Positions 1-64,000 of a stretch of 64,000 nt of DNA are shown piece by piece. Positions within the stretch are counted from its first letter, which is position 1; each line of letters begins with the position of its first letter. The translations under genes and the position numbers were made by a program. This DNA is from Anaerolineae bacterium (GTDB lineage Bacteria; Chloroflexota; Anaerolineae; Anaerolineales; Anaerolineaceae), in NCBI GenBank assembly GCA_013314735.1, contig JABUFD010000001.1:744001-808000 (forward strand), written 5' to 3'. The notes beneath the pieces were generated by a model that did not search any database, was not told where the DNA came from, and saw only the letters and a program-made list of their open reading frames with translations.

Positions 1-1061
1 ATACGGATGGTATCCTCAACACTGGGCTCTTCCACATAAACAGGTGCGAAACGGCGTTCGAGAGCGGCATCTTTTTCGATATACTTGTGATATTCATCAA
101 GCGTGGTGGCGCCCACACACTGCAATTCTCCACGCGAGAGCGCCGGTTTCAGCATATTTGAGGCGTCCATTGCCCCTTGCGCAGCACCGGCACCGACCAT
201 GGTGTGAAGTTCGTCGATGAACAGGATGATCTCGCCTTCGGAATTTTTAACTTCTTCAATGGCTGCTTTCAAACGCTCCTCGAATTCACCCCGAAAGCGG
301 GAACCAGCAATCATTGCACTCAAATCCAGGGCGATCACTTTTCGCCCCAGCAAAATTTCCGGCACATCATTCGTAATGATCTTCTGGGCAAGTCCCTCCA
401 CGATGGCTGTTTTTCCGACACCCGCTTCACCGATCAGGACAGGATTGTTCTTGGTGCGGCGCGACAGGACCTGCATGACACGCAAAATTTCTTCATCGCG
501 GCCGATGACAGGATCGAGTTTCCCTTCACGCGCCATCAGGGTAAGGTCGCGGGAATACTTCTCGAGAGTGCGATAGCGGCGTTCTGAATTGCGGTCGGTT
601 ACTTTTTGTCCCCCACGGATTTGCGCAATGGCTTCATCCACGCGGTGGCGGGTGGCCCCAATTCGTTCCAATACCCGGGCTGCAGGGGTGTTTTTCTCAC
701 TGAGAATGGCGAGAAACAGGTGTTCCGTGGAAACAAATTCATCGCCCAAACGACTGGCTTCTTCATGGGCGAGTTCAATGATGCGTTTGACGCGCGGGGT
801 GATAAAGACCTGACCCATACCACCGCCAAAAATGTTCGCTTTGGGTGTACTGCGAAGGATATAATCGAGGCGGTCTGTGATGATCAGGGGATCAATTTTC
901 AAATAATCCAGAATCTGGGAGACAGTACCTTCCGGCTGCTCAATCAACGCAAGAAGAATGTGCTCAGTGTCAATCTGGTTATGTCCATAACGCTGGATAA
1001 TTTCAGCAGCTCGTTGAGCTGCTTCCTCAGCTCTTTCTGTAAATCCATCAAATTTCATCAT
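1..1061 (-). CDS. clpC: ATP-dependent Clp protease ATP-binding subunit (ClpC type), N-terminal part
   Basis: Partial gene: 353 codons from the start at 1061, running off the left edge. ClpC-type AAA+ unfoldases feed substrates to ClpP or act as disaggregases. Visible in order: a double Clp_N repeat (residues about 5-140, with TEHILLALI and a second [10 protein letters not shown]), then the first AAA+ module with Walker [10 protein letters not shown] and Walker [10 protein letters not shown]. The start is the first of two adjacent ATGs, preceded by AAGGA at 6 nt. The second AAA+ module and the linker (UVR motif in ClpC, long coiled coil in ClpB) lie outside the window, so ClpC versus ClpB is judged only from the N-terminal half. 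No CIRCE or CtsR operator was seen upstream. It is divergent from rsmG. Confidence 0.88.
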
Positions 1062-1112
1062 CTGGTTTTCCTTGTGGTATTCTTGTGCGTTTCTTTTCGC
1101 TTCCTTTATCTT

Positions 1113-1141
1113 ATTATAAGTGGACTTTATTAACATAATGA
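1113..1141 (-). promoter_or_regulatory. Putative clpC promoter
   Basis: On the minus strand a perfect TATAAT (1118-1113) lies 17 nt downstream of TTCATT (1141-1136), a 3/6 match to TTGACA. It is about 50 nt upstream of the clpC start. The -10 is strong and the -35 weak. Confidence 0.45.
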
Positions 1142-1159
1142 AAGAAAACCGTTTTAGCG

Positions 1160-1165
1160 TATAAT
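1160..1165 (+). promoter_or_regulatory. Putative -10 box of a leaderless rsmG transcript
   Basis: A perfect TATAAT ends exactly 6 nt before the rsmG ATG at 1172 and no Shine-Dalgarno sequence is visible. Transcription would then start at or next to the A of the ATG. No good -35 element is seen 16-18 nt upstream. Confidence 0.4.
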
Positions 1166-1171
1166 CATTTT

Positions 1172-1897
1172 ATGAATATGGAAGCCCTTAAAAAGCATGC
1201 TGCGGCCCTGTTCCATGTTCACCTCACAGAACACCAGCTCAAACAATTGATGTTGTTTGAGGAGGAGTTGTTGCGGTGGAATGCGAACATTAACCTGACA
1301 GCCATATCTGATTCGGATGGGGTGCGCAGTAAACATTTTCTTGATTCAATGTCAACCTATCCATTGCTTAAAGAACGTACTGTCCGGTCGGTGATTGATG
1401 TCGGTACTGGTGCAGGATTTCCAGGATTGGTCATAAAGTTGTTGTTGCCTGAGATTAAGCTGACATTGGTGGAATCGGTTGGAAAGAAGCTGCAATTTTG
1501 TGAACATATCTGTACCCAGTTGGGTTTTACGAATGTAACATTTGTGAACGCACGGGCGGAAGAAGTGGGACAGGAAGCCAGGCATCGGGAACAATATGAT
1601 GTCGCCATCGCCAGGGCCGTTGCCCAACTGCCCATTCTGGTGGAATACCTGGTGCCATTGGTCGGTTTAAATGGCATCGTGGTTGCCCAAAAAGGAGAAA
1701 GCGGTCCGGCTGAAGCACAAAAAGCGGAGTATGCCATTCGTGTTCTGGGCGGGCACTTACGCCAGTTGATTCAGATCAATGTACCAGAGGTGGTGGAGGA
1801 TCGCTACCTGGTGGTGATTGACAAAATTGCCACCACGCACGATCGTTACCCACGCCGGGTGGGCATGCCGGCCAAGCGGCCACTGTTGCCCGAATAA
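1172..1897 (+). CDS. rsmG: 16S rRNA (guanine527-N7)-methyltransferase RsmG
   Basis: 241 residues, the normal length for RsmG (GidB), which uses SAM to methylate N7 of G527 in 16S rRNA. The N-terminal helix region has the family sequence RWNANINLTAIS followed by KHFLDSM. The SAM-binding motif I is VIDVGTGAGFPGL at about residue 72-84, and the later IARAVAQLPILVEY segment is typical. Two start ATGs are possible (1172 and 1178); there is no Shine-Dalgarno site at either and a TATAAT lies just upstream, so the message may be leaderless. It converges on recF with one base between the stop codons. Confidence 0.96.
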   Translation: MNMEALKKHAAALFHVHLTEHQLKQLMLFEEELLRWNANINLTAISDSDGVRSKHFLDSMSTYPLLKERTVRSVIDVGTGAGFPGLVIKLLLPEIKLTLVESVGKKLQFCEHICTQLGFTNVTFVNARAEEVGQEARHREQYDVAIARAVAQLPILVEYLVPLVGLNGIVVAQKGESGPAEAQKAEYAIRVLGGHLRQLIQINVPEVVEDRYLVVIDKIATTHDRYPRRVGMPAKRPLLPE

Positions 1898-1898
1898 A

Positions 1899-3119
1899 TC
1901 AACCTTCCGTCAGGATACCACCGTGGATGCGCCAGATGTGGCTCCCTTGCAGGGAAGCGGGATCAAACAAGTTCAGGTCGGTTGTGGTCAGGAATACCTG
2001 GTCTCCCTTCTGCAGAAAGGCAACCAAATCGTTCCGACGCTGTTGGTCCAATTCCGCGAGGACTTCATCGAGCAACATCACCGGATATTGCCCGGTGCGA
2101 GCTTTCAACCATTGCGCTTCGGCGAACTTGAGGGATATTAATGCTGTACGGATCTGACCACGTGAGCCATAAATACCCAGGTCTGTCTCATTGGTGAAAA
2201 AACGGATTTCATCGCGGTGCGGTCCGATGCTACTGATACCTTTGCGAATGTCGGATTTCCGATGCGACTGCAGGGTTGCTAAAAACCTTTTTTCAATATC
2301 GTTCAACGGGTAGTGCCCACGAGCTACGTGGAGATCATTTTGCAGCGCATTGAAAAAGTGATTATTGTCAACCTGTTGTGGGCCAGCGGGGTCAAATGAG
2401 GGTACGTAAGCAATTCGAAAACTGTCTGCGGTGTGGCTGAGCTCGTGATGAATGAACTGGGCTTCAATGCTTAATTCATCGATTACACGGATACGCTCAT
2501 GAATCAAGCGTGCGCCCAGTTTTGCCATTTTTTCATCCCAAATATCCAGCTGGCTGGTGGCAGAATTTTTCTTTTCCTGGAGAATTTTTAACAAAGCATT
2601 ACGTTGTTGAACCGCTTTGTTGTATTGACCGAGGGTGTTGATATATATAGTATTCGCCTGGGCAACCATCATGTTGATGTACCTTCGACGTTCTTCAGGG
2701 CTGCCATCGATGATGGTGGTCATTTCAGGGAGGAACAGAACCGCGTTAAATTTTCCCAGTGCTTCTGTGCCCTTCTTTTTGGCGGTGTCGAGCAGAATCT
2801 CTTTGGTATAACGCGGTGTCCCAGAACGATCCTGTTGGACGATTAGCCGGATTTCCAGGTGTCGCGTGGCATGGTTGGTTTCAAAATCTGCCTTGATATG
2901 GGCGACAGCCGGATTCAGTGCGAGTGTATCAAACCGGATCAACTGCCTGTCCATGGAGGCATGAAAGGAAGAGAAGGTTGCCAGGTAATATATCGCTTCT
3001 AGCAGGGATGTTTTTCCCTGCGCATTGTTTCCCGTGACCAACAACACCTTGTTTGGAATGGTAATGTTGAGACTTTCGAACAGGCGAAAATTTTTCAGGG
3101 AAAGCGATTTGAGCTGCAT
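1899..3119 (-). CDS. recF: DNA replication and repair protein RecF
   Basis: 406 residues, slightly longer than most RecF proteins (about 360). RecF is an SMC-like ATPase that helps load RecA at single-strand gaps through RecFOR. The N-terminus LKSLSLKNFRLF and Walker A GNNAQGKTSLLEAI are diagnostic. The C-terminal half carries the signature-like SRGQIRTALISLKFAE and Walker B VMLLDEVLAELD, all in the expected order. The gene starts 3 nt after the def stop, so the two are probably translationally coupled; it is not next to dnaA-dnaN-gyrB as in many bacteria. Confidence 0.96.
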   Translation of the reverse strand: MQLKSLSLKNFRLFESLNITIPNKVLLVTGNNAQGKTSLLEAIYYLATFSSFHASMDRQLIRFDTLALNPAVAHIKADFETNHATRHLEIRLIVQQDRSGTPRYTKEILLDTAKKKGTEALGKFNAVLFLPEMTTIIDGSPEERRRYINMMVAQANTIYINTLGQYNKAVQQRNALLKILQEKKNSATSQLDIWDEKMAKLGARLIHERIRVIDELSIEAQFIHHELSHTADSFRIAYVPSFDPAGPQQVDNNHFFNALQNDLHVARGHYPLNDIEKRFLATLQSHRKSDIRKGISSIGPHRDEIRFFTNETDLGIYGSRGQIRTALISLKFAEAQWLKARTGQYPVMLLDEVLAELDQQRRNDLVAFLQKGDQVFLTTTDLNLFDPASLQGSHIWRIHGGILTEG

Positions 3120-3122
3120 GGA

Positions 3123-3668
3123 TCATTCAATCTGGGTCGATTTTTCCACCCTGATTTGCTGGGCTTCGATTTCCTCGGTATTTTCATGTTCAACCATTGA
3201 GAGTGATGTGGCACGGTCGGTAAAAAGAATACCGTTGAGGTGATCGATTTCATGTTGAAAAATCCGCGCCAGCCAACCCTCAGCTTTAATTTTAATCGGT
3301 TGGCCTTGCCGGTTTAAGCCTTTCACCTGGATGGCTGCATGACGTTCCACTTCACCGATGATATTTGGAATGGAGAGGCAGCCCTCAATGCCGATCTCAG
3401 TTTCGTCGGATGACCTGGTAATTTCCGGGTTCACAACCGCATAAAGTTTCTTGGGGGCTTCCTCATCTTCGTCATCGCCCCATTCGACGACAATGATCCT
3501 GCTGGAAATGCCGACTTGTGGCGCGGCAAGACCGACACCCGGGGCGTCATGCAGGGTGTCAACCATGTCATCTATCAATTGTTGGATGTCCGGGTCAACT
3601 TTTTTTACTGGTTTGGCTTTAAGGCGGAGTACTTCCGCCGGTACTTTTGTGATTTGCATAACTGGCAT
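3123..3668 (-). CDS. def: Peptide deformylase
   Basis: 181 residues. The enzyme removes the formyl group from the N-terminal Met of new proteins, using a divalent metal. All three family motifs are present: motif 1 GVGLAAPQVG near residue 45, motif 2 EGCLSIP near 95 with the metal-ligand Cys, and motif 3 QHEIDHLNG near 138 with the two His ligands and the catalytic Glu. An acidic insertion (EWGDDEDEEAPKK) lies between motifs 1 and 2, at residues about 63-75. The ATG at 3668 has AGGAAAA at about 11 nt; an ATG three codons later is the alternative. It is the first gene of def-recF. Confidence 0.97.
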   Translation of the reverse strand: MPVMQITKVPAEVLRLKAKPVKKVDPDIQQLIDDMVDTLHDAPGVGLAAPQVGISSRIIVVEWGDDEDEEAPKKLYAVVNPEITRSSDETEIGIEGCLSIPNIIGEVERHAAIQVKGLNRQGQPIKIKAEGWLARIFQHEIDHLNGILFTDRATSLSMVEHENTEEIEAQQIRVEKSTQIE

Positions 3669-3756
3669 ATTGATAACTTTTCCTATATTAATTTACCGAT
3701 GATTGTAATGCATCCAGCGGTCCTTGTCCAATTCGTTTCAGCCGATGAGAGGGAGA

Positions 3757-5457
3757 TCACCCGCCGTCTTGACCACCCGGCGGGTTGGTGGGATGGGTTA
3801 TTGAATGGTAGACATCGATCCAATCCAGGATGGCTTCACGTTCGCGCCGGATTTCAGTCTGGCGCTCCTTTTCGCGTGCAAATTCTAGCCGCCGGGAGAT
3901 TTCCTGCTGAACGGCTGATGGGTTGGCGACATAATCAAACGTGAAAAGTGAATCACCGATACGGATGAATACTGTGCCAAAGTTGAAAATGAGACCCAAA
4001 AGGCCGATGCGTTTGAATTCAACAGACTGAATCGAACTGAGCGGGGCAGCCCTGCGGTCTTCCTTCCCAAGGGGTTTCTGATTGAGGTCAATGACTTGAC
4101 GGTTATTGACAATATAACGATCGTTGCGCCAATCCCAATATTGGTACCCCGCAACAACACCGCTGCCGATTCCAACCAGTCCAATGGCTGCGCCGGCAAA
4201 TGCAGGCTGGAAGGGAAGTTCCGCGAAGCCCGCACTGATCACCATGGCGGCAAGAAAAACCAGGCAAGCCATGGATAAGAGAAATGGGATTAATGCCCTT
4301 TTTACCAGGATCAACCAGTGTGTGCGGTAGGTGACTTCATCACCATTCACCGAACGCAGTTGAAACAAGGCTTGCAGGAAGGCATTGATTGCGGAGAAAA
4401 AACCGCCTTCGCTCAAGTCAGCAGGTGTGGCAGGTTCGGATGGGCCGTTGTTGGTTCCCTGCGAGGCACCGGTTGGGTTGGCGTAACCCAACCGGCGGCG
4501 CATCTCGTCCAGTTTTGCCTGGCGGTCAAGTACGTTGTGAAGCTGCTTGCGTCGCGCTCTGACATCTTCAAGAAAGTCATTAACCAGATCAGGATCCGGA
4601 ATTTTTTCGAAATCAATGTGGCCTGTATATGTTCGGATTATGATGTCGCCAAATCCAATCCGGGCAGCCCAAAAAGAACCGATTTTTTTTGTTATCGATT
4701 GAACAGCATCCAACGATGTTTCTTCTTTGGTTTCATATAACAGGATCACCCGGTTTCGGCTGATCACACGGCGGTCTGTAATCACAAAGAAATCATCTGT
4801 CCAATCCAGGTAGATATAAACGATTGGCAGGATGATCGCGGCCGCCAGAACGGCGAAGATAGCGCTGAGTGACACCGGGTTGATTAAGTCGGAAACCAGC
4901 AGGAAGAGGTAAAGGGCGAGAACCATGACCCCGCCCAGAACGGGCAGCAGAATTTTGAACCATAAGAAAATGGGATGTTTGCGTGATGACCAGAAGACCA
5001 TTTCATCCGCCTGTCGCCAGCTTAATCGCATGCCCAGCAGCGGATAATAACTGTCGGTCAACATAGCGAAAAACCGTTCAACCAGTGGATGGTCATCCAA
5101 AAACGGGAATAGATCCTGTTGATGAATTGCCAGTATAGTGCATTGTGAGAGGGCTAACGATTCAGTTTCATAAAATTGCCCGCCAATGGTGGCTTCCAGG
5201 CCGAAAAATTCACAGGGATCAATTACACCAAACCGTTCCAACTGGTTGTTTCCGCCCATACGTTTCAATTCGACGTTACCACTGTAACAGAGGTAAAGCG
5301 TGGTGGCAGGCGCATTCATTGGTTGGAGCACCTGCCCATTGGTCAGAGAAACGATATGTACTTTGTCTGCCAACTGGCGAATATCACCAAGCGCCATTGA
5401 GCGAAATGGATATAGTGCCTGTAAAAAGGTGGTAATTTCCATACTGGACAGGCTCAT
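3757..5457 (-). CDS. Membrane protein with CRP-like cyclic-nucleotide-binding domain and two bacterial PH domains
   Basis: About 566 residues. The first ~130 resemble a cNMP-binding/CRP sensor domain (FLQALYPFRSM..., YLCYSGNVELKR, FGVIDPCEFFGLEA) but no helix-turn-helix follows. Next come a pair of hydrophobic helices (about 160-215) and a bacterial PH (bPH2, DUF304-like) domain with DDFFVITDRRVI and ETSLDAVQSITKK. A second helix pair (about 385-440) precedes a second bPH domain with NDRYIVNNRQVIDL and APLSSIQSVEFKR. The C-terminal tail is charged. The duplicated helix-pair plus bPH unit suggests an internal duplication. Ligand and role are unknown; a membrane sensor or scaffold is plausible. 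ATG 5457 is preferred (GAGG 9 nt upstream) over GTG 5472. Confidence 0.85.
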   Translation of the reverse strand: MSLSSMEITTFLQALYPFRSMALGDIRQLADKVHIVSLTNGQVLQPMNAPATTLYLCYSGNVELKRMGGNNQLERFGVIDPCEFFGLEATIGGQFYETESLALSQCTILAIHQQDLFPFLDDHPLVERFFAMLTDSYYPLLGMRLSWRQADEMVFWSSRKHPIFLWFKILLPVLGGVMVLALYLFLLVSDLINPVSLSAIFAVLAAAIILPIVYIYLDWTDDFFVITDRRVISRNRVILLYETKEETSLDAVQSITKKIGSFWAARIGFGDIIIRTYTGHIDFEKIPDPDLVNDFLEDVRARRKQLHNVLDRQAKLDEMRRRLGYANPTGASQGTNNGPSEPATPADLSEGGFFSAINAFLQALFQLRSVNGDEVTYRTHWLILVKRALIPFLLSMACLVFLAAMVISAGFAELPFQPAFAGAAIGLVGIGSGVVAGYQYWDWRNDRYIVNNRQVIDLNQKPLGKEDRRAAPLSSIQSVEFKRIGLLGLIFNFGTVFIRIGDSLFTFDYVANPSAVQQEISRRLEFAREKERQTEIRREREAILDWIDVYHSITHPTNPPGGQDGG

Positions 5458-5611
5458 TCGGGGTTGCCTCACTTGCTGTGCCTTAGGTGGTCTGAAAATG
5501 ATTATAACTGAAAAGGGGTTTAAGATATTTATCAGAAAAGCATATAAAATTTCTCAGGGATGCGGAAGCATGATAGAATAACCATCTGATCAGATTAATT
5601 TGAGGTGAAAG

Positions 5612-6133
5612 ATGGAAAACAAACCGAATGCTGTTGCCCAGGATGTCGTTGTCAGCCTGGATTATGTATTAACCGTGGATGGCGAAATTGCCGATACGAC
5701 TGCCGGGCGGGACCCCCTACCATATATTCACGGACACAATAACCTGATTTCCGGCCTGGAAAAGTTGCTGGAAGGTATGGTGGTTGGTGAGAGCAAATCC
5801 GTGGTCGTTCCCGCTGTGGAGGCTTACGGTGAGGTGGATCCAGAAGCATATTCTGATATGGACCGCGCAAAATTTCCTGATAATTTTGAGTTCAAGATTG
5901 GGAAAACCATCCGCCTGAATGCTGGTGATGGCCGAATCCTCTCCGCCCAGATTTGTGAGATTGGTGATGATGTGATCAAACTCGATTTCAACCATCCTCT
6001 CGCTGGCAAGGCTCTCAATTTCGATGTAACCATTGCCGATTTACGAGAGGCTTCTGAGATCGAATTGACCTACGGACGTGTTAATACCGGTGGCTGTGCC
6101 TCCTGCAACGGCAGTTGCTCGAGCTGCGGATAA
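5612..6133 (+). CDS. slyD: FKBP-type peptidyl-prolyl isomerase, SlyD type with metal-binding tail
   Basis: 173 residues. SlyD is a cytoplasmic prolyl isomerase and chaperone that also delivers nickel to [NiFe] hydrogenase. The FKBP fold is visible at the N-terminus (VVVSLDYVLTVDGEIADTT, LISGLEKLLEGM), followed by the insert-in-flap domain (EAYGEVDPEAYSDMDRAKFP). The C-terminus ends in the cysteine-rich GGCASCNGSCSSCG, with five Cys, which fits a metal-binding tail although it lacks the His stretches of the E. coli protein. The Shine-Dalgarno site is GAGGTG, 6 nt before the ATG. The neighbouring convergent hydrogenase genes support a nickel role; that link is inference. Confidence 0.93.
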   Translation: MENKPNAVAQDVVVSLDYVLTVDGEIADTTAGRDPLPYIHGHNNLISGLEKLLEGMVVGESKSVVVPAVEAYGEVDPEAYSDMDRAKFPDNFEFKIGKTIRLNAGDGRILSAQICEIGDDVIKLDFNHPLAGKALNFDVTIADLREASEIELTYGRVNTGGCASCNGSCSSCG

Positions 6134-6160
6134 CCTTCCATTTTACGAACCATCTACTAC

Positions 6161-6196
6161 AGTCAGCCAGTGACCGGTTACACTGGCTGACTTTTT
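6161..6196 (+). terminator. Bidirectional intrinsic terminator between slyD and the hydrogenase genes
   Basis: A perfect 12-bp stem (6161-6172 with 6181-6192) with an 8-nt loop is followed by TTTT on the plus strand. It lies between convergent genes and could stop transcription from both sides, though the minus-strand side lacks a U-run. Confidence 0.85.
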
Positions 6197-6207
6197 GTTG
6201 TTCGAAC

Positions 6208-7533
6208 TTATTGTGTGGCGCAGGCAATGCACGGGTCAAACGCCCTGACAACCCGTCCAACCGCTTTCTCCAACTCCATATTGATCTGGCCATCCTTGAT
6301 GTACCGTTTCGCGGCGACTGTGAGTGCGCGTTCGATGGCAAGGATGTTGTGGACAGTAGGGATGACAAACTCAGCGGAGGTGATTTTCCCGCCTTCAACC
6401 GCGTAATGATGGATCAAAGGCCCGCGCGGCGCCTCTACCAATCCATAGCCCTCTCCGTCTTTGGGGGTATAACCGACGTGGGTATCAGTGCCATCCAATG
6501 GCTCTTTTAAAATCTCGATAGCACGTTCAATGGCATTGATCAACTCGACACCGCGGCACAGATCATAAAGGAGGATCGGATGGGCGGGTAAACCGAATGC
6601 GCGCTCAATTCTTGCCATGTAACTGTCGGCGATCTCTGTTCCCATGCTTTGAGTCATGTTGATACGCGCCAGGCTGTTGGCACGCATGATTTTCCCATTG
6701 AAACTGGTTTGCCCGGCATAGCTGTAGTCATTGTCGTTGAACACCAGGTGGTCGCGAAATTGGCTGGCAGCAAAGGTGTCGATTACCTGTCCATCAGGCG
6801 AAAGCACCCGGATAGTATCGGTGTCATAGACTGGATTAATAGCAGGCGTTGAGGTAATGTAATATGTGGGTTCATCATCCCCCCAGGTACCAATACGCTC
6901 CTTTAAGCTGGTGGATAACTGCCAGTAATGGTTGAACAGAATGCGTACGACCGGGATGATTGTTTCCAGTTCAGCGAGCATGATCTCTGCTTTTTCCCGT
7001 TGAATCCCGCTGGTGACACCGCCCACCATGGTTTTGATTGGGTGAATGAATTGACCCCCTGCCAGGGTGATGAGATCGGTTCCGGCTTTTCTCACACGCA
7101 AGGAGCATCGCGCGATATTGTCACAGATGCCCTGCACCGAGATATTGCTGCTTTCGAGAGAGTGGAAGATCGAGGGGACATCCAAACGATCTGGCATGGT
7201 GAAAATGAAGAGAGATGTGGCCTGGTTCTGGATTAATTGACCCAACAGCAGAAGTTCACGAATCCTGCGCGCCAGGGGGGGCGGAGTTACTTCAAAAATG
7301 TCCTCCAGCGCTTTCACCGAGGCTACCTGGTGGGCCGTAGAACAAACACCGCATATCCGTGGTGTGATCACCGGCATCTGCTCAGCCGGAGTGCCTTCAA
7401 CAAAGTGCTTGAACCCACGCATTTCGGTTGCCTGAAAGTGGGAGGATATGACCTGCCCGTTCTCGACTTCGATTACAACCTGGGCGTGGCCTTCAATACG
7501 GCTGACTGGAAAGGTTAGTCTGGTCATGGTCAT
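6208..7533 (-). CDS. [NiFe] hydrogenase large (catalytic) subunit, group 3-like
   Basis: 441 residues. This subunit holds the Ni-Fe(CN)2CO site that splits or makes H2. The N-terminal L1 motif is RICGVCSTAH (about residue 59) after FPVSRIEGHA; the C-terminal L2 motif is FDPCIACATQ, giving the four Cys ligands in two CxxC pairs. The chain stops right there: there is no C-terminal extension to be cut off during maturation, and the usual His/Arg after CxxC is Gln. It overlaps the small-subunit stop by one base (TAATG), so the two are coupled. No diaphorase, ferredoxin-like or hyp maturation gene is adjacent. Group 3 (cofactor-coupled, MvhA/HoxH-like) is the closest family by motif; the exact subgroup cannot be set by eye. 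Confidence 0.92.
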   Translation of the reverse strand: MTMTRLTFPVSRIEGHAQVVIEVENGQVISSHFQATEMRGFKHFVEGTPAEQMPVITPRICGVCSTAHQVASVKALEDIFEVTPPPLARRIRELLLLGQLIQNQATSLFIFTMPDRLDVPSIFHSLESSNISVQGICDNIARCSLRVRKAGTDLITLAGGQFIHPIKTMVGGVTSGIQREKAEIMLAELETIIPVVRILFNHYWQLSTSLKERIGTWGDDEPTYYITSTPAINPVYDTDTIRVLSPDGQVIDTFAASQFRDHLVFNDNDYSYAGQTSFNGKIMRANSLARINMTQSMGTEIADSYMARIERAFGLPAHPILLYDLCRGVELINAIERAIEILKEPLDGTDTHVGYTPKDGEGYGLVEAPRGPLIHHYAVEGGKITSAEFVIPTVHNILAIERALTVAAKRYIKDGQINMELEKAVGRVVRAFDPCIACATQ

Positions 7534-8393
7534 TACAGGATTTTCTCCTTTGGTCGGATCGGCCTGGCTTTTTGGTCATAATCGGCGAATTGAAACAGGA
7601 ACAATGATAATTGGGGAGATCGCATTACTTCCTGAATTTCTTGGGAGGGAACGTTGGTCATTGATTCGAACACTTTTTGAATGCTGGAGAACCAGTGTTC
7701 CGCATCTTTTTCAATGAAGGCATCTGAAGGGCCACGGCAGCCCACGCAGGGATGGCCTGGTTTGGTACAGAGGGCGTCACAACCGGCACGGGTGGATGAA
7801 CCCACACAGGGATATCCCTGGTTAATCAAGCATATGTCAGGGTCGGGGCTGCCTTGTTGGGCACCAAAGAAATGGTTTGGTTTCATATCACGCAGCTTTT
7901 TCCGGCCGCATTCCTGGCAGACGGTTTTCTTCTGGGTGTAGTCTGGGTCGGGTGTCAGCAGCTGCATGAACAACTGCGGAGTGGGCGGACATCCTGGCAG
8001 GTAACGGCTAACAGTGATGAAGTCGTCAATCGGGCGGCATTTGGGGAGCATCCGCGGCAGATGGTGCCGTTCAGCCTGGGAGAGAAACAGATCGCGAACA
8101 TCGTCGCGGTTGCCCAGGTTGGTCACCCCGCCCGAAATGGCACAGGTCCCAACAGCCACCACCTCATTTGCGTGATGGATGGCATGTGACAATTTGTAGA
8201 GATCTTCTGATGTTTGGACCCCGCCACTGACCAGCAAGATGTCCACATCAGGAACATTGTCTGCCGAGATCACCAGTGGCATGTAAACGAGTTCGTATTG
8301 GTGAAGCCAATCTGTCGCATTTAACAACGACACCTCACATCCTGCACATCCTGAAAGCTGCAACACCGCAAATTTCGGTAATTTTTGTGTCAT
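7533..8393 (-). CDS. [NiFe] hydrogenase small (FeS) subunit
   Basis: 286 residues from the ATG at 8393, which has AGGAG 9 nt upstream. The small subunit passes electrons from the NiFe site through iron-sulfur clusters. The proximal cluster motif LSGCAGCEVSLL is at residues about 12-23, followed by VGTCAISGG and a PGCPPTPQ segment. The C-terminal part has further Cys groups (CQECGRKK; then about seven Cys in the region from CLINQGYPC to HPCVGCRG), enough for more clusters, as in MvhG/HoxY-type subunits. No Tat signal and no C-terminal membrane helix are present, so the dimer is cytoplasmic. It is the first gene of a two-gene operon. Confidence 0.92.
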   Translation of the reverse strand: MTQKLPKFAVLQLSGCAGCEVSLLNATDWLHQYELVYMPLVISADNVPDVDILLVSGGVQTSEDLYKLSHAIHHANEVVAVGTCAISGGVTNLGNRDDVRDLFLSQAERHHLPRMLPKCRPIDDFITVSRYLPGCPPTPQLFMQLLTPDPDYTQKKTVCQECGRKKLRDMKPNHFFGAQQGSPDPDICLINQGYPCVGSSTRAGCDALCTKPGHPCVGCRGPSDAFIEKDAEHWFSSIQKVFESMTNVPSQEIQEVMRSPQLSLFLFQFADYDQKARPIRPKEKIL

Positions 8394-8489
8394 TATTGGG
8401 AACTCCTGGAAACGGTAACGATTGCCCGGCAAACATGCCGTGGCAGATTCATTATATCGTGTAACATCCGCGAATTGCGTGTTGCGATT

Positions 8490-9824
8490 TCAATCAAAGC
8501 AGGTTACTGGCTCAGAAGGAGATTGTTGATCCGCATGGTTTACCAGTGCGCCGTGGGGAGGGATGACCGGGTTTTCCTGCAGGAGGATGTCATTGGTGTT
8601 TACCATCCACTGATGGAGTTGGGTAGCCAGCTCAAGTTTTGTTGCTTGATATTCTGCCTGATCCGCCAGGTTGTGTAATTCGGTGGGATCCATGTTGAGG
8701 TCATACAAGAATTCGCGAGGGAGTTCTTTCTGCGCATAGCCAGATTGCAGCCACAATGATTTGGATGGACTGTCATCGATATTGGGCAGAACGGGTGTGG
8801 TACGGGTGTCGAACCTGCGGATATACTTATACCGTTGCGTTCGGATGCAACGCATTGGCTCATAGGCTGCATGAAAGGTTACCTCGCCGAAAATGGCGTG
8901 ATTGATTTCTTCCTTCCCTTCTTCAATTAGTGGCATCATTGACTTACCTTGGAGCCAGCCCGGTTGTTCGATACCCAGAAAATCACAAAGCGTAGGGAAA
9001 ATGTCTACGTGGGAGACCATGGCATCAATCACTTTACCGCCTGTAAATCCGCCAGGACCTCGCATGATGAGCATGACGCCGATGCCATGATCGGTCAGGT
9101 TGCACTTCATTCCAGGAAACGCGATGCCATGGTCGGTGGTTGCGATCACGAGTGTATTTTCTGCGAGATTCAGCTCATCCAGCAGGTTGAGTATGTCACC
9201 AACTCCGCGGTCATACATCCGGGCAGATGCCTTGAAATTCGCCATATCTTGCCGTGTTTGGGGGGTGTCTGCGATCGGTATAGGCGGCATGGTGTACCTG
9301 GGATCTTCCTGCCAGCCAGAAACAGGGAATTCCCGGTGGGTCTCAACAAACCCGACTGAGAGGAAAAAGGGTTGATGGTCGCCAACACTCGCCTGGCTCC
9401 GCAAGAACGGGGTAACCATGGCGGTTAATCTGTTTGCATCCAAGCGAGCATGCTGTTCTGCAGGCAGGTCACCTCCAAGGATTAGGTCGTAGCCGATCTG
9501 ATCTGCTTTGCTTGCGACATGTTGAACACCAGCAAGGGCGGTGAAGTAACCAGCCTGGTGTAAAGTATGGACCAGGTGTTGCGAATAATCATTCAGAGCA
9601 AATCCACGATGTGCCAGTCCCAGCATCCCAGCCGAATGGGGGGCTAGACCAGTCAACAGCGCAGCTCTGGATGGCGAGCAGGTAGGCGCAGCGGAAAATG
9701 CTTTTCGGAACAGGACGCCCTGTTCTGCCAGTTTCTGCAAATTTGGAGTTGGAACTGCAAAGCCATACGGTTCGATGTACCGTCCTGTATCGTGGGAATG
9801 AATGTAAACAATATTCGGTTTCAT
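8490..9824 (-). CDS. Sulfatase, heparan N-sulfatase (sulfoglucosamine sulfohydrolase)-like
   Basis: 444 residues from the ATG at 9824. Sulfatases cut sulfate esters or sulfamates using a formylglycine made from the Cys or Ser of C/S-x-P-x-R; here the site is CSPSR at about residue 51, so an anaerobic or Cys-type formylglycine maturase would be needed. The N-terminus NIVYIHSHDTGRY provides the metal-binding Asp region, and a second metal site is ATTDHGIAFPG. The HSHDTGRY start and overall length resemble the N-sulfoglucosamine sulfohydrolase branch; the real substrate is unknown. There is no signal peptide, which suggests cytoplasmic action on imported oligosaccharides. Confidence 0.9.
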   Translation of the reverse strand: MKPNIVYIHSHDTGRYIEPYGFAVPTPNLQKLAEQGVLFRKAFSAAPTCSPSRAALLTGLAPHSAGMLGLAHRGFALNDYSQHLVHTLHQAGYFTALAGVQHVASKADQIGYDLILGGDLPAEQHARLDANRLTAMVTPFLRSQASVGDHQPFFLSVGFVETHREFPVSGWQEDPRYTMPPIPIADTPQTRQDMANFKASARMYDRGVGDILNLLDELNLAENTLVIATTDHGIAFPGMKCNLTDHGIGVMLIMRGPGGFTGGKVIDAMVSHVDIFPTLCDFLGIEQPGWLQGKSMMPLIEEGKEEINHAIFGEVTFHAAYEPMRCIRTQRYKYIRRFDTRTTPVLPNIDDSPSKSLWLQSGYAQKELPREFLYDLNMDPTELHNLADQAEYQATKLELATQLHQWMVNTNDILLQENPVIPPHGALVNHADQQSPSEPVTCFD

Positions 9825-9912
9825 ATGATCTCTCTTTCTCTGAACAAACGAACACATTCATATCTGTTAATCTGTTCAACGATTTACTCCCAATCTCCAA
9901 TTTCGATTATAT

Positions 9913-9941
9913 TTGACATGGGCGGCATCGTCAAATACACT
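9913..9941 (+). promoter_or_regulatory. Promoter of the URO-D family gene
   Basis: TTGACA (9913-9918), 17 nt, TACACT (9936-9941). The -35 is perfect and the -10 matches 4/6. The predicted start is near 9948, about 40 nt before the coding start. Confidence 0.6.
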
Positions 9942-9985
9942 GGACATCGCCATCGGCATCTGGAGAATTGAGACTTGGAGTGGTT

Positions 9986-11026
9986 ATGATGGAAACTGTG
10001 TGGAAAGCATTAAATCGTGAAGAGGTGAAGCGCGCTGTTGAGAGGCGGCACCCTCCTCGCATCCCTTTGGTCCAGGCGAAATGGTGGGGGGAAGGGCTGG
10101 TAGAACAATATGGAGGCCAATTGCAATTGTTCGATCGATATCCCGAAGATGTGGTCTTTGCCTGGATCGATCCGATCGTGTACTCTAAAATGAACCTCTC
10201 CTGGCAGATGGATGATACCGGTGCGCACGATTCCAGGGCTGTGCTGGCGGATTGGGAGAAGCTTGATGAATTCATTGAAAAACTCCCAAAGGCTGCGAAT
10301 GACCCACGGTTTGAGGACTTACTGCCGATTGTAGAAAGGGCTCATCGGGAAGACCGATACTTGATGTTTGCCTGGTGGCGATTATTTTTTGAGCGTCCAT
10401 GGGGAATTCGGGGAATGACCAATTTGCTGATGGACTACTACTTATACCCCGACCAGATACATCGGTTGAATGCAGCTCTTTGTGATGTATACCTTGATTA
10501 CATACAAACCGCCATTTCCTTGCTGCAACCGGACGGGTTCTGGTGTAGTGATGACCTTGGCACGCAGAAGGCCTTGTTCATGAAGCCGGCCACCTTCCGG
10601 GAATTTCTCAAGCCCTACTACCGGCAGGTCGGTGAGTTAACCAAGGGGAATGGACTTCATTGGTGGCTGCATTCATGCGGCAACAACACTGATGTACTGG
10701 AGGATTTGATAGAAACCGGATTGGATGTCTTCCATCCTGTGCAAAAACATACAATGGATGAGCGGCAGGTGGCGGAACGGTATGGCAACCGGCTGACTTT
10801 CCTGGCCGGGATCGATGTCCAGCATGTGCTGCAGGAACAAATACCCGAGGGTGTGCGTAAAGAGGTCAGGTTCTTAATCGACACTTTTGACCAGGAAGCA
10901 GGCGGGATGTGCATTGCCGCGGGCAATGGGATTGTTGCCGGGACACCCTTCGATAATATTCATGCTTTTCTGGATGAGAGCCTGATTTATGGTGAAAAGC
11001 ACCGCCAGCAGCGGAATAGTGCATGA
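9986..11026 (+). CDS. Uroporphyrinogen decarboxylase (URO-D) superfamily protein
   Basis: 346 residues from the ATG at 9986 (GGAG 5 nt upstream; an in-phase ATG three bases later is equally good). The fold-typical pieces are KPATFREFLKPYYRQV, HSCGN (about residue 230, a metal-binding site in the methyltransferase branch), LAGIDVQHVL and a final GNGIVAGTPFDNIHAFLD. The N-terminal Arg-rich motif of true HemE is missing, so heme synthesis is unlikely. Related proteins in anaerobes are corrinoid methyltransferases (MtaA/CmuA-like) and demethylases, but no corrinoid protein is next to it and the substrate is unknown. Confidence 0.85.
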   Translation: MMETVWKALNREEVKRAVERRHPPRIPLVQAKWWGEGLVEQYGGQLQLFDRYPEDVVFAWIDPIVYSKMNLSWQMDDTGAHDSRAVLADWEKLDEFIEKLPKAANDPRFEDLLPIVERAHREDRYLMFAWWRLFFERPWGIRGMTNLLMDYYLYPDQIHRLNAALCDVYLDYIQTAISLLQPDGFWCSDDLGTQKALFMKPATFREFLKPYYRQVGELTKGNGLHWWLHSCGNNTDVLEDLIETGLDVFHPVQKHTMDERQVAERYGNRLTFLAGIDVQHVLQEQIPEGVRKEVRFLIDTFDQEAGGMCIAAGNGIVAGTPFDNIHAFLDESLIYGEKHRQQRNSA

Positions 11027-11052
11027 ACCCTACAGACCACCGGTTGCTGCAG

Positions 11053-11081
11053 GTGTCAGATGCACCGTTTTCGTGTAAAAT
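11053..11081 (+). promoter_or_regulatory. Putative promoter of frr-uppS-cdsA
   Basis: GTGTCA (4/6), 17 nt, TAAAAT (5/6), about 40 nt before the frr start. Reasonable spacing, moderate match. Confidence 0.4.
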
Positions 11082-11122
11082 TAGACCGATGAACTATTGC
11101 GAATTCAGCCAAGGAGGCCATA

Positions 11123-11680
11123 ATGATTAATGACCTGTTGCATGATGCGGAACTGCGAATGAAAGGGGCGATTGAAGCGCTGGAGGAAGGGTTGCGGCAT
11201 ATCCGCACCAGCCGCGCAACACCAGCATTGGTAGATGCGATTGAGGTGGAATATTACGGTATGCCGACAAAAATGAACCAGCTGGCAACAATTTCCATTC
11301 CCGAACCTCGCCAGATCATGATCAAGCCTTTTGATGCCAGTACGGTTGATTCTGTGATTAAAGCGATTCAGAAATCCGACCTGGGGATCAATCCATCATC
11401 CGACGGCAAAGTCATCCGCCTTAACCTACCCCCGCTGACAGAAGAACGCCGTTTGGAATTGGTCAAAGGGGTGCACCGCCGTGTGGAAGATGGCCGGGTA
11501 TCCATTCGCAACGTGCGCCGTGATTGCCTGAAAGATATGCGTGATTTTGAAAAGGAAAAAATGATTTCAGAAGATGACCTGAAAAAGGGCGAAGAAAAGC
11601 TGCAGGAACTCACCGACATCTATGTAGAGAAGATGGGTGAAGTTGGATTGGCTAAAGAATTTGAAATTATGGAAGTCTAA
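11123..11680 (+). CDS. frr: Ribosome recycling factor
   Basis: 185 residues, the standard length. With EF-G, RRF splits the post-termination ribosome. The family is plain throughout: HIRTSRATPALVDAIEVEYYG near residue 30, IKPFDASTVDSVIKAIQKSDLG in the middle, and the C-terminal helix RRDCLKDMRDFEKEKMISEDDLKKGEEKLQ. The Shine-Dalgarno site AAGGAGG lies 5 nt before the ATG. It leads a three-gene operon with uppS and cdsA; dxr and rseP, which often follow in other bacteria, are absent here. Confidence 0.97.
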   Translation: MINDLLHDAELRMKGAIEALEEGLRHIRTSRATPALVDAIEVEYYGMPTKMNQLATISIPEPRQIMIKPFDASTVDSVIKAIQKSDLGINPSSDGKVIRLNLPPLTEERRLELVKGVHRRVEDGRVSIRNVRRDCLKDMRDFEKEKMISEDDLKKGEEKLQELTDIYVEKMGEVGLAKEFEIMEV

Positions 11681-11683
11681 GCC

Positions 11684-12427
11684 TTGGCCGCGACACTTGC
11701 TCCCCTGGAACCATTAAACCCCGCACGAATCCCCCGCCATGTCGCCATGATCATGGACGGCAATGGACGCTGGGCGAAGCAGCAGGGAAAACCACGTCTG
11801 TTCGGTCACCAGGCTGGGACCGAAAATTTGCGTGAGATTATCAAGGCCTGTGTTGAATTTGGTGTTCGTTACCTGACGGTATATGCGTTTTCCACCGAAA
11901 ATTGGAATCGCCCCGATGATGAGGTGAAAGGTTTGATGCGCATTCTTGCGGATGCCCTGGAGAGAGAGCTGCCGGAATTGCACCGACAGGGTGTCCGACT
12001 TCGTCATATTGGCCGCCTGGAGCGGCTGAACCCGGTGTTAATGGAGAAAATCCGACAGGCCATGGAATTAACCAGGGATAATGACCGCCTCGATGTGATC
12101 ATCGCCTGGAACTACGGCGGCCGGGATGAAATAGTGGCAGCGATTGAGAAAATTGTCAGTCAAGGTTACCCGGTGGAACAGGTCAATGAAAAATTGGTGG
12201 CGGATTCGCTTTTTACCGCTGGCATCCCTGATCCCGATCTCGTCGTTCGAACATCGGGGGAATACCGAACATCCAATTTCCTGTTATGGCAGACCGCGTA
12301 TTCTGAATGGTATTTCCCTCCTGTATATTGGCCGGATTTTAACCGGGTGGAATTTCATAAAGGGCTGCAGGATTATGCCCGGCGAGAACGCCGATTTGGC
12401 AAGACCTCTGAGCAGTTGGCTGGCTGA
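11684..12427 (+). CDS. uppS: Isoprenyl transferase (undecaprenyl diphosphate synthase)
   Basis: 247 residues from a TTG three bases after the frr stop, with GGAAG 8 nt upstream inside frr. The enzyme adds isopentenyl units in cis to make the lipid carrier for peptidoglycan and other wall polymers. The catalytic motif AMIMDGNGRWAK (with the essential Asp) is near residue 20, followed by GHQAGTENLREI, the central YAFSTENWNRP, and the C-terminal RTSGEYRTSNFLLWQTAYSEWYF. An internal ATG start would remove the catalytic region, so the TTG or a close alternative must be right. Confidence 0.96.
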   Translation: MAATLAPLEPLNPARIPRHVAMIMDGNGRWAKQQGKPRLFGHQAGTENLREIIKACVEFGVRYLTVYAFSTENWNRPDDEVKGLMRILADALERELPELHRQGVRLRHIGRLERLNPVLMEKIRQAMELTRDNDRLDVIIAWNYGGRDEIVAAIEKIVSQGYPVEQVNEKLVADSLFTAGIPDPDLVVRTSGEYRTSNFLLWQTAYSEWYFPPVYWPDFNRVEFHKGLQDYARRERRFGKTSEQLAG

Positions 12428-12446
12428 TCGCAGTTACGGACACAAT

Positions 12447-13259
12447 TTGTTTAGACAACGCACACTCACCGCTCTTGTGCTCCTTCCCCTCGTCGGCTTG
12501 ATGGTCTGGCTGGGGGACTGGCTGTTTACCATCTTTATGGCGATAGTCCTGGGGATTGCTGTGTTTGAGTGGTGCCGAATGTTTAAGTCTCGTGGATTTG
12601 CACCCCCACCCGCATTGCCCATCGCTGTAACAGGATTATTCATCTGCACCGTTGGTTTGGGTAAACAAATCTGGCTTCCGATCATATCGATCGCAGCCCT
12701 TTTTGCAATTCTGCTTCAGGCGATCTTGCGGTATGAACAGAAACATGACTCCGCACCGGTTGACTTTCTGATCAATCTTGGTGGGGTATTATACATCGGT
12801 GGTCTTGGTTTGCATTTTCTTTTCGTTCGGGAGCTACCTTCAGGCGGATTGTGGTTCTTGTTTTTTGTGATGGTGACGGCAGTAGGGGACACCGGTGCTT
12901 ACCTGATTGGCCAGCGCTGGGGAAAACATAAAATGGGAAACCGAGTCAGCCCTAACAAGAGCTGGGAAGGATACCTTGCCGGGATAGTGACTGCTGGTTT
13001 GGTCGGTCTGGTGTTTGCGATTGTTGCAGGAAACTGGTTCCCGCTGGATGTGCTGGAGGGGACAGCCTTTGCTGTTGCGCTCTACATTGTGATCCCGATC
13101 GGCGACTTTGGCATTAGCCTGTTTAAGCGTTGGGCTGGCGTAAAGAATACAGGTAACCTGTTACCTGGTCACGGCGGTATCCTTGATCGGATTGACACCC
13201 ACCTGTGGACAATGACGATGGGATATTACATTTTAAAATTTTTGGTATTTGCAGGATAA
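12447..13259 (+). CDS. cdsA: Phosphatidate cytidylyltransferase (CDP-diglyceride synthase)
   Basis: About 270 residues from a TTG at 12447; the ATG at 12375 would add 24 residues and overlap uppS by 53 nt. The TTG gives the usual CdsA N-terminus (FRQRTLTALVLLPLVGLMVWLGDW). Several hydrophobic helices mark an integral membrane enzyme that makes CDP-diacylglycerol from phosphatidate and CTP. Family signatures are GDTGAYLIGQRWGKHKM, SPNKSWEGYLAG and SLFKRWAGVKNTGNLLPGHGGILDRID. The 3' end overlaps the convergent kinase gene by 34 nt. Confidence 0.93.
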   Translation: MFRQRTLTALVLLPLVGLMVWLGDWLFTIFMAIVLGIAVFEWCRMFKSRGFAPPPALPIAVTGLFICTVGLGKQIWLPIISIAALFAILLQAILRYEQKHDSAPVDFLINLGGVLYIGGLGLHFLFVRELPSGGLWFLFFVMVTAVGDTGAYLIGQRWGKHKMGNRVSPNKSWEGYLAGIVTAGLVGLVFAIVAGNWFPLDVLEGTAFAVALYIVIPIGDFGISLFKRWAGVKNTGNLLPGHGGILDRIDTHLWTMTMGYYILKFLVFAG

Positions 13260-14116
13260 ACCCATTCTAATTCGCGGACAAAATGGTCAATGTATTGGTC
13301 GATTCGATCGATGATAACTGGGTTCCAGCGCACTGCATTGGCAACATACCACTCGATCCGCTCCAGGTGGGCGAGGTAAAGAGATTCCGGCGGGAGGTAA
13401 CGCAGCGGGGGGATCCCCATGGAATCGAGAAAAATGAACGCATCAATCAACGGCGAGGATCGTACTGGGCGTTGCCAATCGAGAATGGTAATTGAGCCAT
13501 CTGGTTGAAGCAGAACGTTATCCTGCCCCAGGTCGCCATGCGCATAGCCGGTGTTGTAGGTTAACGTGTCGATGACACCCTCGTCTTTCACCAGCTTTTG
13601 CAGGAAATTGACTGTCTCCATTTGGGTGATGATGAAATGTCGGTCTACAACCAATTTTCGCATATCATCGATCATGCGCTGAAAACAATGGTTAAAATCG
13701 TGTGGGGTTCCGATTTGTATTCGTGTGGGCAAGTTCGGCTCATGAATGGACTGAATAGCTTCTTGCAGGCTACCTAATAAATCAAGAGATTGTTTTTCAT
13801 TCAGGTTCGCCTGGGAGGGGTGGATCCCGGCGATTTTCCGATAAATGAGGATCTGCTGATGGGGTGTAAGGTCAATGATATGATCACACTGCGGAAGGAA
13901 ATCCCTGTGAGGCGTCTGGTACCAGACACCCTCAATATTGAGGGGTTCCAGCATATATTTCACAATCCATTTTTCCTCATTTTCACCAGATGCTTCAACA
14001 ACCGATGATAATGGCCATTCCCGCAGCGTTTGTACCTGGTTGATTGGTTGCTGGATGATCTGCTCCAGTTCGGTTTTTGTGTATATCATTAAGTTGAAAA
14101 AGGGATGTTTTTCCAT
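13226..14116 (-). CDS. Phosphotransferase of the APH/choline kinase-like family
   Basis: 296 residues. The kinase core is recognised by the catalytic loop YAHGDLGQDNVLL (about residue 190) and the metal-binding ITILDWQRP that replaces DFG. The N-terminal lobe is weak: EKWIVKYML would supply the ATP-binding Lys. Such proteins phosphorylate small molecules (aminoglycosides, choline, homoserine, fructosamine and others); nothing nearby fixes the substrate, so resistance should not be assumed. It converges on cdsA, overlapping its last 34 nt. The start has no clear Shine-Dalgarno site. Confidence 0.82.
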   Translation of the reverse strand: MEKHPFFNLMIYTKTELEQIIQQPINQVQTLREWPLSSVVEASGENEEKWIVKYMLEPLNIEGVWYQTPHRDFLPQCDHIIDLTPHQQILIYRKIAGIHPSQANLNEKQSLDLLGSLQEAIQSIHEPNLPTRIQIGTPHDFNHCFQRMIDDMRKLVVDRHFIITQMETVNFLQKLVKDEGVIDTLTYNTGYAHGDLGQDNVLLQPDGSITILDWQRPVRSSPLIDAFIFLDSMGIPPLRYLPPESLYLAHLERIEWYVANAVRWNPVIIDRIDQYIDHFVRELEWVYPANTKNFKM

Positions 14117-14196
14117 TGGCGACCATTCTTAAAATGACGATTCATCTACAATTTGCGAAAGAGGGCTTGCCTATTATACCGTACGGAAAAATTTGT

Positions 14197-14225
14197 TTGA
14201 CATCTGAACCGGATTCATGTAAGAT
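14197..14225 (+). promoter_or_regulatory. Promoter of the metK riboswitch transcript
   Basis: Perfect TTGACA (14197-14202), 17 nt, TAAGAT (14220-14225, 5/6). The predicted start near 14232 puts the whole SAM-I aptamer in the leader. Confidence 0.75.
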
Positions 14226-14257
14226 AACAGCGTAATTGAATAAAGCCCCCAAGGCAA

Positions 14258-14393
14258 CTTCTATCCAGAGAGGTGGAGGGAACGGCCCTATGAAACCTCA
14301 GCAACCTGGTGAAACCCATTTCCAAGGTGCTAATTCCGGCAGATCATCTTCGTTGAAGATGGCAATCCATTGGATGAATCTGGATGATAGGAG
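14258..14393 (+). ncRNA. SAM-I (S-box) riboswitch aptamer
   Basis: The conserved S-box core is present in order: ATCCAGAGAGGTGGAGGGA (kink-turn and P2), CGGCCCTATGAAACC, CAGCAACC (P3 and pseudoknot region) and AAGGTGCTAATTCC leading to P4. P1 closes as 8 bp between 14258-14265 and 14386-14393. High SAM would stabilise P1 and leave the following terminator free, switching metK off. The segment between P4 and the 3' strand of P1 is longer than usual and contains its own small hairpin (ATCTTC/GAAGAT at 14345-14359). Together with promoter and terminator it fills the 356-nt gap before metK. Confidence 0.95.
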
Positions 14394-14446
14394 GACAGCC
14401 TTTCACTTGGAATGTCCCCCTGAAAATCGCGCGGGGCATTTTGTTT
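14389..14446 (+). terminator. SAM-controlled terminator and overlapping antiterminator
   Basis: The terminator stem pairs 14411-14419 with 14433-14440 (one bulged T), followed by TTGTTT. The alternative antiterminator pairs AGGAGGAC (14389-14396), which includes the 3' strand of P1, with GTCCCCCT (14414-14421), which is the 5' strand of the terminator; 7 of 8 pairs match. This is the expected mutually exclusive switch. Confidence 0.85.
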
Positions 14447-14472
14447 AAATCCTGAATGGAGGAATAACTTAT

Positions 14473-15687
14473 ATGAGCAACACGTTTATGAACTCAAAGA
14501 AGTACCTGTTCACTTCTGAATCGGTCACAGAAGGTCATCCTGACAAAATGTGCGACCAGATCAGTGATGCGGTGCTGGATGCCTGTCTTGCGCAGGATCC
14601 GCGTTCCCGGGTGGCCTGTGAGTGCGCCACAAAGACCGGTTATGTGATGATCCTGGGCGAAATCACCACCGAAGCTTTTGTCAATTTTGATGAATTGGTT
14701 CGCGAAGTGGTCAAGGGTATCGGATATGACCGGGGCAAGAAAAGCTTTGACGGCGCAACCTGTGGCGTGATCTCCGCTATTGCCCAACAGTCCGGTGATA
14801 TTGCAATGGGTGTCGACAAGGCACTCGAAGCCAAAACGGGTGAGATGAGCGATCAAGAAGTGGAAACCCTTGGTGCGGGTGATCAGGGCATGATGTTCGG
14901 TTACGCGTGTGATGAAACCCCGACCCTCATGCCGGCTCCCATTTACTATGCCCATAAATTAACCCGGAAATTGGCCGAAGTACGCAAGAATGAGACGTTA
15001 CCTTTCATTTATCCTGACGGTAAAAGCCAGGTGACAGTGGAGTACAGTTATGGTAAACCAGTACGCATACCGACAGTCCTGATCAGCACCCAGCATGCTG
15101 TGGAGGCTACCCAGGATGAAATTCGTGAAGCGGTCACGGAGCAGGTGATCAAATCGGTGCTACCGGCGGAACTGGCGGATTACGGCGATATTGAAATCTA
15201 TGTCAACCCCACCGGGCGGTTTAATATTGGTGGGCCGTTGGGTGATGCGGGTCTGACCGGGCGCAAGATCATTGTCGATACTTACGGTGGGATGGGACGT
15301 CACGGTGGCGGTGCTTTTTCGGGGAAAGACCCGACAAAAGTTGATCGTTCTGCCGCTTATGCCGCGCGTTGGGTTGCCAAGAATGTGGTGGCTGCCGGGT
15401 TGGCAAGCCGCTGCGAAATCCAGGTCGCATATGCGATCGGTGTGGCGCACCCCCTGAGCATCAATGTGGAAACATTTGGCACCGGCAAAGTGCCAGATGA
15501 CCAGATTGTTGAAGCGATCCGTTCCGTGTTTGATCTGCGCCCCGGCGCGATTATCCGCGATCTTGACCTCCGCCGACCGATATACCAGCAGGTTGCTGCC
15601 TATGGGCATTTTGGGCGTGATGACCTGAACCTGCCCTGGGAGCAGACGAACAAGGTACAGGACCTGCGAACAGCAGCTCATTTCTAA
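14473..15687 (+). CDS. metK: S-adenosylmethionine synthetase
   Basis: 404 residues, normal length. MetK makes SAM from methionine and ATP. Signatures run the whole length: [23 protein letters not shown] at the N-terminus, [17 protein letters not shown] near residue 135, the loop [20 protein letters not shown] near 255 and [19 protein letters not shown] near 280. The start has GGAGGAATAACTTAT before the ATG. Expression is controlled by the SAM-I riboswitch just upstream, a direct product feedback loop. Confidence 0.98.
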
Positions 15688-15697
15688 TAAATCTCAC

Positions 15698-15734
15698 AAC
15701 AACGCCGGGATCGGAATGATTCCGGCGTTGTTTT
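15698..15734 (+). terminator. Intrinsic terminator after metK
   Basis: Perfect 11-bp stem (15698-15708 with 15722-15732), 13-nt loop, followed by TTTT counting the end of the stem. It separates metK from the glycosidase gene. Confidence 0.85.
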
Positions 15735-15774
15735 ATCGCATTCACTCAGTGGGACAGGAGAGGGAGATATCGCA

Positions 15775-18216
15775 ATGCCAACACACAACCGTTTATGGTA
15801 TCAGAAGGCCGCAGAACATTGGACAGACGCGCTTCCATTGGGCACAGGACGCTTGGGAGCGATGGTGTTTGGTGGTGTTGCTACGGAGCGCATCAGCCTG
15901 AATGACGATACACTCTGGTCAGGTGAACCAGGGCAGAATGATTATTACGCGAATATCGATCATACTGATGTTTACCAGGCGGTTGTTAAGCTGTTGAAGG
16001 AAAAGGAGTACCGGGCGGCCCATGATTTAATTAGTGAGAACTGGATGGGTCGGGTGGTAAATTGTTACCAGCCATTGGGTGATCTATTGATTCGATGGGA
16101 ACATGGCAGTCAGGCCGAAAATTACTGCCGTGACCTGACCCTGGAGACCGGCGTCAGTTGTGTGGAATACACAATCAATTCCGTCACATACCGTCGCGAA
16201 TATCTTGCGTCAGCCCCTGATCATGTGCTCGGTCTCCATTTCTCCGCCTCATCGCCTGGGAGGATTACGATGAGTGTGGAATTGGTCTCCCCGCATGTCC
16301 ATCACCACTCAAATCTCTGCGGATACTATTGCTTGCACGGTATTGCCCCAGGGCAGGCGATCCGGTACCCATTTGATCAGCTTGAAAGCTACAAAGGAAA
16401 TCGCCATGCCAAGTATCCGGAAGTGTTTACTGAAGATGGCAGTGTGCGTGAAGATGCGCGTCAAGTGAAATATGGCGGAGAGATTGATGGCAAAGGGATG
16501 CGGTTTGCGGTGGCCCTGACGTACCGGGTTGTTTCGGGCCATAGCAATGTGGTTGATGGAAAATTGTTGATCGAAGGAGCTGATGCCGTTGAGCTGTACC
16601 TGGCAACGGGAACTTCTTACAATGGGTTTGACCGCAGCCCAAGCCGAGACGGAAGGGACGAGGTATGTGAGGTCCTGGAAAACCTTAAGGGTTTGGACGG
16701 GAAGACGTGGGACAACTTTCAAAAAACCGCTGTTGAGGAGCATTCCAGACTCTTCGGGCGGGTGAGTTTTTCTCTCGATTCCATGAACAAGAAGGAATTT
16801 TTGCCTACTGATGAGCGTATCCGTTGTTTTGACGGGACCGATGACCTCGGGTTGATCCCGTTGTTGTTTCAATACGGGCGTTACTTGATGATTTCCGGAT
16901 CGAGACCTGGCAGCCAGCCGTTGAATTTGCAGGGGATCTGGAACGACATGATCCTTCCGCCGTGGGCCAGCAATTACACCCTCAACATCAACACGGAGAT
17001 GAATTACTGGCCTGCAGAAACCTGCAATTTGTCCGAATGTGCCGAACCATTGTTCAGGCTGATCCAGGAACTGGCAGTCAAGGGGAAAAAGGTGGCTGAA
17101 TTGTCTTTTGGCCTGACTGGCTGGACTGCGAACCATAATTCAGATCTATGGCGGGTGGCGAACGCGGTTGAGGGGAATCCGGTCCACTCTTTTTGGCCGC
17201 TGGCTGGTGGCTGGCTGTGCCAACACCTATGGGAGCATTACCAATTTTCTTGTGACCGAACCTTTCTCGAAACCACTGCCTATCCCTTGATGGAGGGAGC
17301 GGCTCAATTCCTGAATGGCTGGTTGATCCAGAACGAAGATGGTGACTTCTTAACACCGGTGGGCACATCTCCTGAAAACCATTTTCGGGTTCCAGATGGT
17401 AATGGTGGGTGGATGAGTGCCGCCATGAGCAGCGGACCAACCATGGATATGGCTATCATCCGGGAATTGTTCACGAATGTGCTGGCTGCGGCAGATGAAT
17501 TGGGAATTCAAACCGCATTCCTGGATGAGATCAGTGACAAACTACCCCGATTGCTGCCGTATCAAATTGGTAAGTATGGGCAGTTAATGGAATGGGCGCA
17601 AGATTTCGAGGAAGCTGAACCGCACCACCGGCATACATCACACCTCTATGGTGTTTTCCCGGGGAATCAGATCACACCAGAAACCGCGGCTCTTGCCGAA
17701 GCAGTGAAGGTTACCTTGCGGCGGCGAGGGGATGAAAGTACCGGTTGGGCGAAAGGTTGGCGCATCTGCCTGTGGGCACGGTTGTTGGATGGCAACCATG
17801 CGCATGCCATGATTACCAGTCTGCTGACATTGGTGGAATCCCAGGGAGACCAGCCGAAATATGGCAGTGGCGGTGGGGTGTATGCCAACCTGTTTGATGC
17901 GCATCCGCCATTCCAGATTGACGGCAATTTTGGGGCAACAGCGGGAATCGCAGAAATGTTGCTGCAAAGTCAGAATGGTGAAATCCACCTGCTGCCAGCT
18001 CTGCCCGATATGTGGGAAAGCGGGTCTATCAATGGACTATGCGCGCGTGGTGGATACCAGGTGGATATCACCTGGAGGGAACATCGGTTGCATTCCTGTA
18101 CGATAAGGGCGACCTCAGGCAGTGGCTGCATTATCCGGTATGGTGAAGCGAGAATTCACAGTGAATTCGACCCCGGTGGTTCGGCAACACTATCATTGCG
18201 TGATTTTAGCGGTTGA
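15775..18216 (+). CDS. Glycoside hydrolase family 95 (alpha-L-fucosidase/galactosidase-like)
   Basis: 813 residues. GH95 enzymes are inverting exo-glycosidases, mostly 1,2-alpha-L-fucosidases, some alpha-L-galactosidases. Recognisable parts: N-terminal domain WYQKAAEHWTDALPLGTGRLGAM and RISLNDDTLWSGEP; the barrel with NLQGIWND, NYTLNINTEMNYWPAE, WTANHNSDLW, TSPENHF, HRHTSHLYGVFPG, STGWAKGWRICLWARL and HPPFQIDGNFGATAGIAEMLLQ; then a C-terminal beta domain. No signal peptide is present, so action inside the cell on imported oligosaccharides is likely. Shine-Dalgarno GGGAG is 8 nt before the ATG. Its end overlaps the convergent glycosyltransferase by 24 nt. Confidence 0.92.
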   Translation: MPTHNRLWYQKAAEHWTDALPLGTGRLGAMVFGGVATERISLNDDTLWSGEPGQNDYYANIDHTDVYQAVVKLLKEKEYRAAHDLISENWMGRVVNCYQPLGDLLIRWEHGSQAENYCRDLTLETGVSCVEYTINSVTYRREYLASAPDHVLGLHFSASSPGRITMSVELVSPHVHHHSNLCGYYCLHGIAPGQAIRYPFDQLESYKGNRHAKYPEVFTEDGSVREDARQVKYGGEIDGKGMRFAVALTYRVVSGHSNVVDGKLLIEGADAVELYLATGTSYNGFDRSPSRDGRDEVCEVLENLKGLDGKTWDNFQKTAVEEHSRLFGRVSFSLDSMNKKEFLPTDERIRCFDGTDDLGLIPLLFQYGRYLMISGSRPGSQPLNLQGIWNDMILPPWASNYTLNINTEMNYWPAETCNLSECAEPLFRLIQELAVKGKKVAELSFGLTGWTANHNSDLWRVANAVEGNPVHSFWPLAGGWLCQHLWEHYQFSCDRTFLETTAYPLMEGAAQFLNGWLIQNEDGDFLTPVGTSPENHFRVPDGNGGWMSAAMSSGPTMDMAIIRELFTNVLAAADELGIQTAFLDEISDKLPRLLPYQIGKYGQLMEWAQDFEEAEPHHRHTSHLYGVFPGNQITPETAALAEAVKVTLRRRGDESTGWAKGWRICLWARLLDGNHAHAMITSLLTLVESQGDQPKYGSGGGVYANLFDAHPPFQIDGNFGATAGIAEMLLQSQNGEIHLLPALPDMWESGSINGLCARGGYQVDITWREHRLHSCTIRATSGSGCIIRYGEARIHSEFDPGGSATLSLRDFSG

Positions 18217-19239
18217 TTCTTGACCAGGAAATAATATCGCCAGATATTGGCTCATCATCAGTTCAATGTCAAACACATCTTCCGCGCGTTTCCGCGCGCC
18301 CTTCCTGAAGGTGTCCTGATGCTCGATCACTGTGATTGCATCATCAATGATTTGATCGAATACCGGTGGTTCAAGTTTCCAATGGTTGCTGCCGTAGGGT
18401 GCACAGCGTCCTGACCATTCGGTCAGCATCTCGGGGATTGCTCCGGTGGCAAAACCTACCACTGGCAGGCCGCAGGCGAGTGATTCGACCACAGTGTTGG
18501 GACATGAGCCATTAATATCCGCTGAAAACAGGAAATGGGCTGATCTATCAAGATGGGGTACCTGCTCACGCGGTACCGCTCCCTGCCAGTGGATCGGAAT
18601 GCCAGCAGTTTTGTCCCAATATTCCTCCAATGCTGGATCCAGCCTGCCAACCACGACCAATTCCAGTGGTTTTTCCAGGCGGGGAGCGAGATGTTCTGCA
18701 AAGTGAATGGCGTTTTCCAGTCCTTTTTCCTGTCCACCGCCCATCCGTCCTTCAAGTACCAGCATGCGGACACGATCTTTGGGTGGAAATTCTTGACCAT
18801 CGGGTGAAAATTCCTGGAGGTCGATGGCATTGAACACGATTTTCATCGGTTTTTCAGCCAGGCCGTAAAAAACATCCCACCATTCTTTGGCGAACTGACT
18901 CTGGTAGATCAATGCGTGCGCCAGGAATTTTCGGATAATCTGCATCAGCCAGTTATTGATCTCGGAGCGAATAAAATGTTTCACCCCGGTGTTCATGTGG
19001 CGATGATGCCAATTGGGACCATCCAGGCGCTGGACAATCCGAACACCTTTCAACCGAGCGAGAAGAAGTTTGAACAAGTGGCGTGATCCGGCAATCACCA
19101 GGATTACATCCACATTGCTGCCAAGCGGATCGTTGGTGATCTGGTATCCGCGTTCACGTGCTTTGCCAGTGAAACGGGCATAAAAAGAGGCAGGACCAGC
19201 CAGGGTTTCCAACTTGGGCAGTACGCAAATTGTCTTCAT
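18193..19239 (-). CDS. Glycosyltransferase, family 4 (GT-B fold)
   Basis: 348 residues. The C-terminal nucleotide-sugar domain is clear: LVVVGRLDP, HWQGAVPREQVPHLDRSAHFLF and SCPNTVVESLACGLPVVGFATGAIPEM, where the E-x7-E-like motif contacts the donor. The N-terminal acceptor domain is divergent and contains a basic amphipathic stretch that could touch the membrane. It lies 9 nt downstream of wecB, so a joint role in an exopolysaccharide, wall glycan or glycolipid is likely. Donor and acceptor are unknown. Confidence 0.88.
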   Translation of the reverse strand: MKTICVLPKLETLAGPASFYARFTGKARERGYQITNDPLGSNVDVILVIAGSRHLFKLLLARLKGVRIVQRLDGPNWHHRHMNTGVKHFIRSEINNWLMQIIRKFLAHALIYQSQFAKEWWDVFYGLAEKPMKIVFNAIDLQEFSPDGQEFPPKDRVRMLVLEGRMGGGQEKGLENAIHFAEHLAPRLEKPLELVVVGRLDPALEEYWDKTAGIPIHWQGAVPREQVPHLDRSAHFLFSADINGSCPNTVVESLACGLPVVGFATGAIPEMLTEWSGRCAPYGSNHWKLEPPVFDQIIDDAITVIEHQDTFRKGARKRAEDVFDIELMMSQYLAILFPGQESTAKITQ

Positions 19240-19248
19240 ACGGAAATG

Positions 19249-20382
19249 TCAGGCTTCCCTGTCAGGGTCGTGAAAGTGCATCAGTGCGGTGACAATTTTG
19301 TGGGCTGCATTGCCATCGCCAAATGGATTGAGCCGCGATGCCATTTCCTGATACGCAGACGGATTGTCGAGTAATTGACGCATGCTGCCAATGATAACCT
19401 CGGGGTCACTGCCGACCAGTTTCAACACGCCGGCTTCCACCCCTTCCGGTCGTTCTGTTACATTGCGGAAGACAAGAGTCGGGATGTGAAGGGCTGTGGC
19501 CTCTTCCTGCAATCCGCCCGAATCTGTCAGCACCAGGGTTGCATTGCGCATCACATGAACCAATGAGAGGTAGGGCAGCGGATCCATCAGAAAGATATTG
19601 GATTGATCCGACAGCATCTCATATGCTGCTTCCCTGACATTGGGGTTTAAATGTACCGGGTAAACGATGTTGATCTCATCCTGGTAGATTTGGGCCAACC
19701 GTTTTACTGCATGGAAGATGTTACGCAATGGCTGGCCAAAATTCTCCCGCCGGTGGGCAGTCATCAGGACCAATTTTTTTCCGGCTTGATTCACGTTCGC
19801 CAATAAAGCATTCGTTTCCGGGTCCGGTAGCCGTGCTGTGATTTCATTAAGGGCATCTATGACCGGATTGCCGGTCACGCATATCCGCCAATCTGGCACT
19901 CCTTCGCGCAACAGATTGGTACGGCTGTGTTCGGTCGGGGCGAAATGCAGGTCGGCGAGTGTGCCAGCCATACGGCGGTTGCCTTCTTCAGGAAACGGCT
20001 GCCATTTGTTCCCGGTGCGAAGTCCGGCTTCAACATGCCCGAAATTGACCTGGTGATAGTAAGCCAACATAGCGGTGCAAAGCACTGTGGTGGTATCTCC
20101 CTGTGCCAGGATCCAATCCGGCTGGATTTGCCTGATCACCGGGGAAAGATGTTCCATGATTCGGGCTGATAGTAGTGGCAGAGTCTGGTTGGCCTGCATC
20201 AGGTCGAGGTCATAGGCAGGCTTGAGCCCAAATAAATCCAACACCTGATCCATCATTTCACGGTGCTGGGCGGTGACACACAGGATGGACTCGATGCCGA
20301 TATGGTTCTGCAGTGCTTTGATCACTGGCGCCATCTTCACCGCTTCCGGGCGGGTGCCGATTATGGATAAAACTTTTAACAT
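19249..20382 (-). CDS. wecB: UDP-N-acetylglucosamine 2-epimerase (non-hydrolysing)
   Basis: 377 residues from the ATG at 20382. The enzyme interconverts UDP-GlcNAc and UDP-ManNAc for surface polysaccharides or teichoic-acid linkage units. Family motifs: IIGTRPEAVKMAPVIKAL at the start, TAQHREMMDQVLDLF, LAQGDTTTVL, FGHVEAGLRTG, MTAHRRENFG, and LTDSGGLQEEATALHIPTLVFRNVTERPEGVEAG near the C-terminus. Upstream in-frame codons to 20499 include the downstream gene's terminator and do not match the family, so they are excluded. It forms an operon with the following glycosyltransferase. Confidence 0.96.
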   Translation of the reverse strand: MLKVLSIIGTRPEAVKMAPVIKALQNHIGIESILCVTAQHREMMDQVLDLFGLKPAYDLDLMQANQTLPLLSARIMEHLSPVIRQIQPDWILAQGDTTTVLCTAMLAYYHQVNFGHVEAGLRTGNKWQPFPEEGNRRMAGTLADLHFAPTEHSRTNLLREGVPDWRICVTGNPVIDALNEITARLPDPETNALLANVNQAGKKLVLMTAHRRENFGQPLRNIFHAVKRLAQIYQDEINIVYPVHLNPNVREAAYEMLSDQSNIFLMDPLPYLSLVHVMRNATLVLTDSGGLQEEATALHIPTLVFRNVTERPEGVEAGVLKLVGSDPEVIIGSMRQLLDNPSAYQEMASRLNPFGDGNAAHKIVTALMHFHDPDREA

Positions 20383-20478
20383 TTCCTGATGATCCCTTCG
20401 AAGTGATACCGCCAATTGTAACATGGCGGATGGCAGTAGAGAGATATGGCGGAGGGCTGCCGTTACCGGGGCATAACG

Positions 20479-20512
20479 AAAAAAGCGCCGAAACGTCATT
20501 CAGCGCTTTTTC
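20479..20512 (-). terminator. Intrinsic terminator of the mutarotase-like gene
   Basis: A 13-bp stem with one G-T pair (20480-20492 with 20499-20511), 6-nt loop, and T-runs on both strands. It lies 14 nt after the stop codon at 20526. Confidence 0.85.
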
Positions 20513-20525
20513 TCAAGGTTGATTG

Positions 20526-21425
20526 TTATTTAATAAGCGGTAGTATGGAACGATCAATCTCTTCTTCGGACTGAGGGGTGGGCACATCGGCGAACAGTTT
20601 CCAAATTTCAACATGCTCAACCGTTTCACCTGGTTCCAACCAGCAGAGGGGTCCGAGCGTCTCCAGCTCGAGCATAGCCTCGTTGGTGAAGGTTTCTACA
20701 TTACAGCCCATATCGGCATAATCAAAGGCGGGATTGAAGTCAAAGTATTTCACAAACAACAAACTCTGGTTCACGTAGGCAGCCCATCCATCGGTTACGT
20801 TTGTGCCGGCTTTTTGCGCAATTTCGTTGCCTTCCTGTGATTGCAGCAACATATACTTTTTTCCCCATGTCCAGCGCGGGTCAGACATGTAGGTATACGG
20901 CCACAGGGTGATGGTGTTGCTGGGCAGCAGGTCGCCATCGGTATGAGAGCCGCGTTTGGGGAAGGGAACAATCGCTTTTCCGCCGGGAGCCATAACGGAC
21001 AGCGCCCAGGGTGCCAGTTCGACCGCCCACAGGTTGTGGTTGATGAGGCGGTGAACCAATTTCACTTCTGCGTGAACAGGATCGAGATAAATATCGATCT
21101 GTTTCTCAATCCCGGTGGTTTTTTCTGTACCCTGAACCAAGCGAATAAAGGTTCCTAAATTTTCAATTTTCACCGGCAGGTTATCCGGCTCATAAGTTCG
21201 GGGTTGCCCTTCCGGGGCATGCCATAAACGGTGACCTCCATAGATGCGCCATTCGTCCCCGCCAGTTTTCCCAAGCATCTCATCGTAATTCTTAAATACG
21301 TTGGTACCACCGGAAAAACCAAACCAGATAATCCGAGGTCCAACATCCGTGGTCACCACCAGTTCGATGGTTTCATTGGATAACCGGTAACAATTGTCCC
21401 ATCCGTGATAATGGATTTTTTCCAT
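20526..21425 (-). CDS. Galactose mutarotase-like (DUF4380-type) protein
   Basis: 299 residues. The N-terminus (YRLSNETIELVVTTDVGPRIIWFGF) and the patterns GGHRLWHAPE, DIYLDPVHAEVKLVHRLIN, ALSVMAPGGKAIVPFP and LETLGPLCWLEPGETVEHVEIWKL are those of the beta-sandwich aldose-epimerase/galactose mutarotase superfamily, in the DUF4380-like branch. Members bind carbohydrate; catalysis by this branch is not established. Shine-Dalgarno AAGGAG is 8 nt before the ATG. It is a single-gene unit ending in a strong terminator, within the sugar-related block. Confidence 0.82.
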   Translation of the reverse strand: MEKIHYHGWDNCYRLSNETIELVVTTDVGPRIIWFGFSGGTNVFKNYDEMLGKTGGDEWRIYGGHRLWHAPEGQPRTYEPDNLPVKIENLGTFIRLVQGTEKTTGIEKQIDIYLDPVHAEVKLVHRLINHNLWAVELAPWALSVMAPGGKAIVPFPKRGSHTDGDLLPSNTITLWPYTYMSDPRWTWGKKYMLLQSQEGNEIAQKAGTNVTDGWAAYVNQSLLFVKYFDFNPAFDYADMGCNVETFTNEAMLELETLGPLCWLEPGETVEHVEIWKLFADVPTPQSEEEIDRSILPLIK

Positions 21426-21467
21426 TGCCTACTCCTTATGATTGATTATTGATGGATTAATGTTAAC

Positions 21468-22526
21468 TCATTTTCTGCTGTCATACAAAAGTGATGGCAA
21501 AAAATGTGAGTGCGTTTCGTCTACTGTTGAGGTCAGGCAATCACGGATGAAGTCTGCTGCAATGCGATTGGCTTTTTCCGCCTCGGGGATGACCATGTTG
21601 AATATGCTCCATACATGTCCCATGTTGGGTTCAACCAGCAGCTCCACATCCACCCCGGCGATGGAAGCACGGTCGGCAAAACGGATCGAATCATCAAGCA
21701 ATATTTCAATACCGCCAGCGATGATCAGCATGGGGGGAAGGCCGGACAGATTTCCATATAATGGTGAAATCAAGGGGAGAGTTGGCGAGTGATCGCCGCA
21801 ATACAGGGCGGCCGATTTTTCGAGGTTTGACCAGGTTAATTGTGGGTCCTCGCTTGCCAGGCGAATGATGGAATTCCCTGTACCGGCGAGGTCCAGCCAG
21901 GGAGACATCAGCAGGGCGCATGCAGGGAGAGGGACACCTTTCTCCTTCAAGTATAAGAGGAGAGACGCTGTCAGGCCACCGCCGGCAGAATCTCCTGCCA
22001 CTGCGATTTTCTCTGGGCGATATCCAGCGGATAACAACCAACGATAGGCGGCATAGGCGTCATCCAAGGCGGCGGGGAAAGGATGTTCTGGCGCCAGCCG
22101 GTAATCAACCAGCAGGACACGGGTACCGGCCTGGTCTGCTAGGTGCTGGGTGTACAGGCGGTGAAAGGTCGGCGTTCTGACCACGTACGCTCCGCCATGC
22201 AGGTACAGGATCACATGGCCTTTGTCGATCTCAGTTTCGGGGATCACCCATTCCACAGGCACGCCTTCGATATGGATCTGTTTGTCAGCGATAACATCCT
22301 CTTCTCTCAGGATGACTTTGCGCAAGATATCCATCACTTCACGTTGTTCTTCGATCGTTTTGTTGGCATTCACCCAGCGGTTGATTCGCGCCAAAAAGTA
22401 AAAGAACCGGCTCCTGAGGCTGGGGTAAATAAACCCGAAATATTCCAGGAATATGATTGTGATGCTGCCCGAAAGAAGAGCAATCAGGATTTGTTTTCTC
22501 TTTCGTTGATTTTCAGGAGTACTCAT
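21468..22526 (-). CDS. Alpha/beta hydrolase, hormone-sensitive lipase-like esterase
   Basis: 352 residues. An N-terminal hydrophobic segment (IALLSGSITIIFLEYFGFIY, residues about 12-31) after RKRKQ suggests a membrane anchor with the basic side inside. The esterase domain has the oxyanion-hole motif LYLHGGAYVV, the nucleophile elbow VAGDSAGGGL with the catalytic Ser, and near the end EILLDDSIRFADRA and NMGHVWSIF carrying the likely Asp and His. These mark bacterial esterase family IV (HSL-like). The substrate is not predictable. AAGG lies 9 nt before the ATG. Confidence 0.9.
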   Translation of the reverse strand: MSTPENQRKRKQILIALLSGSITIIFLEYFGFIYPSLRSRFFYFLARINRWVNANKTIEEQREVMDILRKVILREEDVIADKQIHIEGVPVEWVIPETEIDKGHVILYLHGGAYVVRTPTFHRLYTQHLADQAGTRVLLVDYRLAPEHPFPAALDDAYAAYRWLLSAGYRPEKIAVAGDSAGGGLTASLLLYLKEKGVPLPACALLMSPWLDLAGTGNSIIRLASEDPQLTWSNLEKSAALYCGDHSPTLPLISPLYGNLSGLPPMLIIAGGIEILLDDSIRFADRASIAGVDVELLVEPNMGHVWSIFNMVIPEAEKANRIAADFIRDCLTSTVDETHSHFLPSLLYDSRK

Positions 22527-22645
22527 TTCACTTCGCCTTCCATTCCCTGTTTGTCGGGTTAAGTTTAATCGATTTTGAGGCTTCTGACTGCCGATATAAA
22601 AATGGATTTATAATGGATGCAATGACTTTACCATTAGGAGGTAAA

Positions 22646-23689
22646 ATGGCGAAACTGTATTGCGAACCAATGATCGAGATTACACGGGGAGCATTGGTGG
22701 AATCGATCCATTTCGGTGCCATGGCTGTCGTGGATGCCAATGGCAGGCTGGTTGCTTCTGTTGGAGACGTGAATGAAGTCCTTTATCTGCGTTCTTCGTC
22801 AAAACCATTTCAGACGATGCCGTTGGTGGAAATGGGTGGTTTGGAAGCCTATGGCCTGACGCAGAAGGAACTGGCAATCACCTGTGCCTCACACCAAGGT
22901 ACGGATGATCATGTGGACACATTGGTTGGCATGCACAAGAAAATCGGTATTACGCTTGAACATTTGCAGTGTGGTATCCATCCGCCAGCTGACCGCGAAA
23001 CCTATGATGCGATGATACTGCGGGGTGAAATGCCGAATGCGTATCGCCATAATTGTTCTGGAAAGCATACCGGCATTCTGGCGCAGGCGAAAATGCAGGG
23101 GCACACCCTCGATGACTATATGAAACCCGAACATCCAACCCAACAACGGATTATTCGAACCTTTGCTGAGATGGTCGGTATGGAGCCACAAGATGTGGTG
23201 TTAGGCATCGATGGGTGTTCTGTTCCGGTATTTGGAGTCCCATTATGGAAAGCAGCTTTTGGGTATGCCCGGTTGTGTGATCCTGCCAATTTGCCTGAAC
23301 CACGCAAAGGCGCATGCAAGATAATTACCGCCGCGATGATGGCACATCCTGAGATGGTCAGCGGACCGCACCACAGTCTGGACACCACCTTGATGCAGGC
23401 TTTACCGGGAAAGGTTGTTTCAAAAGGAGGGGCGGATGGTTATCAGGCGATCGGGGTGCTGCCCGGGGTGATATCACCGGAGAGTCCCGGGTTGGGGATT
23501 ACGATGAAATTTACCGATGGCGATGCGGAATCCAGGGCGCGCGGCGCTGCTTCGGTAAAAGTGCTGCACGATTTGGGTGTGTTCGAAACCATCCCGGAGA
23601 TACTGCAGGAATTCGCTGAGCGTGCCATCCAGAATGTGCGTGGCTTCGATGTTGGAAACATACAATGTCGGTTTTCCATCTCGGGTTAA
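22646..23689 (+). CDS. L-asparaginase, asparaginase II (Rhizobium etli AnsA-like) family
   Basis: 347 residues from the ATG at 22646, set by AGGAGG 4-5 nt upstream. The family is distinct from E. coli-type asparaginases. Visible signatures: TRGALVESIHFGAMAVVDANG, YLRSSSKPFQTMPLVE, TCASHQGTDDHV (Cys-His-containing core), NCSGKHTGILAQAK and GIDGCSVPVFGVPL. It would release ammonia and aspartate from asparagine in the cytoplasm. The next gene starts 5 nt after its stop. The -10 TATAAT at 22609-22614 is a plausible promoter element. Confidence 0.93.
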   Translation: MAKLYCEPMIEITRGALVESIHFGAMAVVDANGRLVASVGDVNEVLYLRSSSKPFQTMPLVEMGGLEAYGLTQKELAITCASHQGTDDHVDTLVGMHKKIGITLEHLQCGIHPPADRETYDAMILRGEMPNAYRHNCSGKHTGILAQAKMQGHTLDDYMKPEHPTQQRIIRTFAEMVGMEPQDVVLGIDGCSVPVFGVPLWKAAFGYARLCDPANLPEPRKGACKIITAAMMAHPEMVSGPHHSLDTTLMQALPGKVVSKGGADGYQAIGVLPGVISPESPGLGITMKFTDGDAESRARGAASVKVLHDLGVFETIPEILQEFAERAIQNVRGFDVGNIQCRFSISG

Positions 23690-23693
23690 ACGG

Positions 23694-24362
23694 ATGAATG
23701 GGTTATCACGGGAGGAACGGGCAACGGCTGTACGTGAACATCTTCGAGCGGCTTTCGGCATGCCTGACTGGGAAAAGCGGGATGCATTGGATGAACTCAT
23801 ACTGACCGTGTTGTCACAGAATACCAACGACCGAAACAGAGACCTTGCTTACCAGGGGCTGCGCGCGAAGTTCAACACCTGGGAACATGTTCGAGATGCA
23901 ACGCCAGAATCCGTCATTGACGCCATTCGCATTGCGGGTCTGGCAAATCAGAAGGGTCCGCGAATTCAAGCAATTTTGCAGACTATTACCGAGCAACAGG
24001 GAGACCTGGACCTTTCCTTCCTCTCACAGATGCAACCGGGTGATATGCACGCCTGGCTGACCGCTTTAAAAGGTGTTGGGCCTAAAACGGCATCGATTGT
24101 TATGCTCTTCTCTTTGGAGACACCTGCATTCCCGGTTGACACGCATGTTTACCGGGTAAGTGGTAGGATCGGTCTGCGAGACCAAGCTACCAGTGTGGAA
24201 GCGGCACATGAAACATTGGCATCACTCTTTCCACAGGATTCATATGGTGAGGTGCACCTGAATCTGATTCGCCTGGGGCGCCAAATATGCCATGCGCGAA
24301 AGCCTTCCTGCCCCACATGCCCGGTGGCGGATTTGTGCCTGTACCCACAAAAAACAGCCTGA
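23694..24362 (+). CDS. nth: Endonuclease III family DNA glycosylase
   Basis: 222 residues. Endonuclease III removes oxidised pyrimidines and nicks the abasic site. The helix-hairpin-helix is LKGVGPKTASIVMLF, containing the catalytic Lys; the catalytic Asp is in PVDTHVYRVSGR. The C-terminal [4Fe-4S] loop has the exact spacing C-x6-C-x2-C-x5-C (CHARKPSCPTCPVADLC). The ATG at 23694, just after the asparaginase stop, gives a family-like N-terminus; longer versions would run into the asparaginase gene. Only a weak Shine-Dalgarno site is seen, so coupling with the upstream gene is likely. Confidence 0.93.
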   Translation: MNGLSREERATAVREHLRAAFGMPDWEKRDALDELILTVLSQNTNDRNRDLAYQGLRAKFNTWEHVRDATPESVIDAIRIAGLANQKGPRIQAILQTITEQQGDLDLSFLSQMQPGDMHAWLTALKGVGPKTASIVMLFSLETPAFPVDTHVYRVSGRIGLRDQATSVEAAHETLASLFPQDSYGEVHLNLIRLGRQICHARKPSCPTCPVADLCLYPQKTA

Positions 24363-24365
24363 TCG

Positions 24366-24905
24366 TCATTCCGGCTGCGGGTACAGCACGGTGTTCTTAC
24401 CGCGGTGAGTTTCCCATGGGTAAATGATAAACCTGTCAGTAATGTCTGCGTAATGATCCGGCCGTTCCTGGCCGAACAGGTTTCTGTACGGGTTAAAATG
24501 CAGTACGCAGGTAGTCGGGTTACCTCCCGCGCATTCCACCCGGATTTTTACAGAGGAGATTGTGCGTCCGGAACCCCACACGTCATCGACGATTAACACA
24601 TTTTGCCCCTGCAGCAACTCATCACCAGGGAATTGGAGAAACTTGGGCCAGATGGTAAAACGTTCATCCTTGGCATGGTGGTCGCGGAATTCCCATTGCG
24701 CGGGGAAATCGACAGAGGCGGTGAGGATGGTAGAAATGTCCATGGTTTCTGCCAGCAGACCGCCAGGGATAATGCCACCGCGGGTGATGACCACCATGGT
24801 TTGGTATTCACAATCAAACTGAGGCAAGAGGCGGTCAATCAGTTTGGTTACATCATCCCACGACAATACTAATGGTGCGATATTCGGGCGGGTTTCAGTA
24901 CTCAT
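24366..24905 (-). CDS. Phosphoribosyltransferase, xanthine/hypoxanthine type
   Basis: 179 residues. Type I PRTases transfer a base to PRPP. The PRPP-binding motif is VLIVDDVWGSGRT (about residues 100-112), and the early VVITRGGIIPGGLLAE is the PPi loop. The FNPYR and IIYPWE segments resemble archaeal/chloroflexal xanthine-guanine PRTases, so purine salvage is likely but the base is uncertain. The ATG at 24905 has no Shine-Dalgarno site; an extended -10 (TGCTATAAT) ends 6 nt before it, so it may be transcribed without a leader as well as from the upstream gene. Confidence 0.87.
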   Translation of the reverse strand: MSTETRPNIAPLVLSWDDVTKLIDRLLPQFDCEYQTMVVITRGGIIPGGLLAETMDISTILTASVDFPAQWEFRDHHAKDERFTIWPKFLQFPGDELLQGQNVLIVDDVWGSGRTISSVKIRVECAGGNPTTCVLHFNPYRNLFGQERPDHYADITDRFIIYPWETHRGKNTVLYPQPE

Positions 24906-24911
24906 AGGAAA

Positions 24912-24917
24912 ATTATA
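24912..24917 (-). promoter_or_regulatory. Extended -10 box before the phosphoribosyltransferase gene
   Basis: TATAAT preceded by TGC on the minus strand, ending 6 nt before the ATG at 24905. It contains the stop codon of the upstream phosphodiesterase gene. No -35 is evident. Confidence 0.35.
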
Positions 24918-25440
24918 GCACCTGCCCTGACAGTTTGTGTTGAAAATATTCACCCGTTTCGAGATCAAACAAACCGAAAGTAGGTGTATGGTAACCCCTT
25001 GCATGTGCTGCGCCAGGATTGATGATACGGCAATTACCAATAACAGCAGTCCTGGCGGTGTGGGTATGCCCGGTGAAAATGTACCGATAACGGCCGGATC
25101 TGGCCATCAATGAAAGCTGGTGTTGATCATGGCCATGAACTATGCCAATGGGAATATCATTCAACACCAGTGAAAGTACCTGTGATGCCTTACTGCCCAT
25201 TGCCTGGTGGATCAGACGCTCGCTGATTTCCCCGCTCAGGTAGTCACCGTTGCCAAAGCTTAAATAGACTTGAAATGTCTCAAACAAATCAACCATACCC
25301 GGGCTTGTCAGGTCTCCGCAATGAATAACCGTATTGGATTGGTAATTCCTCAACTCCCAAAGGATTTTTTTGGTTGTTTGCTCGTCATTATGGGTATCTG
25401 ACATCACTCCGATGTTCAAGACTCCTCCATGGTTTCCCAT
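24913..25440 (-). CDS. YfcE/MJ0936-type metallophosphoesterase
   Basis: About 175 residues. All calcineurin-like phosphodiesterase ligands are visible: SDTH (N-terminal Asp/His), HCGDLTSPG, GNGD, HGHD and GHTHTAR. The YfcE/MJ0936 branch hydrolyses phosphodiesters; physiological substrates are poorly known. The start is uncertain: ATG 25440 has AGGT 5 nt upstream; TTG 25419 would begin at the family-like NIGVMSDTH and has GGAGG just before it. The downstream phosphoribosyltransferase begins 8 nt after the stop. Confidence 0.9.
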   Translation of the reverse strand: MGNHGGVLNIGVMSDTHNDEQTTKKILWELRNYQSNTVIHCGDLTSPGMVDLFETFQVYLSFGNGDYLSGEISERLIHQAMGSKASQVLSLVLNDIPIGIVHGHDQHQLSLMARSGRYRYIFTGHTHTARTAVIGNCRIINPGAAHARGYHTPTFGLFDLETGEYFQHKLSGQVL

Positions 25441-25544
25441 CACGTACCTGAAAATTCAGGCAATGCTGCGATGCATAGTTCTTCTGTGAATATGCTACAC
25501 TAATATTATCAAACTGCACATTGTTAGGAGCGGAAGAACCTCTG

Positions 25545-26465
25545 ATGAAACAACTAAGATCAAACCTGGTAATGATGGTAGGGTATTTCTTCCTGTTGTT
25601 TTTGCTCTTGTACGGAGGATTCGCATTCCGGTATGAATTAATCTCCATATTTGTTGTGATCCTGATTTCGGTGATGGTCTCATTGGACATTGTTACGTTC
25701 AAGGCAGCCCACTTTTCCCGCCGCCTTCCCTGGTTAATCAGCTATACGTTTTACCTGGTGTGGCTGCTGCTGACAACGGATTTTGATCCAGTTAATAATT
25801 TTCAAAGTGTCTATCGCATATTTACCGAAATGTTTGTGATTACTATTGGGCTATCGGTATCCGGGCAAATATCCCGTTTTCTGGACGAAACACAGGTGAT
25901 CTTACGTGATGTGACTTTTTCGACATTGAAGCCGACGATTCTGGTGAATCAAATGATGGTTGATATCGAAAAAGAAATCAGCAGAGCGCGGCGGTATGAG
26001 CGCCCTCTGGCACTGCTGGTGGTGGATACAACGGCGCGCTTAACTGTTGAGTCCAGAGGTGGGCGGATTCACCAACTCCAGGCTGAAATGCTGGATAACT
26101 ACTTTGAAGCCCGGGTAGGCCACGAAATTTTAAAATTAACCCGCGGCACGGATATTGTTGCCAAAGCAGAACCTTTTGGCCGTTTTTTAATCCTATGCCC
26201 TGAAAGCACTCTTCAATCGGTGGTGTATCTGGGGGAACGTATTGATGTAATTATTGATGAAAAATTAGATGCCGAAGTGCATTGGGGGGTCGCAGAAATC
26301 AACGCCGACCTTTCCACATTCACTGCCGCGTGTGAAGCAGCAAGCCGTGATTTGATGAATCGTTCTTTGAATGAGGGTGTTCGATTCAAGGGAGACAGTG
26401 ACCTTGCGAATTTCCTGGCAGAATATCAGAAGGATGATCCAGACCAACAGGTTGCGGATCGTTAA
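25545..26465 (+). CDS. Membrane protein with degenerate GGDEF domain
   Basis: 306 residues from the ATG at 25545 (GGAAG 8 nt upstream). About four membrane helices occupy residues 8-115. The soluble part, from EKEISRARRYERPLALLVVD (about residue 144), follows the diguanylate cyclase fold, but the GGDEF signature is replaced by EPFGRFLI and the metal-binding Asp region is altered (VVDTTARLT). Catalysis of c-di-GMP is therefore not expected; binding of a nucleotide or a partner is possible. It is divergent from the phosphodiesterase gene and converges on the glycosidase-like gene 14 nt away. Confidence 0.75.
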   Translation: MKQLRSNLVMMVGYFFLLFLLLYGGFAFRYELISIFVVILISVMVSLDIVTFKAAHFSRRLPWLISYTFYLVWLLLTTDFDPVNNFQSVYRIFTEMFVITIGLSVSGQISRFLDETQVILRDVTFSTLKPTILVNQMMVDIEKEISRARRYERPLALLVVDTTARLTVESRGGRIHQLQAEMLDNYFEARVGHEILKLTRGTDIVAKAEPFGRFLILCPESTLQSVVYLGERIDVIIDEKLDAEVHWGVAEINADLSTFTAACEAASRDLMNRSLNEGVRFKGDSDLANFLAEYQKDDPDQQVADR

Positions 26466-26479
26466 AGAAACGCCTTCGT

Positions 26480-27574
26480 CTACATAGGGCGAAAATAGCT
26501 GTAATGATACAGGATTTTACCGTCTCGGGTGCCCAGGGTGTCCGTTCCATTTTCAATTCTGTGGGTTTTTCCATCTGCACGCCAGGTGATATGCCGGGTG
26601 TTGCCGTTGGATTTGTAACCAGTTACTGCAAACTTGCTTTCGGGTGCGGTTTCAGTAAAAAAACGCGCATAATATGATTGCAATGCAGCAGTACCCTGAA
26701 CGGTTTGTCCGGCCGTAATCAGCACTGCCCTTGGATCGTACAAATTTGTGATCAACTTTGGGTCATGCGTGTTGAGTGCCTGAAAGAATGCCTCTGCAAT
26801 ATCTGTCTGAACAACGGACCGCTGCCAGTCAAATGAAGCGGCTGCGTTCCATTGCGGTTGGAGGTAAATCCTATGGTCCCAGACATACAGGTTCACTGCT
26901 TTTAAATGCTGTGCAAAGGCGGCATGGAAAAATTCAGAAACATCTGAAGGGCTTGGCAGCCATCCACCCGTTTTATATAAGGATCCGGTGGGGATGATTT
27001 CGCGGATCGGGCTGACTGATCGAAACTGTTCGAGCGAGCGTTCCAATTGGGCCGCTGGATTATGGGCTTGCTCCCAGTAAACCTGGGGCATATTGTAATC
27101 ACAGGCACTTAAGAATTCTTTCCACGGTAATTCAGGGTGGAATTTTGGATAACGGTAGGATGAAAGGGCCACAGGTGTGTTTCGCAAACCATTGCGCAAT
27201 TGTTTCATGAACGCTGCCGCTTTGGGAGCCATGCCAGGTTGTTTGAATTCCTGTTCCGCGTTAATCACATAACCATCGAGATGCATTTGTTTAACACGCT
27301 GTACTGCGATATTTGCTTCAGCAACCGGATTGAAACCATAGATGTAATGCCATCCCCAGACCTGAATTCCCCGGCTGCGGAGCGCTTCAGCAACAGGAGG
27401 CACCAGGTCCTTTTTGTTAGTCGGGTTGACATTGTAAGCGAGCATTCCGTTTGCGACTTTGATGAGAACATGCGAGAATCCCGCCCTGGCAGCTGCGTCA
27501 GCAATCTTTTCTGGATCGCCATTTTCGCAGCGAGGGAGCTGCCAGATCCATATTCCTTTTCCGGTTAATGTCAT
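26480..27574 (-). CDS. Putative TIM-barrel glycoside hydrolase-like protein with SnoaL-like C-terminal domain
   Basis: 364 residues from the ATG at 27574, which has GGAGG 7 nt upstream. The N-terminal two thirds begin KGIWIWQLPRCENGDPEKIADAAARAGFSHV and have strand-helix repeats such as IQVWGWHYIYGF, GYVINAEQEFK, VALSSYRYPKFHPELPW and DYNMPQVYWEQ, like GH25/DUF4015-type barrels. The last ~110 residues (VVQTDIAEAFFQALNTHDPKLITNLYDPRAV...) have the NTF2/SnoaL pattern. No signal peptide is visible. I do not recognise a specific activity. Last gene of the lipM operon. Confidence 0.7.
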   Translation of the reverse strand: MTLTGKGIWIWQLPRCENGDPEKIADAAARAGFSHVLIKVANGMLAYNVNPTNKKDLVPPVAEALRSRGIQVWGWHYIYGFNPVAEANIAVQRVKQMHLDGYVINAEQEFKQPGMAPKAAAFMKQLRNGLRNTPVALSSYRYPKFHPELPWKEFLSACDYNMPQVYWEQAHNPAAQLERSLEQFRSVSPIREIIPTGSLYKTGGWLPSPSDVSEFFHAAFAQHLKAVNLYVWDHRIYLQPQWNAAASFDWQRSVVQTDIAEAFFQALNTHDPKLITNLYDPRAVLITAGQTVQGTAALQSYYARFFTETAPESKFAVTGYKSNGNTRHITWRADGKTHRIENGTDTLGTRDGKILYHYSYFRPM

Positions 27575-27614
27575 AGCCAATCCTCCAAATTGGGCTGGGA
27601 GTGGCTGTGGGTGA

Positions 27615-28196
27615 TCAGGCGATGGTTCCACTCCCGTTTTCACCAGCCAGTCCGATCTGGCCAGCGATGCTTCTCATGGATGCAATTATATTGCCAACAT
27701 GCTCCCACAAATCGACACCGAATTCCGCGGCGGCAGCTTCCATTTCATAGCGATTGGCGCCGGCAGCAAAGTTAAAATTCTTCCACTTCTTTTTCACGGA
27801 CGAAACTTCAAGATCATTAATCGATTTTGAAGGGCGGACAAGGACACAGGCAGTAATCAATCCGGTAATCTCATCACACGCATAGAGTGCTTTGGCTAAC
27901 AGGGTGGTACGAGGGACACCGGTATGTGAGCCATGGCCGAGAATGGCCTGAATGATTTCCTCATCAACGCCAAATTCACGTAGAATCGGCGCACCTTGTG
28001 AGGGATGGCTGTCTGCATCAGGGTGGATTTCCCAATCGAAGTCGTGAAGCAATCCGGTGATCTTCCATTGCTCAACATCCTGCTGCAATAGCACGGCGTA
28101 GTAACCCATGGCTGCTTCCGTGGCAAGCATATGGTTCACCAGGTTCTCGCTTTGTATGTATTGGCGCACAATTTCCAGGGCTTGATCTCGGTTCAT
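27615..28196 (-). CDS. HD-domain phosphohydrolase
   Basis: 193 residues. The HD motif is ITGLLHDFDWE (about residue 48), with an upstream His (LVNHMLATEAAMGYYA) and a later His-containing GHGSHTG and Asp in ACDEITGLI, so the metal ligands of an HD hydrolase are all in place. The chain ends in a Gly/Ser-rich tail. Small proteins of this kind in Firmicutes and Chloroflexota are usually described only as HD-domain hydrolases; the substrate is unknown. AGGAG lies 8 nt before the ATG. Third gene of a leftward operon with lipM and the SanA-like gene. Confidence 0.85.
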   Translation of the reverse strand: MNRDQALEIVRQYIQSENLVNHMLATEAAMGYYAVLLQQDVEQWKITGLLHDFDWEIHPDADSHPSQGAPILREFGVDEEIIQAILGHGSHTGVPRTTLLAKALYACDEITGLITACVLVRPSKSINDLEVSSVKKKWKNFNFAAGANRYEMEAAAAEFGVDLWEHVGNIIASMRSIAGQIGLAGENGSGTIA

Positions 28197-28217
28197 TGTT
28201 TCAACTCCTGATAAGAA

Positions 28218-28913
28218 TCAATTGGATTCAAATTGAATGGGCTCGGGATTTCCCAGTACCGGCAAGGGGCGGGTGAACCAGACTTCCACAAGAGCAACCA
28301 GGGTGGCGGGGAGTTCCCGCGTGTTCCAAATCAGTCTTGATCGTTTGAGGTAGTAAGTCAGGCTGGCATCGAAACCCTCAGCATCCATTCCCAACTGTCG
28401 GCAAGTGAACAATGCCCTGGGCAGGTGGAATCGTTGCGTTACCAGTATAGCCCGTGAGACGCCAAAGATTTTCTGTGCACGGTAACAGGTATCGTAGGTC
28501 CGGCGTCCGGCATAATCCAACACAATATCCTCCGCGGGAATACCGATGGATGTGGCGTAGGCGTACATCGCGCCGGGTTCGTTATATTCTACAAAGCGAT
28601 TGTCACCACTCATCAATAATTTTTCTACTTTCCCGGCATTGTACAGCGTCGCTGCCGCATCCACCCGGTCCTTCAAAACGCGTGTTACTGTTCCCTGGCG
28701 GGTCAGCCCGGCGCCGAACACGATGGCAACAGGCGCTTGTTCAACATCGTCAATGTGGCGATGAATCTTTCCGGCTGACAGCAAACCTGTGATCAGGCGG
28801 GGCGTAGCAAACAGAATCACAGCAAAAACAACGGCTGCGAAGAACGCACGTCTAGCTTTTTTCCAGCGCTTTTTCGAGGCGCTGACTGATTCTGTTTTCG
28901 ATGTCCTGTTCAT
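28218..28913 (-). CDS. SanA/YdcF-like DUF218 membrane protein
   Basis: 231 residues from the ATG at 28913, two bases after the lipM stop. One N-terminal membrane helix (AFFAAVVFAVILFATP) after a very basic segment, then an extracytoplasmic DUF218 domain: VAIVFGAGLT, LKDRVDAAATLYNAGKVEKLLMSGDN, DYAGRRTYDTCYRAQKIFGV and LVTQRFHLPRALFTCRQLGM. SanA of enteric bacteria affects envelope permeability to vancomycin at high temperature, and YdcF binds SAM; the role here is unknown but envelope-related. Confidence 0.88.
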   Translation of the reverse strand: MNRTSKTESVSASKKRWKKARRAFFAAVVFAVILFATPRLITGLLSAGKIHRHIDDVEQAPVAIVFGAGLTRQGTVTRVLKDRVDAAATLYNAGKVEKLLMSGDNRFVEYNEPGAMYAYATSIGIPAEDIVLDYAGRRTYDTCYRAQKIFGVSRAILVTQRFHLPRALFTCRQLGMDAEGFDASLTYYLKRSRLIWNTRELPATLVALVEVWFTRPLPVLGNPEPIQFESN

Positions 28914-28914
28914 T

Positions 28915-29739
28915 TCAGATATGTTCCAGCCAGGAAGGATTCGCATATTTTTCTGCCATCAACGCATGAGCCCGGTTAATCTCGGTTTCGGAAGGTAACT
29001 CCTCGACAAAATTCAGGTCAAGGACTTCTGCAAACGCCTTTTGGAAAGCCTGTGCAGCCTCTTGCCATGATGGTACCGATTTTGCGACAGATTCAAGTGT
29101 AACCGCATGTGACAGGAGACGGTGCCGCGCCTGTTCGCGCGCATCCTCGTCTGGATATTTTAGGACAGAAACAATACGTCCAAGGTCACCGCAGAGCGGT
29201 AAGGCACCATGCTGCAAAACACCTCGGTACTTTCTTGCCTGTGCGCTGCCAATCAATTTTTTGCCATGTACAGTAATTTCGTAATTGGACGGGACCTCGA
29301 AGCAAACTGCGGCGTTTTTTGGGGCGTCCGTTAGGTGTTGGTATTCCTGGTCGGCACGGGCCTCGAGACCGAGAAGTGAAAGTGCGCGCAGGAGAGCCTG
29401 GGAGAGACGGCGGTAGCTCTCAATCACCCCGCCTTTCACTCTGGGTTCATTCAGAGGGGCGATGACGGAATAGGTTAATTCATCGGCATGAAGGATACCT
29501 CTGCCACCGGTAGGTCGCCGTACCAGAGACCAACCGAAGGCCTGCAAACGGTCCGAATCGACATCATTGAAGGGCTGCGCATAGCCCAATGAAAGGCAGG
29601 GAGGTTCCCACCCATACAACCGCAAAACAGGCATGGCCCCAAATTCACCGACACTTTCCAGCAATGCTTCGTCCAGGGCCATGTTCCATGACCCTTGTGA
29701 TGGTGTTGTTTTTATCAATCGCCAGGTTGTCGTAGGCAT
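28915..29739 (-). CDS. lipM: LipM-type octanoyltransferase / lipoate-protein ligase family
   Basis: 274 residues. The protein has the BPL/LplA fold: SWNMALDEALL, LSLGYAQPF, RRPTGGRGILH. The segment AAVCFEVPSNYEITVHGKKLIGSAQ contains the Cys that forms the acyl-enzyme in LipM octanoyltransferases, which favours transfer of octanoate from ACP to GcvH rather than ATP-dependent lipoate ligation. It would support lipoylation for glycine cleavage, and a GcvT domain is encoded about 4 kb away. First gene of a four-gene leftward operon. No clear Shine-Dalgarno site precedes the ATG. Confidence 0.85.
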   Translation of the reverse strand: MPTTTWRLIKTTPSQGSWNMALDEALLESVGEFGAMPVLRLYGWEPPCLSLGYAQPFNDVDSDRLQAFGWSLVRRPTGGRGILHADELTYSVIAPLNEPRVKGGVIESYRRLSQALLRALSLLGLEARADQEYQHLTDAPKNAAVCFEVPSNYEITVHGKKLIGSAQARKYRGVLQHGALPLCGDLGRIVSVLKYPDEDAREQARHRLLSHAVTLESVAKSVPSWQEAAQAFQKAFAEVLDLNFVEELPSETEINRAHALMAEKYANPSWLEHI

Positions 29740-29885
29740 CTATTGTATACTTTCTGAAAATACAAGATAATACTTGGCATTACCGCTGTCAAAATCACAT
29801 TATACATGGAAATTTACCGCTGTGTTTGTCATGCAGGTAAAGCGAAGGCGTTCGTTAGATATTCGTAAGTTAATTTTGCAAACGG

Positions 29886-29891
29886 TATAAT
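29886..29891 (+). promoter_or_regulatory. -10 box of the nucleoside kinase gene
   Basis: Perfect TATAAT with a weak TTCGTA 18 nt upstream (29862-29867). The coding start with its Shine-Dalgarno site follows at 29920. Confidence 0.4.
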
Positions 29892-29919
29892 ACTACTATA
29901 TTGAGCGCAGGAGTTGCTG

Positions 29920-31635
29920 ATGATACCTGATATTCAACACGAAACATCCAAATCAGATACTGTCCAGGTTTTCCTGGCGAATGGGGAAATATTGCGGGGA
30001 AAGCGGGGAGCAACCCTCGAAAACTTCCTGACCGCGTCAAGTTCGTGGGATGAGAAAGACCAATACCTGGGCGCGATTGTAAATGGTAAGTTGCGTGAGC
30101 TTACCTACCCGGTTGAAATTGAGATCAATGTTAAGCCAATCCGGATGTCTGACCGTGACGGTGCATTAATCTACCGCAGGTCACTCACCTATATCCTGGA
30201 GGCTGCATTTGAGGAATTGTTTCCCGACGATGAATTGATCGTTGATCACTCGGTCCCCACCGGTGGTTATTTTTGCCGTGTAAAAAACCGAAATCCCCTC
30301 ACCTCGGCTGAATTGGTGCAGTTACAGGCGGTGATGCAGGAACTGGTCAAGAAGAACCTGCCTTTTGAAAAATTGCAGGTCAGCCTTGAGGAAGCCGTTC
30401 GAATTTTCGAGAGTAAGGGATTTGAGGAAAAAGTAAAATTGCTCAAATTTCGCCATAAAAAACACCTGGTGATGTACCGTCTGGGAAACCACATGGATTA
30501 TCACCACGGGTATATGGTCCCTTCCACTGGTTACCTGCACACCTTCGGTCTGCAGGCTACTGCGAATGGATTCGTTCTTCGATATCCGAGGCGTAATGCG
30601 CCGGACCGGTTGCAGGCGATGCCAGAAACGGATAAATTGGTGGAGACATTTCAACTCTACAGCCAATGGCTGAGCCGCCTGGGGATTGACTGTGTAGGTG
30701 CTTTGAATGAGGCAGTGGAATACGGAAATATCCGAGAACTGGTGTTGGTAACAGAGGCTTTGCATGAGCAGAAGATCGCTGAAATCGCCGGAAGGATTGC
30801 CGATCAACGTGATCAGATTAACCTGGTTTTGATAGCAGGCCCGTCATCGTCGGGGAAAACCACCAGTTCCAAACGTCTGACTGTCCAATTAATTGCGAGG
30901 GGAATCGTTCCCTATACACTTGAGCTGGATAATTATTTTGTCGATCGCGAACTCACACCGCGTGATGAAAATGGGGAATTCGATTTTGAACAACTGGGCG
31001 CGTTGAACATCGAGCGCTTGAACGCCGATTTAAGAAAGATGGCTTCGGGCCAGCGAGTACAGCTACCCCGGTTTGATTTCCATACCGGTAAAAGTGTGAA
31101 TGGGGAAGAGGTGCGCCTGCGTAAGAACCAGGTAATCATCATGGAAGGTATTCATGGTTTGAACCCTGGATTACTGCCAAGTTTTCCACAGGAAAAGTTG
31201 TTTCGTATTTATGCCAGTTGCCTGACACAATTGAACCTCGATCGCTACAACCGGATTTCAACTACAGACACACGGTTGATCCGGCGAATTGTTCGGGATG
31301 CACGTGAACGTGGTTACAGTGCGCAGCAAACCATCGGAAGGTGGGAATCGGTACGCCGCGGTGAAAAACGTCACATTTTCCCCTACCAGGATAATGCGGA
31401 TGAAATGCTCAACACAGCTTTGGTATATGAGCTATCAGCTTTGAAACCGCTGGCGGAACCATTGCTGCGCCAGGTGGATTACCAGAGTGAAGAGTATATA
31501 GAAGCGAACCGACTTTTGAGTATGCTGGAGTGGTTCCTGCCATTAAATCCAGAATTGATTCCCGATAATTCCATCCTGCGGGAATTCATTGGAGGGTCAA
31601 TCTTACGGGACTTCAATGTGCAGCATTTGCAATGA
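29920..31635 (+). CDS. Nucleoside (uridine) kinase with ThrRS-like TGS and SAD N-terminal domains
   Basis: 571 residues from the ATG at 29920 (AGGAG 6 nt upstream). Residues 10-75 look like a TGS domain (VQVFLANGEILRGKRGATLENFL). About 75-230 resemble the second additional domain of threonyl-/alanyl-tRNA synthetase (RSLTYILEAAFEELFPDDELIVDHSV, GYFCRV). From about 300 a P-loop uridine kinase/phosphoribulokinase domain follows: VLIAGPSSSGKTTSSKRL, LELDNYFVDRELTPRDENGEFDFE, IIMEGIHGLNP and IRRIVRDARERG. This composite is known from Clostridia, Thermotogae and Chloroflexota as a nucleoside kinase; the ThrRS catalytic core is absent. Physiological substrate not settled. Confidence 0.9.
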   Translation: MIPDIQHETSKSDTVQVFLANGEILRGKRGATLENFLTASSSWDEKDQYLGAIVNGKLRELTYPVEIEINVKPIRMSDRDGALIYRRSLTYILEAAFEELFPDDELIVDHSVPTGGYFCRVKNRNPLTSAELVQLQAVMQELVKKNLPFEKLQVSLEEAVRIFESKGFEEKVKLLKFRHKKHLVMYRLGNHMDYHHGYMVPSTGYLHTFGLQATANGFVLRYPRRNAPDRLQAMPETDKLVETFQLYSQWLSRLGIDCVGALNEAVEYGNIRELVLVTEALHEQKIAEIAGRIADQRDQINLVLIAGPSSSGKTTSSKRLTVQLIARGIVPYTLELDNYFVDRELTPRDENGEFDFEQLGALNIERLNADLRKMASGQRVQLPRFDFHTGKSVNGEEVRLRKNQVIIMEGIHGLNPGLLPSFPQEKLFRIYASCLTQLNLDRYNRISTTDTRLIRRIVRDARERGYSAQQTIGRWESVRRGEKRHIFPYQDNADEMLNTALVYELSALKPLAEPLLRQVDYQSEEYIEANRLLSMLEWFLPLNPELIPDNSILREFIGGSILRDFNVQHLQ

Positions 31636-31673
31636 TGAACAAACGACCCGATCAATCGATATCATAATGAAAC

Positions 31674-31706
31674 TCGCACCGCCAGAAATGGCGGTGCGAT
31701 TGTTTT
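31674..31706 (+). terminator. Bidirectional intrinsic terminator
   Basis: Perfect 11-bp GC-rich stem (31674-31684 with 31689-31699) with a GAAA tetraloop, then TTGTTTT. It lies between the convergent kinase and aminotransferase genes. Confidence 0.9.
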
Positions 31707-31740
31707 CGGGTAATATCCTGTGCGACGGAAAATTTGGGTT

Positions 31741-32973
31741 TCAATGATCCCCTTTCTCTTCCAGGTATGCATTGTACGCAGCCACAAGCCGCTTTACCCC
31801 TGTTACAATTGAATCTGGTGAGGCATTTGAGAAGTTGAGGCGCATCGCATTTATCATCGCGTGGTTACCGGGGAAGAATTGAATCCCGGGAACGAATGCA
31901 ACCTTTTCTTTCTCCGCATAAGCCAGCAGTTCGGTGGTATCAATCGTTTCGGGAAGGAAGGCCCAGATAAACAATCCGCCTTTGGGGTGGGTCCACGTGC
32001 AGCCTTCCGGCATGAATTTTTCCAACGCATCCAGCATGATGTCCCTGCGTTGGGCATATACCCGCCGAATCAGTTGGACATGTTCGTCGATAAAACCGTC
32101 TTTGATCATTTCATACGTAACCACCTGATTGAAGGTGGCAGAATGAAGGTCCGCTCCCTGCTTGGCCAGGTTAATCTTGTTGATTACATTTAATGGCGCT
32201 ATCACATAAGCCATGCGCATACCCGGGGCGAGAACCTTGGAGAACGTGCCAAGATAAATGACATCACCACAGTAATTCCCGGGGCAATTGCGATAGTATG
32301 AATCCAGTTTAAGTAGTGAATCAATCGGCTCACAGTCAAAATTAAGCTGCCCATACGGATCATCTTCGACGAGTGGTATCCCGTAATGGTCAGCGATTTC
32401 CAGGATACGTTTCCGCCGCTCCAATGTCAACGATACCCCGGTGGGGTTGTGGTAATTCGGCTGTACATAAGCAAATTTTGGGCCGCAACGGGCAGAATTT
32501 TCAAATTCTTCAGGAATCAAACCATCATCGTCAATTTTCGTTGCGATGTACGAAGCACCGTACGCATTCCAGGCTTGAAGTGCCCCAAGATAGGTAGGGG
32601 ATTCCACCAGAATATGGTCGCCTTCATTGATGAAAACGCGACCGAGCATGTCGAGGGATTGCTGTGAACCGCTGGTGATGATAATGTTATCAGGAGACAC
32701 CTTAATGCCAATCGGGTTGTTTTCAGCGATCCATTCTCGTAGTGGCGTGTACCCACCTGTTGTACCATATTGGAGGGCTATACTGCCTTTTTCTTTCAAA
32801 ACCTTGGAACAAGCCTCGTCGAATTGCTGGCAGGGGAAAATTTTTGGTGCAGGAAGACCACCAGCGAACGAAATTACATCCTCCATTTCGGTGAATTTGA
32901 GCAACTTTCGGATGGGTGACTCTTTCATGAAATCGATTCGCTTGGAATACCTTGTATCCCATGTTGTTTTCAT
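31741..32973 (-). CDS. PLP-dependent aminotransferase (class I, LysN/2-aminoadipate type)
   Basis: 410 residues. Fold-type I aminotransferase: ISFAGGLPAPKIFP near the start, LQYGTTGGYTPLREWIAE, TSGSQQSLDMLGRVF, PNYHNPTGVSLTLERRKRIL with the cofactor-contacting Asn, DDPYGQLNFD, and GTFSKVLAPGMRMAYV with the Schiff-base Lys. The GGLPAP and YGTTGGYTPLRE patterns are those of the LysN / multisubstrate branch (2-aminoadipate, aromatic or branched-chain substrates). Shine-Dalgarno AAGGAG is 8 nt before the ATG. Monocistronic by its surroundings. Confidence 0.92.
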   Translation of the reverse strand: MKTTWDTRYSKRIDFMKESPIRKLLKFTEMEDVISFAGGLPAPKIFPCQQFDEACSKVLKEKGSIALQYGTTGGYTPLREWIAENNPIGIKVSPDNIIITSGSQQSLDMLGRVFINEGDHILVESPTYLGALQAWNAYGASYIATKIDDDGLIPEEFENSARCGPKFAYVQPNYHNPTGVSLTLERRKRILEIADHYGIPLVEDDPYGQLNFDCEPIDSLLKLDSYYRNCPGNYCGDVIYLGTFSKVLAPGMRMAYVIAPLNVINKINLAKQGADLHSATFNQVVTYEMIKDGFIDEHVQLIRRVYAQRRDIMLDALEKFMPEGCTWTHPKGGLFIWAFLPETIDTTELLAYAEKEKVAFVPGIQFFPGNHAMINAMRLNFSNASPDSIVTGVKRLVAAYNAYLEEKGDH

Positions 32974-33077
32974 ACCCTACACTCCTTCTGTGTAATTTTG
33001 CCTGACTGGAGACAAATTAATAACATTCCTGAAAAAATCATCAGCAGGCGATGCCGATGCCTGCTGATGGAATCACT

Positions 33078-36000
33078 TCATTTCTTTTTCGCAAACATGA
33101 GGTAACGTGAGAGGACTATTGCGCGCGAAGGCAGGGAGAACCGGTCGCCGGGAACCAATGCATTTGGCATTTTCCCAATTTCATCTGGCGAACCCTGGAA
33201 GATGGCAATTTCGGTGTTTTCAGCACTAAATTTGGATTCAACGAGTGCCATGCCGGAGAAATAGCCTTCGGTGTCAATGGCACAGCTGGTTACACGTCCA
33301 ATCACGCGTCCTTTGTCGTTCAGCACCGGGTCACCGAGGTGGGCTTTTTTGGTGCGTTGATCCAAAAACCGGAAGCGTACCAGCTCAGTCTGCCGCGCAG
33401 CTTCCTGTTCCAAAAATGCCTGGCGGCCGATGAACCAGGGTTTATACGTTTTCACAAAGTAGGCAAATCCCGCCTGACCGACTGTCAGGTGATAGGGGCC
33501 ATCGAGCTCATGCCCGTAAAGGGGCAACCCATATTCGGTGCGGAGCGAATCCCGTGCGCCCAATCCGCATGGCTTCAGGCCTTTGGACGTTCCTGCTTTC
33601 ATAAGTGCGTTCCAAAAATCAACAGCCTGGTCAGGGTGTACGAACAGCTCAAAGGAGATCGTTTCGCCGGTATAGCCTGTCCGGGACACCACCAGCTCGA
33701 ATCCGCCGATGGTTGCCTCACACAGTTGTGATCGGCTGAGGTTCTTCACTCGTGCTATGGTCTCGCGGTCCGCCCCAAGGCTGAGTAAGATATCCTGTGA
33801 TTTTGGCCCTTGAAGCGCAATATCAACCTTCATATCTTCTCCCGCCTGTGGGTCCTTCAGGTTTCGAAGGAAAACTTTTCGCCCAAAGGCACGAGCGCCG
33901 GGTGACTGATGATCAATCAGGGCGGTTCCTTGCTGTACAGCAGCCAGCCATGCCCAGTCTTTTTCTTCGTTGGACGCGTTGACAACAACCAGGTATTTTT
34001 CTACCGCACGGCGGTAGACGATCAGATCATCGATTACCCTCGCATCGGGGTCAAGGAAGTGGGTATAACAGGATTCACCAACCTCGAGCGCGCCGATGTC
34101 ATTGCCGCAGACTGAATCAAGGAAGACCGAAGCACATGGACCCTCGGCCTGGAAAACACCCATGTGAGAAACATCGAACAGACCGGCAGCTGTGCGTGTG
34201 GCAACATGTTCGTCGGAGATCGAGGTGTATTGAACCGGCATTTCCCAACCGGCAAACTCCACCATTTTGCCCCCCAACGAAACATGGGTATCAAACAGGG
34301 GGGTTCGCTTGGGTGTGTCCCGTATAGGTTCGTTCCAGGAAAAAACGGGCAATGGTTGGTCAAAAACCTTCTGTTTGCCGATGTAATATGGTTTCCGGGC
34401 ACAGATGGATTCGCCTTCGGTTGGCAGATCGGGAATGTCAGTGGATCCATTGATAGTTACCGGGCCAGGGATGCGGCGGAGCAGGTCATCATCAAAGCCA
34501 ATGTATGCGTCTGACAGGTCACGTAGCCAGGCAGCAGCCACAGCCGCTTCTTCCACTGCAAAAATGACCTGGAATTTTTCTGCGCCTGTGCGGTGAAGCC
34601 AGCCGTTCACAGCACCAGAGGGCATAAAAAGGGTGGTTTTTTGGGTTTCACCGACCAGCAGTTTCTCAGCATCACTGGCGAAGACAAAGTTCACAAAATC
34701 GAGTGTTTTACCGCCATAAATATCATACGCCGCTTTGCCATTGACAGCATTTACCGGTTCGTCAATAAAATAATTGAACGGATAACCATGGATGGGTTCT
34801 GAACTGTAACTATTGGCTTTTTGGCACAATGTCCGGACGCGAAGTTTTATCGTTTCGAGTGTATGAAAGTCCACCTTGGCGCGGGTTGTTGTTCCTTTAC
34901 GAGCCTGAATCTGGTACGGGGTGATACTGGTTAACAGGTCTGCGATGATATCAGCCAATTCAACCATATCTGTTTCTTCAAGACCGCGCTGTGTGACCCA
35001 TGGGGTACCGAAGCGGACGCCACTTGCGGATAAAGCGGAGCGGTCACCAGGGATGGTATTGCGGTTGACCGTGATCCCGGCAACATCGAGGATACGGGCA
35101 GCGAGGTCTCCATCCAGCGGAGTGCCATCCGGGCCTTTCACCGATTTGCAATCAATATTGGCGAGGTGAGAATTGGTGCCGCCATAGGAAATATGCAAAC
35201 CCCGTTCCTGAAGCCTGTTCACCATGGTTTTACAGTTTGCCAGGATTTCGCGCTGGAGGCTGACGAATTTTGCAGTGGCGGCGAATTTGAAGGCGGTTGC
35301 GAGGGCGACAATGGTGTTCAGATGGGGACCGCCTTGTTCGCCAGGGAATACTGCGCGGTCAATCTTGCCGGCGAGGGCTGCGTTATCCGTGATGACGCAA
35401 GCGCCACGGGGACCACAGAGGGTTTTGTGGGTGGTGAAAGTAATCACATGCGCATAGCCGACTGGTGACGGAACTACCTTTGCGGCAACCAACCCGGCAA
35501 TGTGTGATATATCGGTGACCAATTTAGCGCCGGTTGCATCGGCGATCTGGCGGAAACGTGCCCAATCTGGAATGATGGGGTAGGAGGAATAGCCGGCAAC
35601 GATCACCTTTGGTTTTGCCTGGAGTGCAAGTGCCTCAATTGCATCATAATCCAATTGTTCGGTGTGGGGATCCACCTCATAGGAAACAACATGGTACAGT
35701 TTCCCAGAGCGATTAACGGGGGAGCCGTGGGTGAGATGACCTCCATGAAGTAGATTCATCCCCATCAGCGTATCGCCGGGTTCCAGCAAAGCCTGATAGA
35801 CTGCATTATTGGCGGGAGCGCCGGAGAGCGTCTGGACATTAACGTACAACTGGTCAGCAGGAACCCGCTCTGTGGCGAACAATTCCGCACAGCGTTGGCG
35901 TGCCAGGGCTTCTGCAATATCGGCAAACTCCACCCCTTTGTAATAGCGCGGGTCAGCGTAACGCCTGTAATGGGTCAGCCGGGAGGGATAATCAAGGATG

Positions 36001-36218
36001 TCCTCCTGGGACATGTGACGGGTGATTTCGTGCGGGTAACCCTCGGCATAAACATTCTGGAATTCTGAACCCATTGCTTCCAAAATGGATGGGGGAGCCA
36101 TACTTTCACTGGGTATTAATATTAACCGATTACGCTGGCGATCTTGCTCATGATGGATCAACTCAGCTACTTCGGGATCAAGCTCTTCCAAAGAACCTTT
36201 AAATAAATAATCACCCAT
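33078..36218 (-). CDS. glyA-gcvT: Serine hydroxymethyltransferase-aminomethyltransferase (GlyA-GcvT) fusion
   Basis: 1046 residues from the ATG at 36218 (AAGGAG 9 nt upstream). Residues about 1-470 are serine hydroxymethyltransferase: QNVYAEGYPHEITRHMSQEDILDYP, SGAPANNAVYQALLEPGDTLMG, TDISHIAGLVAAKVVPSP and TTHKTLCGPRG with the PLP Lys. Residues about 636-1046 are GcvT: FDTHVSLGGKMVEFAGWEMPVQY, FDVSHMG, DDLIVYRR, VVSRTGYTGETISFELFVHP and RDSLRTEYGLPLYGHEL. Residues about 480-635 match neither part in an obvious way. Both ends use tetrahydrofolate one-carbon units: serine/glycine exchange and glycine cleavage. No gcvH, gcvP or lpd gene is in the window. One reading frame without a break, own promoter. 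Confidence 0.94.
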   Translation of the reverse strand: MGDYLFKGSLEELDPEVAELIHHEQDRQRNRLILIPSESMAPPSILEAMGSEFQNVYAEGYPHEITRHMSQEDILDYPSRLTHYRRYADPRYYKGVEFADIAEALARQRCAELFATERVPADQLYVNVQTLSGAPANNAVYQALLEPGDTLMGMNLLHGGHLTHGSPVNRSGKLYHVVSYEVDPHTEQLDYDAIEALALQAKPKVIVAGYSSYPIIPDWARFRQIADATGAKLVTDISHIAGLVAAKVVPSPVGYAHVITFTTHKTLCGPRGACVITDNAALAGKIDRAVFPGEQGGPHLNTIVALATAFKFAATAKFVSLQREILANCKTMVNRLQERGLHISYGGTNSHLANIDCKSVKGPDGTPLDGDLAARILDVAGITVNRNTIPGDRSALSASGVRFGTPWVTQRGLEETDMVELADIIADLLTSITPYQIQARKGTTTRAKVDFHTLETIKLRVRTLCQKANSYSSEPIHGYPFNYFIDEPVNAVNGKAAYDIYGGKTLDFVNFVFASDAEKLLVGETQKTTLFMPSGAVNGWLHRTGAEKFQVIFAVEEAAVAAAWLRDLSDAYIGFDDDLLRRIPGPVTINGSTDIPDLPTEGESICARKPYYIGKQKVFDQPLPVFSWNEPIRDTPKRTPLFDTHVSLGGKMVEFAGWEMPVQYTSISDEHVATRTAAGLFDVSHMGVFQAEGPCASVFLDSVCGNDIGALEVGESCYTHFLDPDARVIDDLIVYRRAVEKYLVVVNASNEEKDWAWLAAVQQGTALIDHQSPGARAFGRKVFLRNLKDPQAGEDMKVDIALQGPKSQDILLSLGADRETIARVKNLSRSQLCEATIGGFELVVSRTGYTGETISFELFVHPDQAVDFWNALMKAGTSKGLKPCGLGARDSLRTEYGLPLYGHELDGPYHLTVGQAGFAYFVKTYKPWFIGRQAFLEQEAARQTELVRFRFLDQRTKKAHLGDPVLNDKGRVIGRVTSCAIDTEGYFSGMALVESKFSAENTEIAIFQGSPDEIGKMPNALVPGDRFSLPSRAIVLSRYLMFAKKK

Positions 36219-36293
36219 GAACATCCACTCCTTGTAATTTGCCATTCTGTGGTCAATTATGACCCGTGTGTGATATGGTTTATGCCTGCCTTA

Positions 36294-36322
36294 ATTCTAA
36301 TCTCACCGGTGTGGATGGTCAA
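36294..36322 (-). promoter_or_regulatory. Promoter of the glyA-gcvT fusion gene
   Basis: On the minus strand TTGACC (36322-36317), 17 nt, TAGAAT (36299-36294). Both hexamers match 5/6 with ideal spacing. The leader of about 70 nt contains a GGTCA-TGACC inverted repeat at 36251-36264 of unknown meaning. Confidence 0.7.
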
Positions 36323-36330
36323 GTGCAGTA

Positions 36331-36366
36331 CACAAGGGCATGCCTGAGATAAGGCATGCCCTTGTG
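36331..36366 (-). terminator. Long perfect hairpin after the small membrane protein gene
   Basis: A perfect 15-bp stem (36331-36345 with 36352-36366) with a 6-nt loop. There is no U-run after it on the minus strand, so it may be a weak terminator, a 3'-end stabiliser or an insulator just upstream of the glyA-gcvT promoter. Confidence 0.5.
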
Positions 36367-36390
36367 GATGATTCATTTTCTGTGCTCCAG

Positions 36391-36807
36391 TTATTCCGCG
36401 GGTGCAGTATCAGCTGGGTGGGTTTGTGGTTCAAGGCAGATATGACTGAACCAATCGACCACTTCGATATCGTGATAGAAAACCAGCAGCAAAATTCCAA
36501 CAACGAGAGAGATGAAGTTTCCATACAGGATACAGGCGATATCCAATATGGCAATGGTTTGGTCTGGTTTGCAGGGGCGTGGTGGATTGGAGAGTAATTT
36601 TGCCGCGTAGGCAATTTCGAAACCACCCAGTATGATAGGCAGGATCGTGATCGGCAGGCAGCACAACCCGATAATGGTCACTGAAGCAGCAATGGTCACG
36701 CCTATTCCCCAGAAAACATTGATGATCCCATTCAAAAGGGAGAGAACAGCGATCAGGGTGATCTTGTCCGGCCGATAGACAGCATTCGATACATTATTGT
36801 TTGACAT
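36391..36807 (-). CDS. Small integral membrane protein
   Basis: 138 residues from the ATG at 36807 (AAGGA upstream). Three or four hydrophobic helices: ITLIAVLSLLNGIINVFWGIG, AASVTIIGLCCLPITILPIILGGFEIAYAAKLL and ILDIACILYGNFISLVVGILLLVF, ending in a short acidic/Pro tail. I do not recognise a family with a known role. It follows the DUF4870 gene in the same direction, 71 nt apart, and the pair may be co-transcribed. Confidence 0.75.
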   Translation of the reverse strand: MSNNNVSNAVYRPDKITLIAVLSLLNGIINVFWGIGVTIAASVTIIGLCCLPITILPIILGGFEIAYAAKLLSNPPRPCKPDQTIAILDIACILYGNFISLVVGILLLVFYHDIEVVDWFSHICLEPQTHPADTAPAE

Positions 36808-36878
36808 TTGTTTTTCCTTTCCTTCGATCGATGGAGATGGATGCGGGGATACGCATCCATCTCCGTTGTTAGCACAAA

Positions 36879-37217
36879 TTACTGAATCCAGCCCTGTTTG
36901 ATGCAAAAATCCGTGACGACCGGGATGACAACTTTCTCACCGGCATATGCTTTGATGCCAAGATAAATGGCATATCCGAGGAAGGCGATACCGACACAGA
37001 AGCCGACAAGAATGAAGGACAATGCGAAAGTGAGTACCCAGGCTACGATACCGATCACGAGCGATTGTATGGCATGGTAGCGGATAAATTCACGGTTTTT
37101 CTTGTCATCCAACAGGAGCACAATCACCGGGACGATTGGTGAGATGATGTAGCTTAACAGAGACCATAATTTGTCATCGTCGGTTACATCGGGGGCGGGA
37201 ACGAAATTTTCAGACAT
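36879..37217 (-). CDS. DUF4870 (Tic20-like) membrane protein
   Basis: 112 residues from the ATG at 37217, which has GGAGG 5 nt upstream. The pattern DDKLWSLLSYIISPIVPVIVLLLDDKKNREFIRYHAIQSL, followed by helices IGIVAWVLTFALSFILVGFCVGIAFLGYAIYLGIKAYAGE, is the DUF4870 family: two to three membrane helices and a charged loop with KNREFIRYHAIQ. Function unknown in bacteria. Confidence 0.9.
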   Translation of the reverse strand: MSENFVPAPDVTDDDKLWSLLSYIISPIVPVIVLLLDDKKNREFIRYHAIQSLVIGIVAWVLTFALSFILVGFCVGIAFLGYAIYLGIKAYAGEKVVIPVVTDFCIKQGWIQ

Positions 37218-37348
37218 AAGGACCTCCAGGGGCATTGACTAATACTATATTCGAAAAATGGGTGGAAAGGTTTCAAAACAAATATCTAGTTTATTGTATC
37301 AAAAAACTATAAAATACCAACCATGAAGTAAGCATCAGATTTAGACCG

Positions 37349-38017
37349 TCAGGAGGATTGTTCCAGTGCTGCTGAAAGTGTATACAAGACGATGGAAGCG
37401 GCGATTGCGACATTGAGTGATTCTTTAATCCCGCGCATGGGTATTTGAAAAATTTTATCCGTTGTCGCAAGCAATGCGGGGTCAACACCTGCAACCTCGT
37501 TGCCAAAAATCAAGCACAATGCCGTTTCCTTTGTGAGATTCAGAAAAGACTGCGAAAACAGATTGTCTGCGCATTCTGCGCCTTCCATGGCAATGATCCT
37601 GACACGATTTTCCCGCAATACGGCAACACGATCCACCGCATTCGGGGCGTACATCCAGCGGATGGAGGCTTCTGAACCCAAAGCGGTTTTACTGAATTTC
37701 GGATGTTCCGGGGTCGGGGTTGTTCCGCATAGAATAATTTGGGAAACAATCCCGGTACCATCGCAGGTACGGAAGATGGATCCAGTGTTAAAAACGCTGC
37801 GAAGATTGTCCAGCAAGACGAACACCTGCGGCCGACATGGCTGCAATTGGGATGGGTTACGATTTTTTTGTTGGACAATGGGGGCAGCAAATTCGGTGAC
37901 ACTCCCGCATAGGGGACAGAGTATCGGCAAGGCTTTCGACTCTGACATTGGAAAACGGAAACGGCAGGCCGGGTTGCTGCACTGGCGGAAGTGCGGTTTG
38001 AATGCCATATCACCCAT
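37349..38017 (-). CDS. SpoU/TrmH-family RNA 2'-O-methyltransferase with N-terminal zinc ribbon
   Basis: About 222 residues. An N-terminal zinc ribbon (CSNPAC...CPLCGS) precedes the SPOUT methyltransferase domain with its three motifs: LLDNLRSVFNTGSIFRTCDG, IFGNEVAGVDPALLA and IPMRGIKESLNVAIAASIVLY, which form the knotted SAM site. The target RNA is unknown. The start overlaps the tsaC stop (ATG at 38017; ATG at 38008 is the alternative), so translation is coupled. Last gene of an eight-gene leftward operon. Confidence 0.88.
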   Translation of the reverse strand: MGDMAFKPHFRQCSNPACRFRFPMSESKALPILCPLCGSVTEFAAPIVQQKNRNPSQLQPCRPQVFVLLDNLRSVFNTGSIFRTCDGTGIVSQIILCGTTPTPEHPKFSKTALGSEASIRWMYAPNAVDRVAVLRENRVRIIAMEGAECADNLFSQSFLNLTKETALCLIFGNEVAGVDPALLATTDKIFQIPMRGIKESLNVAIAASIVLYTLSAALEQSS

Positions 38018-38636
38018 GCAGGCAGGCACGCAGCATCTCTTCTGTGATTGTACCTTCTCGAAGGATCTTGAAACTTTCTGCCCGTGAACAATCCACCACG
38101 GTGGAGGGTTTTGAACCCGGGGTCTTTCCGCCATCCACAAGGAGGTCAACCATGCCATCCAATTGGGCAAGTACATCTTCGGCTGTCAGGGAATTCGCAG
38201 CGCCAGAGCGGTTGGCTGATGTAACCGCCAATGGTCCGGTTTGCAGAAGCAATGTGATGACAGGCTCATAATCCGGTATGCGTACGCCTACGGTGGGTAG
38301 GCTTGTGACCAATGTAGACAGGATAGGACTTTTCTCAAACAAGAGCGTTATAGGGCCAGGCCAAAAAGCCCGGGCCAATTTCATTGCCTGAACATTTTCC
38401 ATCGGTTCGTTGCACACCAGGTCCAGGTGGGATATGTTGCCAATCAATATCGGCAGTGCTTTTTCGTCAGGTCGATTTTTAACCTGGTAAATTTTCTTCA
38501 AGGCAGTGTCATTTTTAGGATCTGCCGCAATTCCATACACCGTATCGGTTGGAAAGGCAATAATCCCACCGCGCGCCAGGATCTCCGAGGCTTGCTGCAG
38601 GGCTGATGGGTTGGTGATTGAAATGGTTTCTGTCAT
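38010..38636 (-). CDS. tsaC: Threonylcarbamoyladenylate synthase (Sua5/YrdC family)
   Basis: 208 residues, the single-domain (YrdC/TsaC) form. The enzyme makes threonylcarbamoyl-AMP from Thr, bicarbonate and ATP for the t6A37 base of ANN-decoding tRNAs. Motifs: GGIIAFPTDTVYGIAADP, KIYQVKNRPDEKALPILI, GVRIPDYEPV, LAVTSANRSG and the C-terminal STVVDCS. It overlaps prmC by 4 nt (ATGA) and the methyltransferase downstream by 8 nt. The prfA-prmC-sua5 order is common in bacteria. Confidence 0.96.
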   Translation of the reverse strand: MTETISITNPSALQQASEILARGGIIAFPTDTVYGIAADPKNDTALKKIYQVKNRPDEKALPILIGNISHLDLVCNEPMENVQAMKLARAFWPGPITLLFEKSPILSTLVTSLPTVGVRIPDYEPVITLLLQTGPLAVTSANRSGAANSLTAEDVLAQLDGMVDLLVDGGKTPGSKPSTVVDCSRAESFKILREGTITEEMLRACLHG

Positions 38637-39493
38637 AGCTTTTCTATCCGCAGGACACGCTCGATGCCTGCCAAATCTTTAATCAAGGTGATTTTACCAT
38701 TGGGTATGTGTGTTGTCGCCATGTTGTATATCTGAAAGGATTGGTCTTTTTCAAATTCCAACAGTGCCAGGCCAGGCATTGATAGTTTTTCATCAAGTGC
38801 GTATAACAAGTTCCTGACCAGATCAAGGCCATCATGGCCGCCATCCAATGCCAGGGAAGGCTCGAAACGGCTGACAGAGAGCTGTTTTAATTTGGAAGAT
38901 GGGATGTATGGCAAATTGGCCGTTACCAGATCCCATTTCGAGGGCGAAAAATGCAGCAAATCTCCGCATATCCACTGGATGGAATGCTTGGCAAGGATTT
39001 GCAGCCCATTTTGACGGGCAATCCTCAATGCTGGTAAGGAGCAATCAGAACCAACGACCAATCCAATGTTGGCATATTTCCGGATCGAGATTGGGATACA
39101 GCCGGATCCTGTGCCAATATCAATATAACGCAACTGGAGTGGCGAGTGAAAACTCTTGATCCAATCCAGTGAGTGTTCCACCAGCAATTCTGTTTCCGGG
39201 CGTGGAATGAGTGTATGGGGTGTCACCTGAAAACGATCACCATAAAAATGCCAGTAACCCAGCAGGTATGGGAGAGGATAACCAGCCACGATCTTCCTGA
39301 CAGCGTCATCGAGCGCAGTGATCATTGGTTGTTCCAGGATGAACTCTGGATAAGCCAGCAGCCAGGAGCGGTCCTGGTTCAAGTGATGTGCCAGCAGTAC
39401 CTGGCTGACCAAGAAGGCGTCATCATGCCCTGCGGTAGCCAGCGTTTCGGCGGTCTTTCGACTCCACGCCCGGATGGTCAGTGCTGATGGCAT
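38633..39493 (-). CDS. prmC: Peptide chain release factor N5-glutamine methyltransferase
   Basis: 286 residues, normal size. PrmC methylates the Gln of the GGQ motif in RF1 and RF2. The N-terminal helical domain includes LLGYWHFYGDRFQVTPHTLIPRPETELLVEHSLD; the SAM site is YIDIGTGSGCIPISI; the substrate-binding NPPY appears here as ANLPYIPSS. The gene starts 6 nt after prfA, its substrate, and overlaps tsaC. Confidence 0.96.
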   Translation of the reverse strand: MPSALTIRAWSRKTAETLATAGHDDAFLVSQVLLAHHLNQDRSWLLAYPEFILEQPMITALDDAVRKIVAGYPLPYLLGYWHFYGDRFQVTPHTLIPRPETELLVEHSLDWIKSFHSPLQLRYIDIGTGSGCIPISIRKYANIGLVVGSDCSLPALRIARQNGLQILAKHSIQWICGDLLHFSPSKWDLVTANLPYIPSSKLKQLSVSRFEPSLALDGGHDGLDLVRNLLYALDEKLSMPGLALLEFEKDQSFQIYNMATTHIPNGKITLIKDLAGIERVLRIEKL

Positions 39494-39499
39494 GGCGGG

Positions 39500-40567
39500 T
39501 TATATGCCTGCGGCTTCAATTCGTTCTGTTTCATCTTTGAGGATCAGTTCATCAATGAAAAGGTCAATCTCGCCTTCCATCACCACAGGCAGGTTAAACG
39601 ATGAAACGTTAATCCGATGATCCGTCACGCGGCTCTGGGGATAGTTATAAGTGCGAATCTTTTCGGAACGCTCGCCGGTACCCACCTGGGAGCGGCGGTT
39701 GGCATCCAATTCTTCCTGCCGTTTCTGTTCTTCGATCTCATACAACCGGGCTTTAAGAATGCTTAAAGCCCGCTCCTTGTTTTGGAGTTGGGAGCGTTCA
39801 TCCTGGCAGGCAACCACCATTCCTGTGGGGATGTGTGTCAGCCGTACCGCGGTGGAGTTCTTCTGGACGTTTTGTCCGCCAGCGCCAGCAGATTTGTAGA
39901 CATCTATTCTGATATCGCTTTCTGGAATAGATATATCGACATCGTCAACCTCAGCCAGAACCGCAACGGTAACCGTGGAGGTGTGAATACGGCCCGATGT
40001 TTCCGTCACGGGAACGCGCTGAACACGGTGCACACCCGACTCGAATTTCAAGCGTGAATATGCCATTTTCCCTTTGATCAGGAAGATAATTTCCTTCAGA
40101 CCGCCAATACCCGTTTCACTTTGAGACAAGATTTCGATTTTCCAACGTTTTGCGTCTGCGTAACGCGAATACATTCGGTACAGATCTGCGGCAAACAGGC
40201 CGGCTTCATCACCACCGGCTCCGGCACGGATTTCTACGATCACATTACGTTCATCCCGTGGGTCTTTGGGCAGCATCAATTTCTTAATTTCAGCCTCAAG
40301 TTGTTCAATTTCCGGCTGCAGTGTCTGGAAATCGCTTTGCGCCAACTCCTTCAAATCATCATCATCCGAATTCAACAAATCACGGGCTTCCTCAAACGCC
40401 GTTATTTTTTCCACATATTCACGTCCGATGGTTACCAGGGGTTCCAACTCCGAACGTTCTTTTGCCAGGTCGGCAATCTCCTGGTAATCTGCATGGGTTT
40501 GTGCCAGTTGTTCATTAATCTCCTGGTATCTTTTTTCCAGGGATTGAATCGTGTTAAGCATGCTCAT
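39500..40567 (-). CDS. prfA: Peptide chain release factor 1
   Basis: 355 residues. RF1 reads UAA and UAG and triggers peptide release. The catalytic GGQ is in KSAGAGGQNVQKNSTAVRLTH (about residue 232), and the codon-reading PxT loop lies in RVPVTETSGRIHTST (about residue 187), which points to RF1 rather than RF2. The N-terminal coiled-coil and the C-terminal RSEKIRTYNYPQSRVTDHRI are typical. Located between tmk and prmC in the operon. Confidence 0.97.
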   Translation of the reverse strand: MSMLNTIQSLEKRYQEINEQLAQTHADYQEIADLAKERSELEPLVTIGREYVEKITAFEEARDLLNSDDDDLKELAQSDFQTLQPEIEQLEAEIKKLMLPKDPRDERNVIVEIRAGAGGDEAGLFAADLYRMYSRYADAKRWKIEILSQSETGIGGLKEIIFLIKGKMAYSRLKFESGVHRVQRVPVTETSGRIHTSTVTVAVLAEVDDVDISIPESDIRIDVYKSAGAGGQNVQKNSTAVRLTHIPTGMVVACQDERSQLQNKERALSILKARLYEIEEQKRQEELDANRRSQVGTGERSEKIRTYNYPQSRVTDHRINVSSFNLPVVMEGEIDLFIDELILKDETERIEAAGI

Positions 40568-40596
40568 TTTTCCTTTACTGCGAAATCAAGTTTCAA

Positions 40597-41244
40597 TTAT
40601 ATCAGGAACATGCTTGATATGATTGCCCGCATGGCGGATTGCACTTCTTCAATTGGCAACAGGCCGTCGATGATCGTGATGATTTCGCCTTGTTCCTGAA
40701 AAGCCTGCATGGCTGTTTTATATTGTTTTTCGACAGTACGCAGCATCGATTTCTTTTCGAATAATTCGAATTGCTTGTTGCGGTTTATCGCAATACGTGC
40801 CAGGCAAATATCCGCAGGTACATCAAGAAACAGGGTGATGTCCGGCATTAAGCATGGTTGATGGATCATCTTCAACCATAATCGTTGAGGTTCGCTCATC
40901 TGGCTGGCCTGGTAGGCGAAGGATGAAAGGTAGTATCGATCGAGGATGACCCATTCACCATTCTTGAGATGATGAATGATCCCATCATGGCTGTTATACA
41001 GATGATCCAGGCGGTCTGAGGCATACATTCCTGCAAGGGTGATCGGGTCCATGGTCAGCCGTTTATTCAGGACAGAACGGATCAAGGCTCCGATCGGTCC
41101 GCGGCTGGGTTCGGCTGTCAGGAGGGCCGGTTTACCCAATTCAGATATCACCCATTGGTACAGCAGTGAGGCCTGGGTGGTTGTTCCGGCACCATCCAAC
41201 CCCTCGATGACGATCAATTTTCCGGGATAGGAGGATGCTTTCAT
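40597..41244 (-). CDS. tmk: Thymidylate kinase
   Basis: 215 residues from the ATG at 41244, which overlaps the stop of the upstream paralogue (ATGA) and has GGGAG 8 nt upstream. It phosphorylates dTMP to dTDP. Motifs: IVIEGLDGAGTTTQ, where the Walker A Lys is replaced by Thr, AEPSRGPIGALIR, ASDRLDHL, and DRYYLSSFAYQ. The DR(Y) and SDR residues for catalysis and substrate binding are present. The Lys-to-Thr change in the P-loop occurs in some bacterial Tmk families, so activity is still likely. Second member of a tandem tmk-like pair. Confidence 0.92.
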   Translation of the reverse strand: MKASSYPGKLIVIEGLDGAGTTTQASLLYQWVISELGKPALLTAEPSRGPIGALIRSVLNKRLTMDPITLAGMYASDRLDHLYNSHDGIIHHLKNGEWVILDRYYLSSFAYQASQMSEPQRLWLKMIHQPCLMPDITLFLDVPADICLARIAINRNKQFELFEKKSMLRTVEKQYKTAMQAFQEQGEIITIIDGLLPIEEVQSAMRAIISSMFLI

Positions 41245-41774
41245 ATCAACATCTCCCTCCATTCTATAACAAATTGGTCAACTTGGGCAATAAATTCATC
41301 GGGTGTACGAAAACTGACCCCGTCCCACAGATTTGGCAGGCGGGGAGGGGGCGTTGCGCTCTCGGCGGATAGGATTAGTAAGTCAGGGATTGGGAGGATG
41401 GACATGACCTCAAAAAGCCAGGTCGTGTATGGCAACTGCATTTCAGCCTGGTCTCGTAGTAAATCCGATAAATTAAAATGGACAAGCGTCACATCCTGTT
41501 TCGTCGGTGTTTTACTGCTGGATACATCGAAGTAATCGAGTGCATCAACCATGGTCAGCGCACCTGTTGTCCACGTATCGAACGTCAATCTTCCCTGGTC
41601 AGAGACCCGCAACAAGTGTCCGATGGGGCCATCGGTTGGCAGGTTGACGGCAAGCACGGTCAACCCCGCTGCTTTCAGGATGTTGATACATTGATGGCAT
41701 TGGGAAATATTACTTTTTCCAATGCCATCAAGGGTTATATAGAAAACCAATCGTGGTTTTATCATCGTTCCCAT
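41241..41774 (-). CDS. Degenerate thymidylate kinase paralogue
   Basis: About 177 residues (ATG 41774, or 41765). It lines up with the adjacent tmk product along its length: VFYITLDGIGKSN against VIEGLDGAGTTT, PTDGPIGHLLR against PSRGPIGALIR, RLTFDTWTTGALTMVDALDYF against RLTMDPITLAGMYASDRLDHL, and HFNLSDLLRDQAEM against RYYLSSFAYQASQM. The catalytic DR pair, the SDR motif and the lid are lost, while a GKS remains in the P-loop. It is probably a non-catalytic partner or regulator of Tmk, possibly as a heterodimer; that is inference. The frame is intact and coupled to both neighbours. Confidence 0.78.
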   Translation of the reverse strand: MGTMIKPRLVFYITLDGIGKSNISQCHQCINILKAAGLTVLAVNLPTDGPIGHLLRVSDQGRLTFDTWTTGALTMVDALDYFDVSSSKTPTKQDVTLVHFNLSDLLRDQAEMQLPYTTWLFEVMSILPIPDLLILSAESATPPPRLPNLWDGVSFRTPDEFIAQVDQFVIEWREMLI

Positions 41775-41818
41775 TTGTTTCGTAGATTGCGTACCGATTT
41801 TTGGGGGATTATCAACAA

Positions 41819-42277
41819 TTACGAATTTCGGTGCAGCAACCAGGGTTCCTGGGTCATTTTCCAATCAATGATCTCATCAGGCTGGAACCAGATTGCGATT
41901 TCTGCTTCTGCAGATTCAACCGAATCAGAGGCATGGGTCAGGTTCCGATCTCGAATGATCGCAAAATCATGGCGGATGGTTCCCGGGGCGGCTTCTGTTG
42001 GGCTGGTGGCCCCCATTGTTTGGCGTACTGCTGTGATCACCTCTGGGGCAGCCCACACCATGGCAACCACAGGACCGCTGGTGATATAGCGGATTAATCC
42101 TTCATAAAACGGTTTTCCTTCATGGACCGCGTAGTGCTTTTGTGCCAACGAAAGATCTGGGAATACGATTTTCAACCCGACCAGTTTCAAGCCACGATTT
42201 TCCAACCGTTTCAGGATTTCTCCTACCAACCCGCGCTGGACGCCATCGGGTTTGACCAATACCAGTGTCCGTTCCAA
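41819..42277 (-). CDS. ndk: Nucleoside diphosphate kinase
   Basis: 152 residues from a TTG at 42277, chosen because it gives the canonical N-terminus ERTLVLVKPDGVQRGLVGEI and has GGAGG 8 nt upstream. Ndk moves the gamma phosphate between NTPs by a phosphohistidine; the His is in RNLTHASDSVESAEAEI (usually NxIHGSDS), a mild variation. RQTMGATSPTEAAPGTIRHDFA is the usual nucleotide-binding segment. It follows the TPR gene and precedes the tmk pair, so dNTP synthesis genes are grouped. Confidence 0.95.
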   Translation of the reverse strand: MERTLVLVKPDGVQRGLVGEILKRLENRGLKLVGLKIVFPDLSLAQKHYAVHEGKPFYEGLIRYITSGPVVAMVWAAPEVITAVRQTMGATSPTEAAPGTIRHDFAIIRDRNLTHASDSVESAEAEIAIWFQPDEIIDWKMTQEPWLLHRNS

Positions 42278-42291
42278 AATCAATACCTCCG

Positions 42292-45200
42292 TCAATTCAA
42301 AAAATCTTCTGCTTTGTTGTAGGCATCCAGTGCCTTGATCAGATCATCTTGCTTAAAATACGCATCGCCCAATAAGATCCAGGAATCGATCTCGATGGGA
42401 TGATAATGGTTGATATCATGCAATAATGTATCAATCACCTGATTGAGGTTTTGTCCTGATTTCACCTGTTCCCGAAGCAGTGTATGTGCCATGGAGAAAT
42501 TGCCTTCGGCGAGCCATTGCTGGATACTCTTGAAATCTAGCGGTTCGGGTTCTGGGAAACCCGTTTCTTGAACTGGATTGACGGCAATATCTTGCGATGA
42601 AACTTCAGGTTCAGTTACCGCAACTCCATCCACATCGCTTTCCTGTTTTTGTTCCAGTTTCTCCAATGGGCGGGTCTCTTCCATCTCAAACATTTCTACC
42701 CGCGACTCTTCATCCAGGTCATCCGCAGGTGTATGGATCTTCTCGGGGGCAGGCAATACCTGGATGCCACTGGTTTCAGGTATATCTGATATCCAATCCG
42801 GCAACTCATCTTCACCGAGATTGTCGGTGATGGAAATTCCTTCTCCGGCAGAATATTCCTGTTCCCACACATAGGGTGGCACCTGCTCTACTGCCTGTTC
42901 TGTTGGCTGTTCTACCTCCTCATCCATTGCAGCAGAGACTTCATCGGCGAAAAATTCATCAATGAAACTTGCCGCAGGGGTGTCTGAGCCAATGGGCTCC
43001 TGGACTGTTTCATCTGATTCCTCTTCAAAATTGAGAGATGACTCACCTTGATCTAATCGATCCTCACGTTCGACTGCCTGTTCAGGAGCAGCATCGGTAA
43101 ATGTGAAACGCTGCGCCTCATCCTGGGCCCAATCCATTTCCGGTAAATTTTCGAGCCATTGATCGATTTCATCTTCTTCGTGATCATCCCCTGACTTAAT
43201 GAAATCAAGAACAGCTGTGGTACTCATGGTTTCGTGGGTATCACCTTGCGGTGTAAACTCCTCTACTTCGAGTTCATCAACCACAGCCTCCCATTCCTCC
43301 TCCACCGAGGAAGATTCGATCACATCTGGCTCTTCGACAGGAGATAAATCGTCGGTAAAAACTTCAGGAGCATCCGATGTAACGATTTCATCTACATGTT
43401 CTGGTGGTTTTACCTCGTGCAGCCACGGCGGTATGTCCTCAAACGCATCTTCCAGTTCAACCTGCTCTTCACTGCTTTCGAACTCCGCAGTGATCGATGG
43501 TTCCTTTTCGCCATCACTCAACCACTCAGGAACAAATTCCTGCTCAGGATCATATTGTGACTCCGCCACCTCGGCTTTCGGGGTGAGGCTTTCTGGTCCA
43601 CCGTGCTGCTGAATCCAATCTGGTATTTCTTCGCTCCGCGATTCGGGGGCTGTGCTCAATGTCTCTTCGTCTGCCCCTTGCTTTGCAGCAAGGCCTTCCA
43701 ACCAGGCAAGGGCGGAGTCAAAATCGAAATCATCCTCTTCTTCTGCGGCGGCGATGTTTTCAGAGCTGGCTTCGGGCGAAATAACGTCTGGCTCTGTGGG
43801 TGGTATATATTCTGATGGTTCATTGTCTTGGGAGACTGCAAAATTGCCTTGTTGCGGAAGTTCAACATCCTGCTCGATAGATTGCTGTTCTGCTGTGTTG
43901 TCCGGCATCAACCAACCCAGTTCATCGGTTTCACCTTTGACTGGTGCAGGTTGTTCCTCTTCGGTATGAATTTTGCCATTATTTGTGGGTGATGTAATTT
44001 GCTCAAGCCATTCCAAATCGGCATCGATGTTTTCACCAAAGATAGGCTGGCTTAACGATTCCGGCAGTGGAATTTCTTCTTCAGCATCGTTACCTGTTTT
44101 ATCCATTTCCAATACAACATCGCATGCGCTTTGGGTTTCCTGATCGAGTAAATTATCCAACCAGGCTGTTTCCTCTTCCGTGTCGACATCAGGTTCGTCG
44201 GATGGTTTCTCACTTAGCAGGTCGACAGACTCGGGCGGCGAAAAGCTTTGCAGCCATTCAGGAATATCGGTTTCTTCTAACTCATCGATTGATTCGATGG
44301 TCTCCAACTCATCCGATAAACCATCATAGGCGTTGATTTCCTCAATCTGTTCTTCTTCCGATTTTTCTTCACCATGCTCCCAGCCTGCATCTTTCATCCA
44401 ATCAGGAATCAAATCATCGTCCTGAATTTCCTCATGGTCATTTTCGCTCATTCCAGCCTCCTCCTCATCAGTTTCATTCCGATTTTTTGTTTGTCCATCA
44501 CTCACGTCGAAAGCAGTCGTATCAGACAAACCGATCTGCGAGAAATCCACATTGATGGAATCATCCGGTGAGACAAAGTGTGTTTCAGAATCCCCGCCGT
44601 TGGATTCGGTGTCGAATTCATTCTGTGCAATTTCTTCGAGAAATTCAATCCCAACAGCATGATCAGATACCTGGTCAACAGTCATTGAACTGCTGACATA
44701 TGTTGTGTATGGATCCAACTCATGAAGGCGAAGTTTATATGGGTCAGCCTGACCTGTATTGCCCAATATCTCAGCCATCATCGCATTGGCATCATAGGAG
44801 TAAGGCAACTTGCTTAAAACCATTTTACAGGTTTCAGCTGCCCGTGCCAGATTGTTCTGCATGTAATAAATACGCGCCCTAAGGATGAGAAGATCCATTC
44901 GCTGGGGATCTTCTTGCACCGCACGTTGGATTTCGGCAAGGGCTTGTTGATATAAACCGCTGCGGATGTTGATGCGGATTAAAGCACCACGTGTGATATA
45001 GGGTTTTGGTGGTGCGTAGCCATCACGCATCGAAAACAAACGCTGTAATTCTTCGTGAACAGCTTCCGTGGAACGAACCTCATAGGCCCGTTCCATATGC
45101 CATATGGCTGCATCGAGATTGTTTTCCGCCTCATTGACAACACTCAGGCCGATATGGGCAATAAAATCCTCCGGGTTGACGGATAGAACGCGCAAAAATA

Positions 45201-45384
45201 GGTCAACGGCTTCCTGGTACCGGTTTGCCTCGAGCAAGGCTTGTCCCAAGAGGCGGTAGGTATCGAGATGCTTCGGAAATTTTGTCAGAATATGTTTACA
45301 ATGTTCGATCGCCTCGTACTCCTGGCTGTTTTCGATCATTCCCTGGATATCCCGAACGTACTCTCGTAATGAAATGATTGCCAT
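42292..45384 (-). CDS. TPR protein with long acidic region carrying repeated tryptophan motifs
   Basis: 1030 residues. Residues 1-230 hold tetratricopeptide repeats (DTYRLLGQALLEANRYQEAVDLFLRVLSVNPEDF, GALIRINIRSGLYQQALAEIQRAVQEDP). About 230-930 is extremely acidic and Ser/Glu-rich, probably disordered, and contains at least six copies of a short motif of form (I/L/V)P(D/E/P)W(L/I/M): IPDWMKDAGW, IPEWLQSFSPPE, IPDWIQQHGGPE, VPEWLSDG, IPPWLHEVKPPE, LPDWISDIPE. About 940-1030 returns to TPR-like helices (DSWILLGDAYFKQDDLIKALDAYNKAEDFLN). No signal peptide. Role unknown; probably a cytoplasmic scaffold. First gene of the ndk-tmk-prfA operon. Confidence 0.85.
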   Translation of the reverse strand: MAIISLREYVRDIQGMIENSQEYEAIEHCKHILTKFPKHLDTYRLLGQALLEANRYQEAVDLFLRVLSVNPEDFIAHIGLSVVNEAENNLDAAIWHMERAYEVRSTEAVHEELQRLFSMRDGYAPPKPYITRGALIRINIRSGLYQQALAEIQRAVQEDPQRMDLLILRARIYYMQNNLARAAETCKMVLSKLPYSYDANAMMAEILGNTGQADPYKLRLHELDPYTTYVSSSMTVDQVSDHAVGIEFLEEIAQNEFDTESNGGDSETHFVSPDDSINVDFSQIGLSDTTAFDVSDGQTKNRNETDEEEAGMSENDHEEIQDDDLIPDWMKDAGWEHGEEKSEEEQIEEINAYDGLSDELETIESIDELEETDIPEWLQSFSPPESVDLLSEKPSDEPDVDTEEETAWLDNLLDQETQSACDVVLEMDKTGNDAEEEIPLPESLSQPIFGENIDADLEWLEQITSPTNNGKIHTEEEQPAPVKGETDELGWLMPDNTAEQQSIEQDVELPQQGNFAVSQDNEPSEYIPPTEPDVISPEASSENIAAAEEEDDFDFDSALAWLEGLAAKQGADEETLSTAPESRSEEIPDWIQQHGGPESLTPKAEVAESQYDPEQEFVPEWLSDGEKEPSITAEFESSEEQVELEDAFEDIPPWLHEVKPPEHVDEIVTSDAPEVFTDDLSPVEEPDVIESSSVEEEWEAVVDELEVEEFTPQGDTHETMSTTAVLDFIKSGDDHEEDEIDQWLENLPEMDWAQDEAQRFTFTDAAPEQAVEREDRLDQGESSLNFEEESDETVQEPIGSDTPAASFIDEFFADEVSAAMDEEVEQPTEQAVEQVPPYVWEQEYSAGEGISITDNLGEDELPDWISDIPETSGIQVLPAPEKIHTPADDLDEESRVEMFEMEETRPLEKLEQKQESDVDGVAVTEPEVSSQDIAVNPVQETGFPEPEPLDFKSIQQWLAEGNFSMAHTLLREQVKSGQNLNQVIDTLLHDINHYHPIEIDSWILLGDAYFKQDDLIKALDAYNKAEDFLN

Positions 45385-45430
45385 TTTCTGAACCTTTTCT
45401 CGGATCCTCAATAAATGTATTCTAATCCAT

Positions 45431-45436
45431 TATAAT
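45431..45436 (+). promoter_or_regulatory. Putative -10 box for the rRNA methyltransferase gene
   Basis: Perfect TATAAT 21 nt before the first ATG; no convincing -35. The gap between the divergent TPR and methyltransferase genes is only 73 nt. Confidence 0.35.
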
Positions 45437-45457
45437 TCGAAATAGAAATTTTACGAA

Positions 45458-46708
45458 ATGGAACGGAATGCAGAAATAATGGATCGGCATATTGTAAACA
45501 TCGAGAAATTGGTATATGGCGGTGACGGGATGGGACGCCTTGCAGATGGGAAAGCGGTGTTTGTTCCTTTTGTCTTACCGGGTGAAACCGTTGAAGTTAA
45601 AGTCACTGATAGCAGGCAACGCTTTGCCCGTGGTGCCGTAATTACCATTCTCGATGCATCGCCTGACCGGGTGTCGCCACGCTGTAAGCATTTTGAACAA
45701 TGTGGCGGATGCCACTACCAGATGATGCCCTACCCGGCGCAGGTGGCAGCGAAAGAGTCGATTGTGAAGGATCAATTTGCCCGGATCGCTGGTCTGGAAA
45801 TTGATGATATCTTATCAGTCATATCAGCAGAATCCCCATGGCAGTACCGTCAGACGCTGGAGTTGCATATTGAGGGCGGCAAACCTGGTTTTCTGGCGGC
45901 CAACAGCCATGCGATGGTTGCGGTGGAGGAATGTCATTTATGTCCCGGAACGTTCGATGATATTCGGAACATGCTCGATTTTGATGAGGAGAGTGGGATC
46001 CACACCGCCAGGGTGCGGTGGGGAGATGTTGACTTGATGGTCGTTATTGATGGTGATGCGGAGATGATGCCGGAAATCGAGGTGGATTTCCCGGTTTCCA
46101 TCGTTTTCACAGGTGGGGATGAGGAAAGTGGTATCGTTCTGGCTGGTGATGATTACCAGACCATAACTGTACTGGATACGCCGCTGGTGGTTTCAGGCAC
46201 CTCTTTTTTCCAGGCCTCGGCTGCGATGGCCGGCGAAATGGTAACCTCCCTGCTGGATCACCTGCATCCCGGCAGCGGCGATGTGTTGCTCGATTTGTAT
46301 TGCGGAATTGGCTTGTTTTCACGTTTCTTCGGCGAACGTGGCGCGGTATGTATCGGGGTAGAAGCTTCCAGCAGCGCTGTCAGTAATTTTGCTGCCAACC
46401 TGGATCATCTCGATGATGTTTCGATTTATGAAGGACTGGTTGAAGATGTCCTTCCTGGATTGGATATCCATCCTACCATATGCATTATTGACCCTCCCCG
46501 CGCCGGAGTAAAACCCAGCGTACTTGACCAAATCATCCGGCTTCGGGTACCACGGTTGGCTTATGTAGCTTGTGATCCCGCCACACAGGCGCGTGATGTT
46601 AAACGTCTGGTCTCGAATGGATACCGGCTTGAGAAGGTAATCCTCTTAGATCAATTTCCACAGACCTACCACATCGAAACAATCTGCTTTTTGCATTCTG
46701 TTGATTAA
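45458..46708 (+). CDS. rlmD: 23S rRNA (uracil-5-)-methyltransferase, RlmD/TrmA family
   Basis: 416 residues from ATG 45458 (409 from ATG 45479). Order of parts: TRAM RNA-binding domain (IVNIEKLVYGGDGMGRLADGKAVFVPFVLPGE), the FeS-cluster Cys group (RCKHFEQCGGCHYQMM), the SAM site LDLYCGIGLFSRFFGERGAVCIGVE, PPRAGVKPSVLDQI, and the catalytic Cys in YVACDPATQARD. It makes m5U in rRNA (or tRNA); with TRAM and FeS the RlmD/RlmCD group is most likely. Neither start has a good Shine-Dalgarno site. It is divergent from the TPR gene and converges on the PBP gene. Confidence 0.93.
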   Translation: MERNAEIMDRHIVNIEKLVYGGDGMGRLADGKAVFVPFVLPGETVEVKVTDSRQRFARGAVITILDASPDRVSPRCKHFEQCGGCHYQMMPYPAQVAAKESIVKDQFARIAGLEIDDILSVISAESPWQYRQTLELHIEGGKPGFLAANSHAMVAVEECHLCPGTFDDIRNMLDFDEESGIHTARVRWGDVDLMVVIDGDAEMMPEIEVDFPVSIVFTGGDEESGIVLAGDDYQTITVLDTPLVVSGTSFFQASAAMAGEMVTSLLDHLHPGSGDVLLDLYCGIGLFSRFFGERGAVCIGVEASSSAVSNFAANLDHLDDVSIYEGLVEDVLPGLDIHPTICIIDPPRAGVKPSVLDQIIRLRVPRLAYVACDPATQARDVKRLVSNGYRLEKVILLDQFPQTYHIETICFLHSVD

Positions 46709-46722
46709 CCCATTCCTTCTTC

Positions 46723-49700
46723 TCAGGAATCTGGGGTGGGCGTAAGGGTTGGTGTAATGGTGGGTGTCAGCGTTGGTGTTGGTGTTTGGGTTGGCGTGGG
46801 TGTGCTGGTAGGCATCGAGGTCGGCGTGATGGTGGGCGTGGGGGCAGAATAATTCAGGCGAATAATTGTGTCGAGGCGGGTATTATTTTTGCTGAAGAGT
46901 GAGAGTTTTAATGCCAGAGCGCCGGATGGAATTTCACTCAGATCAAGACGGTGAATAAAGGCAGGTGTTTCATGCAGCTGGTTGCTGGTAAGAATCTCCA
47001 CCCATTTTTCATTGTTGTTGCTGGACGAATAATAGAGGGTAAACCGGTCGAATTGCCCTGTGGCGTTCACGACAGCATAAATTTCAAGTTCGGCTTCGTT
47101 GATGATCTCACCTTCACGGGGGTAGGCAAACTCCACCTGAGCTTGTGGGTCCTCGCGTTTGCACTGATTCTGGGGGATAAATTGGATCGGCTCGGAAAAT
47201 CCAATCCCGGATGCCCATTGGCGACCTTGATCTGTGCCCTGAATCCAGGCCACAGCCTTCTCATCGGTCACATTGAGAACGGGTAGGACTTCCTGTTTTC
47301 CTGTGCATTCATTGCTGGCGAGAAGGCCGGTCCAGGCATCAATTCTGACATCTGCCCAAAAATCTTGTTCTTTTGGCAGCGGAGGTTGATCATAGGCGAA
47401 AAATTCACGCCGCTGGTCAGGGCAGGCATCGGATGGTTCCGTTCCTGAAAGTGTACAAATCAATTGTTCTTGAATCCCTGGAGGAGGGAGGAACACGCCT
47501 GGGGTATTAATGGTCAATTTTGGTACTGCATACTGCATGAATTGCGACCAGATTGGTGCTGCACCGGTCAGACCGGTGGTGTCTACCATTGGGGTATAGT
47601 CGGCGTTTCCGACCCATACTCCAACTGATAAATCGGGTGTATAGCCGAGGGTCCAGTTATCGCGGTAGTCATTGGTGGTGCCCGTTTTGGCGGCTGATTG
47701 GAAGGGGAGGCGCAGTATTGAATTAGCGCCAAACATTGGCGTTCTGGCGTCATTATCGCTCAGGATGGAACTGATCAAGAAAGCATGTTCCGGGCGGATA
47801 ACCTGTTCATACGAAGGGGGGGCGGCTTCATAAATGGTTTCACCTTTCCGGTTTACGATTTTTGTCACAGCGACTGGTTCAACTTCCATCCCATTGTTGG
47901 CCATGATCGCAAAAGCCCGTGTCATTTCCAACAGTGATACATCACCTCCACCCAGCGACAATGATAAACCGTAATCATTACGGGTTAATGTGGATATACC
48001 CATACGTTGCGCGAAAGGGATAAATCCGTCAGTTTCCGGAGTCTGGGGGTTATCGTACACACCTACGAACTGTAAAGCGCTTACAGCAGGTATGTTGTAT
48101 GAATTGGCAAGGGCTGAGCGTACTGTGATTGGGCCGTGGTAACGACGGTCATAATTGATAGGTTTGTAGGGGGGGGAGTAGTCATCTGGCAGCCCACTGG
48201 GCGAGAATTCGAGGGGGATATCCCATAACAGGGTGGCAGGGGTCCAACCCTTCTCGAATGCTGCCAGGTATACCAATGGTTTGATCGATGATCCGGGCTG
48301 TCGCGGTGAAACAGCCATATTGACCTGCCCTGCATAAACCTCATCATAAAAATCGGGTGAACCGACCATGGCAAGGATCTCGCCTGTCCCAGGCTGCATG
48401 GCAACCAGGGCGGCATTATGGGCGTTGTTCGCGGCCAAAAGGGCGACCTGTTCGGCAACAATGGATTCTGCTTTCTCCTGCAATTCGGGATCGAGTGTGG
48501 TGTAGATGGTGAAGCCTGCCTGGTAAATGGTGGTTTCATCGTATTGGTCAAACAGCCATGAACGGATGTAATTGACCCAATGGGGATAGCGGATCTGGTA
48601 CCCGGAAGGGACAAATTCGTAGGCGAGAATCTCTGTTAAAGCAGCTGCAGTATCGGCGATTGTGACGCATACACGGTCATGCTTGCTGCTGACATAGATG
48701 CAGCCCTGTTTCTGACTGGCCTCTTCCATCAGGGTTAATACCTGTGCCTGGCGATTGATGGCACCACTGGGATTGGTGTAGATATCCCAAATGGCTGGAG
48801 CCTGCGGAAGGCCGGCCAGGAAAGATGCCTGTCCAAATGTCAACTGGTCAGCAGTTTTGTTGAAATAGGTACGGGCTGCCGCCTCAATACCATAAGCCTG
48901 GTTACCATAGTTAATCTGGTTCAGGTAAATTTCGAGAATTTCTTCCTTGGAATACAAGCGGGTCAGTTCAGCGGCAACAACAATTTCCTTTGCTTTGCGG
49001 CGGTAAGAAATTTCAAAGCGTTCCTCAGGGTCAAGCAAAATGATCCTGGCAAGCTGTTGCGTTATGGTGGATGCGCCTGAGGCAATTTCATGGGCGAGCA
49101 GGTTCTTCACCAGAGCACGTGTGATGGCAATCGGGTCAAATCCCGGGTGGTTGTAATATTCCCTGTCCTCCGTGGCGATCGTGGCGGCGATCAGTACAGG
49201 GGACATTTTTTCGAGCGGTACAACTGTTCTGCGACCCGCATAGGGATCAATAATTTCATACAGCAGATTCCCGTTGCGATCCAGGATGTACGTTGTTTCA
49301 AATTGCGCCGCGCGTTCATTCAGTGTATGGACATCGGGGAAATCATCTGAATTTTTGATGATCTGGTACTGGATGAATGCAAAACCTGCAACAGCGCTGA
49401 TTGCTATTATTACCATGAAAGCAGCTGCGATCATCAGGCGAACCAGGCAGGTGAATCTCCGTTCTGCTTTGGCAGAATCTGGTTTTTCCGACAGCCATGT
49501 CTTCACCTTTTGAGATGCAGTGACCAGAAATCCCTTGATTTTTTCCCTGAACCCTGGCGTTGTTGTTTGCGCTTTGGGATGGATTTCGGTATGTTCCGCC
49601 TCTATCTTTGCTGAATCGTCGAAAACTGGAGCATATGGTTGCACCCGAGGCCGCGCCTCAGGTGCGGAAATGGGTTTGATGGGTATGTGGTGAGTGGGTT

Positions 49701-49782
49701 CCTGCCTTTCGCCATACCATCCTGATGACATATCAGGCGCAGGGGTGGCATTGGTTTCAGGTTTGTTATCGGTATCAGTCAT
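46723..49782 (-). CDS. Class A penicillin-binding protein (PBP1A-like) with Thr-Pro-rich tail
   Basis: 1019 residues from the ATG at 49782. A Pro-rich cytoplasmic tail of about 110 residues precedes one membrane helix (LMIAAAFMVIIAISAVAGFAFI). The GT51 glycosyltransferase domain has EDREYYNHPGFDPIAITRA, GASTITQQLARIILL and RKAKEIVVAAELTRLYSKEEILEIYLNQINYG. The transpeptidase has SxxK in PGSSIKPLVYL, SxN in LANSYNIPAV and KTG in AAKTGTTNDYRDNW. The last ~35 residues are Thr-Pro repeats (TPTPTQTPTPTL...). The enzyme polymerises and crosslinks peptidoglycan outside the membrane. Divergent from the c-di-AMP receptor-like genes. Confidence 0.95.
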   Translation of the reverse strand: MTDTDNKPETNATPAPDMSSGWYGERQEPTHHIPIKPISAPEARPRVQPYAPVFDDSAKIEAEHTEIHPKAQTTTPGFREKIKGFLVTASQKVKTWLSEKPDSAKAERRFTCLVRLMIAAAFMVIIAISAVAGFAFIQYQIIKNSDDFPDVHTLNERAAQFETTYILDRNGNLLYEIIDPYAGRRTVVPLEKMSPVLIAATIATEDREYYNHPGFDPIAITRALVKNLLAHEIASGASTITQQLARIILLDPEERFEISYRRKAKEIVVAAELTRLYSKEEILEIYLNQINYGNQAYGIEAAARTYFNKTADQLTFGQASFLAGLPQAPAIWDIYTNPSGAINRQAQVLTLMEEASQKQGCIYVSSKHDRVCVTIADTAAALTEILAYEFVPSGYQIRYPHWVNYIRSWLFDQYDETTIYQAGFTIYTTLDPELQEKAESIVAEQVALLAANNAHNAALVAMQPGTGEILAMVGSPDFYDEVYAGQVNMAVSPRQPGSSIKPLVYLAAFEKGWTPATLLWDIPLEFSPSGLPDDYSPPYKPINYDRRYHGPITVRSALANSYNIPAVSALQFVGVYDNPQTPETDGFIPFAQRMGISTLTRNDYGLSLSLGGGDVSLLEMTRAFAIMANNGMEVEPVAVTKIVNRKGETIYEAAPPSYEQVIRPEHAFLISSILSDNDARTPMFGANSILRLPFQSAAKTGTTNDYRDNWTLGYTPDLSVGVWVGNADYTPMVDTTGLTGAAPIWSQFMQYAVPKLTINTPGVFLPPPGIQEQLICTLSGTEPSDACPDQRREFFAYDQPPLPKEQDFWADVRIDAWTGLLASNECTGKQEVLPVLNVTDEKAVAWIQGTDQGRQWASGIGFSEPIQFIPQNQCKREDPQAQVEFAYPREGEIINEAELEIYAVVNATGQFDRFTLYYSSSNNNEKWVEILTSNQLHETPAFIHRLDLSEIPSGALALKLSLFSKNNTRLDTIIRLNYSAPTPTITPTSMPTSTPTPTQTPTPTLTPTITPTLTPTPDS
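46738..46852 (-). repeat. Thr-Pro coding tandem repeat in the PBP gene
   Basis: Imperfect hexanucleotide-like repeats (GTTGGTGTT/GTGGGCGTG on the plus strand) encoding a (T-P-T/S)n tail. The low-complexity DNA resembles the linker region of the L,D-transpeptidase gene at 52130-52265. Confidence 0.8.
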
Positions 49783-49918
49783 GGTTTTTGATTGAAAAAA
49801 TATTAATACTCTATGGTAAAATGATATTAACGATGAGGTGGAAGACGATCCATCTTCCTCTACACTTCTGATCACCATTATAACAGCCCATTTAAATACC
49901 AACCAAAGGCAAATCATC

Positions 49919-50269
49919 ATGAATACTTCCCCATCGAAAGAAGATATTGACACTTTGCTGGTCGTCATCATTCAGGCGCAAGATGCTGACCTGGCAATCA
50001 GCGCGCTGAATAAGTTGGGCCAATCGGTTACAAAGTTGCCCAGTGTGGGCGGTTTTTTACGCCGGAAAAATTCCATGCTTCTGATCGGTTTATCTGAGGG
50101 GAAAAAGGCAGCTGTTTTTGACGTTCTCCGGGACACCTGTCGACAGCGCGTGGAATTTATTGCGGTTCCGTTGGAGAGCACCCCGTTACCATTGCCTGCT
50201 CCCACCCCGATCAACGTGGGAGGCGCCACCGTTTTTTCGTTGAAGATTGAGCATTACGAGGAGATATAG
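49919..50269 (+). CDS. Cyclic-di-AMP receptor-like PII-family protein (DarA-like), copy 1
   Basis: 116 residues from the ATG at 49919 (AAAGG 8 nt upstream). The PII-like fold is indicated by DTLLVVIIQAQDADLAISALNKLG, SVGGFLRRKNSMLLIGLSEGKKAAVFDVLRDTC and a C-terminal GGATVFSLKIEHYEEI strand. GGFLRR.N..LLIG is the signature of the DUF970/DarA (PstA) family, trimeric receptors of c-di-AMP. A Pro-rich loop (PLPLPAPTP) replaces the long B-loop. It is followed after 2 nt by a second copy. Confidence 0.85.
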   Translation: MNTSPSKEDIDTLLVVIIQAQDADLAISALNKLGQSVTKLPSVGGFLRRKNSMLLIGLSEGKKAAVFDVLRDTCRQRVEFIAVPLESTPLPLPAPTPINVGGATVFSLKIEHYEEI

Positions 50270-50271
50270 CA

Positions 50272-50538
50272 ATGAAACTAATTATGGCGATTATGCGAGA
50301 TTCAGATTCCGATACAGTTTCCACCGCGCTGACCTCTTCGGGTTTTCGCATCACCTCCGTCGCTTCAACTGGAGGCTTTTTACGCAGAGGACAGACGACA
50401 GCCATGATCGGTGTTGAAGATGATCAGGTGGAAAAGGCTCTGGACATCATCCGTTCGAGCTGCACACAACCGAGTGCGGAGGATGTACGCCATACGATTT
50501 TGTTTGTTCTCGATGTCAACCAATTCGACCATTTTTAG
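50272..50538 (+). CDS. Cyclic-di-AMP receptor-like PII-family protein (DarA-like), copy 2
   Basis: 88 residues, shorter than DarA (about 109), starting 2 nt after copy 1 with GAGGAGATA upstream. MKLIMAIMRDSDSDTVSTALTSSGFRITSVASTGGFLRRGQTTAMIGVEDDQVEKALDII is split here only for description: the key parts are TGGFLRRGQTTAMIGVEDDQVE and a final strand ILFVLDVNQFDHF. This copy is closer to the DarA consensus in the GGFL(R)xG.TT.(M)IGVEDxxV segment. Two adjacent, differing copies could form mixed trimers. Confidence 0.85.
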   Translation: MKLIMAIMRDSDSDTVSTALTSSGFRITSVASTGGFLRRGQTTAMIGVEDDQVEKALDIIRSSCTQPSAEDVRHTILFVLDVNQFDHF

Positions 50539-50571
50539 GTCGGTCAACAAATCAAACAAGGAGAATACACA

Positions 50572-51228
50572 ATGAATTTCGGCTTAGCTTTTTCATACCA
50601 ATTTCAAGATCCAGACTGGATCAAGAAAATACTGCTGAATGGCTTGATCACGTTGATTCCAGTGGTCGGACCGTTTTACCTGACTGGCTGGATGCTGGAA
50701 ATTGCCTCACGTTTTGCCAAGTCAGATGATGTGCTGCTGCCGGAGATTGATTTTGGCAAGTACATCTCCAAGGGTTTTATGGCAATGGTGATTGGTCTGA
50801 TCTATATGCTGCCAACCTTGATCATCATTTTGCCGGCAATTGTTGTCCCGATGATTTTCATCAACAATGGAGATGACACAGTTGCCACCATCATGGTGAT
50901 CCTGATGATCTGTTGTTATGGGTTGGGATTACTGGTTTCGATCGCTGCAGGCTTGCTGCAAATGGTTGCAATTGTGGAATTCGCTTTGAAGGATTTCAAA
51001 GCTGCGTTTCAATTCAAAACTCTCTTTGCCATTTTCAAAGCAGCGATTGGTCCTTACCTTCTGACAATCCTGGTTGCAGCATTCGGCGTGCCGATCATCA
51101 CCAGCCTGGGCGGTATCGCCTGTGGCATTGGTGTTTTGTTCACTGCGCCCTATAGTGTGACAGTGATGGCCTCGATGCTGGGGCAGGCCCATCGTGCGGG
51201 AGCCAATGCGCAGGTGGTAGAACTCTAA
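50572..51228 (+). CDS. DUF4013 multi-pass membrane protein
   Basis: 218 residues with about five to six hydrophobic helices. The N-terminus FGLAFSYQFQDPDWIKKILLNGLITLIPVVGPFYLTGWMLEI is the DUF4013 pattern, followed by a loop with DVLLPEIDFGKYISKGFMAM and a Gly-rich C-terminal helix (SLGGIACGIGVLF). Function unknown. AAGGAG lies 9 nt before the ATG. It follows the DarA-like pair by 33 nt and ends the unit at a strong terminator, so a link to c-di-AMP signalling or envelope homeostasis is possible. Confidence 0.85.
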   Translation: MNFGLAFSYQFQDPDWIKKILLNGLITLIPVVGPFYLTGWMLEIASRFAKSDDVLLPEIDFGKYISKGFMAMVIGLIYMLPTLIIILPAIVVPMIFINNGDDTVATIMVILMICCYGLGLLVSIAAGLLQMVAIVEFALKDFKAAFQFKTLFAIFKAAIGPYLLTILVAAFGVPIITSLGGIACGIGVLFTAPYSVTVMASMLGQAHRAGANAQVVEL

Positions 51229-51247
51229 ACCTGATTCTATGTATGTG

Positions 51248-51286
51248 AAAAAACGGGCTATCGCATGCCGATAGCCTGTTTTTTTT
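51248..51286 (+). terminator. Intrinsic terminator after the DUF4013 gene
   Basis: A-tract, stem 51254-51263 with 51269-51278 (one G-T pair), short loop, and eight T. The A/T tracts on both sides make it bidirectional, also serving the convergent gene ending at 51310. Confidence 0.9.
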
Positions 51287-51309
51287 ATTGTTACTCAATT
51301 TCGTTAGAA

Positions 51310-51732
51310 TTATTCATCTTCTCCGGACTCCCGACTGGGTTGCTGCAACTCCAGTAAGTTCCCATGCAGGTCGATCACGGCGCGGAAGCCCGTCATCCCC
51401 ATGTACATGCGATCATTTTCAGGAATTCCGACTTTTTGGAGCATTTCAAATTGCTGATCCAGGTTACCAAACTGGTTTGCCAGTACAGCTTGCGAAAAGG
51501 GGTCATCCTGGCCAAGTAATTTTGCGGTTTGTTCAATGATCAGGTCTTTATTGTCTTCAAATTGTTTTTTTAGAATGTCATATATCTGCCGGTCAACTTC
51601 AATCGACGGAATATGGCGCAAGAAACCATCATCATCGACGACATAAAACGTTTCTTTACCGATGATCCGGGTTTCGGCCGCATTCCCATTCTCGTCAAAG
51701 ACCAGTCCTTCAAAAATCGCATGAATTGTCAT
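51310..51732 (-). CDS. Conserved hypothetical cytoplasmic protein
   Basis: 140 residues from the ATG at 51732 (AGAGGT upstream; a GTG five codons earlier is possible). No signal peptide or membrane segment. Visible: IFEGLVFDENGNAAETRIIGKETFYVVDDDGFLRHIPSIEVDRQIYDILKKQF split as a beta-rich N-terminal half, then a helical half with many charged residues and a terminal acidic tail. I do not recognise the family. It lies 15 nt downstream of the L,D-transpeptidase gene and is probably co-transcribed with it. Confidence 0.75.
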   Translation of the reverse strand: MTIHAIFEGLVFDENGNAAETRIIGKETFYVVDDDGFLRHIPSIEVDRQIYDILKKQFEDNKDLIIEQTAKLLGQDDPFSQAVLANQFGNLDQQFEMLQKVGIPENDRMYMGMTGFRAVIDLHGNLLELQQPSRESGEDE

Positions 51733-51747
51733 ATTACCTCTATTCAC

Positions 51748-52779
51748 TTATTCATGGATATTCACCAGGGTATTGATCGAAGCGAAATTGAACATCCATT
51801 CTGCATCCTCCAGACGCATATTGATACAACCGTGGCTCATGGGTGTGCCGAAATTGTTATGCCATGTGGCGGCGTGAATTCCGTAGCCTTTATAAAAGTA
51901 CATCACATGCGGTACGGCCGGCAGATAATACCCGGGCCCCGACATATCAGCGGCTTCATATTTCACATAGATATAGAACTGACCAGTAACTGTTGGGGTA
52001 TACACCGTTCCCGATGAGATTAGAAACTGGTTGACCAAATCCTGTCCCCGATAAGCATATAACATCTGATCGCTTAAGTCTATATCAATCCAGTGTTCAT
52101 CTACATCCACATCGACTCCCTGGGTGTAGGGCACTGGTGTATTGGTCGGTACCAGCGTCGGTGTTGGGCTTGGGGTATGGGTGCTGGTTGCTGTAGGTGT
52201 CATAGTTACTGTTGGGGTAGGTGTTAATGTGGCTGTGGGGGTATGAGTAGCCGTCGGGGTGCGTGAAGGTTTGAAATATGCATCTTCCGGGCGGGGCAGA
52301 ACGGCCTGATAGGAAAAGAAGGCCAGTACATCAACCGGTTTCACCTGATAGATACCGTAAATAAAAAGTCCCACGATGATGCCTGCCAACACCAATATCC
52401 CGGCAATAGTGGAAAAACGGACCGCAACGGGCATGCGTTTACGGGAAGGTGATGGTTTAGGCGGTTTCAGGGTGGTAGGAAGAGAAGTGTCTTTTTGTTG
52501 TAGTTGCTCTTTTTGCAGACGATTTGTCGCCCATTGCATAGCCTGCGCAATCTTACCACTGGCAGGCAAAAACATGGCAGCCTTTTGGAGATAAGCAACT
52601 GAAGCCTGGGGTGAACTGACTGCTGCCAGGATCAACCATGCGGTTTCATCACGTGGATCGAGACGCAAGCTTTGCATAGCGAAGTGACGGGCGTTGGTAT
52701 GATCACCTGCATGGTAGTATTGAATCGCCAATCGGCGGGATTGGTGAATCGCTGATGACTCGGCAGTGCTGGCTGTCAT
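51748..52779 (-). CDS. L,D-transpeptidase (YkuD) with membrane anchor and Thr-Pro linker
   Basis: 343 residues from the ATG at 52779, four bases after the amidase stop (ATG 52797 would overlap it). Residues 10-85 look like a TPR pair (AIQYYHAGDHTNARHFAMQSLRLDPRDETAWLILAAVS). One membrane helix (IAGILVLAGIIVGLFIYGIY) is followed by a Thr-Pro-rich linker (TPTATHTPTATLTPTPT...) and the YkuD domain with WIDIDLSDQMLYAYRG, the catalytic GIHAATWHNNFGTPMSHGCINMRLEDAEWMF (His and Cys). It makes 3-3 peptidoglycan crosslinks or attaches proteins to the wall. Operon: amidase, this gene, hypothetical. Confidence 0.93.
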   Translation of the reverse strand: MTASTAESSAIHQSRRLAIQYYHAGDHTNARHFAMQSLRLDPRDETAWLILAAVSSPQASVAYLQKAAMFLPASGKIAQAMQWATNRLQKEQLQQKDTSLPTTLKPPKPSPSRKRMPVAVRFSTIAGILVLAGIIVGLFIYGIYQVKPVDVLAFFSYQAVLPRPEDAYFKPSRTPTATHTPTATLTPTPTVTMTPTATSTHTPSPTPTLVPTNTPVPYTQGVDVDVDEHWIDIDLSDQMLYAYRGQDLVNQFLISSGTVYTPTVTGQFYIYVKYEAADMSGPGYYLPAVPHVMYFYKGYGIHAATWHNNFGTPMSHGCINMRLEDAEWMFNFASINTLVNIHE

Positions 52780-52783
52780 GGAA

Positions 52784-53593
52784 TCAGTTATCCTCATTTC
52801 CGGATTCGATATCCGTTCTGATGGTTTCATTGAAGGCATAACAGCGTATTCCGGCGGCAATCGCGGCTGCAATTCTGTCAGGCTCCTCAACCAGAATTTT
52901 CTGATCCAGCAGCAGGAAACCAGTCTCGATAATGATGGACGGCGTTCTGGGATCGAATTTCTCAAAGGCATGGTACTGCTGCATATGTTCGGAAGTCGTG
53001 TTCAAGAACAACAGTCCTGTCCCTTCATAATACCGGTTTCGCATGCAACTGGCCAGGCGCTCTGTTAATTCAGGGTGAGTTGTGTTAGGCGCAGCTTGCA
53101 ATTGATATCCTGTCGCCCAGTCACCATACCAACCGCAGGAATCACTGTGAACAGAAACAACGGCGAGGGCATGATATCCTTTGAGGCGCGGGTCCAATTC
53201 TTCGAGGAGGTCTACCTCAAAACCATCCTGAATCAGTTCCTGTTGGAGGAAGGTGGCAATCCGCATGTTTACATCTACCTCTTTAAGGGTTACCTTGCCA
53301 TTTGCATCGGTACACACCGCACCGGGATCATCAACACCGTATTTGTCGTAGCCCCAATGCCCTACGATGATCCCTATGGTGCGGCTGGGTTGGTTCACCG
53401 GGTTAACTGTAGGAATTACGGGCACGTCCGCGTTGGCGCCGGTCAGGTTTTCCCAAAAGGCAGGTTGGTCGGAGAGGATATTGGCTGGTGTCCACATGGT
53501 AAATAATGAGGCGAATATCACAGCAAAAAACAACACCATCTTGAAGGACCTGGCGAGGAATTGGGCGGTTGATTGTGTGTTGTCGTTGATCAT
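52784..53593 (-). CDS. N-acetylmuramoyl-L-alanine amidase (Amidase_3 family)
   Basis: 269 residues from the ATG at 53593. An N-terminal membrane segment (SFKMVLFFAVIFASLFTMW) exports or anchors the enzyme. The zinc amidase fold shows GIIVGHWGYDKYGVDDPGAVC (first His), KEVDVNMRIATFLQQELI (Glu), VVSVHSDSCGWYG (second His) and IIIETGFLLLDQKIL (catalytic Glu). It cleaves the amide between MurNAc and the stem peptide. Genes for an L,D-transpeptidase and a hypothetical protein follow in the same operon; PBP and this operon point to peptidoglycan remodelling. Confidence 0.92.
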   Translation of the reverse strand: MINDNTQSTAQFLARSFKMVLFFAVIFASLFTMWTPANILSDQPAFWENLTGANADVPVIPTVNPVNQPSRTIGIIVGHWGYDKYGVDDPGAVCTDANGKVTLKEVDVNMRIATFLQQELIQDGFEVDLLEELDPRLKGYHALAVVSVHSDSCGWYGDWATGYQLQAAPNTTHPELTERLASCMRNRYYEGTGLLFLNTTSEHMQQYHAFEKFDPRTPSIIIETGFLLLDQKILVEEPDRIAAAIAAGIRCYAFNETIRTDIESGNEDN

Positions 53594-53635
53594 AGGAATG
53601 AGGTTTCTTTCGTGCGGTATAATCAAACTAAGTCT

Positions 53636-53664
53636 ATTATAAGTTGAGAATGGATTTGAGTCCA
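53636..53664 (-). promoter_or_regulatory. Promoter of the amidase operon
   Basis: Minus strand: TGGACT (53664-53659, 4/6), 17 nt, perfect TATAAT (53641-53636). It is about 43 nt upstream of the ATG at 53593. Confidence 0.5.
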
Positions 53665-53689
53665 AGTCGATCAAGGGAGGTGTCTGTGT

Positions 53690-54277
53690 ATGTTGAACCT
53701 TTCTAATGAAGATAAGAAATACCTATTAAGGGCTGCCAGGCAAGCAATAGAGCTGGCATTGAACCATGGGGATTATCATCCCTTCATCGATTCAGCACCC
53801 GCGCACCTGGCCACACCCGGCGCCAGCTTTGTAACCTTGACCAAAAGTGGAAATCTGCGAGGATGTATCGGGACGCTAAAAGCATATCAACCTTTGGTGC
53901 AAGATGTATGCGAGCATGCCATCGCCGCAGCACTTGAGGATTATCGATTTTCGCCGGTGACCAGGCCGGAATTGGATGAACTTGAGATTGAAATCTCGTA
54001 CCTGACCGAAGCGAGCCGAGTCTCATATAATCAACACGGCGAATTGTTGCAGAAAATCCGCCGGGGGGAGGATGGTGTCATACTGAAAGATGGCCACCGC
54101 CAGGCGACTTTTTTACCACAGGTGTGGGAACAATTACCCACTCATGAAGAGTTTCTGTCTCACTTATGTATGAAAATGGGAGCGCGGAAAGACGCATGGA
54201 AAACACACAAATTGGAAGTGGAGGTTTACCAGGTATATCATTTCAGTGAAAATGAATTTCCACGATACACCCCTTGA
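53690..54277 (+). CDS. amrA: AMMECR1-domain protein (AmmeMemoRadiSam system protein A)
   Basis: 195 residues. The AMMECR1 fold has the invariant LRGCIGT (GNLRGCIGTLKAYQPLVQDV, about residue 58), then AAALEDYRFSPVTRPELDELEIEISYLTE, IRRGEDGVILKDGHRQATFLPQVWEQLPTHEEFLSHLC and the final EVEVYQVYHF. In many prokaryotes it is found with a MEMO1-like and a radical SAM protein; neither is adjacent here. Function is unknown, a nucleic-acid-related role has been suggested. AGGGAGG precedes the ATG. The promoter of the trpB leader overlaps its stop codon. Confidence 0.93.
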   Translation: MLNLSNEDKKYLLRAARQAIELALNHGDYHPFIDSAPAHLATPGASFVTLTKSGNLRGCIGTLKAYQPLVQDVCEHAIAAALEDYRFSPVTRPELDELEIEISYLTEASRVSYNQHGELLQKIRRGEDGVILKDGHRQATFLPQVWEQLPTHEEFLSHLCMKMGARKDAWKTHKLEVEVYQVYHFSENEFPRYTP

Positions 54278-54301
54278 CAAGAAATTGACCCCGTGTATAA
54301 T
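54274..54301 (+). promoter_or_regulatory. Strong promoter of the trpB T-box transcript
   Basis: Perfect TTGACA (54274-54279), 16 nt, perfect TATAAT (54296-54301). The -35 overlaps the stop codon of the AMMECR1 gene. The predicted start is near 54308. Confidence 0.85.
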
Positions 54302-54517
54302 GGGGCTAATTCAATAGTTATGGCGTTGAACAGGAATAGTAATCATTACAGGTTTACCCCAGAGAGCAGCAGACTGGTGAAAAGCTGTGTAAACCAAGAT
54401 GGTGAATGGGCCTGGGAGCTGCAGGGTGAACTGATAGTAGCCTGAGCCGGATTTGCCTCCGTTAGCATGGCAATGGATATAAGCGTAAGTCGTATCCAGA
54501 TGAGTGAGGCTGGCTGT

Positions 54518-54544
54518 CCTGTGTGCATCACACAGGATTTTTTT
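54518..54544 (+). terminator. Extra terminator-like hairpin inside the T-box leader
   Basis: Perfect 8-bp stem (54518-54525 with 54529-54536), 3-nt loop, then A and seven T. It sits where stem III normally is. It could simply be stem III or act as an additional attenuation point before the T-box sequence. Confidence 0.55.
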
Positions 54545-54586
54545 GTAAGAGCCTAAAGCAAGGTGGCACCACGGACGGGAATTGAG

Positions 54587-54619
54587 CCTGTTCGTCCTTC
54601 GGGATGAGCAGGTTTTTTT
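54587..54619 (+). terminator. T-box-controlled terminator before trpB
   Basis: Stem 54587-54597 with 54602-54612 around a TTCG-type loop, then seven T. The 5' strand CGTCC (54593-54597) can pair instead with GGACG next to the T-box (54573-54577), the expected antiterminator. Confidence 0.9.
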
Positions 54620-54643
54620 AATTGTTAATCAATGGAGGAACCA

Positions 54644-56011
54644 ATGACAGACACAATCCGATTCAATCTGAATGAAAATGATATCCCCAAATTCTGGTAC
54701 AACATCGCCGCAGATCACGGGTTAGCCCCCACGCCGGTGTTGAACCCGTTTACCATGGAGCCTGTGACCCCCGAATTTTTGGGTGCCCTGTTCCCAATGG
54801 CATTGATTGAACAGGAGGTAACCAGAGAGCGGTATATCGCAATACCGGATGAAGTGCGTGAAGTATACAAACTCTACCGCCCAACGCCCCTGGTGCGCGC
54901 GAAGCGATTGGAAAAAATGTTGGGCACTCCCGCACACATTTACTACAAATATGAGGGTGCTTCTCCATCCGGAAGCCATAAATTAAACACAGCGATTGCA
55001 CAGGCATACTACAATAAGATTTCCGGTACCAAAGCGCTGACCACGGAAACAGGGGCGGGGCAATGGGGTTCCGCGCTATCGATTGCCTGTAACTTCTTAG
55101 AGATGGATCTTGAAGTTTACATGGTCAGAGTGTCATACGATGCAAAGCCTTATCGCCGGATCCTGATGCAGTTAAACGGCGCCCAGGTGTTTGCCAGTCC
55201 GTCGGAACGTACCCAAAGTGGTAGGGCTATTTTGGCAGAACACCCGGACTCTCCCGGTTCGTTAGGGATTGCCATATCGGAAGCTGTTGAAGTTGCGGCA
55301 ACCTCCGGCGGACTAAAAAAATATGCCCTGGGATCGGTGCTTAACCATGTCCTTCTTCATCAGAGCGTTATTGGTGAAGAAGCGATCAAGCAGATGGATC
55401 TTGCTGATGAATACCCGGATGTTGTGATTGGCTGTGTAGGCGGAGGTTCGAATTTCGCCGGGATCGCTTATCCGTTTTTGAGAGAAAATATCGTCAACGG
55501 CCGGACAACACGGTTCGTTGCTGTCGAACCAGCCGCAACCCCTTCCATCACTCGCGGCAAGTATGCCTTCGATTATGGTGACACTGCAAAGATGGCGCCA
55601 ATCGTTAAAATGTTCACACTTGGTTCAGATTTTGTTCCCGCGCCGATCCATGCCGGTGGATTACGGTATCATGGAATGGCACCTTCATTAAGTGCCCTGT
55701 GTGATGCTGGAATGATTGATGCTGTGGCGGTACACCAGGTGCCAGTCTTTGAAGCTGCCCAACTCTTCATGAATGCCGAGGGGGTCTTGCCTGCGCCAGA
55801 GTCATCACATGCCATTCGGGTGGCGATTGATGAGGCGTTAGAAGCAAAGCAAACGGGTGAAAAGAAGGTGATCCTGTTTAACCTTTCCGGGCACGGTCAT
55901 TTTGATCTGGCTTCTTACCAGAGTTACCTTTCCGGTAACCTGGAAAACTACGAGTATCCTGAGGAAGTGATACGGACCATTTCGGAACGTTTGCCCAAAG
56001 TGAATGCCTGA
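54644..56011 (+). CDS. trpB: Tryptophan synthase beta chain, TrpB2 type
   Basis: 455 residues, longer than TrpB1 (about 400) and typical of TrpB2. Starts at ATG 54644 with GGAGG 5 nt upstream. Motifs: LYRPTPLVRAKRLEKML, YKYEGASPSGSHKLNTA with the PLP Lys, TETGAGQWGSALS, CVGGGSNFAGIAYPFL phosphate-binding, GLRYHGMAPSLSAL and FNLSGHGHFDL. It condenses indole and serine. There is no trpA or other trp gene beside it, so it probably works in indole salvage or as an independent Trp-forming enzyme. The Trp-specific T-box upstream confirms the amino acid. Confidence 0.96.
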   Translation: MTDTIRFNLNENDIPKFWYNIAADHGLAPTPVLNPFTMEPVTPEFLGALFPMALIEQEVTRERYIAIPDEVREVYKLYRPTPLVRAKRLEKMLGTPAHIYYKYEGASPSGSHKLNTAIAQAYYNKISGTKALTTETGAGQWGSALSIACNFLEMDLEVYMVRVSYDAKPYRRILMQLNGAQVFASPSERTQSGRAILAEHPDSPGSLGIAISEAVEVAATSGGLKKYALGSVLNHVLLHQSVIGEEAIKQMDLADEYPDVVIGCVGGGSNFAGIAYPFLRENIVNGRTTRFVAVEPAATPSITRGKYAFDYGDTAKMAPIVKMFTLGSDFVPAPIHAGGLRYHGMAPSLSALCDAGMIDAVAVHQVPVFEAAQLFMNAEGVLPAPESSHAIRVAIDEALEAKQTGEKKVILFNLSGHGHFDLASYQSYLSGNLENYEYPEEVIRTISERLPKVNA

Positions 56012-56033
56012 TTGAGCTTCCTGCCATGGTGTT

Positions 56034-56077
56034 ACTGCCTCCGGTTTCTGTTGCCAGAACGACCGGAGGCAGTTTTG
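56034..56077 (+). terminator. Intrinsic terminator after trpB
   Basis: Perfect 12-bp stem (56034-56045 with 56062-56073), 16-nt loop, TTTTG. It separates trpB from the convergent histidine kinase gene. Confidence 0.85.
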
Positions 56078-56110
56078 TTAATTGGGTAATAAGGGGAAAG
56101 GTATCTGAAT

Positions 56111-59095
56111 TCACGAGGCAATCGGGAGGGTCACATGAAAGATTGTCCCTTTACCGAGTTCACTCTCAAACCAAATTTGCCCGCCCTGCATTTCCACCAG
56201 GTTTTTGGTAATATTCAACCCCAAACCGGTGCCTGGCACATCACTTGCTTTCGCCCCTTCCGTGCGGAAAAATTTCTGGAAAATTCTGCGTTGATCTTCA
56301 GGTGCGATTCCCATACCGGTATCTTTGACCTGGATATGAACTACCTGTGGGGCACCGTGTTGATCCCAAACATTGGTTCTCGCCTGGGCGGTGCAGAGGA
56401 TGGCCCCTTGATCGGGAGAATACTTGTTGGCATTCGAGATTAAGTTGGTCAGTATTTGCGCGACACGGAAACGGTCCACCCAGATTTTGGGTAAATCCTC
56501 CGGAATCTCCACCACAAGCTGTTGTTGTTTGGCATCCAGCATGGCTGTTTGTGCACGGATGACCTCATCGAGAGTGACCCGCAAATCAACCGCATTGAAA
56601 TCCAGTTTAAGTCGACCGGCTTCAATCCGGGAAACATCGGAGAGGTCCGATACCAGCATATCCATTCGTTCTACATTGGAACGGATCGTTTGCAGAAAAT
56701 TCTTTTGAGGATCGGTTATCGGTCCGACAGCATTTGCCAGCAAAAGATCGGTGTAGCCTTTGATCGAAGTCATCGGGTTTTTCAACTCGTGGGAAACAAA
56801 AGAGACAAATTCACTTTTTGCCACATTGGCATCTTGCACCTGTGAATAAAGTTCCGCATTGTAGATGGCAATCGAGGCATGGTCGGAAAGGCGGTTGAGG
56901 AATCCCATAATTTCATCAGCAACCGGGTGTTCATTATATTGTTCCAATACCAGGACACCAATCACAGCCTGCTCACGGGTGATGGGAATAACCGTCTGAC
57001 GTTTCGCCGAGGACAACAATGCTTCAATGGGGTTGCGAATGAGGACAGATTCGGGCTGGGCGTTATCAATCACTCTCGTCATCGTGGTAAACGCCGAAAT
57101 ATCAATAACTTCGTTTGCTGTGAGGAAGTGATCTTTCTGGTAACCCTCTGATGCCATAACCCTGATTTGCTGGTCATCCTGAAGATAAGAACCGATAAAG
57201 GCGGCATCAGCATGGGAGCGCTTGAGGGCATGGTCGAGCGTGATGCGCATAGCTGTGCGAATATCGAGACTCGCATTTAACTCACGGTCGATATTCTGCA
57301 TGATCGACAGGTCTTCAACGCGTGCCGTCAGGGCTTCATCTGTTTGTGTATACAGGCGTGCGTTTTCAATGGCAATTGCTGCCTGTGCCGATAAGGCCTC
57401 GAGGATTTCCTGGTCTGTCGTATTAAAGGGTTGGCCGTCCCGCTTATTAACCATTTCAATTACACCGATCGCCTGTCCCTGGGTGATCAATGGCGCTGCC
57501 AGCATGGATTGAGTGGAAAAGCCTGTGCTCTGGTCAACAGTCTTATCCCACGCGGTGGAGTTATTGGTTGCATTATTAATGACCGAAGTTTTTTCATCCA
57601 CCGCTCGCCAGGCGATGCTTGGTCCCTTTTCGAGAGGGCGATTCTCAAGTTTGGATGCAACAGGTCCGGTTACGACTTTGAAAATTAGCTCCTGCCGGTC
57701 ATCGTCAAACAACAACAGACTGCCAGCCTCAGCATTCAACATTTCTTCGGCTTTCTCGATGACCATTTTTAACAGAAAGGTCAAATTGAAGGTCGCGCTA
57801 AGCTGCTGGGCAACATCGTTCAGGGCTGAAAATTGACCTGCACGCTGGTTTGTTTCCTCAATTAATCGTGTTTTGACAATCGCACCCGCGGCCTGTCCCG
57901 CAATGGATTCAAGCAGTTTCTGGTGGGTTTGCGTATAGACAACTTCTGCATCTCGAGAACCCAAAGACAACACGCCAATCGTGGCATCTCTGGATTTTAA
58001 TGGCGTCCCTATCCAGTGAAATAGGTTTCCATCGGTTGTGACCCCAAAGCTTTCGCTGAAAGCGCTGGTGTGAATTGTGTTCCCTGTAGAGAGGATGCGC
58101 ATGGCGGGGGACGAAGGAGATTGTAGAATTCGGATTTCTTTCTGTTCGTTACGCTGGTTGTTTTCAACAACAAACAAATTCATGAATGAGCCTGTGTCTT
58201 CATCAAAGAGCTGCACCATGAAATCATCAGCAGGGACAATCTGGGTGGTTTGGTAGTATATCAATTCCAGGATGTCGTTTAATTCCAGGGTGATATTGAC
58301 ACCTTCGGAAATACGGCCAAGAACATCCATTTCGGTCAACCGGTGCTCGAGGTGGGTAACGACCATACTTCGTTCTATGGCGATTGCACCCTGGCGGGAG
58401 ATCGTTTGAAGAAAATTAACTTGCGGTTCTGTAAACGGGGTTTGGTTTACATCACGATTAATGGCAAGCCAGCCATTGGGAAGCTGGTTGTTTCGCGAAG
58501 GCAGTGCGATGAACAGGTTGCAACCGATCAAGCGGATGCGTGATTGATCGCTGGCGAGTGACGCTGGAAAGTGATTGTGATCCAGTAAAACGCTTTCCTG
58601 CTCTGATAAAATTTGTACCAGCATGGCGTCTTCTGGAAATACCACCTCGGTGCTGGCACCAGCTATTCCACCCGCAGCTGGGTAAAATATACCTTCTTCT
58701 TCATCATGCAGGTAAACATACACAAATTCCGGGAATATGCTCTGTTGTATATGGTCGCATAAAATCCGGGCAATTTCTGCGGGGGTCAACATTTTCGTTA
58801 GCTCGATGGAGAGTGCCTGGAGTTCATTTTGGTACGATGCCTGACTGCGATAAAAGAGCCGGTGTAAACCGCGTTCCAGAACCTGGCGCAGCGGAAAAAA
58901 TGCAATTGCAATGATGAATACTGCAATCGCAATCACAAGAGGATTTTGCGCGTCAGTGAATTTTTGAAAAACGAGTGTCAGTCCAACTACAATTAATGCA
59001 TAGCTGATAGAAACAAGCCCTAACATGATTGTATACAGAAATGCCTGATTAACAATGAATTTGGGTTTGTTCCGGGTATGATTCCATTTTGCCAT
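56111..59095 (-). CDS. Membrane sensor histidine kinase with four GAF-like domains
   Basis: 994 residues from the ATG at 59095 (GAGGA 8-9 nt upstream). Two membrane helices (about 18-44 and 53-70) with almost no outside loop, then GAF-like modules at about 95-250, 265-410, 430-590 and 600-760; the third (LLLFDDDRQELIFKVVTGPVAS, SMLAAPLITQGQAIGVIEMVNK, AIAIENARLY) is the clearest. HisKA follows with the phospho-acceptor His in FVSFVSHELKNPMTSIKGY, then HATPase_c with NLISNANKYSPD, VKDTGMGI and GTGLGLNITKNLVEMQGG. No response regulator gene is adjacent, so it is an orphan kinase sensing an internal or small-molecule signal. Confidence 0.93.
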   Translation of the reverse strand: MAKWNHTRNKPKFIVNQAFLYTIMLGLVSISYALIVVGLTLVFQKFTDAQNPLVIAIAVFIIAIAFFPLRQVLERGLHRLFYRSQASYQNELQALSIELTKMLTPAEIARILCDHIQQSIFPEFVYVYLHDEEEGIFYPAAGGIAGASTEVVFPEDAMLVQILSEQESVLLDHNHFPASLASDQSRIRLIGCNLFIALPSRNNQLPNGWLAINRDVNQTPFTEPQVNFLQTISRQGAIAIERSMVVTHLEHRLTEMDVLGRISEGVNITLELNDILELIYYQTTQIVPADDFMVQLFDEDTGSFMNLFVVENNQRNEQKEIRILQSPSSPAMRILSTGNTIHTSAFSESFGVTTDGNLFHWIGTPLKSRDATIGVLSLGSRDAEVVYTQTHQKLLESIAGQAAGAIVKTRLIEETNQRAGQFSALNDVAQQLSATFNLTFLLKMVIEKAEEMLNAEAGSLLLFDDDRQELIFKVVTGPVASKLENRPLEKGPSIAWRAVDEKTSVINNATNNSTAWDKTVDQSTGFSTQSMLAAPLITQGQAIGVIEMVNKRDGQPFNTTDQEILEALSAQAAIAIENARLYTQTDEALTARVEDLSIMQNIDRELNASLDIRTAMRITLDHALKRSHADAAFIGSYLQDDQQIRVMASEGYQKDHFLTANEVIDISAFTTMTRVIDNAQPESVLIRNPIEALLSSAKRQTVIPITREQAVIGVLVLEQYNEHPVADEIMGFLNRLSDHASIAIYNAELYSQVQDANVAKSEFVSFVSHELKNPMTSIKGYTDLLLANAVGPITDPQKNFLQTIRSNVERMDMLVSDLSDVSRIEAGRLKLDFNAVDLRVTLDEVIRAQTAMLDAKQQQLVVEIPEDLPKIWVDRFRVAQILTNLISNANKYSPDQGAILCTAQARTNVWDQHGAPQVVHIQVKDTGMGIAPEDQRRIFQKFFRTEGAKASDVPGTGLGLNITKNLVEMQGGQIWFESELGKGTIFHVTLPIAS

Positions 59096-59222
59096 AGGCC
59101 AAGTCCTCAATCCGAGTTGGTTGCCTTGAACACGCCTGCTGAAGATTGTGTTGTGCAAATTATGCGGGATTCAATCAATTCGTATGGAGTATAGCTTAAT
59201 TTGCTCGAAAATGGAAACCAAA

Positions 59223-60062
59223 CTAGAACAATGTATTTGCCAGTTCGTTTCTGTATTCACGCATCGTAGGTGTGTCACTTCCCATCCATTCCAGAATGGA
59301 AAGGAAGATAGCGCGTGCTTTCCCATCGCGGTAATTTTTGTCTGTTTTGATAATTTCCAGCAATCCATCAAGGGCTGCATGTACATTTCCCATGTGAGCC
59401 AATCGAATAGCAGCAATAAAGGTGTTGTCCAATTCGTTCGTAGTCGGCAAATTTTGTTCGAGAAACTGCTGCATGGTGTTGACATATTCCAACAGCAGAT
59501 TGGCCTGAGACGATAAACGGCTGACAGGAAAATGATCTAAAATCCTGCCAGCAGGTTCCACCTTGTTTTGGGCAATCAGGCTTTTTGCTAAACCTAATAA
59601 GGCTGTTGGCTGGTTGGGATCGTTCTTTAAAAATTCACGAAAACTTGATTCAGCAGCAACCCACTCACCATCCCATAACTGGTTGTTTGCTCGTTCCAAT
59701 ACCAGATTTTCCGTATTCAGGTCGCTGAGTTTCACAATCATTTCACGGATTTTTGCTTCCGGGATAATGCCAACATACTCATAAATTACGTTGCCAAAAC
59801 TGATCGCTTTGATGGTGGGTACTGAGCGGACATTGTAAAACAAGGAAAGATTGGGATTTTCGTCAACATTAACCTTGGCCAGGCGGAAGCTGCCCTGGGC
59901 TTCATGCACCAGGCGTTCCAACATGGGAGACATCACGCGGCAATTCCGGCTCCATGGTGCCCAAAAATCTACCACTACCGGGGTGTTTTGCGAGAAGGAT
60001 ATCACTTCGTACTGGAAGTTGTTCTCATTCACGTGGACGATCAAATTGGATGCGGGGGTCAT
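59223..60062 (-). CDS. ybbN: Thioredoxin-like co-chaperone, YbbN/CnoX type
   Basis: 279 residues. N-terminal thioredoxin fold: VISFSQNTPVVVDFWAPWSRNCRVMSPMLERLV; the usual WCGPC is WSRNC, so only the second Cys remains, like SQHC in E. coli YbbN (CnoX). SVPTIKAISFGNVIYEYVG supplies the cis-Pro. The C-terminal half (about 110-279) is helical TPR-like: NNQLWDGEWVAAESSFREFLKNDPNQPTALLGLAKSLIAQNK. CnoX holds unfolding proteins and passes them to GroEL under oxidative stress. A TACAAT -10-like box is at 60096-60091. No genes are coupled to it. Confidence 0.9.
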   Translation of the reverse strand: MTPASNLIVHVNENNFQYEVISFSQNTPVVVDFWAPWSRNCRVMSPMLERLVHEAQGSFRLAKVNVDENPNLSLFYNVRSVPTIKAISFGNVIYEYVGIIPEAKIREMIVKLSDLNTENLVLERANNQLWDGEWVAAESSFREFLKNDPNQPTALLGLAKSLIAQNKVEPAGRILDHFPVSRLSSQANLLLEYVNTMQQFLEQNLPTTNELDNTFIAAIRLAHMGNVHAALDGLLEIIKTDKNYRDGKARAIFLSILEWMGSDTPTMREYRNELANTLF

Positions 60063-60136
60063 GGCTTCAATCAGATTCCTTTCTACTACTATTGTACCCC
60101 GACAGTGTAAGAATCACATCGGATGAAACCAATGAT

Positions 60137-63100
60137 TTATTGATATTCGATTTCAACCCAATTGATGTCCACTGAATGACCGGTGGTGTGGGTCGAGATC
60201 ACATCAAAACCGAGCATACCAGAGTCATACAAAGGATCAATTTGCATGTCATACACTGCATCCCCGTCGATGAAAAGCGTAGCCTGATTATTCAACAACC
60301 TTAATTCATAGACATGGAAAACGGAAAGGTCAATGCCTGGAATCGTGACAGCCAGCGGGAGATCGATGGAGGGTGTATTAACCGAGGAAGAAGTAGACAC
60401 CCGCCAGCCAGAAATATTAACCCCGGATGTGGTTCCTTCCACATCAATCGTGTAACCCCGGATGATGGCCCCACTGCTTGAAAATGTGGCCCTTAGCACA
60501 AAGGAGAAACCGTCCGGGCCATTGACCCCCACAGATCTGAGCTGCGTTCGCAAGACCGCGTCGGTAAAAGATTGGTCAAGATAGGTGATGGCGGAAAAGA
60601 AAGGCTGTGAACCCGGACTGCCCCGATAATATACATCATTGAAGAAGGTCCATCGGTCAGCAGGGTCCTCCCAACCTGGCGCGGCGCCATCAAAATCGAA
60701 GGATAGTGTGGTGTGTGCATCTACAGTGAATTCCCAATATGGAGTCCAGGGTGCGTAATTGATGCCGTTTTTGGCACGGGCATGCCATTTGTAATCACCA
60801 TCCGGGAGAGCAATTGAGGGTTGATAAATACATGTGCCGGTACAGGCTGCCGCTGGCACAAGCTCAAACACGATGATATTGTCATCCAAATCACGGATTT
60901 GGAACTGGTAATACGTAGGGCCGGCGACTGTGTTCCACGCAAACGCAAGCGTATCGCTGGTGAATACAGCCTGGTTTGCAGGTGAAATAAGTGTCGTCCT
61001 GGCTAACTGTTGGTAGGTGTAAGTATACGTTGTCGACCAATCGCCTTCTGTTCCGTTTCGGATTGCCCTAACATTCCATGTATAGGTACCAAAACCCGGC
61101 AATGGATGGGGAATCCGAAATTCGCAATACAGGGTATCCTGGCACGATGCGAGGCCAATTTGCCACGATCCAATCGCAGAACCACCAGCCGCGTTTAACT
61201 GAAGCCGATAACTGGTAACATTTTCCAGCGGGAACCATTTGAACGTCGGGCGAGCGCCATATATGGTTGCATTGTTACCGGGAGATCGCAGCCTGGGGGC
61301 AGGTGGTGGTGTTGTCACGGAAAAGCGCCAATAGACACTCCAAATGCCATAATCTTCCGTACTCCAGGCGCGAACATGCCACTTGTAGTCACCATCCGGC
61401 AGAATATCAGGCAACGTGAAACGGCATGTGTCAGGGAGGCAGGCTGATGCTAGCAACCTATCGGAGAAAACGACAGCGTTTGTTGTATTATTCCTGATCT
61501 GGATTTCATAGGATGCAGTTTCCGCGGGAGCAATCGGATACCAGAAAAAAACCGGTTGTTCATTGATGTGATCTGTCTGGTCAGCAGGCGATGCCAAATC
61601 AGGTGCCGGAAGACGATTCAGAGTGAAGGCATTGCTTGGACTCCATATTCCAGGAGCTTCATCGGCAAACCCTCGGACTTTCCAGGAGTACTGGCCGTAT
61701 TCCAGGGGGGTTGGGAACCGGTAGGAACAGGATGTGTCTGAACAATGAACCTCTGGCAGGATTTCCTGGAATGTGGTTGTGCCGCGGTCAAGGTCGGACA
61801 ACTCCAGTTCGTAGTTTTCAGCATCTGGAACAGGCAGGAAGGAAAACAGAGGAGAAGGGGTGTATACGATTTGTTGGTGCTCGGGGGAGGAGAGTTGCGG
61901 GGGAGGAAGGGTTTGAATGCTGAAGCGTGCGTATGGGCTCCACAATCCATACACTGTTTTCTTGCCCCTTACATGCCATTTGTAATCGCCATCAGGCAAA
62001 TTTTCCAGGGGAGTGTAACTGCATTGTGGGTCCTGACAGTTGACCGCATCTGTCACTTCTGTCGAGAACACGATTGTCCCGGCTTCTGTCAATAGCTGTA
62101 CAAGGTACGTTGGTGAGTTGGTTAGCCGATTCCAACCGAGTAGAGGCGTATGGTCATATACAATGGCCTGGTTGGCTGGCAGGGTTAAAACGGGTGGCTG
62201 CAGTTGGAGGTAAAAGTTATTGTAGGCACTGAAACTGCCGATGCCGATGGAATTGATCCCGGCTACATGCCATTTATAATCATCTGGCGGCATGGTGATG
62301 TCGGGTGAATACGAACACAAAACATCCGTACAGTGGGCTTCCGCATTCAATATAAAATCTGCCAGGATGGCGTTGGTATCGCGCTGTTTGATCAGCATTT
62401 GGTAATCGCTGGCGTCAGGCTCTGGCAGCCAGGCATATACCACCGGCGGGACAGAATGGACGCTGCCATTTTCTGGCGTCAGGATGGTGACCTGGTCAGG
62501 CGGTGAGGGGGGAATGCGAAAATCACTGACCCATTGCGCAGTCGTATTAATCGCCCGCCGGTTGTCTGCCGCATTCGGTAACAGGTAGTTGACCCCCAGG
62601 GGGATGTCATTGATCCGAATGTCAGGATTGGACCAATAATTAATCCTTGAACAGGTCCCAGATGCGCATTCCGATGCCATAATGGTGCGAAAAGCTCCGT
62701 TGGGTGCCTGGTATCCGTATGCATACGGGAAAGCGCCTTGATCGTAGCCTGCCGATTCCCGGTCAGTCTGGGCGCCAAGGATGTGCCCGATCTCACGGGC
62801 CATGGCATATCGGCTGGCAGCGCAGCGCCAATTCACCAGGGCAAAGGCATGCGACGGTGAATATTCTGTAAAGTTGGTGATCATCCACGACAACCCGCAG
62901 TAGGTGTTGTTGTCCACTATGTACAGCACAATGTCAGCGTAATGTTGATCCCTGGTGGCGTGGATTGTATCAAGGCAGCCATCTGCCATTTCTGTGATGC
63001 AATACAAACCTGAGGGATACGACGTCGGCTCTGTACTGACTTCCTGGGTATGGACGATTGATATATATGCATTGATATTTGAGTTGAGAAACCCCTGGTT

Positions 63101-63781
63101 GACTTCTGCGGCCGCCAGGTATACGAGGTTCAGAAGGTTAACACTTCCACCACCAGCATTTTTCGCTGCGGTTGAGTAAATGACCATCACATCAATTTGA
63201 GGTCCCGAAGCCAGGGGTGTTTCGCCAGCATCCGTGGAGATCAGCACTTCATGTTCGACTATACGTGCGGCCGGTAGTTCTTCATCGGTTTGATAAACAG
63301 TGTGGTACTCTCCATTGTTACGGATGTAGAATGTCCCTTTTTCGCTGCGTATATTCATGGCAATGCTGCTGCCGTTGACCGACAGGATAACTTCACTCAA
63401 TGGTTCATGATCGATTATTCCAACCTGGGTATAGGCATTGGGATGGTGGAATACGGGGGCCTGAAAAAGAACAGACATCGCCCGGCCCGGGAATACATTC
63501 AGGATCAACCGGCGCTCACCTTCTGCATCAGGCTGGGCGATTTCAGCGATAGCACCATAATCAATCGATATAGGCCTTGATCTTTCGATCGTTGTAGATG
63601 AATCAAAAAACGCAGCCTGGTTCATTTCTGATTTTGGTAGGTTCAGATCAATAAACGCCCGGTTCGGTTGTATGATTGAACAACCGAACAATGACATGGC
63701 CAGGATCACCAGTATAATTAATTGAACTGGCCAGTGGTGATGTGTTTTGAAATTTCCGGAAGCATGATTCTGACTCATCAT
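60137..63781 (-). CDS. Lipoprotein with degenerate M12-like metallopeptidase domain, Fn3-like repeats and LamG-like C-terminus
   Basis: 1214 residues. Lipoprotein signal with lipobox LFGC (Cys34). About 190-430 resembles a reprolysin-type metallopeptidase (DVMVIYSTAAKNAGGG, LNLVYLAAAEVNQGFLNSNI), but HExxHxxGxxH reads REIGHILGAQT, losing the first and third His. From about 435 to 1030 there are six to seven Fn3-like repeats of about 95 residues, most with a Cys pair and LPDGDYKWHVRA. The last ~190 residues look like a concanavalin/LamG domain (LSFDFDGAAPGWEDP..., LFIDGDAVYDMQID). Surface location, probably glycan or protein binding. No Shine-Dalgarno site; an extended -10 (TGGCATAAT) ends 6 nt before the ATG. 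Confidence 0.85.
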   Translation of the reverse strand: MMSQNHASGNFKTHHHWPVQLIILVILAMSLFGCSIIQPNRAFIDLNLPKSEMNQAAFFDSSTTIERSRPISIDYGAIAEIAQPDAEGERRLILNVFPGRAMSVLFQAPVFHHPNAYTQVGIIDHEPLSEVILSVNGSSIAMNIRSEKGTFYIRNNGEYHTVYQTDEELPAARIVEHEVLISTDAGETPLASGPQIDVMVIYSTAAKNAGGGSVNLLNLVYLAAAEVNQGFLNSNINAYISIVHTQEVSTEPTSYPSGLYCITEMADGCLDTIHATRDQHYADIVLYIVDNNTYCGLSWMITNFTEYSPSHAFALVNWRCAASRYAMAREIGHILGAQTDRESAGYDQGAFPYAYGYQAPNGAFRTIMASECASGTCSRINYWSNPDIRINDIPLGVNYLLPNAADNRRAINTTAQWVSDFRIPPSPPDQVTILTPENGSVHSVPPVVYAWLPEPDASDYQMLIKQRDTNAILADFILNAEAHCTDVLCSYSPDITMPPDDYKWHVAGINSIGIGSFSAYNNFYLQLQPPVLTLPANQAIVYDHTPLLGWNRLTNSPTYLVQLLTEAGTIVFSTEVTDAVNCQDPQCSYTPLENLPDGDYKWHVRGKKTVYGLWSPYARFSIQTLPPPQLSSPEHQQIVYTPSPLFSFLPVPDAENYELELSDLDRGTTTFQEILPEVHCSDTSCSYRFPTPLEYGQYSWKVRGFADEAPGIWSPSNAFTLNRLPAPDLASPADQTDHINEQPVFFWYPIAPAETASYEIQIRNNTTNAVVFSDRLLASACLPDTCRFTLPDILPDGDYKWHVRAWSTEDYGIWSVYWRFSVTTPPPAPRLRSPGNNATIYGARPTFKWFPLENVTSYRLQLNAAGGSAIGSWQIGLASCQDTLYCEFRIPHPLPGFGTYTWNVRAIRNGTEGDWSTTYTYTYQQLARTTLISPANQAVFTSDTLAFAWNTVAGPTYYQFQIRDLDDNIIVFELVPAAACTGTCIYQPSIALPDGDYKWHARAKNGINYAPWTPYWEFTVDAHTTLSFDFDGAAPGWEDPADRWTFFNDVYYRGSPGSQPFFSAITYLDQSFTDAVLRTQLRSVGVNGPDGFSFVLRATFSSSGAIIRGYTIDVEGTTSGVNISGWRVSTSSSVNTPSIDLPLAVTIPGIDLSVFHVYELRLLNNQATLFIDGDAVYDMQIDPLYDSGMLGFDVISTHTTGHSVDINWVEIEYQ
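61000..62470 (-). repeat. Fn3-like repeat array in the lipoprotein gene
   Basis: Each unit has a proline-rich start (PxLxSPxN/H..I), a Y.L.L strand, a Cys pair usually written C-x2-x-C-x-Y/F, and ends in DGDYKWHVRA...G.WSPY..F. The units diverge in DNA sequence, so this is an old protein-level duplication rather than a recent tandem repeat. Confidence 0.75.
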
Positions 63782-63787
63782 TTAAGT

Positions 63788-63793
63788 ATTATG
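63788..63793 (-). promoter_or_regulatory. Extended -10 box of the lipoprotein gene
   Basis: CATAAT preceded by TGG on the minus strand, ending 6 nt before the ATG at 63781. No -35 or Shine-Dalgarno site is seen, so the message may be leaderless. Confidence 0.35.
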
Positions 63794-63863
63794 CCATGAA
63801 ATCACAAAATTGCACTTGCTCCAGTGTGTATGGAACTATGTCTATAGTAGTGGAGGAATCGGA

Positions 63864-64000
63864 ATGAGGCGGATTGGAATTTTGGGTGGGATGAGTCCGG
63901 AATCGACTATAACGTACTACAACCGGATCGTACACCGATATATTGAGACCTATGGCAATCACAGGTACCCGGAAATACTCATATTCAGTGTTTGCTTTGG
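63864..64000 (+). CDS. Aspartate/glutamate racemase family protein, N-terminal part
   Basis: Partial: 45 codons from the ATG at 63864 to the right edge. GGAGG lies 7 nt before the ATG. The start RRIGILGGMSPESTITYYNRI is the family signature of cofactor-independent Asp/Glu (amino-acid) racemases of the YgeA/RacD type; GGMSPEST is the substrate loop. The catalytic Cys pair lies outside the window. D-amino acids could feed peptidoglycan. It is divergent from the lipoprotein gene. Confidence 0.88.
   Translation, partial: MRRIGILGGMSPESTITYYNRIVHRYIETYGNHRYPEILIFSVCF

Follow-up and report, generated by a model that had tools for sequence, protein, structure and literature searches.

The window analysed here, a 64,000-nucleotide stretch of an Anaerolineae genome (phylum Chloroflexota), encodes on its minus strand a protein in which serine hydroxymethyltransferase (SHMT) is joined to the aminomethyltransferase (T-protein) of the glycine cleavage system, GcvT, with a degenerate second copy of a GcvT domain, here termed psiGcvT, lying between them. 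We infer that this is, probably, a bifunctional enzyme that provides the cell with its sole SHMT and its sole T-protein, and in which the eroded tandem duplicate of GcvT serves as a spacer or adaptor. The SHMT-psiGcvT-GcvT gene (33078..36245, minus strand) is a single unbroken frame of 1055 aa, and its Pfam and NCBIfam matches to both enzymes bear out the initial annotation, which had described one uninterrupted SHMT and GcvT frame; the span originally given for it contains 18 stops when read on the plus strand. The true start is probably Met10 at 36218, which would give a protein of 1046 aa; this residue is a methionine in 66 of 70 aligned homologues and AAGGAG is found just upstream. It had also been proposed that a clean promoter drives the gene alone. 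The promoter-like site, TTGACC-17-TAGAAT (36294..36322, minus strand), is not above chance (4 such sites in the promoter scan of the region versus 3.8 expected), but a strong intrinsic terminator past the stop codon (33032..33069, minus strand; 11-bp stem, 9-nt loop and T run; -20.7 kcal/mol, z -5.3) fits with this proposal, and from the hairpin and T run the transcript probably ends there. Between 31500 and 37500, no RNA element matching Rfam was found.

The SHMT part comprises residues 10-480 (34806..36218, minus strand) and matches Pfam SHMT (PF00464) with 422 bits against a cut-off of 27, the best stretch being residues 96-434, and NCBIfam PRK00011 with 429.5 against a curated cut-off of 335. 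A C-terminal extension is also covered by PRK13580, which scores below its own cut-off and extends the match to residue 480. With canonical SHMTs (PF00464; PRK00011, PRK13580) the fused protein shares the catalytic core, the PLP lysine motif TTHKT with K274 as the PLP lysine, and all compared active-site residues: S46, Y66, E68, Y102, H170, D245, H248, K274 and R411, which we take to be those of the SHMT active site, are identical in all 70 aligned proteins, that of the window included. It differs from them in carrying some 27 residues, at profile positions 57-84, which are absent from seven canonical SHMTs of the phylum, and in the GcvT-derived domain and whole GcvT attached to its C-terminus.

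The full GcvT part comprises residues 646-1055 (33081..34310, minus strand). Pfam GCV_T (PF01571) matches residues 651-916 with 250.4 bits (cut-off 25.6), and both NCBIfam GcvT models, PRK00389 and TIGR00528, exceed their curated cut-offs (273.9 versus 235.85 and 300.7 versus 300). Like stand-alone GcvTs (PF01571; TIGR00528), it has the folate-binding domain and the catalytic Asp, D739, which by alignment is equivalent to Escherichia coli D97 (the number 97 being taken from the title of PDB entry 3a8k); D739, D740, N756, Y858, E861 and R902 do not vary among the 70 aligned proteins, again including the window's. In contrast to stand-alone GcvTs, it is covalently joined behind SHMT and its C-terminal barrel (PF08669) remains below the Pfam cut-off (16.9 versus 25.9 bits), with strands predicted at residues 953-1045. 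In six of nine stand-alone GcvT-like proteins the match to the fused-GcvT profile breaks near positions 130-167, which makes an insertion in the fused GcvT probable.

The segment between the two enzymes is a truncated, degenerate second GcvT module of about 105 residues in the window's protein. The initial annotation had found that residues 480-635 or so match neither part. Since residues 446-640 alone give no Pfam match, this was a fair observation; what did not stand is the segment's independence from both enzymes, as the SHMT extension reaches to about residue 480 and residues of about 500-602 are GcvT-derived. The alternative raised there, that the middle is a plain SHMT or GcvT part, is likewise correct as to this double origin, but psiGcvT (residues 500-602; 34440..34748, minus strand) is a degenerate additional copy rather than an ordinary portion of the full GcvT. 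We take it to be the ferredoxin-like domain of GcvT. In a profile-profile comparison with hhalign, computed without six long or cut copies (L045, L047, L048, L049, L054 and L055), the middle matches GcvT with a probability of 99.4 and an E value of 1.6e-21 over 105 columns, and two control comparisons were negative. A GcvT profile matches the window protein's own middle (E 5e-5), Pfam GCV_T matches 31 of 48 middle segments of relatives, and a PDB sequence search returned 1yx2 (E 1e-5). The fold search with the whole-chain predicted model (pTM 0.86) gave only SHMTs among the best 50 rows, and the middle was therefore modelled separately. For this model, VIA fold matches to GcvT have Z scores of 10.4-11.6 (rows 1-7; 2.3-3.2 A over 107-118 residues) against 5.9 for the first unrelated row, and the best Foldseek match has an E value of 1.1e-5; in the whole-chain model the middle has the same strand-helix order as the full GcvT. 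A new domain is thus ruled out by the hhalign, PDB sequence and fold matches to GcvT, and a part of the SHMT core by the lack of any match to the SHMT profile.

The position of the catalytic Asp, kept in the full GcvT, is deleted in the window's middle copy. The middle is on average 40% identical to that of the window, versus 63-64% for both enzymes, and contains a WLRxLSD motif whose W573, L574, R575, L577, S578 and D579 are invariant across the 70 aligned proteins. It is followed by a linker (34311..34439, minus strand) with KPYYIGKQ (residues 618-625), which parallels KPWFIGRQ (935-942) of the full GcvT and is a probable remnant of the duplicate's deleted remainder; K618 is found in 70 and P619 in 69 of 70 aligned proteins. 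In a GcvT tree the middle copies have long branches. When the tree was repeated with L047 as the only middle copy (L045_mid, L049_mid, L185_canon, L051_fus and L052_fus being dropped), this copy again fell within the fused GcvTs, at modest support values (82/80).

The middle occurs in a fusion-length frame (an open frame of at least 1000 aa from stop to stop) in at least 65 of 400 Chloroflexota genomes, as counted by hand among the matches listed; like the survey of the fusion proposed in the initial annotation, the whole-genome surveys covered this phylum. In seven further genomes (G232, G397, G144, G241, G280, G287 and G189) the frame that holds the middle is shorter, and we take it as cut or broken. 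The 80 GTDB relatives listed, out of 395, all belong to Chloroflexota and include seven named isolates. At 69 of these 80 loci, isolates included, the gene is full length (a match beginning no later than residue 60 and reaching at least residue 1000) and in one frame; contig ends truncate another 8, and 3 are broken over two frames. In the relatives the middle ranges from an almost complete GcvT insert down to the piece of about 105 residues in the window, forming an erosion series that covers GcvT profile positions 2-308, 41-305, 41-245 and then roughly 50-160 or less; two of the three large copies (L045 and L047) have the Asp pair of GcvT. In family f4, SHMT and GcvT are separate genes in six of seven sampled genomes (adjacent in four, on different contigs in two). 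The middle stays on SHMT in all six, with the GcvT profile below threshold there in four of the six proteins, though the middle profile matches. This family has presumably split the fusion again and kept the relic on SHMT, and these six genomes indicate that physical fusion is not required.

In the window's genome, the search for a separate glyA or gcvT was negative; there is one SHMT locus and one GCV_T locus, and both are the fusion gene. Separate copies elsewhere, which the initial annotation had held would make the fusion redundant, are thus missing from this genome. As that annotation had noted, gcvH and gcvP are not in the window; the genome's matches lie elsewhere on the same contig, in a gcvH-gcvPA-gcvPB cluster 354 kb from the fusion gene that lacks gcvT (genes beside the cluster were named by eye). 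Among 54 genomes examined, gcvP is present in 53 and another SHMT-family gene in five. The catalytic Asp of the fused GcvT is lost in four of four examined genomes that have a separate canonical gcvT and in none of 19 that do not, a comparison which sets aside G241 (a cut GcvT piece without the Asp, and a putative separate gcvT) and G372 (a fused GcvT with the Asp, outside the 50-genome GCV_T survey). The four Asp-less genomes are three of family f48 and G116 and, with three of the four in one family, amount to one or two independent events. Of the 50 genomes, 23 also encode a stand-alone GCV_T-family protein (frames of 370-442 aa and one of 600 aa; five inspected), and five of these 23 genomes belong to the group of 19. 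The proteins score far below canonical gcvTs, and the window's genome has none. Taken together, the sole GCV_T locus here and the Asp loss in genomes with a separate gcvT suggest that this organism probably relies on the fused GcvT as its working T-protein.

In the proposed model, the GcvT part would take the aminomethyl group from H-protein, encoded with its partners at gcvH-gcvPA-gcvPB, and produce 5,10-methylene-THF; SHMT on the same chain would form serine from this and a second glycine, or run in the opposite direction. The middle would be the leftover of a tandem GcvT duplicate that lost its active site and kept one compact domain, now a structured spacer or adaptor between both catalytic parts. 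Channelling of methylene-THF by the fusion is plausible and, like proximity of the two catalytic parts, might be of benefit.

Several other readings were weighed against this model. An assembly or frame artefact has a negligible probability: nothing pointing to one was found for the window and, although the gene is broken over two frames at three of the 80 GTDB loci, the 69 full-length loci in one frame, isolates included, the eight cut by contig ends and the survey of phylum genomes rule it out. That SHMT alone works, with GcvT as a structural appendage, might describe the three f48 genomes and G116, which lack the fused Asp but have a canonical gcvT; for the window's genome, which has gcvH and gcvP, no other gcvT and a fused GcvT with all compared residues intact, we regard it as very unlikely. 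The fusion might also merely ensure equal amounts of the two enzymes, with the middle a nearly neutral relic linker. The separate genes of family f4, the lower conservation of the middle compared with both enzymes, and its differing length and content between lineages are consistent with this, whereas its invariant residues, its survival of the split and the fact that the uncut fusions mapped contain it argue against this reading, and we give it a limited chance.

Somewhat less likely still is that the middle has been retained for an independent function, binding folate (or its polyglutamate tail) or H-protein and gating or channelling methylene-THF, which would make the protein a true channelling enzyme. 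The six WLRxLSD residues are invariant despite the low identity of the domain, the domain remains on SHMT in every split genome, and the whole-chain pTM suggests a defined arrangement; in addition, the abstract of PMC7227101 reports that, in the glycine cleavage system, methylene-THF decomposes to formaldehyde. Against this, the catalytic position is gone from the middle and the linkers are variable. A bolder version, which we likewise hold to be improbable, is a Chloroflexota glycine-to-serine synthase that channels its intermediate, with the GcvT pseudo-domain turned from catalyst into adaptor (docking the folate tail, H-protein or SHMT) and fixing the geometry of SHMT and T-protein; if true, the enzyme's own dead duplicate would have become the scaffold of the fusion.

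No report of an SHMT-GcvT fusion was found among titles and abstract beginnings of open-licence PMC articles, and the passages found in PMC7311316 and PMC6451014 do not mention one. Such a protein would connect glycine cleavage to serine synthesis on one natural polypeptide, which is directly relevant to the engineering of the reductive glycine pathway and to the long-standing question whether methylene-THF is channelled. The erosion series, the family split and the loss of catalysis beside a second gcvT would, in turn, form a stepwise record of a duplicate enzyme domain becoming a pseudo-domain. For annotation, the consequence is that the gcv cluster of such a genome appears without gcvT.

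GcvT-like modules on one chain with a one-carbon enzyme have precedents: dimethylglycine dehydrogenase and oxidase, sarcosine oxidase alpha and TMAO demethylase all combine a GcvT-like domain with an enzyme of one-carbon chemistry, and PDB chains of such fusions were matched in the sequence search. Those proteins pair the module with a flavin enzyme or a demethylase; the protein of the window pairs it with SHMT and has an additional degenerate GcvT copy between the two.

The fusion gene lies at window positions 33078..36245 on the minus strand as a single open frame of 1055 codons, and its product matches both enzymes in Pfam (SHMT, 422 bits; GCV_T, 250 bits) and in NCBIfam (SHMT PRK00011 and GcvT PRK00389/TIGR00528, every one exceeding its own cut-off), which bears out the initial annotation of SHMT and GcvT in one frame. 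Residue 10 is a methionine in 66 of the 70 aligned proteins and AAGGAG stands 5' of its ATG, so that the true start is probably Met10 and the protein 1046 aa long. A hairpin terminator is found 3' of the stop codon, and directly past it lies a same-strand gene (31741-32973, minus), by eye a PLP-dependent aminotransferase. The proposed 'clean promoter' gained no statistical support, as the promoter-like site 5' of the fusion showed no excess over chance in a promoter scan.

The segment between the two enzymes had been described as matching neither by eye, and the window's own middle has no Pfam GCV_T match. Residues 446-480 continue the SHMT part, with a PRK13580 match (under its own cut-off) extending to residue 480 and a helix at 460-477 in the full-chain model, and residues 500-602 are GcvT-derived. 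When 24 middle segments (six long or cut ones excluded) were compared with 26 GcvT parts by hhalign, the match had a probability of 99.4 and an E-value of 1.6e-21 over 105 columns; the controls, middle versus SHMT and SHMT versus GcvT, gave no significant match. A profile from the 26 GcvT parts matches the window's own middle (E 5e-5), and a profile of 48 middle segments found Bacillus subtilis GcvT (1yx2) best among PDB sequences (E 1e-5), followed by Escherichia coli GcvT (E 0.02-0.04), with one unrelated chain at 0.54. Pfam GCV_T matches 31 of these 48 segments (best 7.8e-7), and one segment matches an unrelated Pfam family. Predicted structures agree: in the full-chain model (mean pLDDT 89, pTM 0.86) the order of strands (b) and helices (a) is identical between the middle (b504-510, a514-521, b534-541, b544-554, b557-563, a564-579 and b597-601) and the GcvT part (b696-701, a705-712, b724-731, b737-747, b750-755, a757-772 and b792-795). 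For the middle modelled on its own (pLDDT 85, pTM 0.81), the best 41 Foldseek rows are GcvT, DMGDH, sarcosine oxidase, YgfZ/IBA57, LigM and DMSP demethylase chains (best E 1.1e-5), and VIA-align rows 1-7 have Z 10.4-11.6, with 107-118 residues superposed at 2.3-3.2 Å; unrelated chains begin at Z 5.9, and certain other GcvT-family rows have a large rmsd.

How much of a GcvT remains differs between lineages. The middle covers GcvT profile positions 2-308 in homologue L047 and 41-305 in L045, both with the Asp pair present, 41-245 in L049, where the pair is gone, and roughly 50-160 or less in the remaining lineages; in the two largest copies the linker KP(Y/F)xIG is in register with GcvT KP(W/F)FIGR. 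In a tree rooted with eight canonical phylum GcvTs, the fused GcvTs, the split GcvTs (encoded apart from SHMT plus middle) and the L047 middle copy form one clade (support 100/100), in agreement with an earlier tree holding three middle copies, the exact position of these copies being unsure because of their long branches. We infer that GcvT was duplicated in tandem within the fusion lineage and that one copy, now the middle, then underwent internal deletion. Additional copies are seen elsewhere: L106 (CP070708.1) and L101 (DUEZ01000089.1) have, in their first ~900 bases, a second fusion-type GcvT end directly upstream of the full copy; CSMAG_2219 carries two fusion copies (L105 and L133) ~10 kb apart on one contig (JAUWFP010000006.1); and two genomes have two differing versions each, G192 (L032 and L044, one ~1 kb from gcvPA-gcvPB and facing the cluster) and G011 (L029 and L045, one with a larger middle). 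On the SHMT side, a ~27-residue stretch (residues ~71-98; window about 35952-36035, minus) is absent from seven canonical phylum SHMTs and is possibly linked to the PRK13580 type. L048 (genome G023) has a 1426-residue stop-to-stop frame with ~320 residues (1-325) ahead of the SHMT part, which may merely be upstream non-coding sequence.

Out of 400 phylum genomes, at least 65 encode the middle within a single frame no shorter than 1000 aa, 7 more have it in a shorter frame and 6 in split form. Within the window's order, counting its own family, it occurs in all 36 sampled genomes, 34 of them with a full-length frame; the other 19 genomes of the class comprise 6 fused, 1 cut, 6 split and 6 with neither, the last encoding a canonical-length SHMT instead. 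A GTDB scan gave 395 relatives; among the matches listed (80 of 395), all are Chloroflexota, including isolates of Bellilinea, Longilinea, Anaerolinea, Thermanaerothrix, Ornatilinea, Flexilinea and Pelolinea, and 69 loci carry a full-length gene in a single frame, 8 are truncated at a contig end and in 3 the gene is broken over frames. In family f4, the fusion has been split again: six of seven sampled genomes encode SHMT plus middle in frames of 591-639 aa, with gcvT as a gene of its own that is adjacent in a different frame in four and on another contig in two. In the tree, these split GcvTs pair with the seventh genome's fused GcvT (G283) as its sister group (support 100/99), and the two together are nested in the fused clade (98/93). 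The relic remains on SHMT and terminates shortly past the PGPV strand. Mean identity to the window protein is 40% for the middle, 64% for SHMT and 63% for GcvT; W573, L574, R575, L577, S578 and D579 are nevertheless identical in 70/70 aligned proteins. This invariant WLRxLSD motif and the relic kept after the split suggest that the middle may be a structural adaptor whose main partner is SHMT.

Separate glyA and gcvT genes, which would make the fusion redundant, were not found in the window genome: its single SHMT locus and single GCV_T locus are both the fusion gene, and no gcvT accompanies the gcvH-gcvPA-gcvPB cluster, whose matches lie at 1134652-1137457 on the contig. No above-cut-off SHMT-family match beyond the fusion or split genes was found in 49 of 54 middle-bearing genomes, and two of these 49 carry the fusion twice; the exceptions are the five genomes G116, G372, G019, G349 and G081. 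GcvP is encoded in 53 of the 54, the lone miss (G129) being 82% complete. Among 50 genomes, four have a separate canonical gcvT (G116, G105, G209 and G153; E 1e-92 or better), three the split form and 43 neither. Another stand-alone GCV_T-family protein occurs in 23 of the 50, all among these 43 (frames of 370-442 aa, one of 600 aa; E 1e-31 to 1e-64). Of five examined, one (L185:467-1711) is nearest to the TMAO demethylase C-terminal part and under both GcvT cut-offs, and four lack parts of the GcvT signature.

The residue equivalent to the catalytic D97 of E. coli (D739 in the window protein) is Ala, Gly or Ser in the fused GcvT of all four genomes that also encode a canonical gcvT separately, and Asp in 21/21 examined fused GcvTs from 19 genomes without one. 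As three of the four belong to one family, the loss amounts to one or two events. The simplest reading of these sequences is that the fused GcvT would be the working T-protein unless another is present. In G116, the separate gcvT is about 1 kb from gcvP, and the fusion (L052) has S46A, Y66D, Y102N and H273Y in its SHMT half and D739S in its GcvT half; both halves look degenerate, and the genome also has two other SHMT-family genes.

GcvT converts aminomethyl-H-protein and THF to 5,10-methylene-THF, which SHMT uses with glycine to form serine, and a single chain with both would keep the producer of methylene-THF beside its consumer. Formaldehyde is reported to arise in the glycine cleavage system from decomposition of methylene-THF (PMC7227101), so that proximity of GcvT and SHMT could be advantageous. 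No report of an SHMT-GcvT fusion was found in the open-licence PMC papers searched; the gene joins two known enzymes, with an internal pseudo-domain between them.
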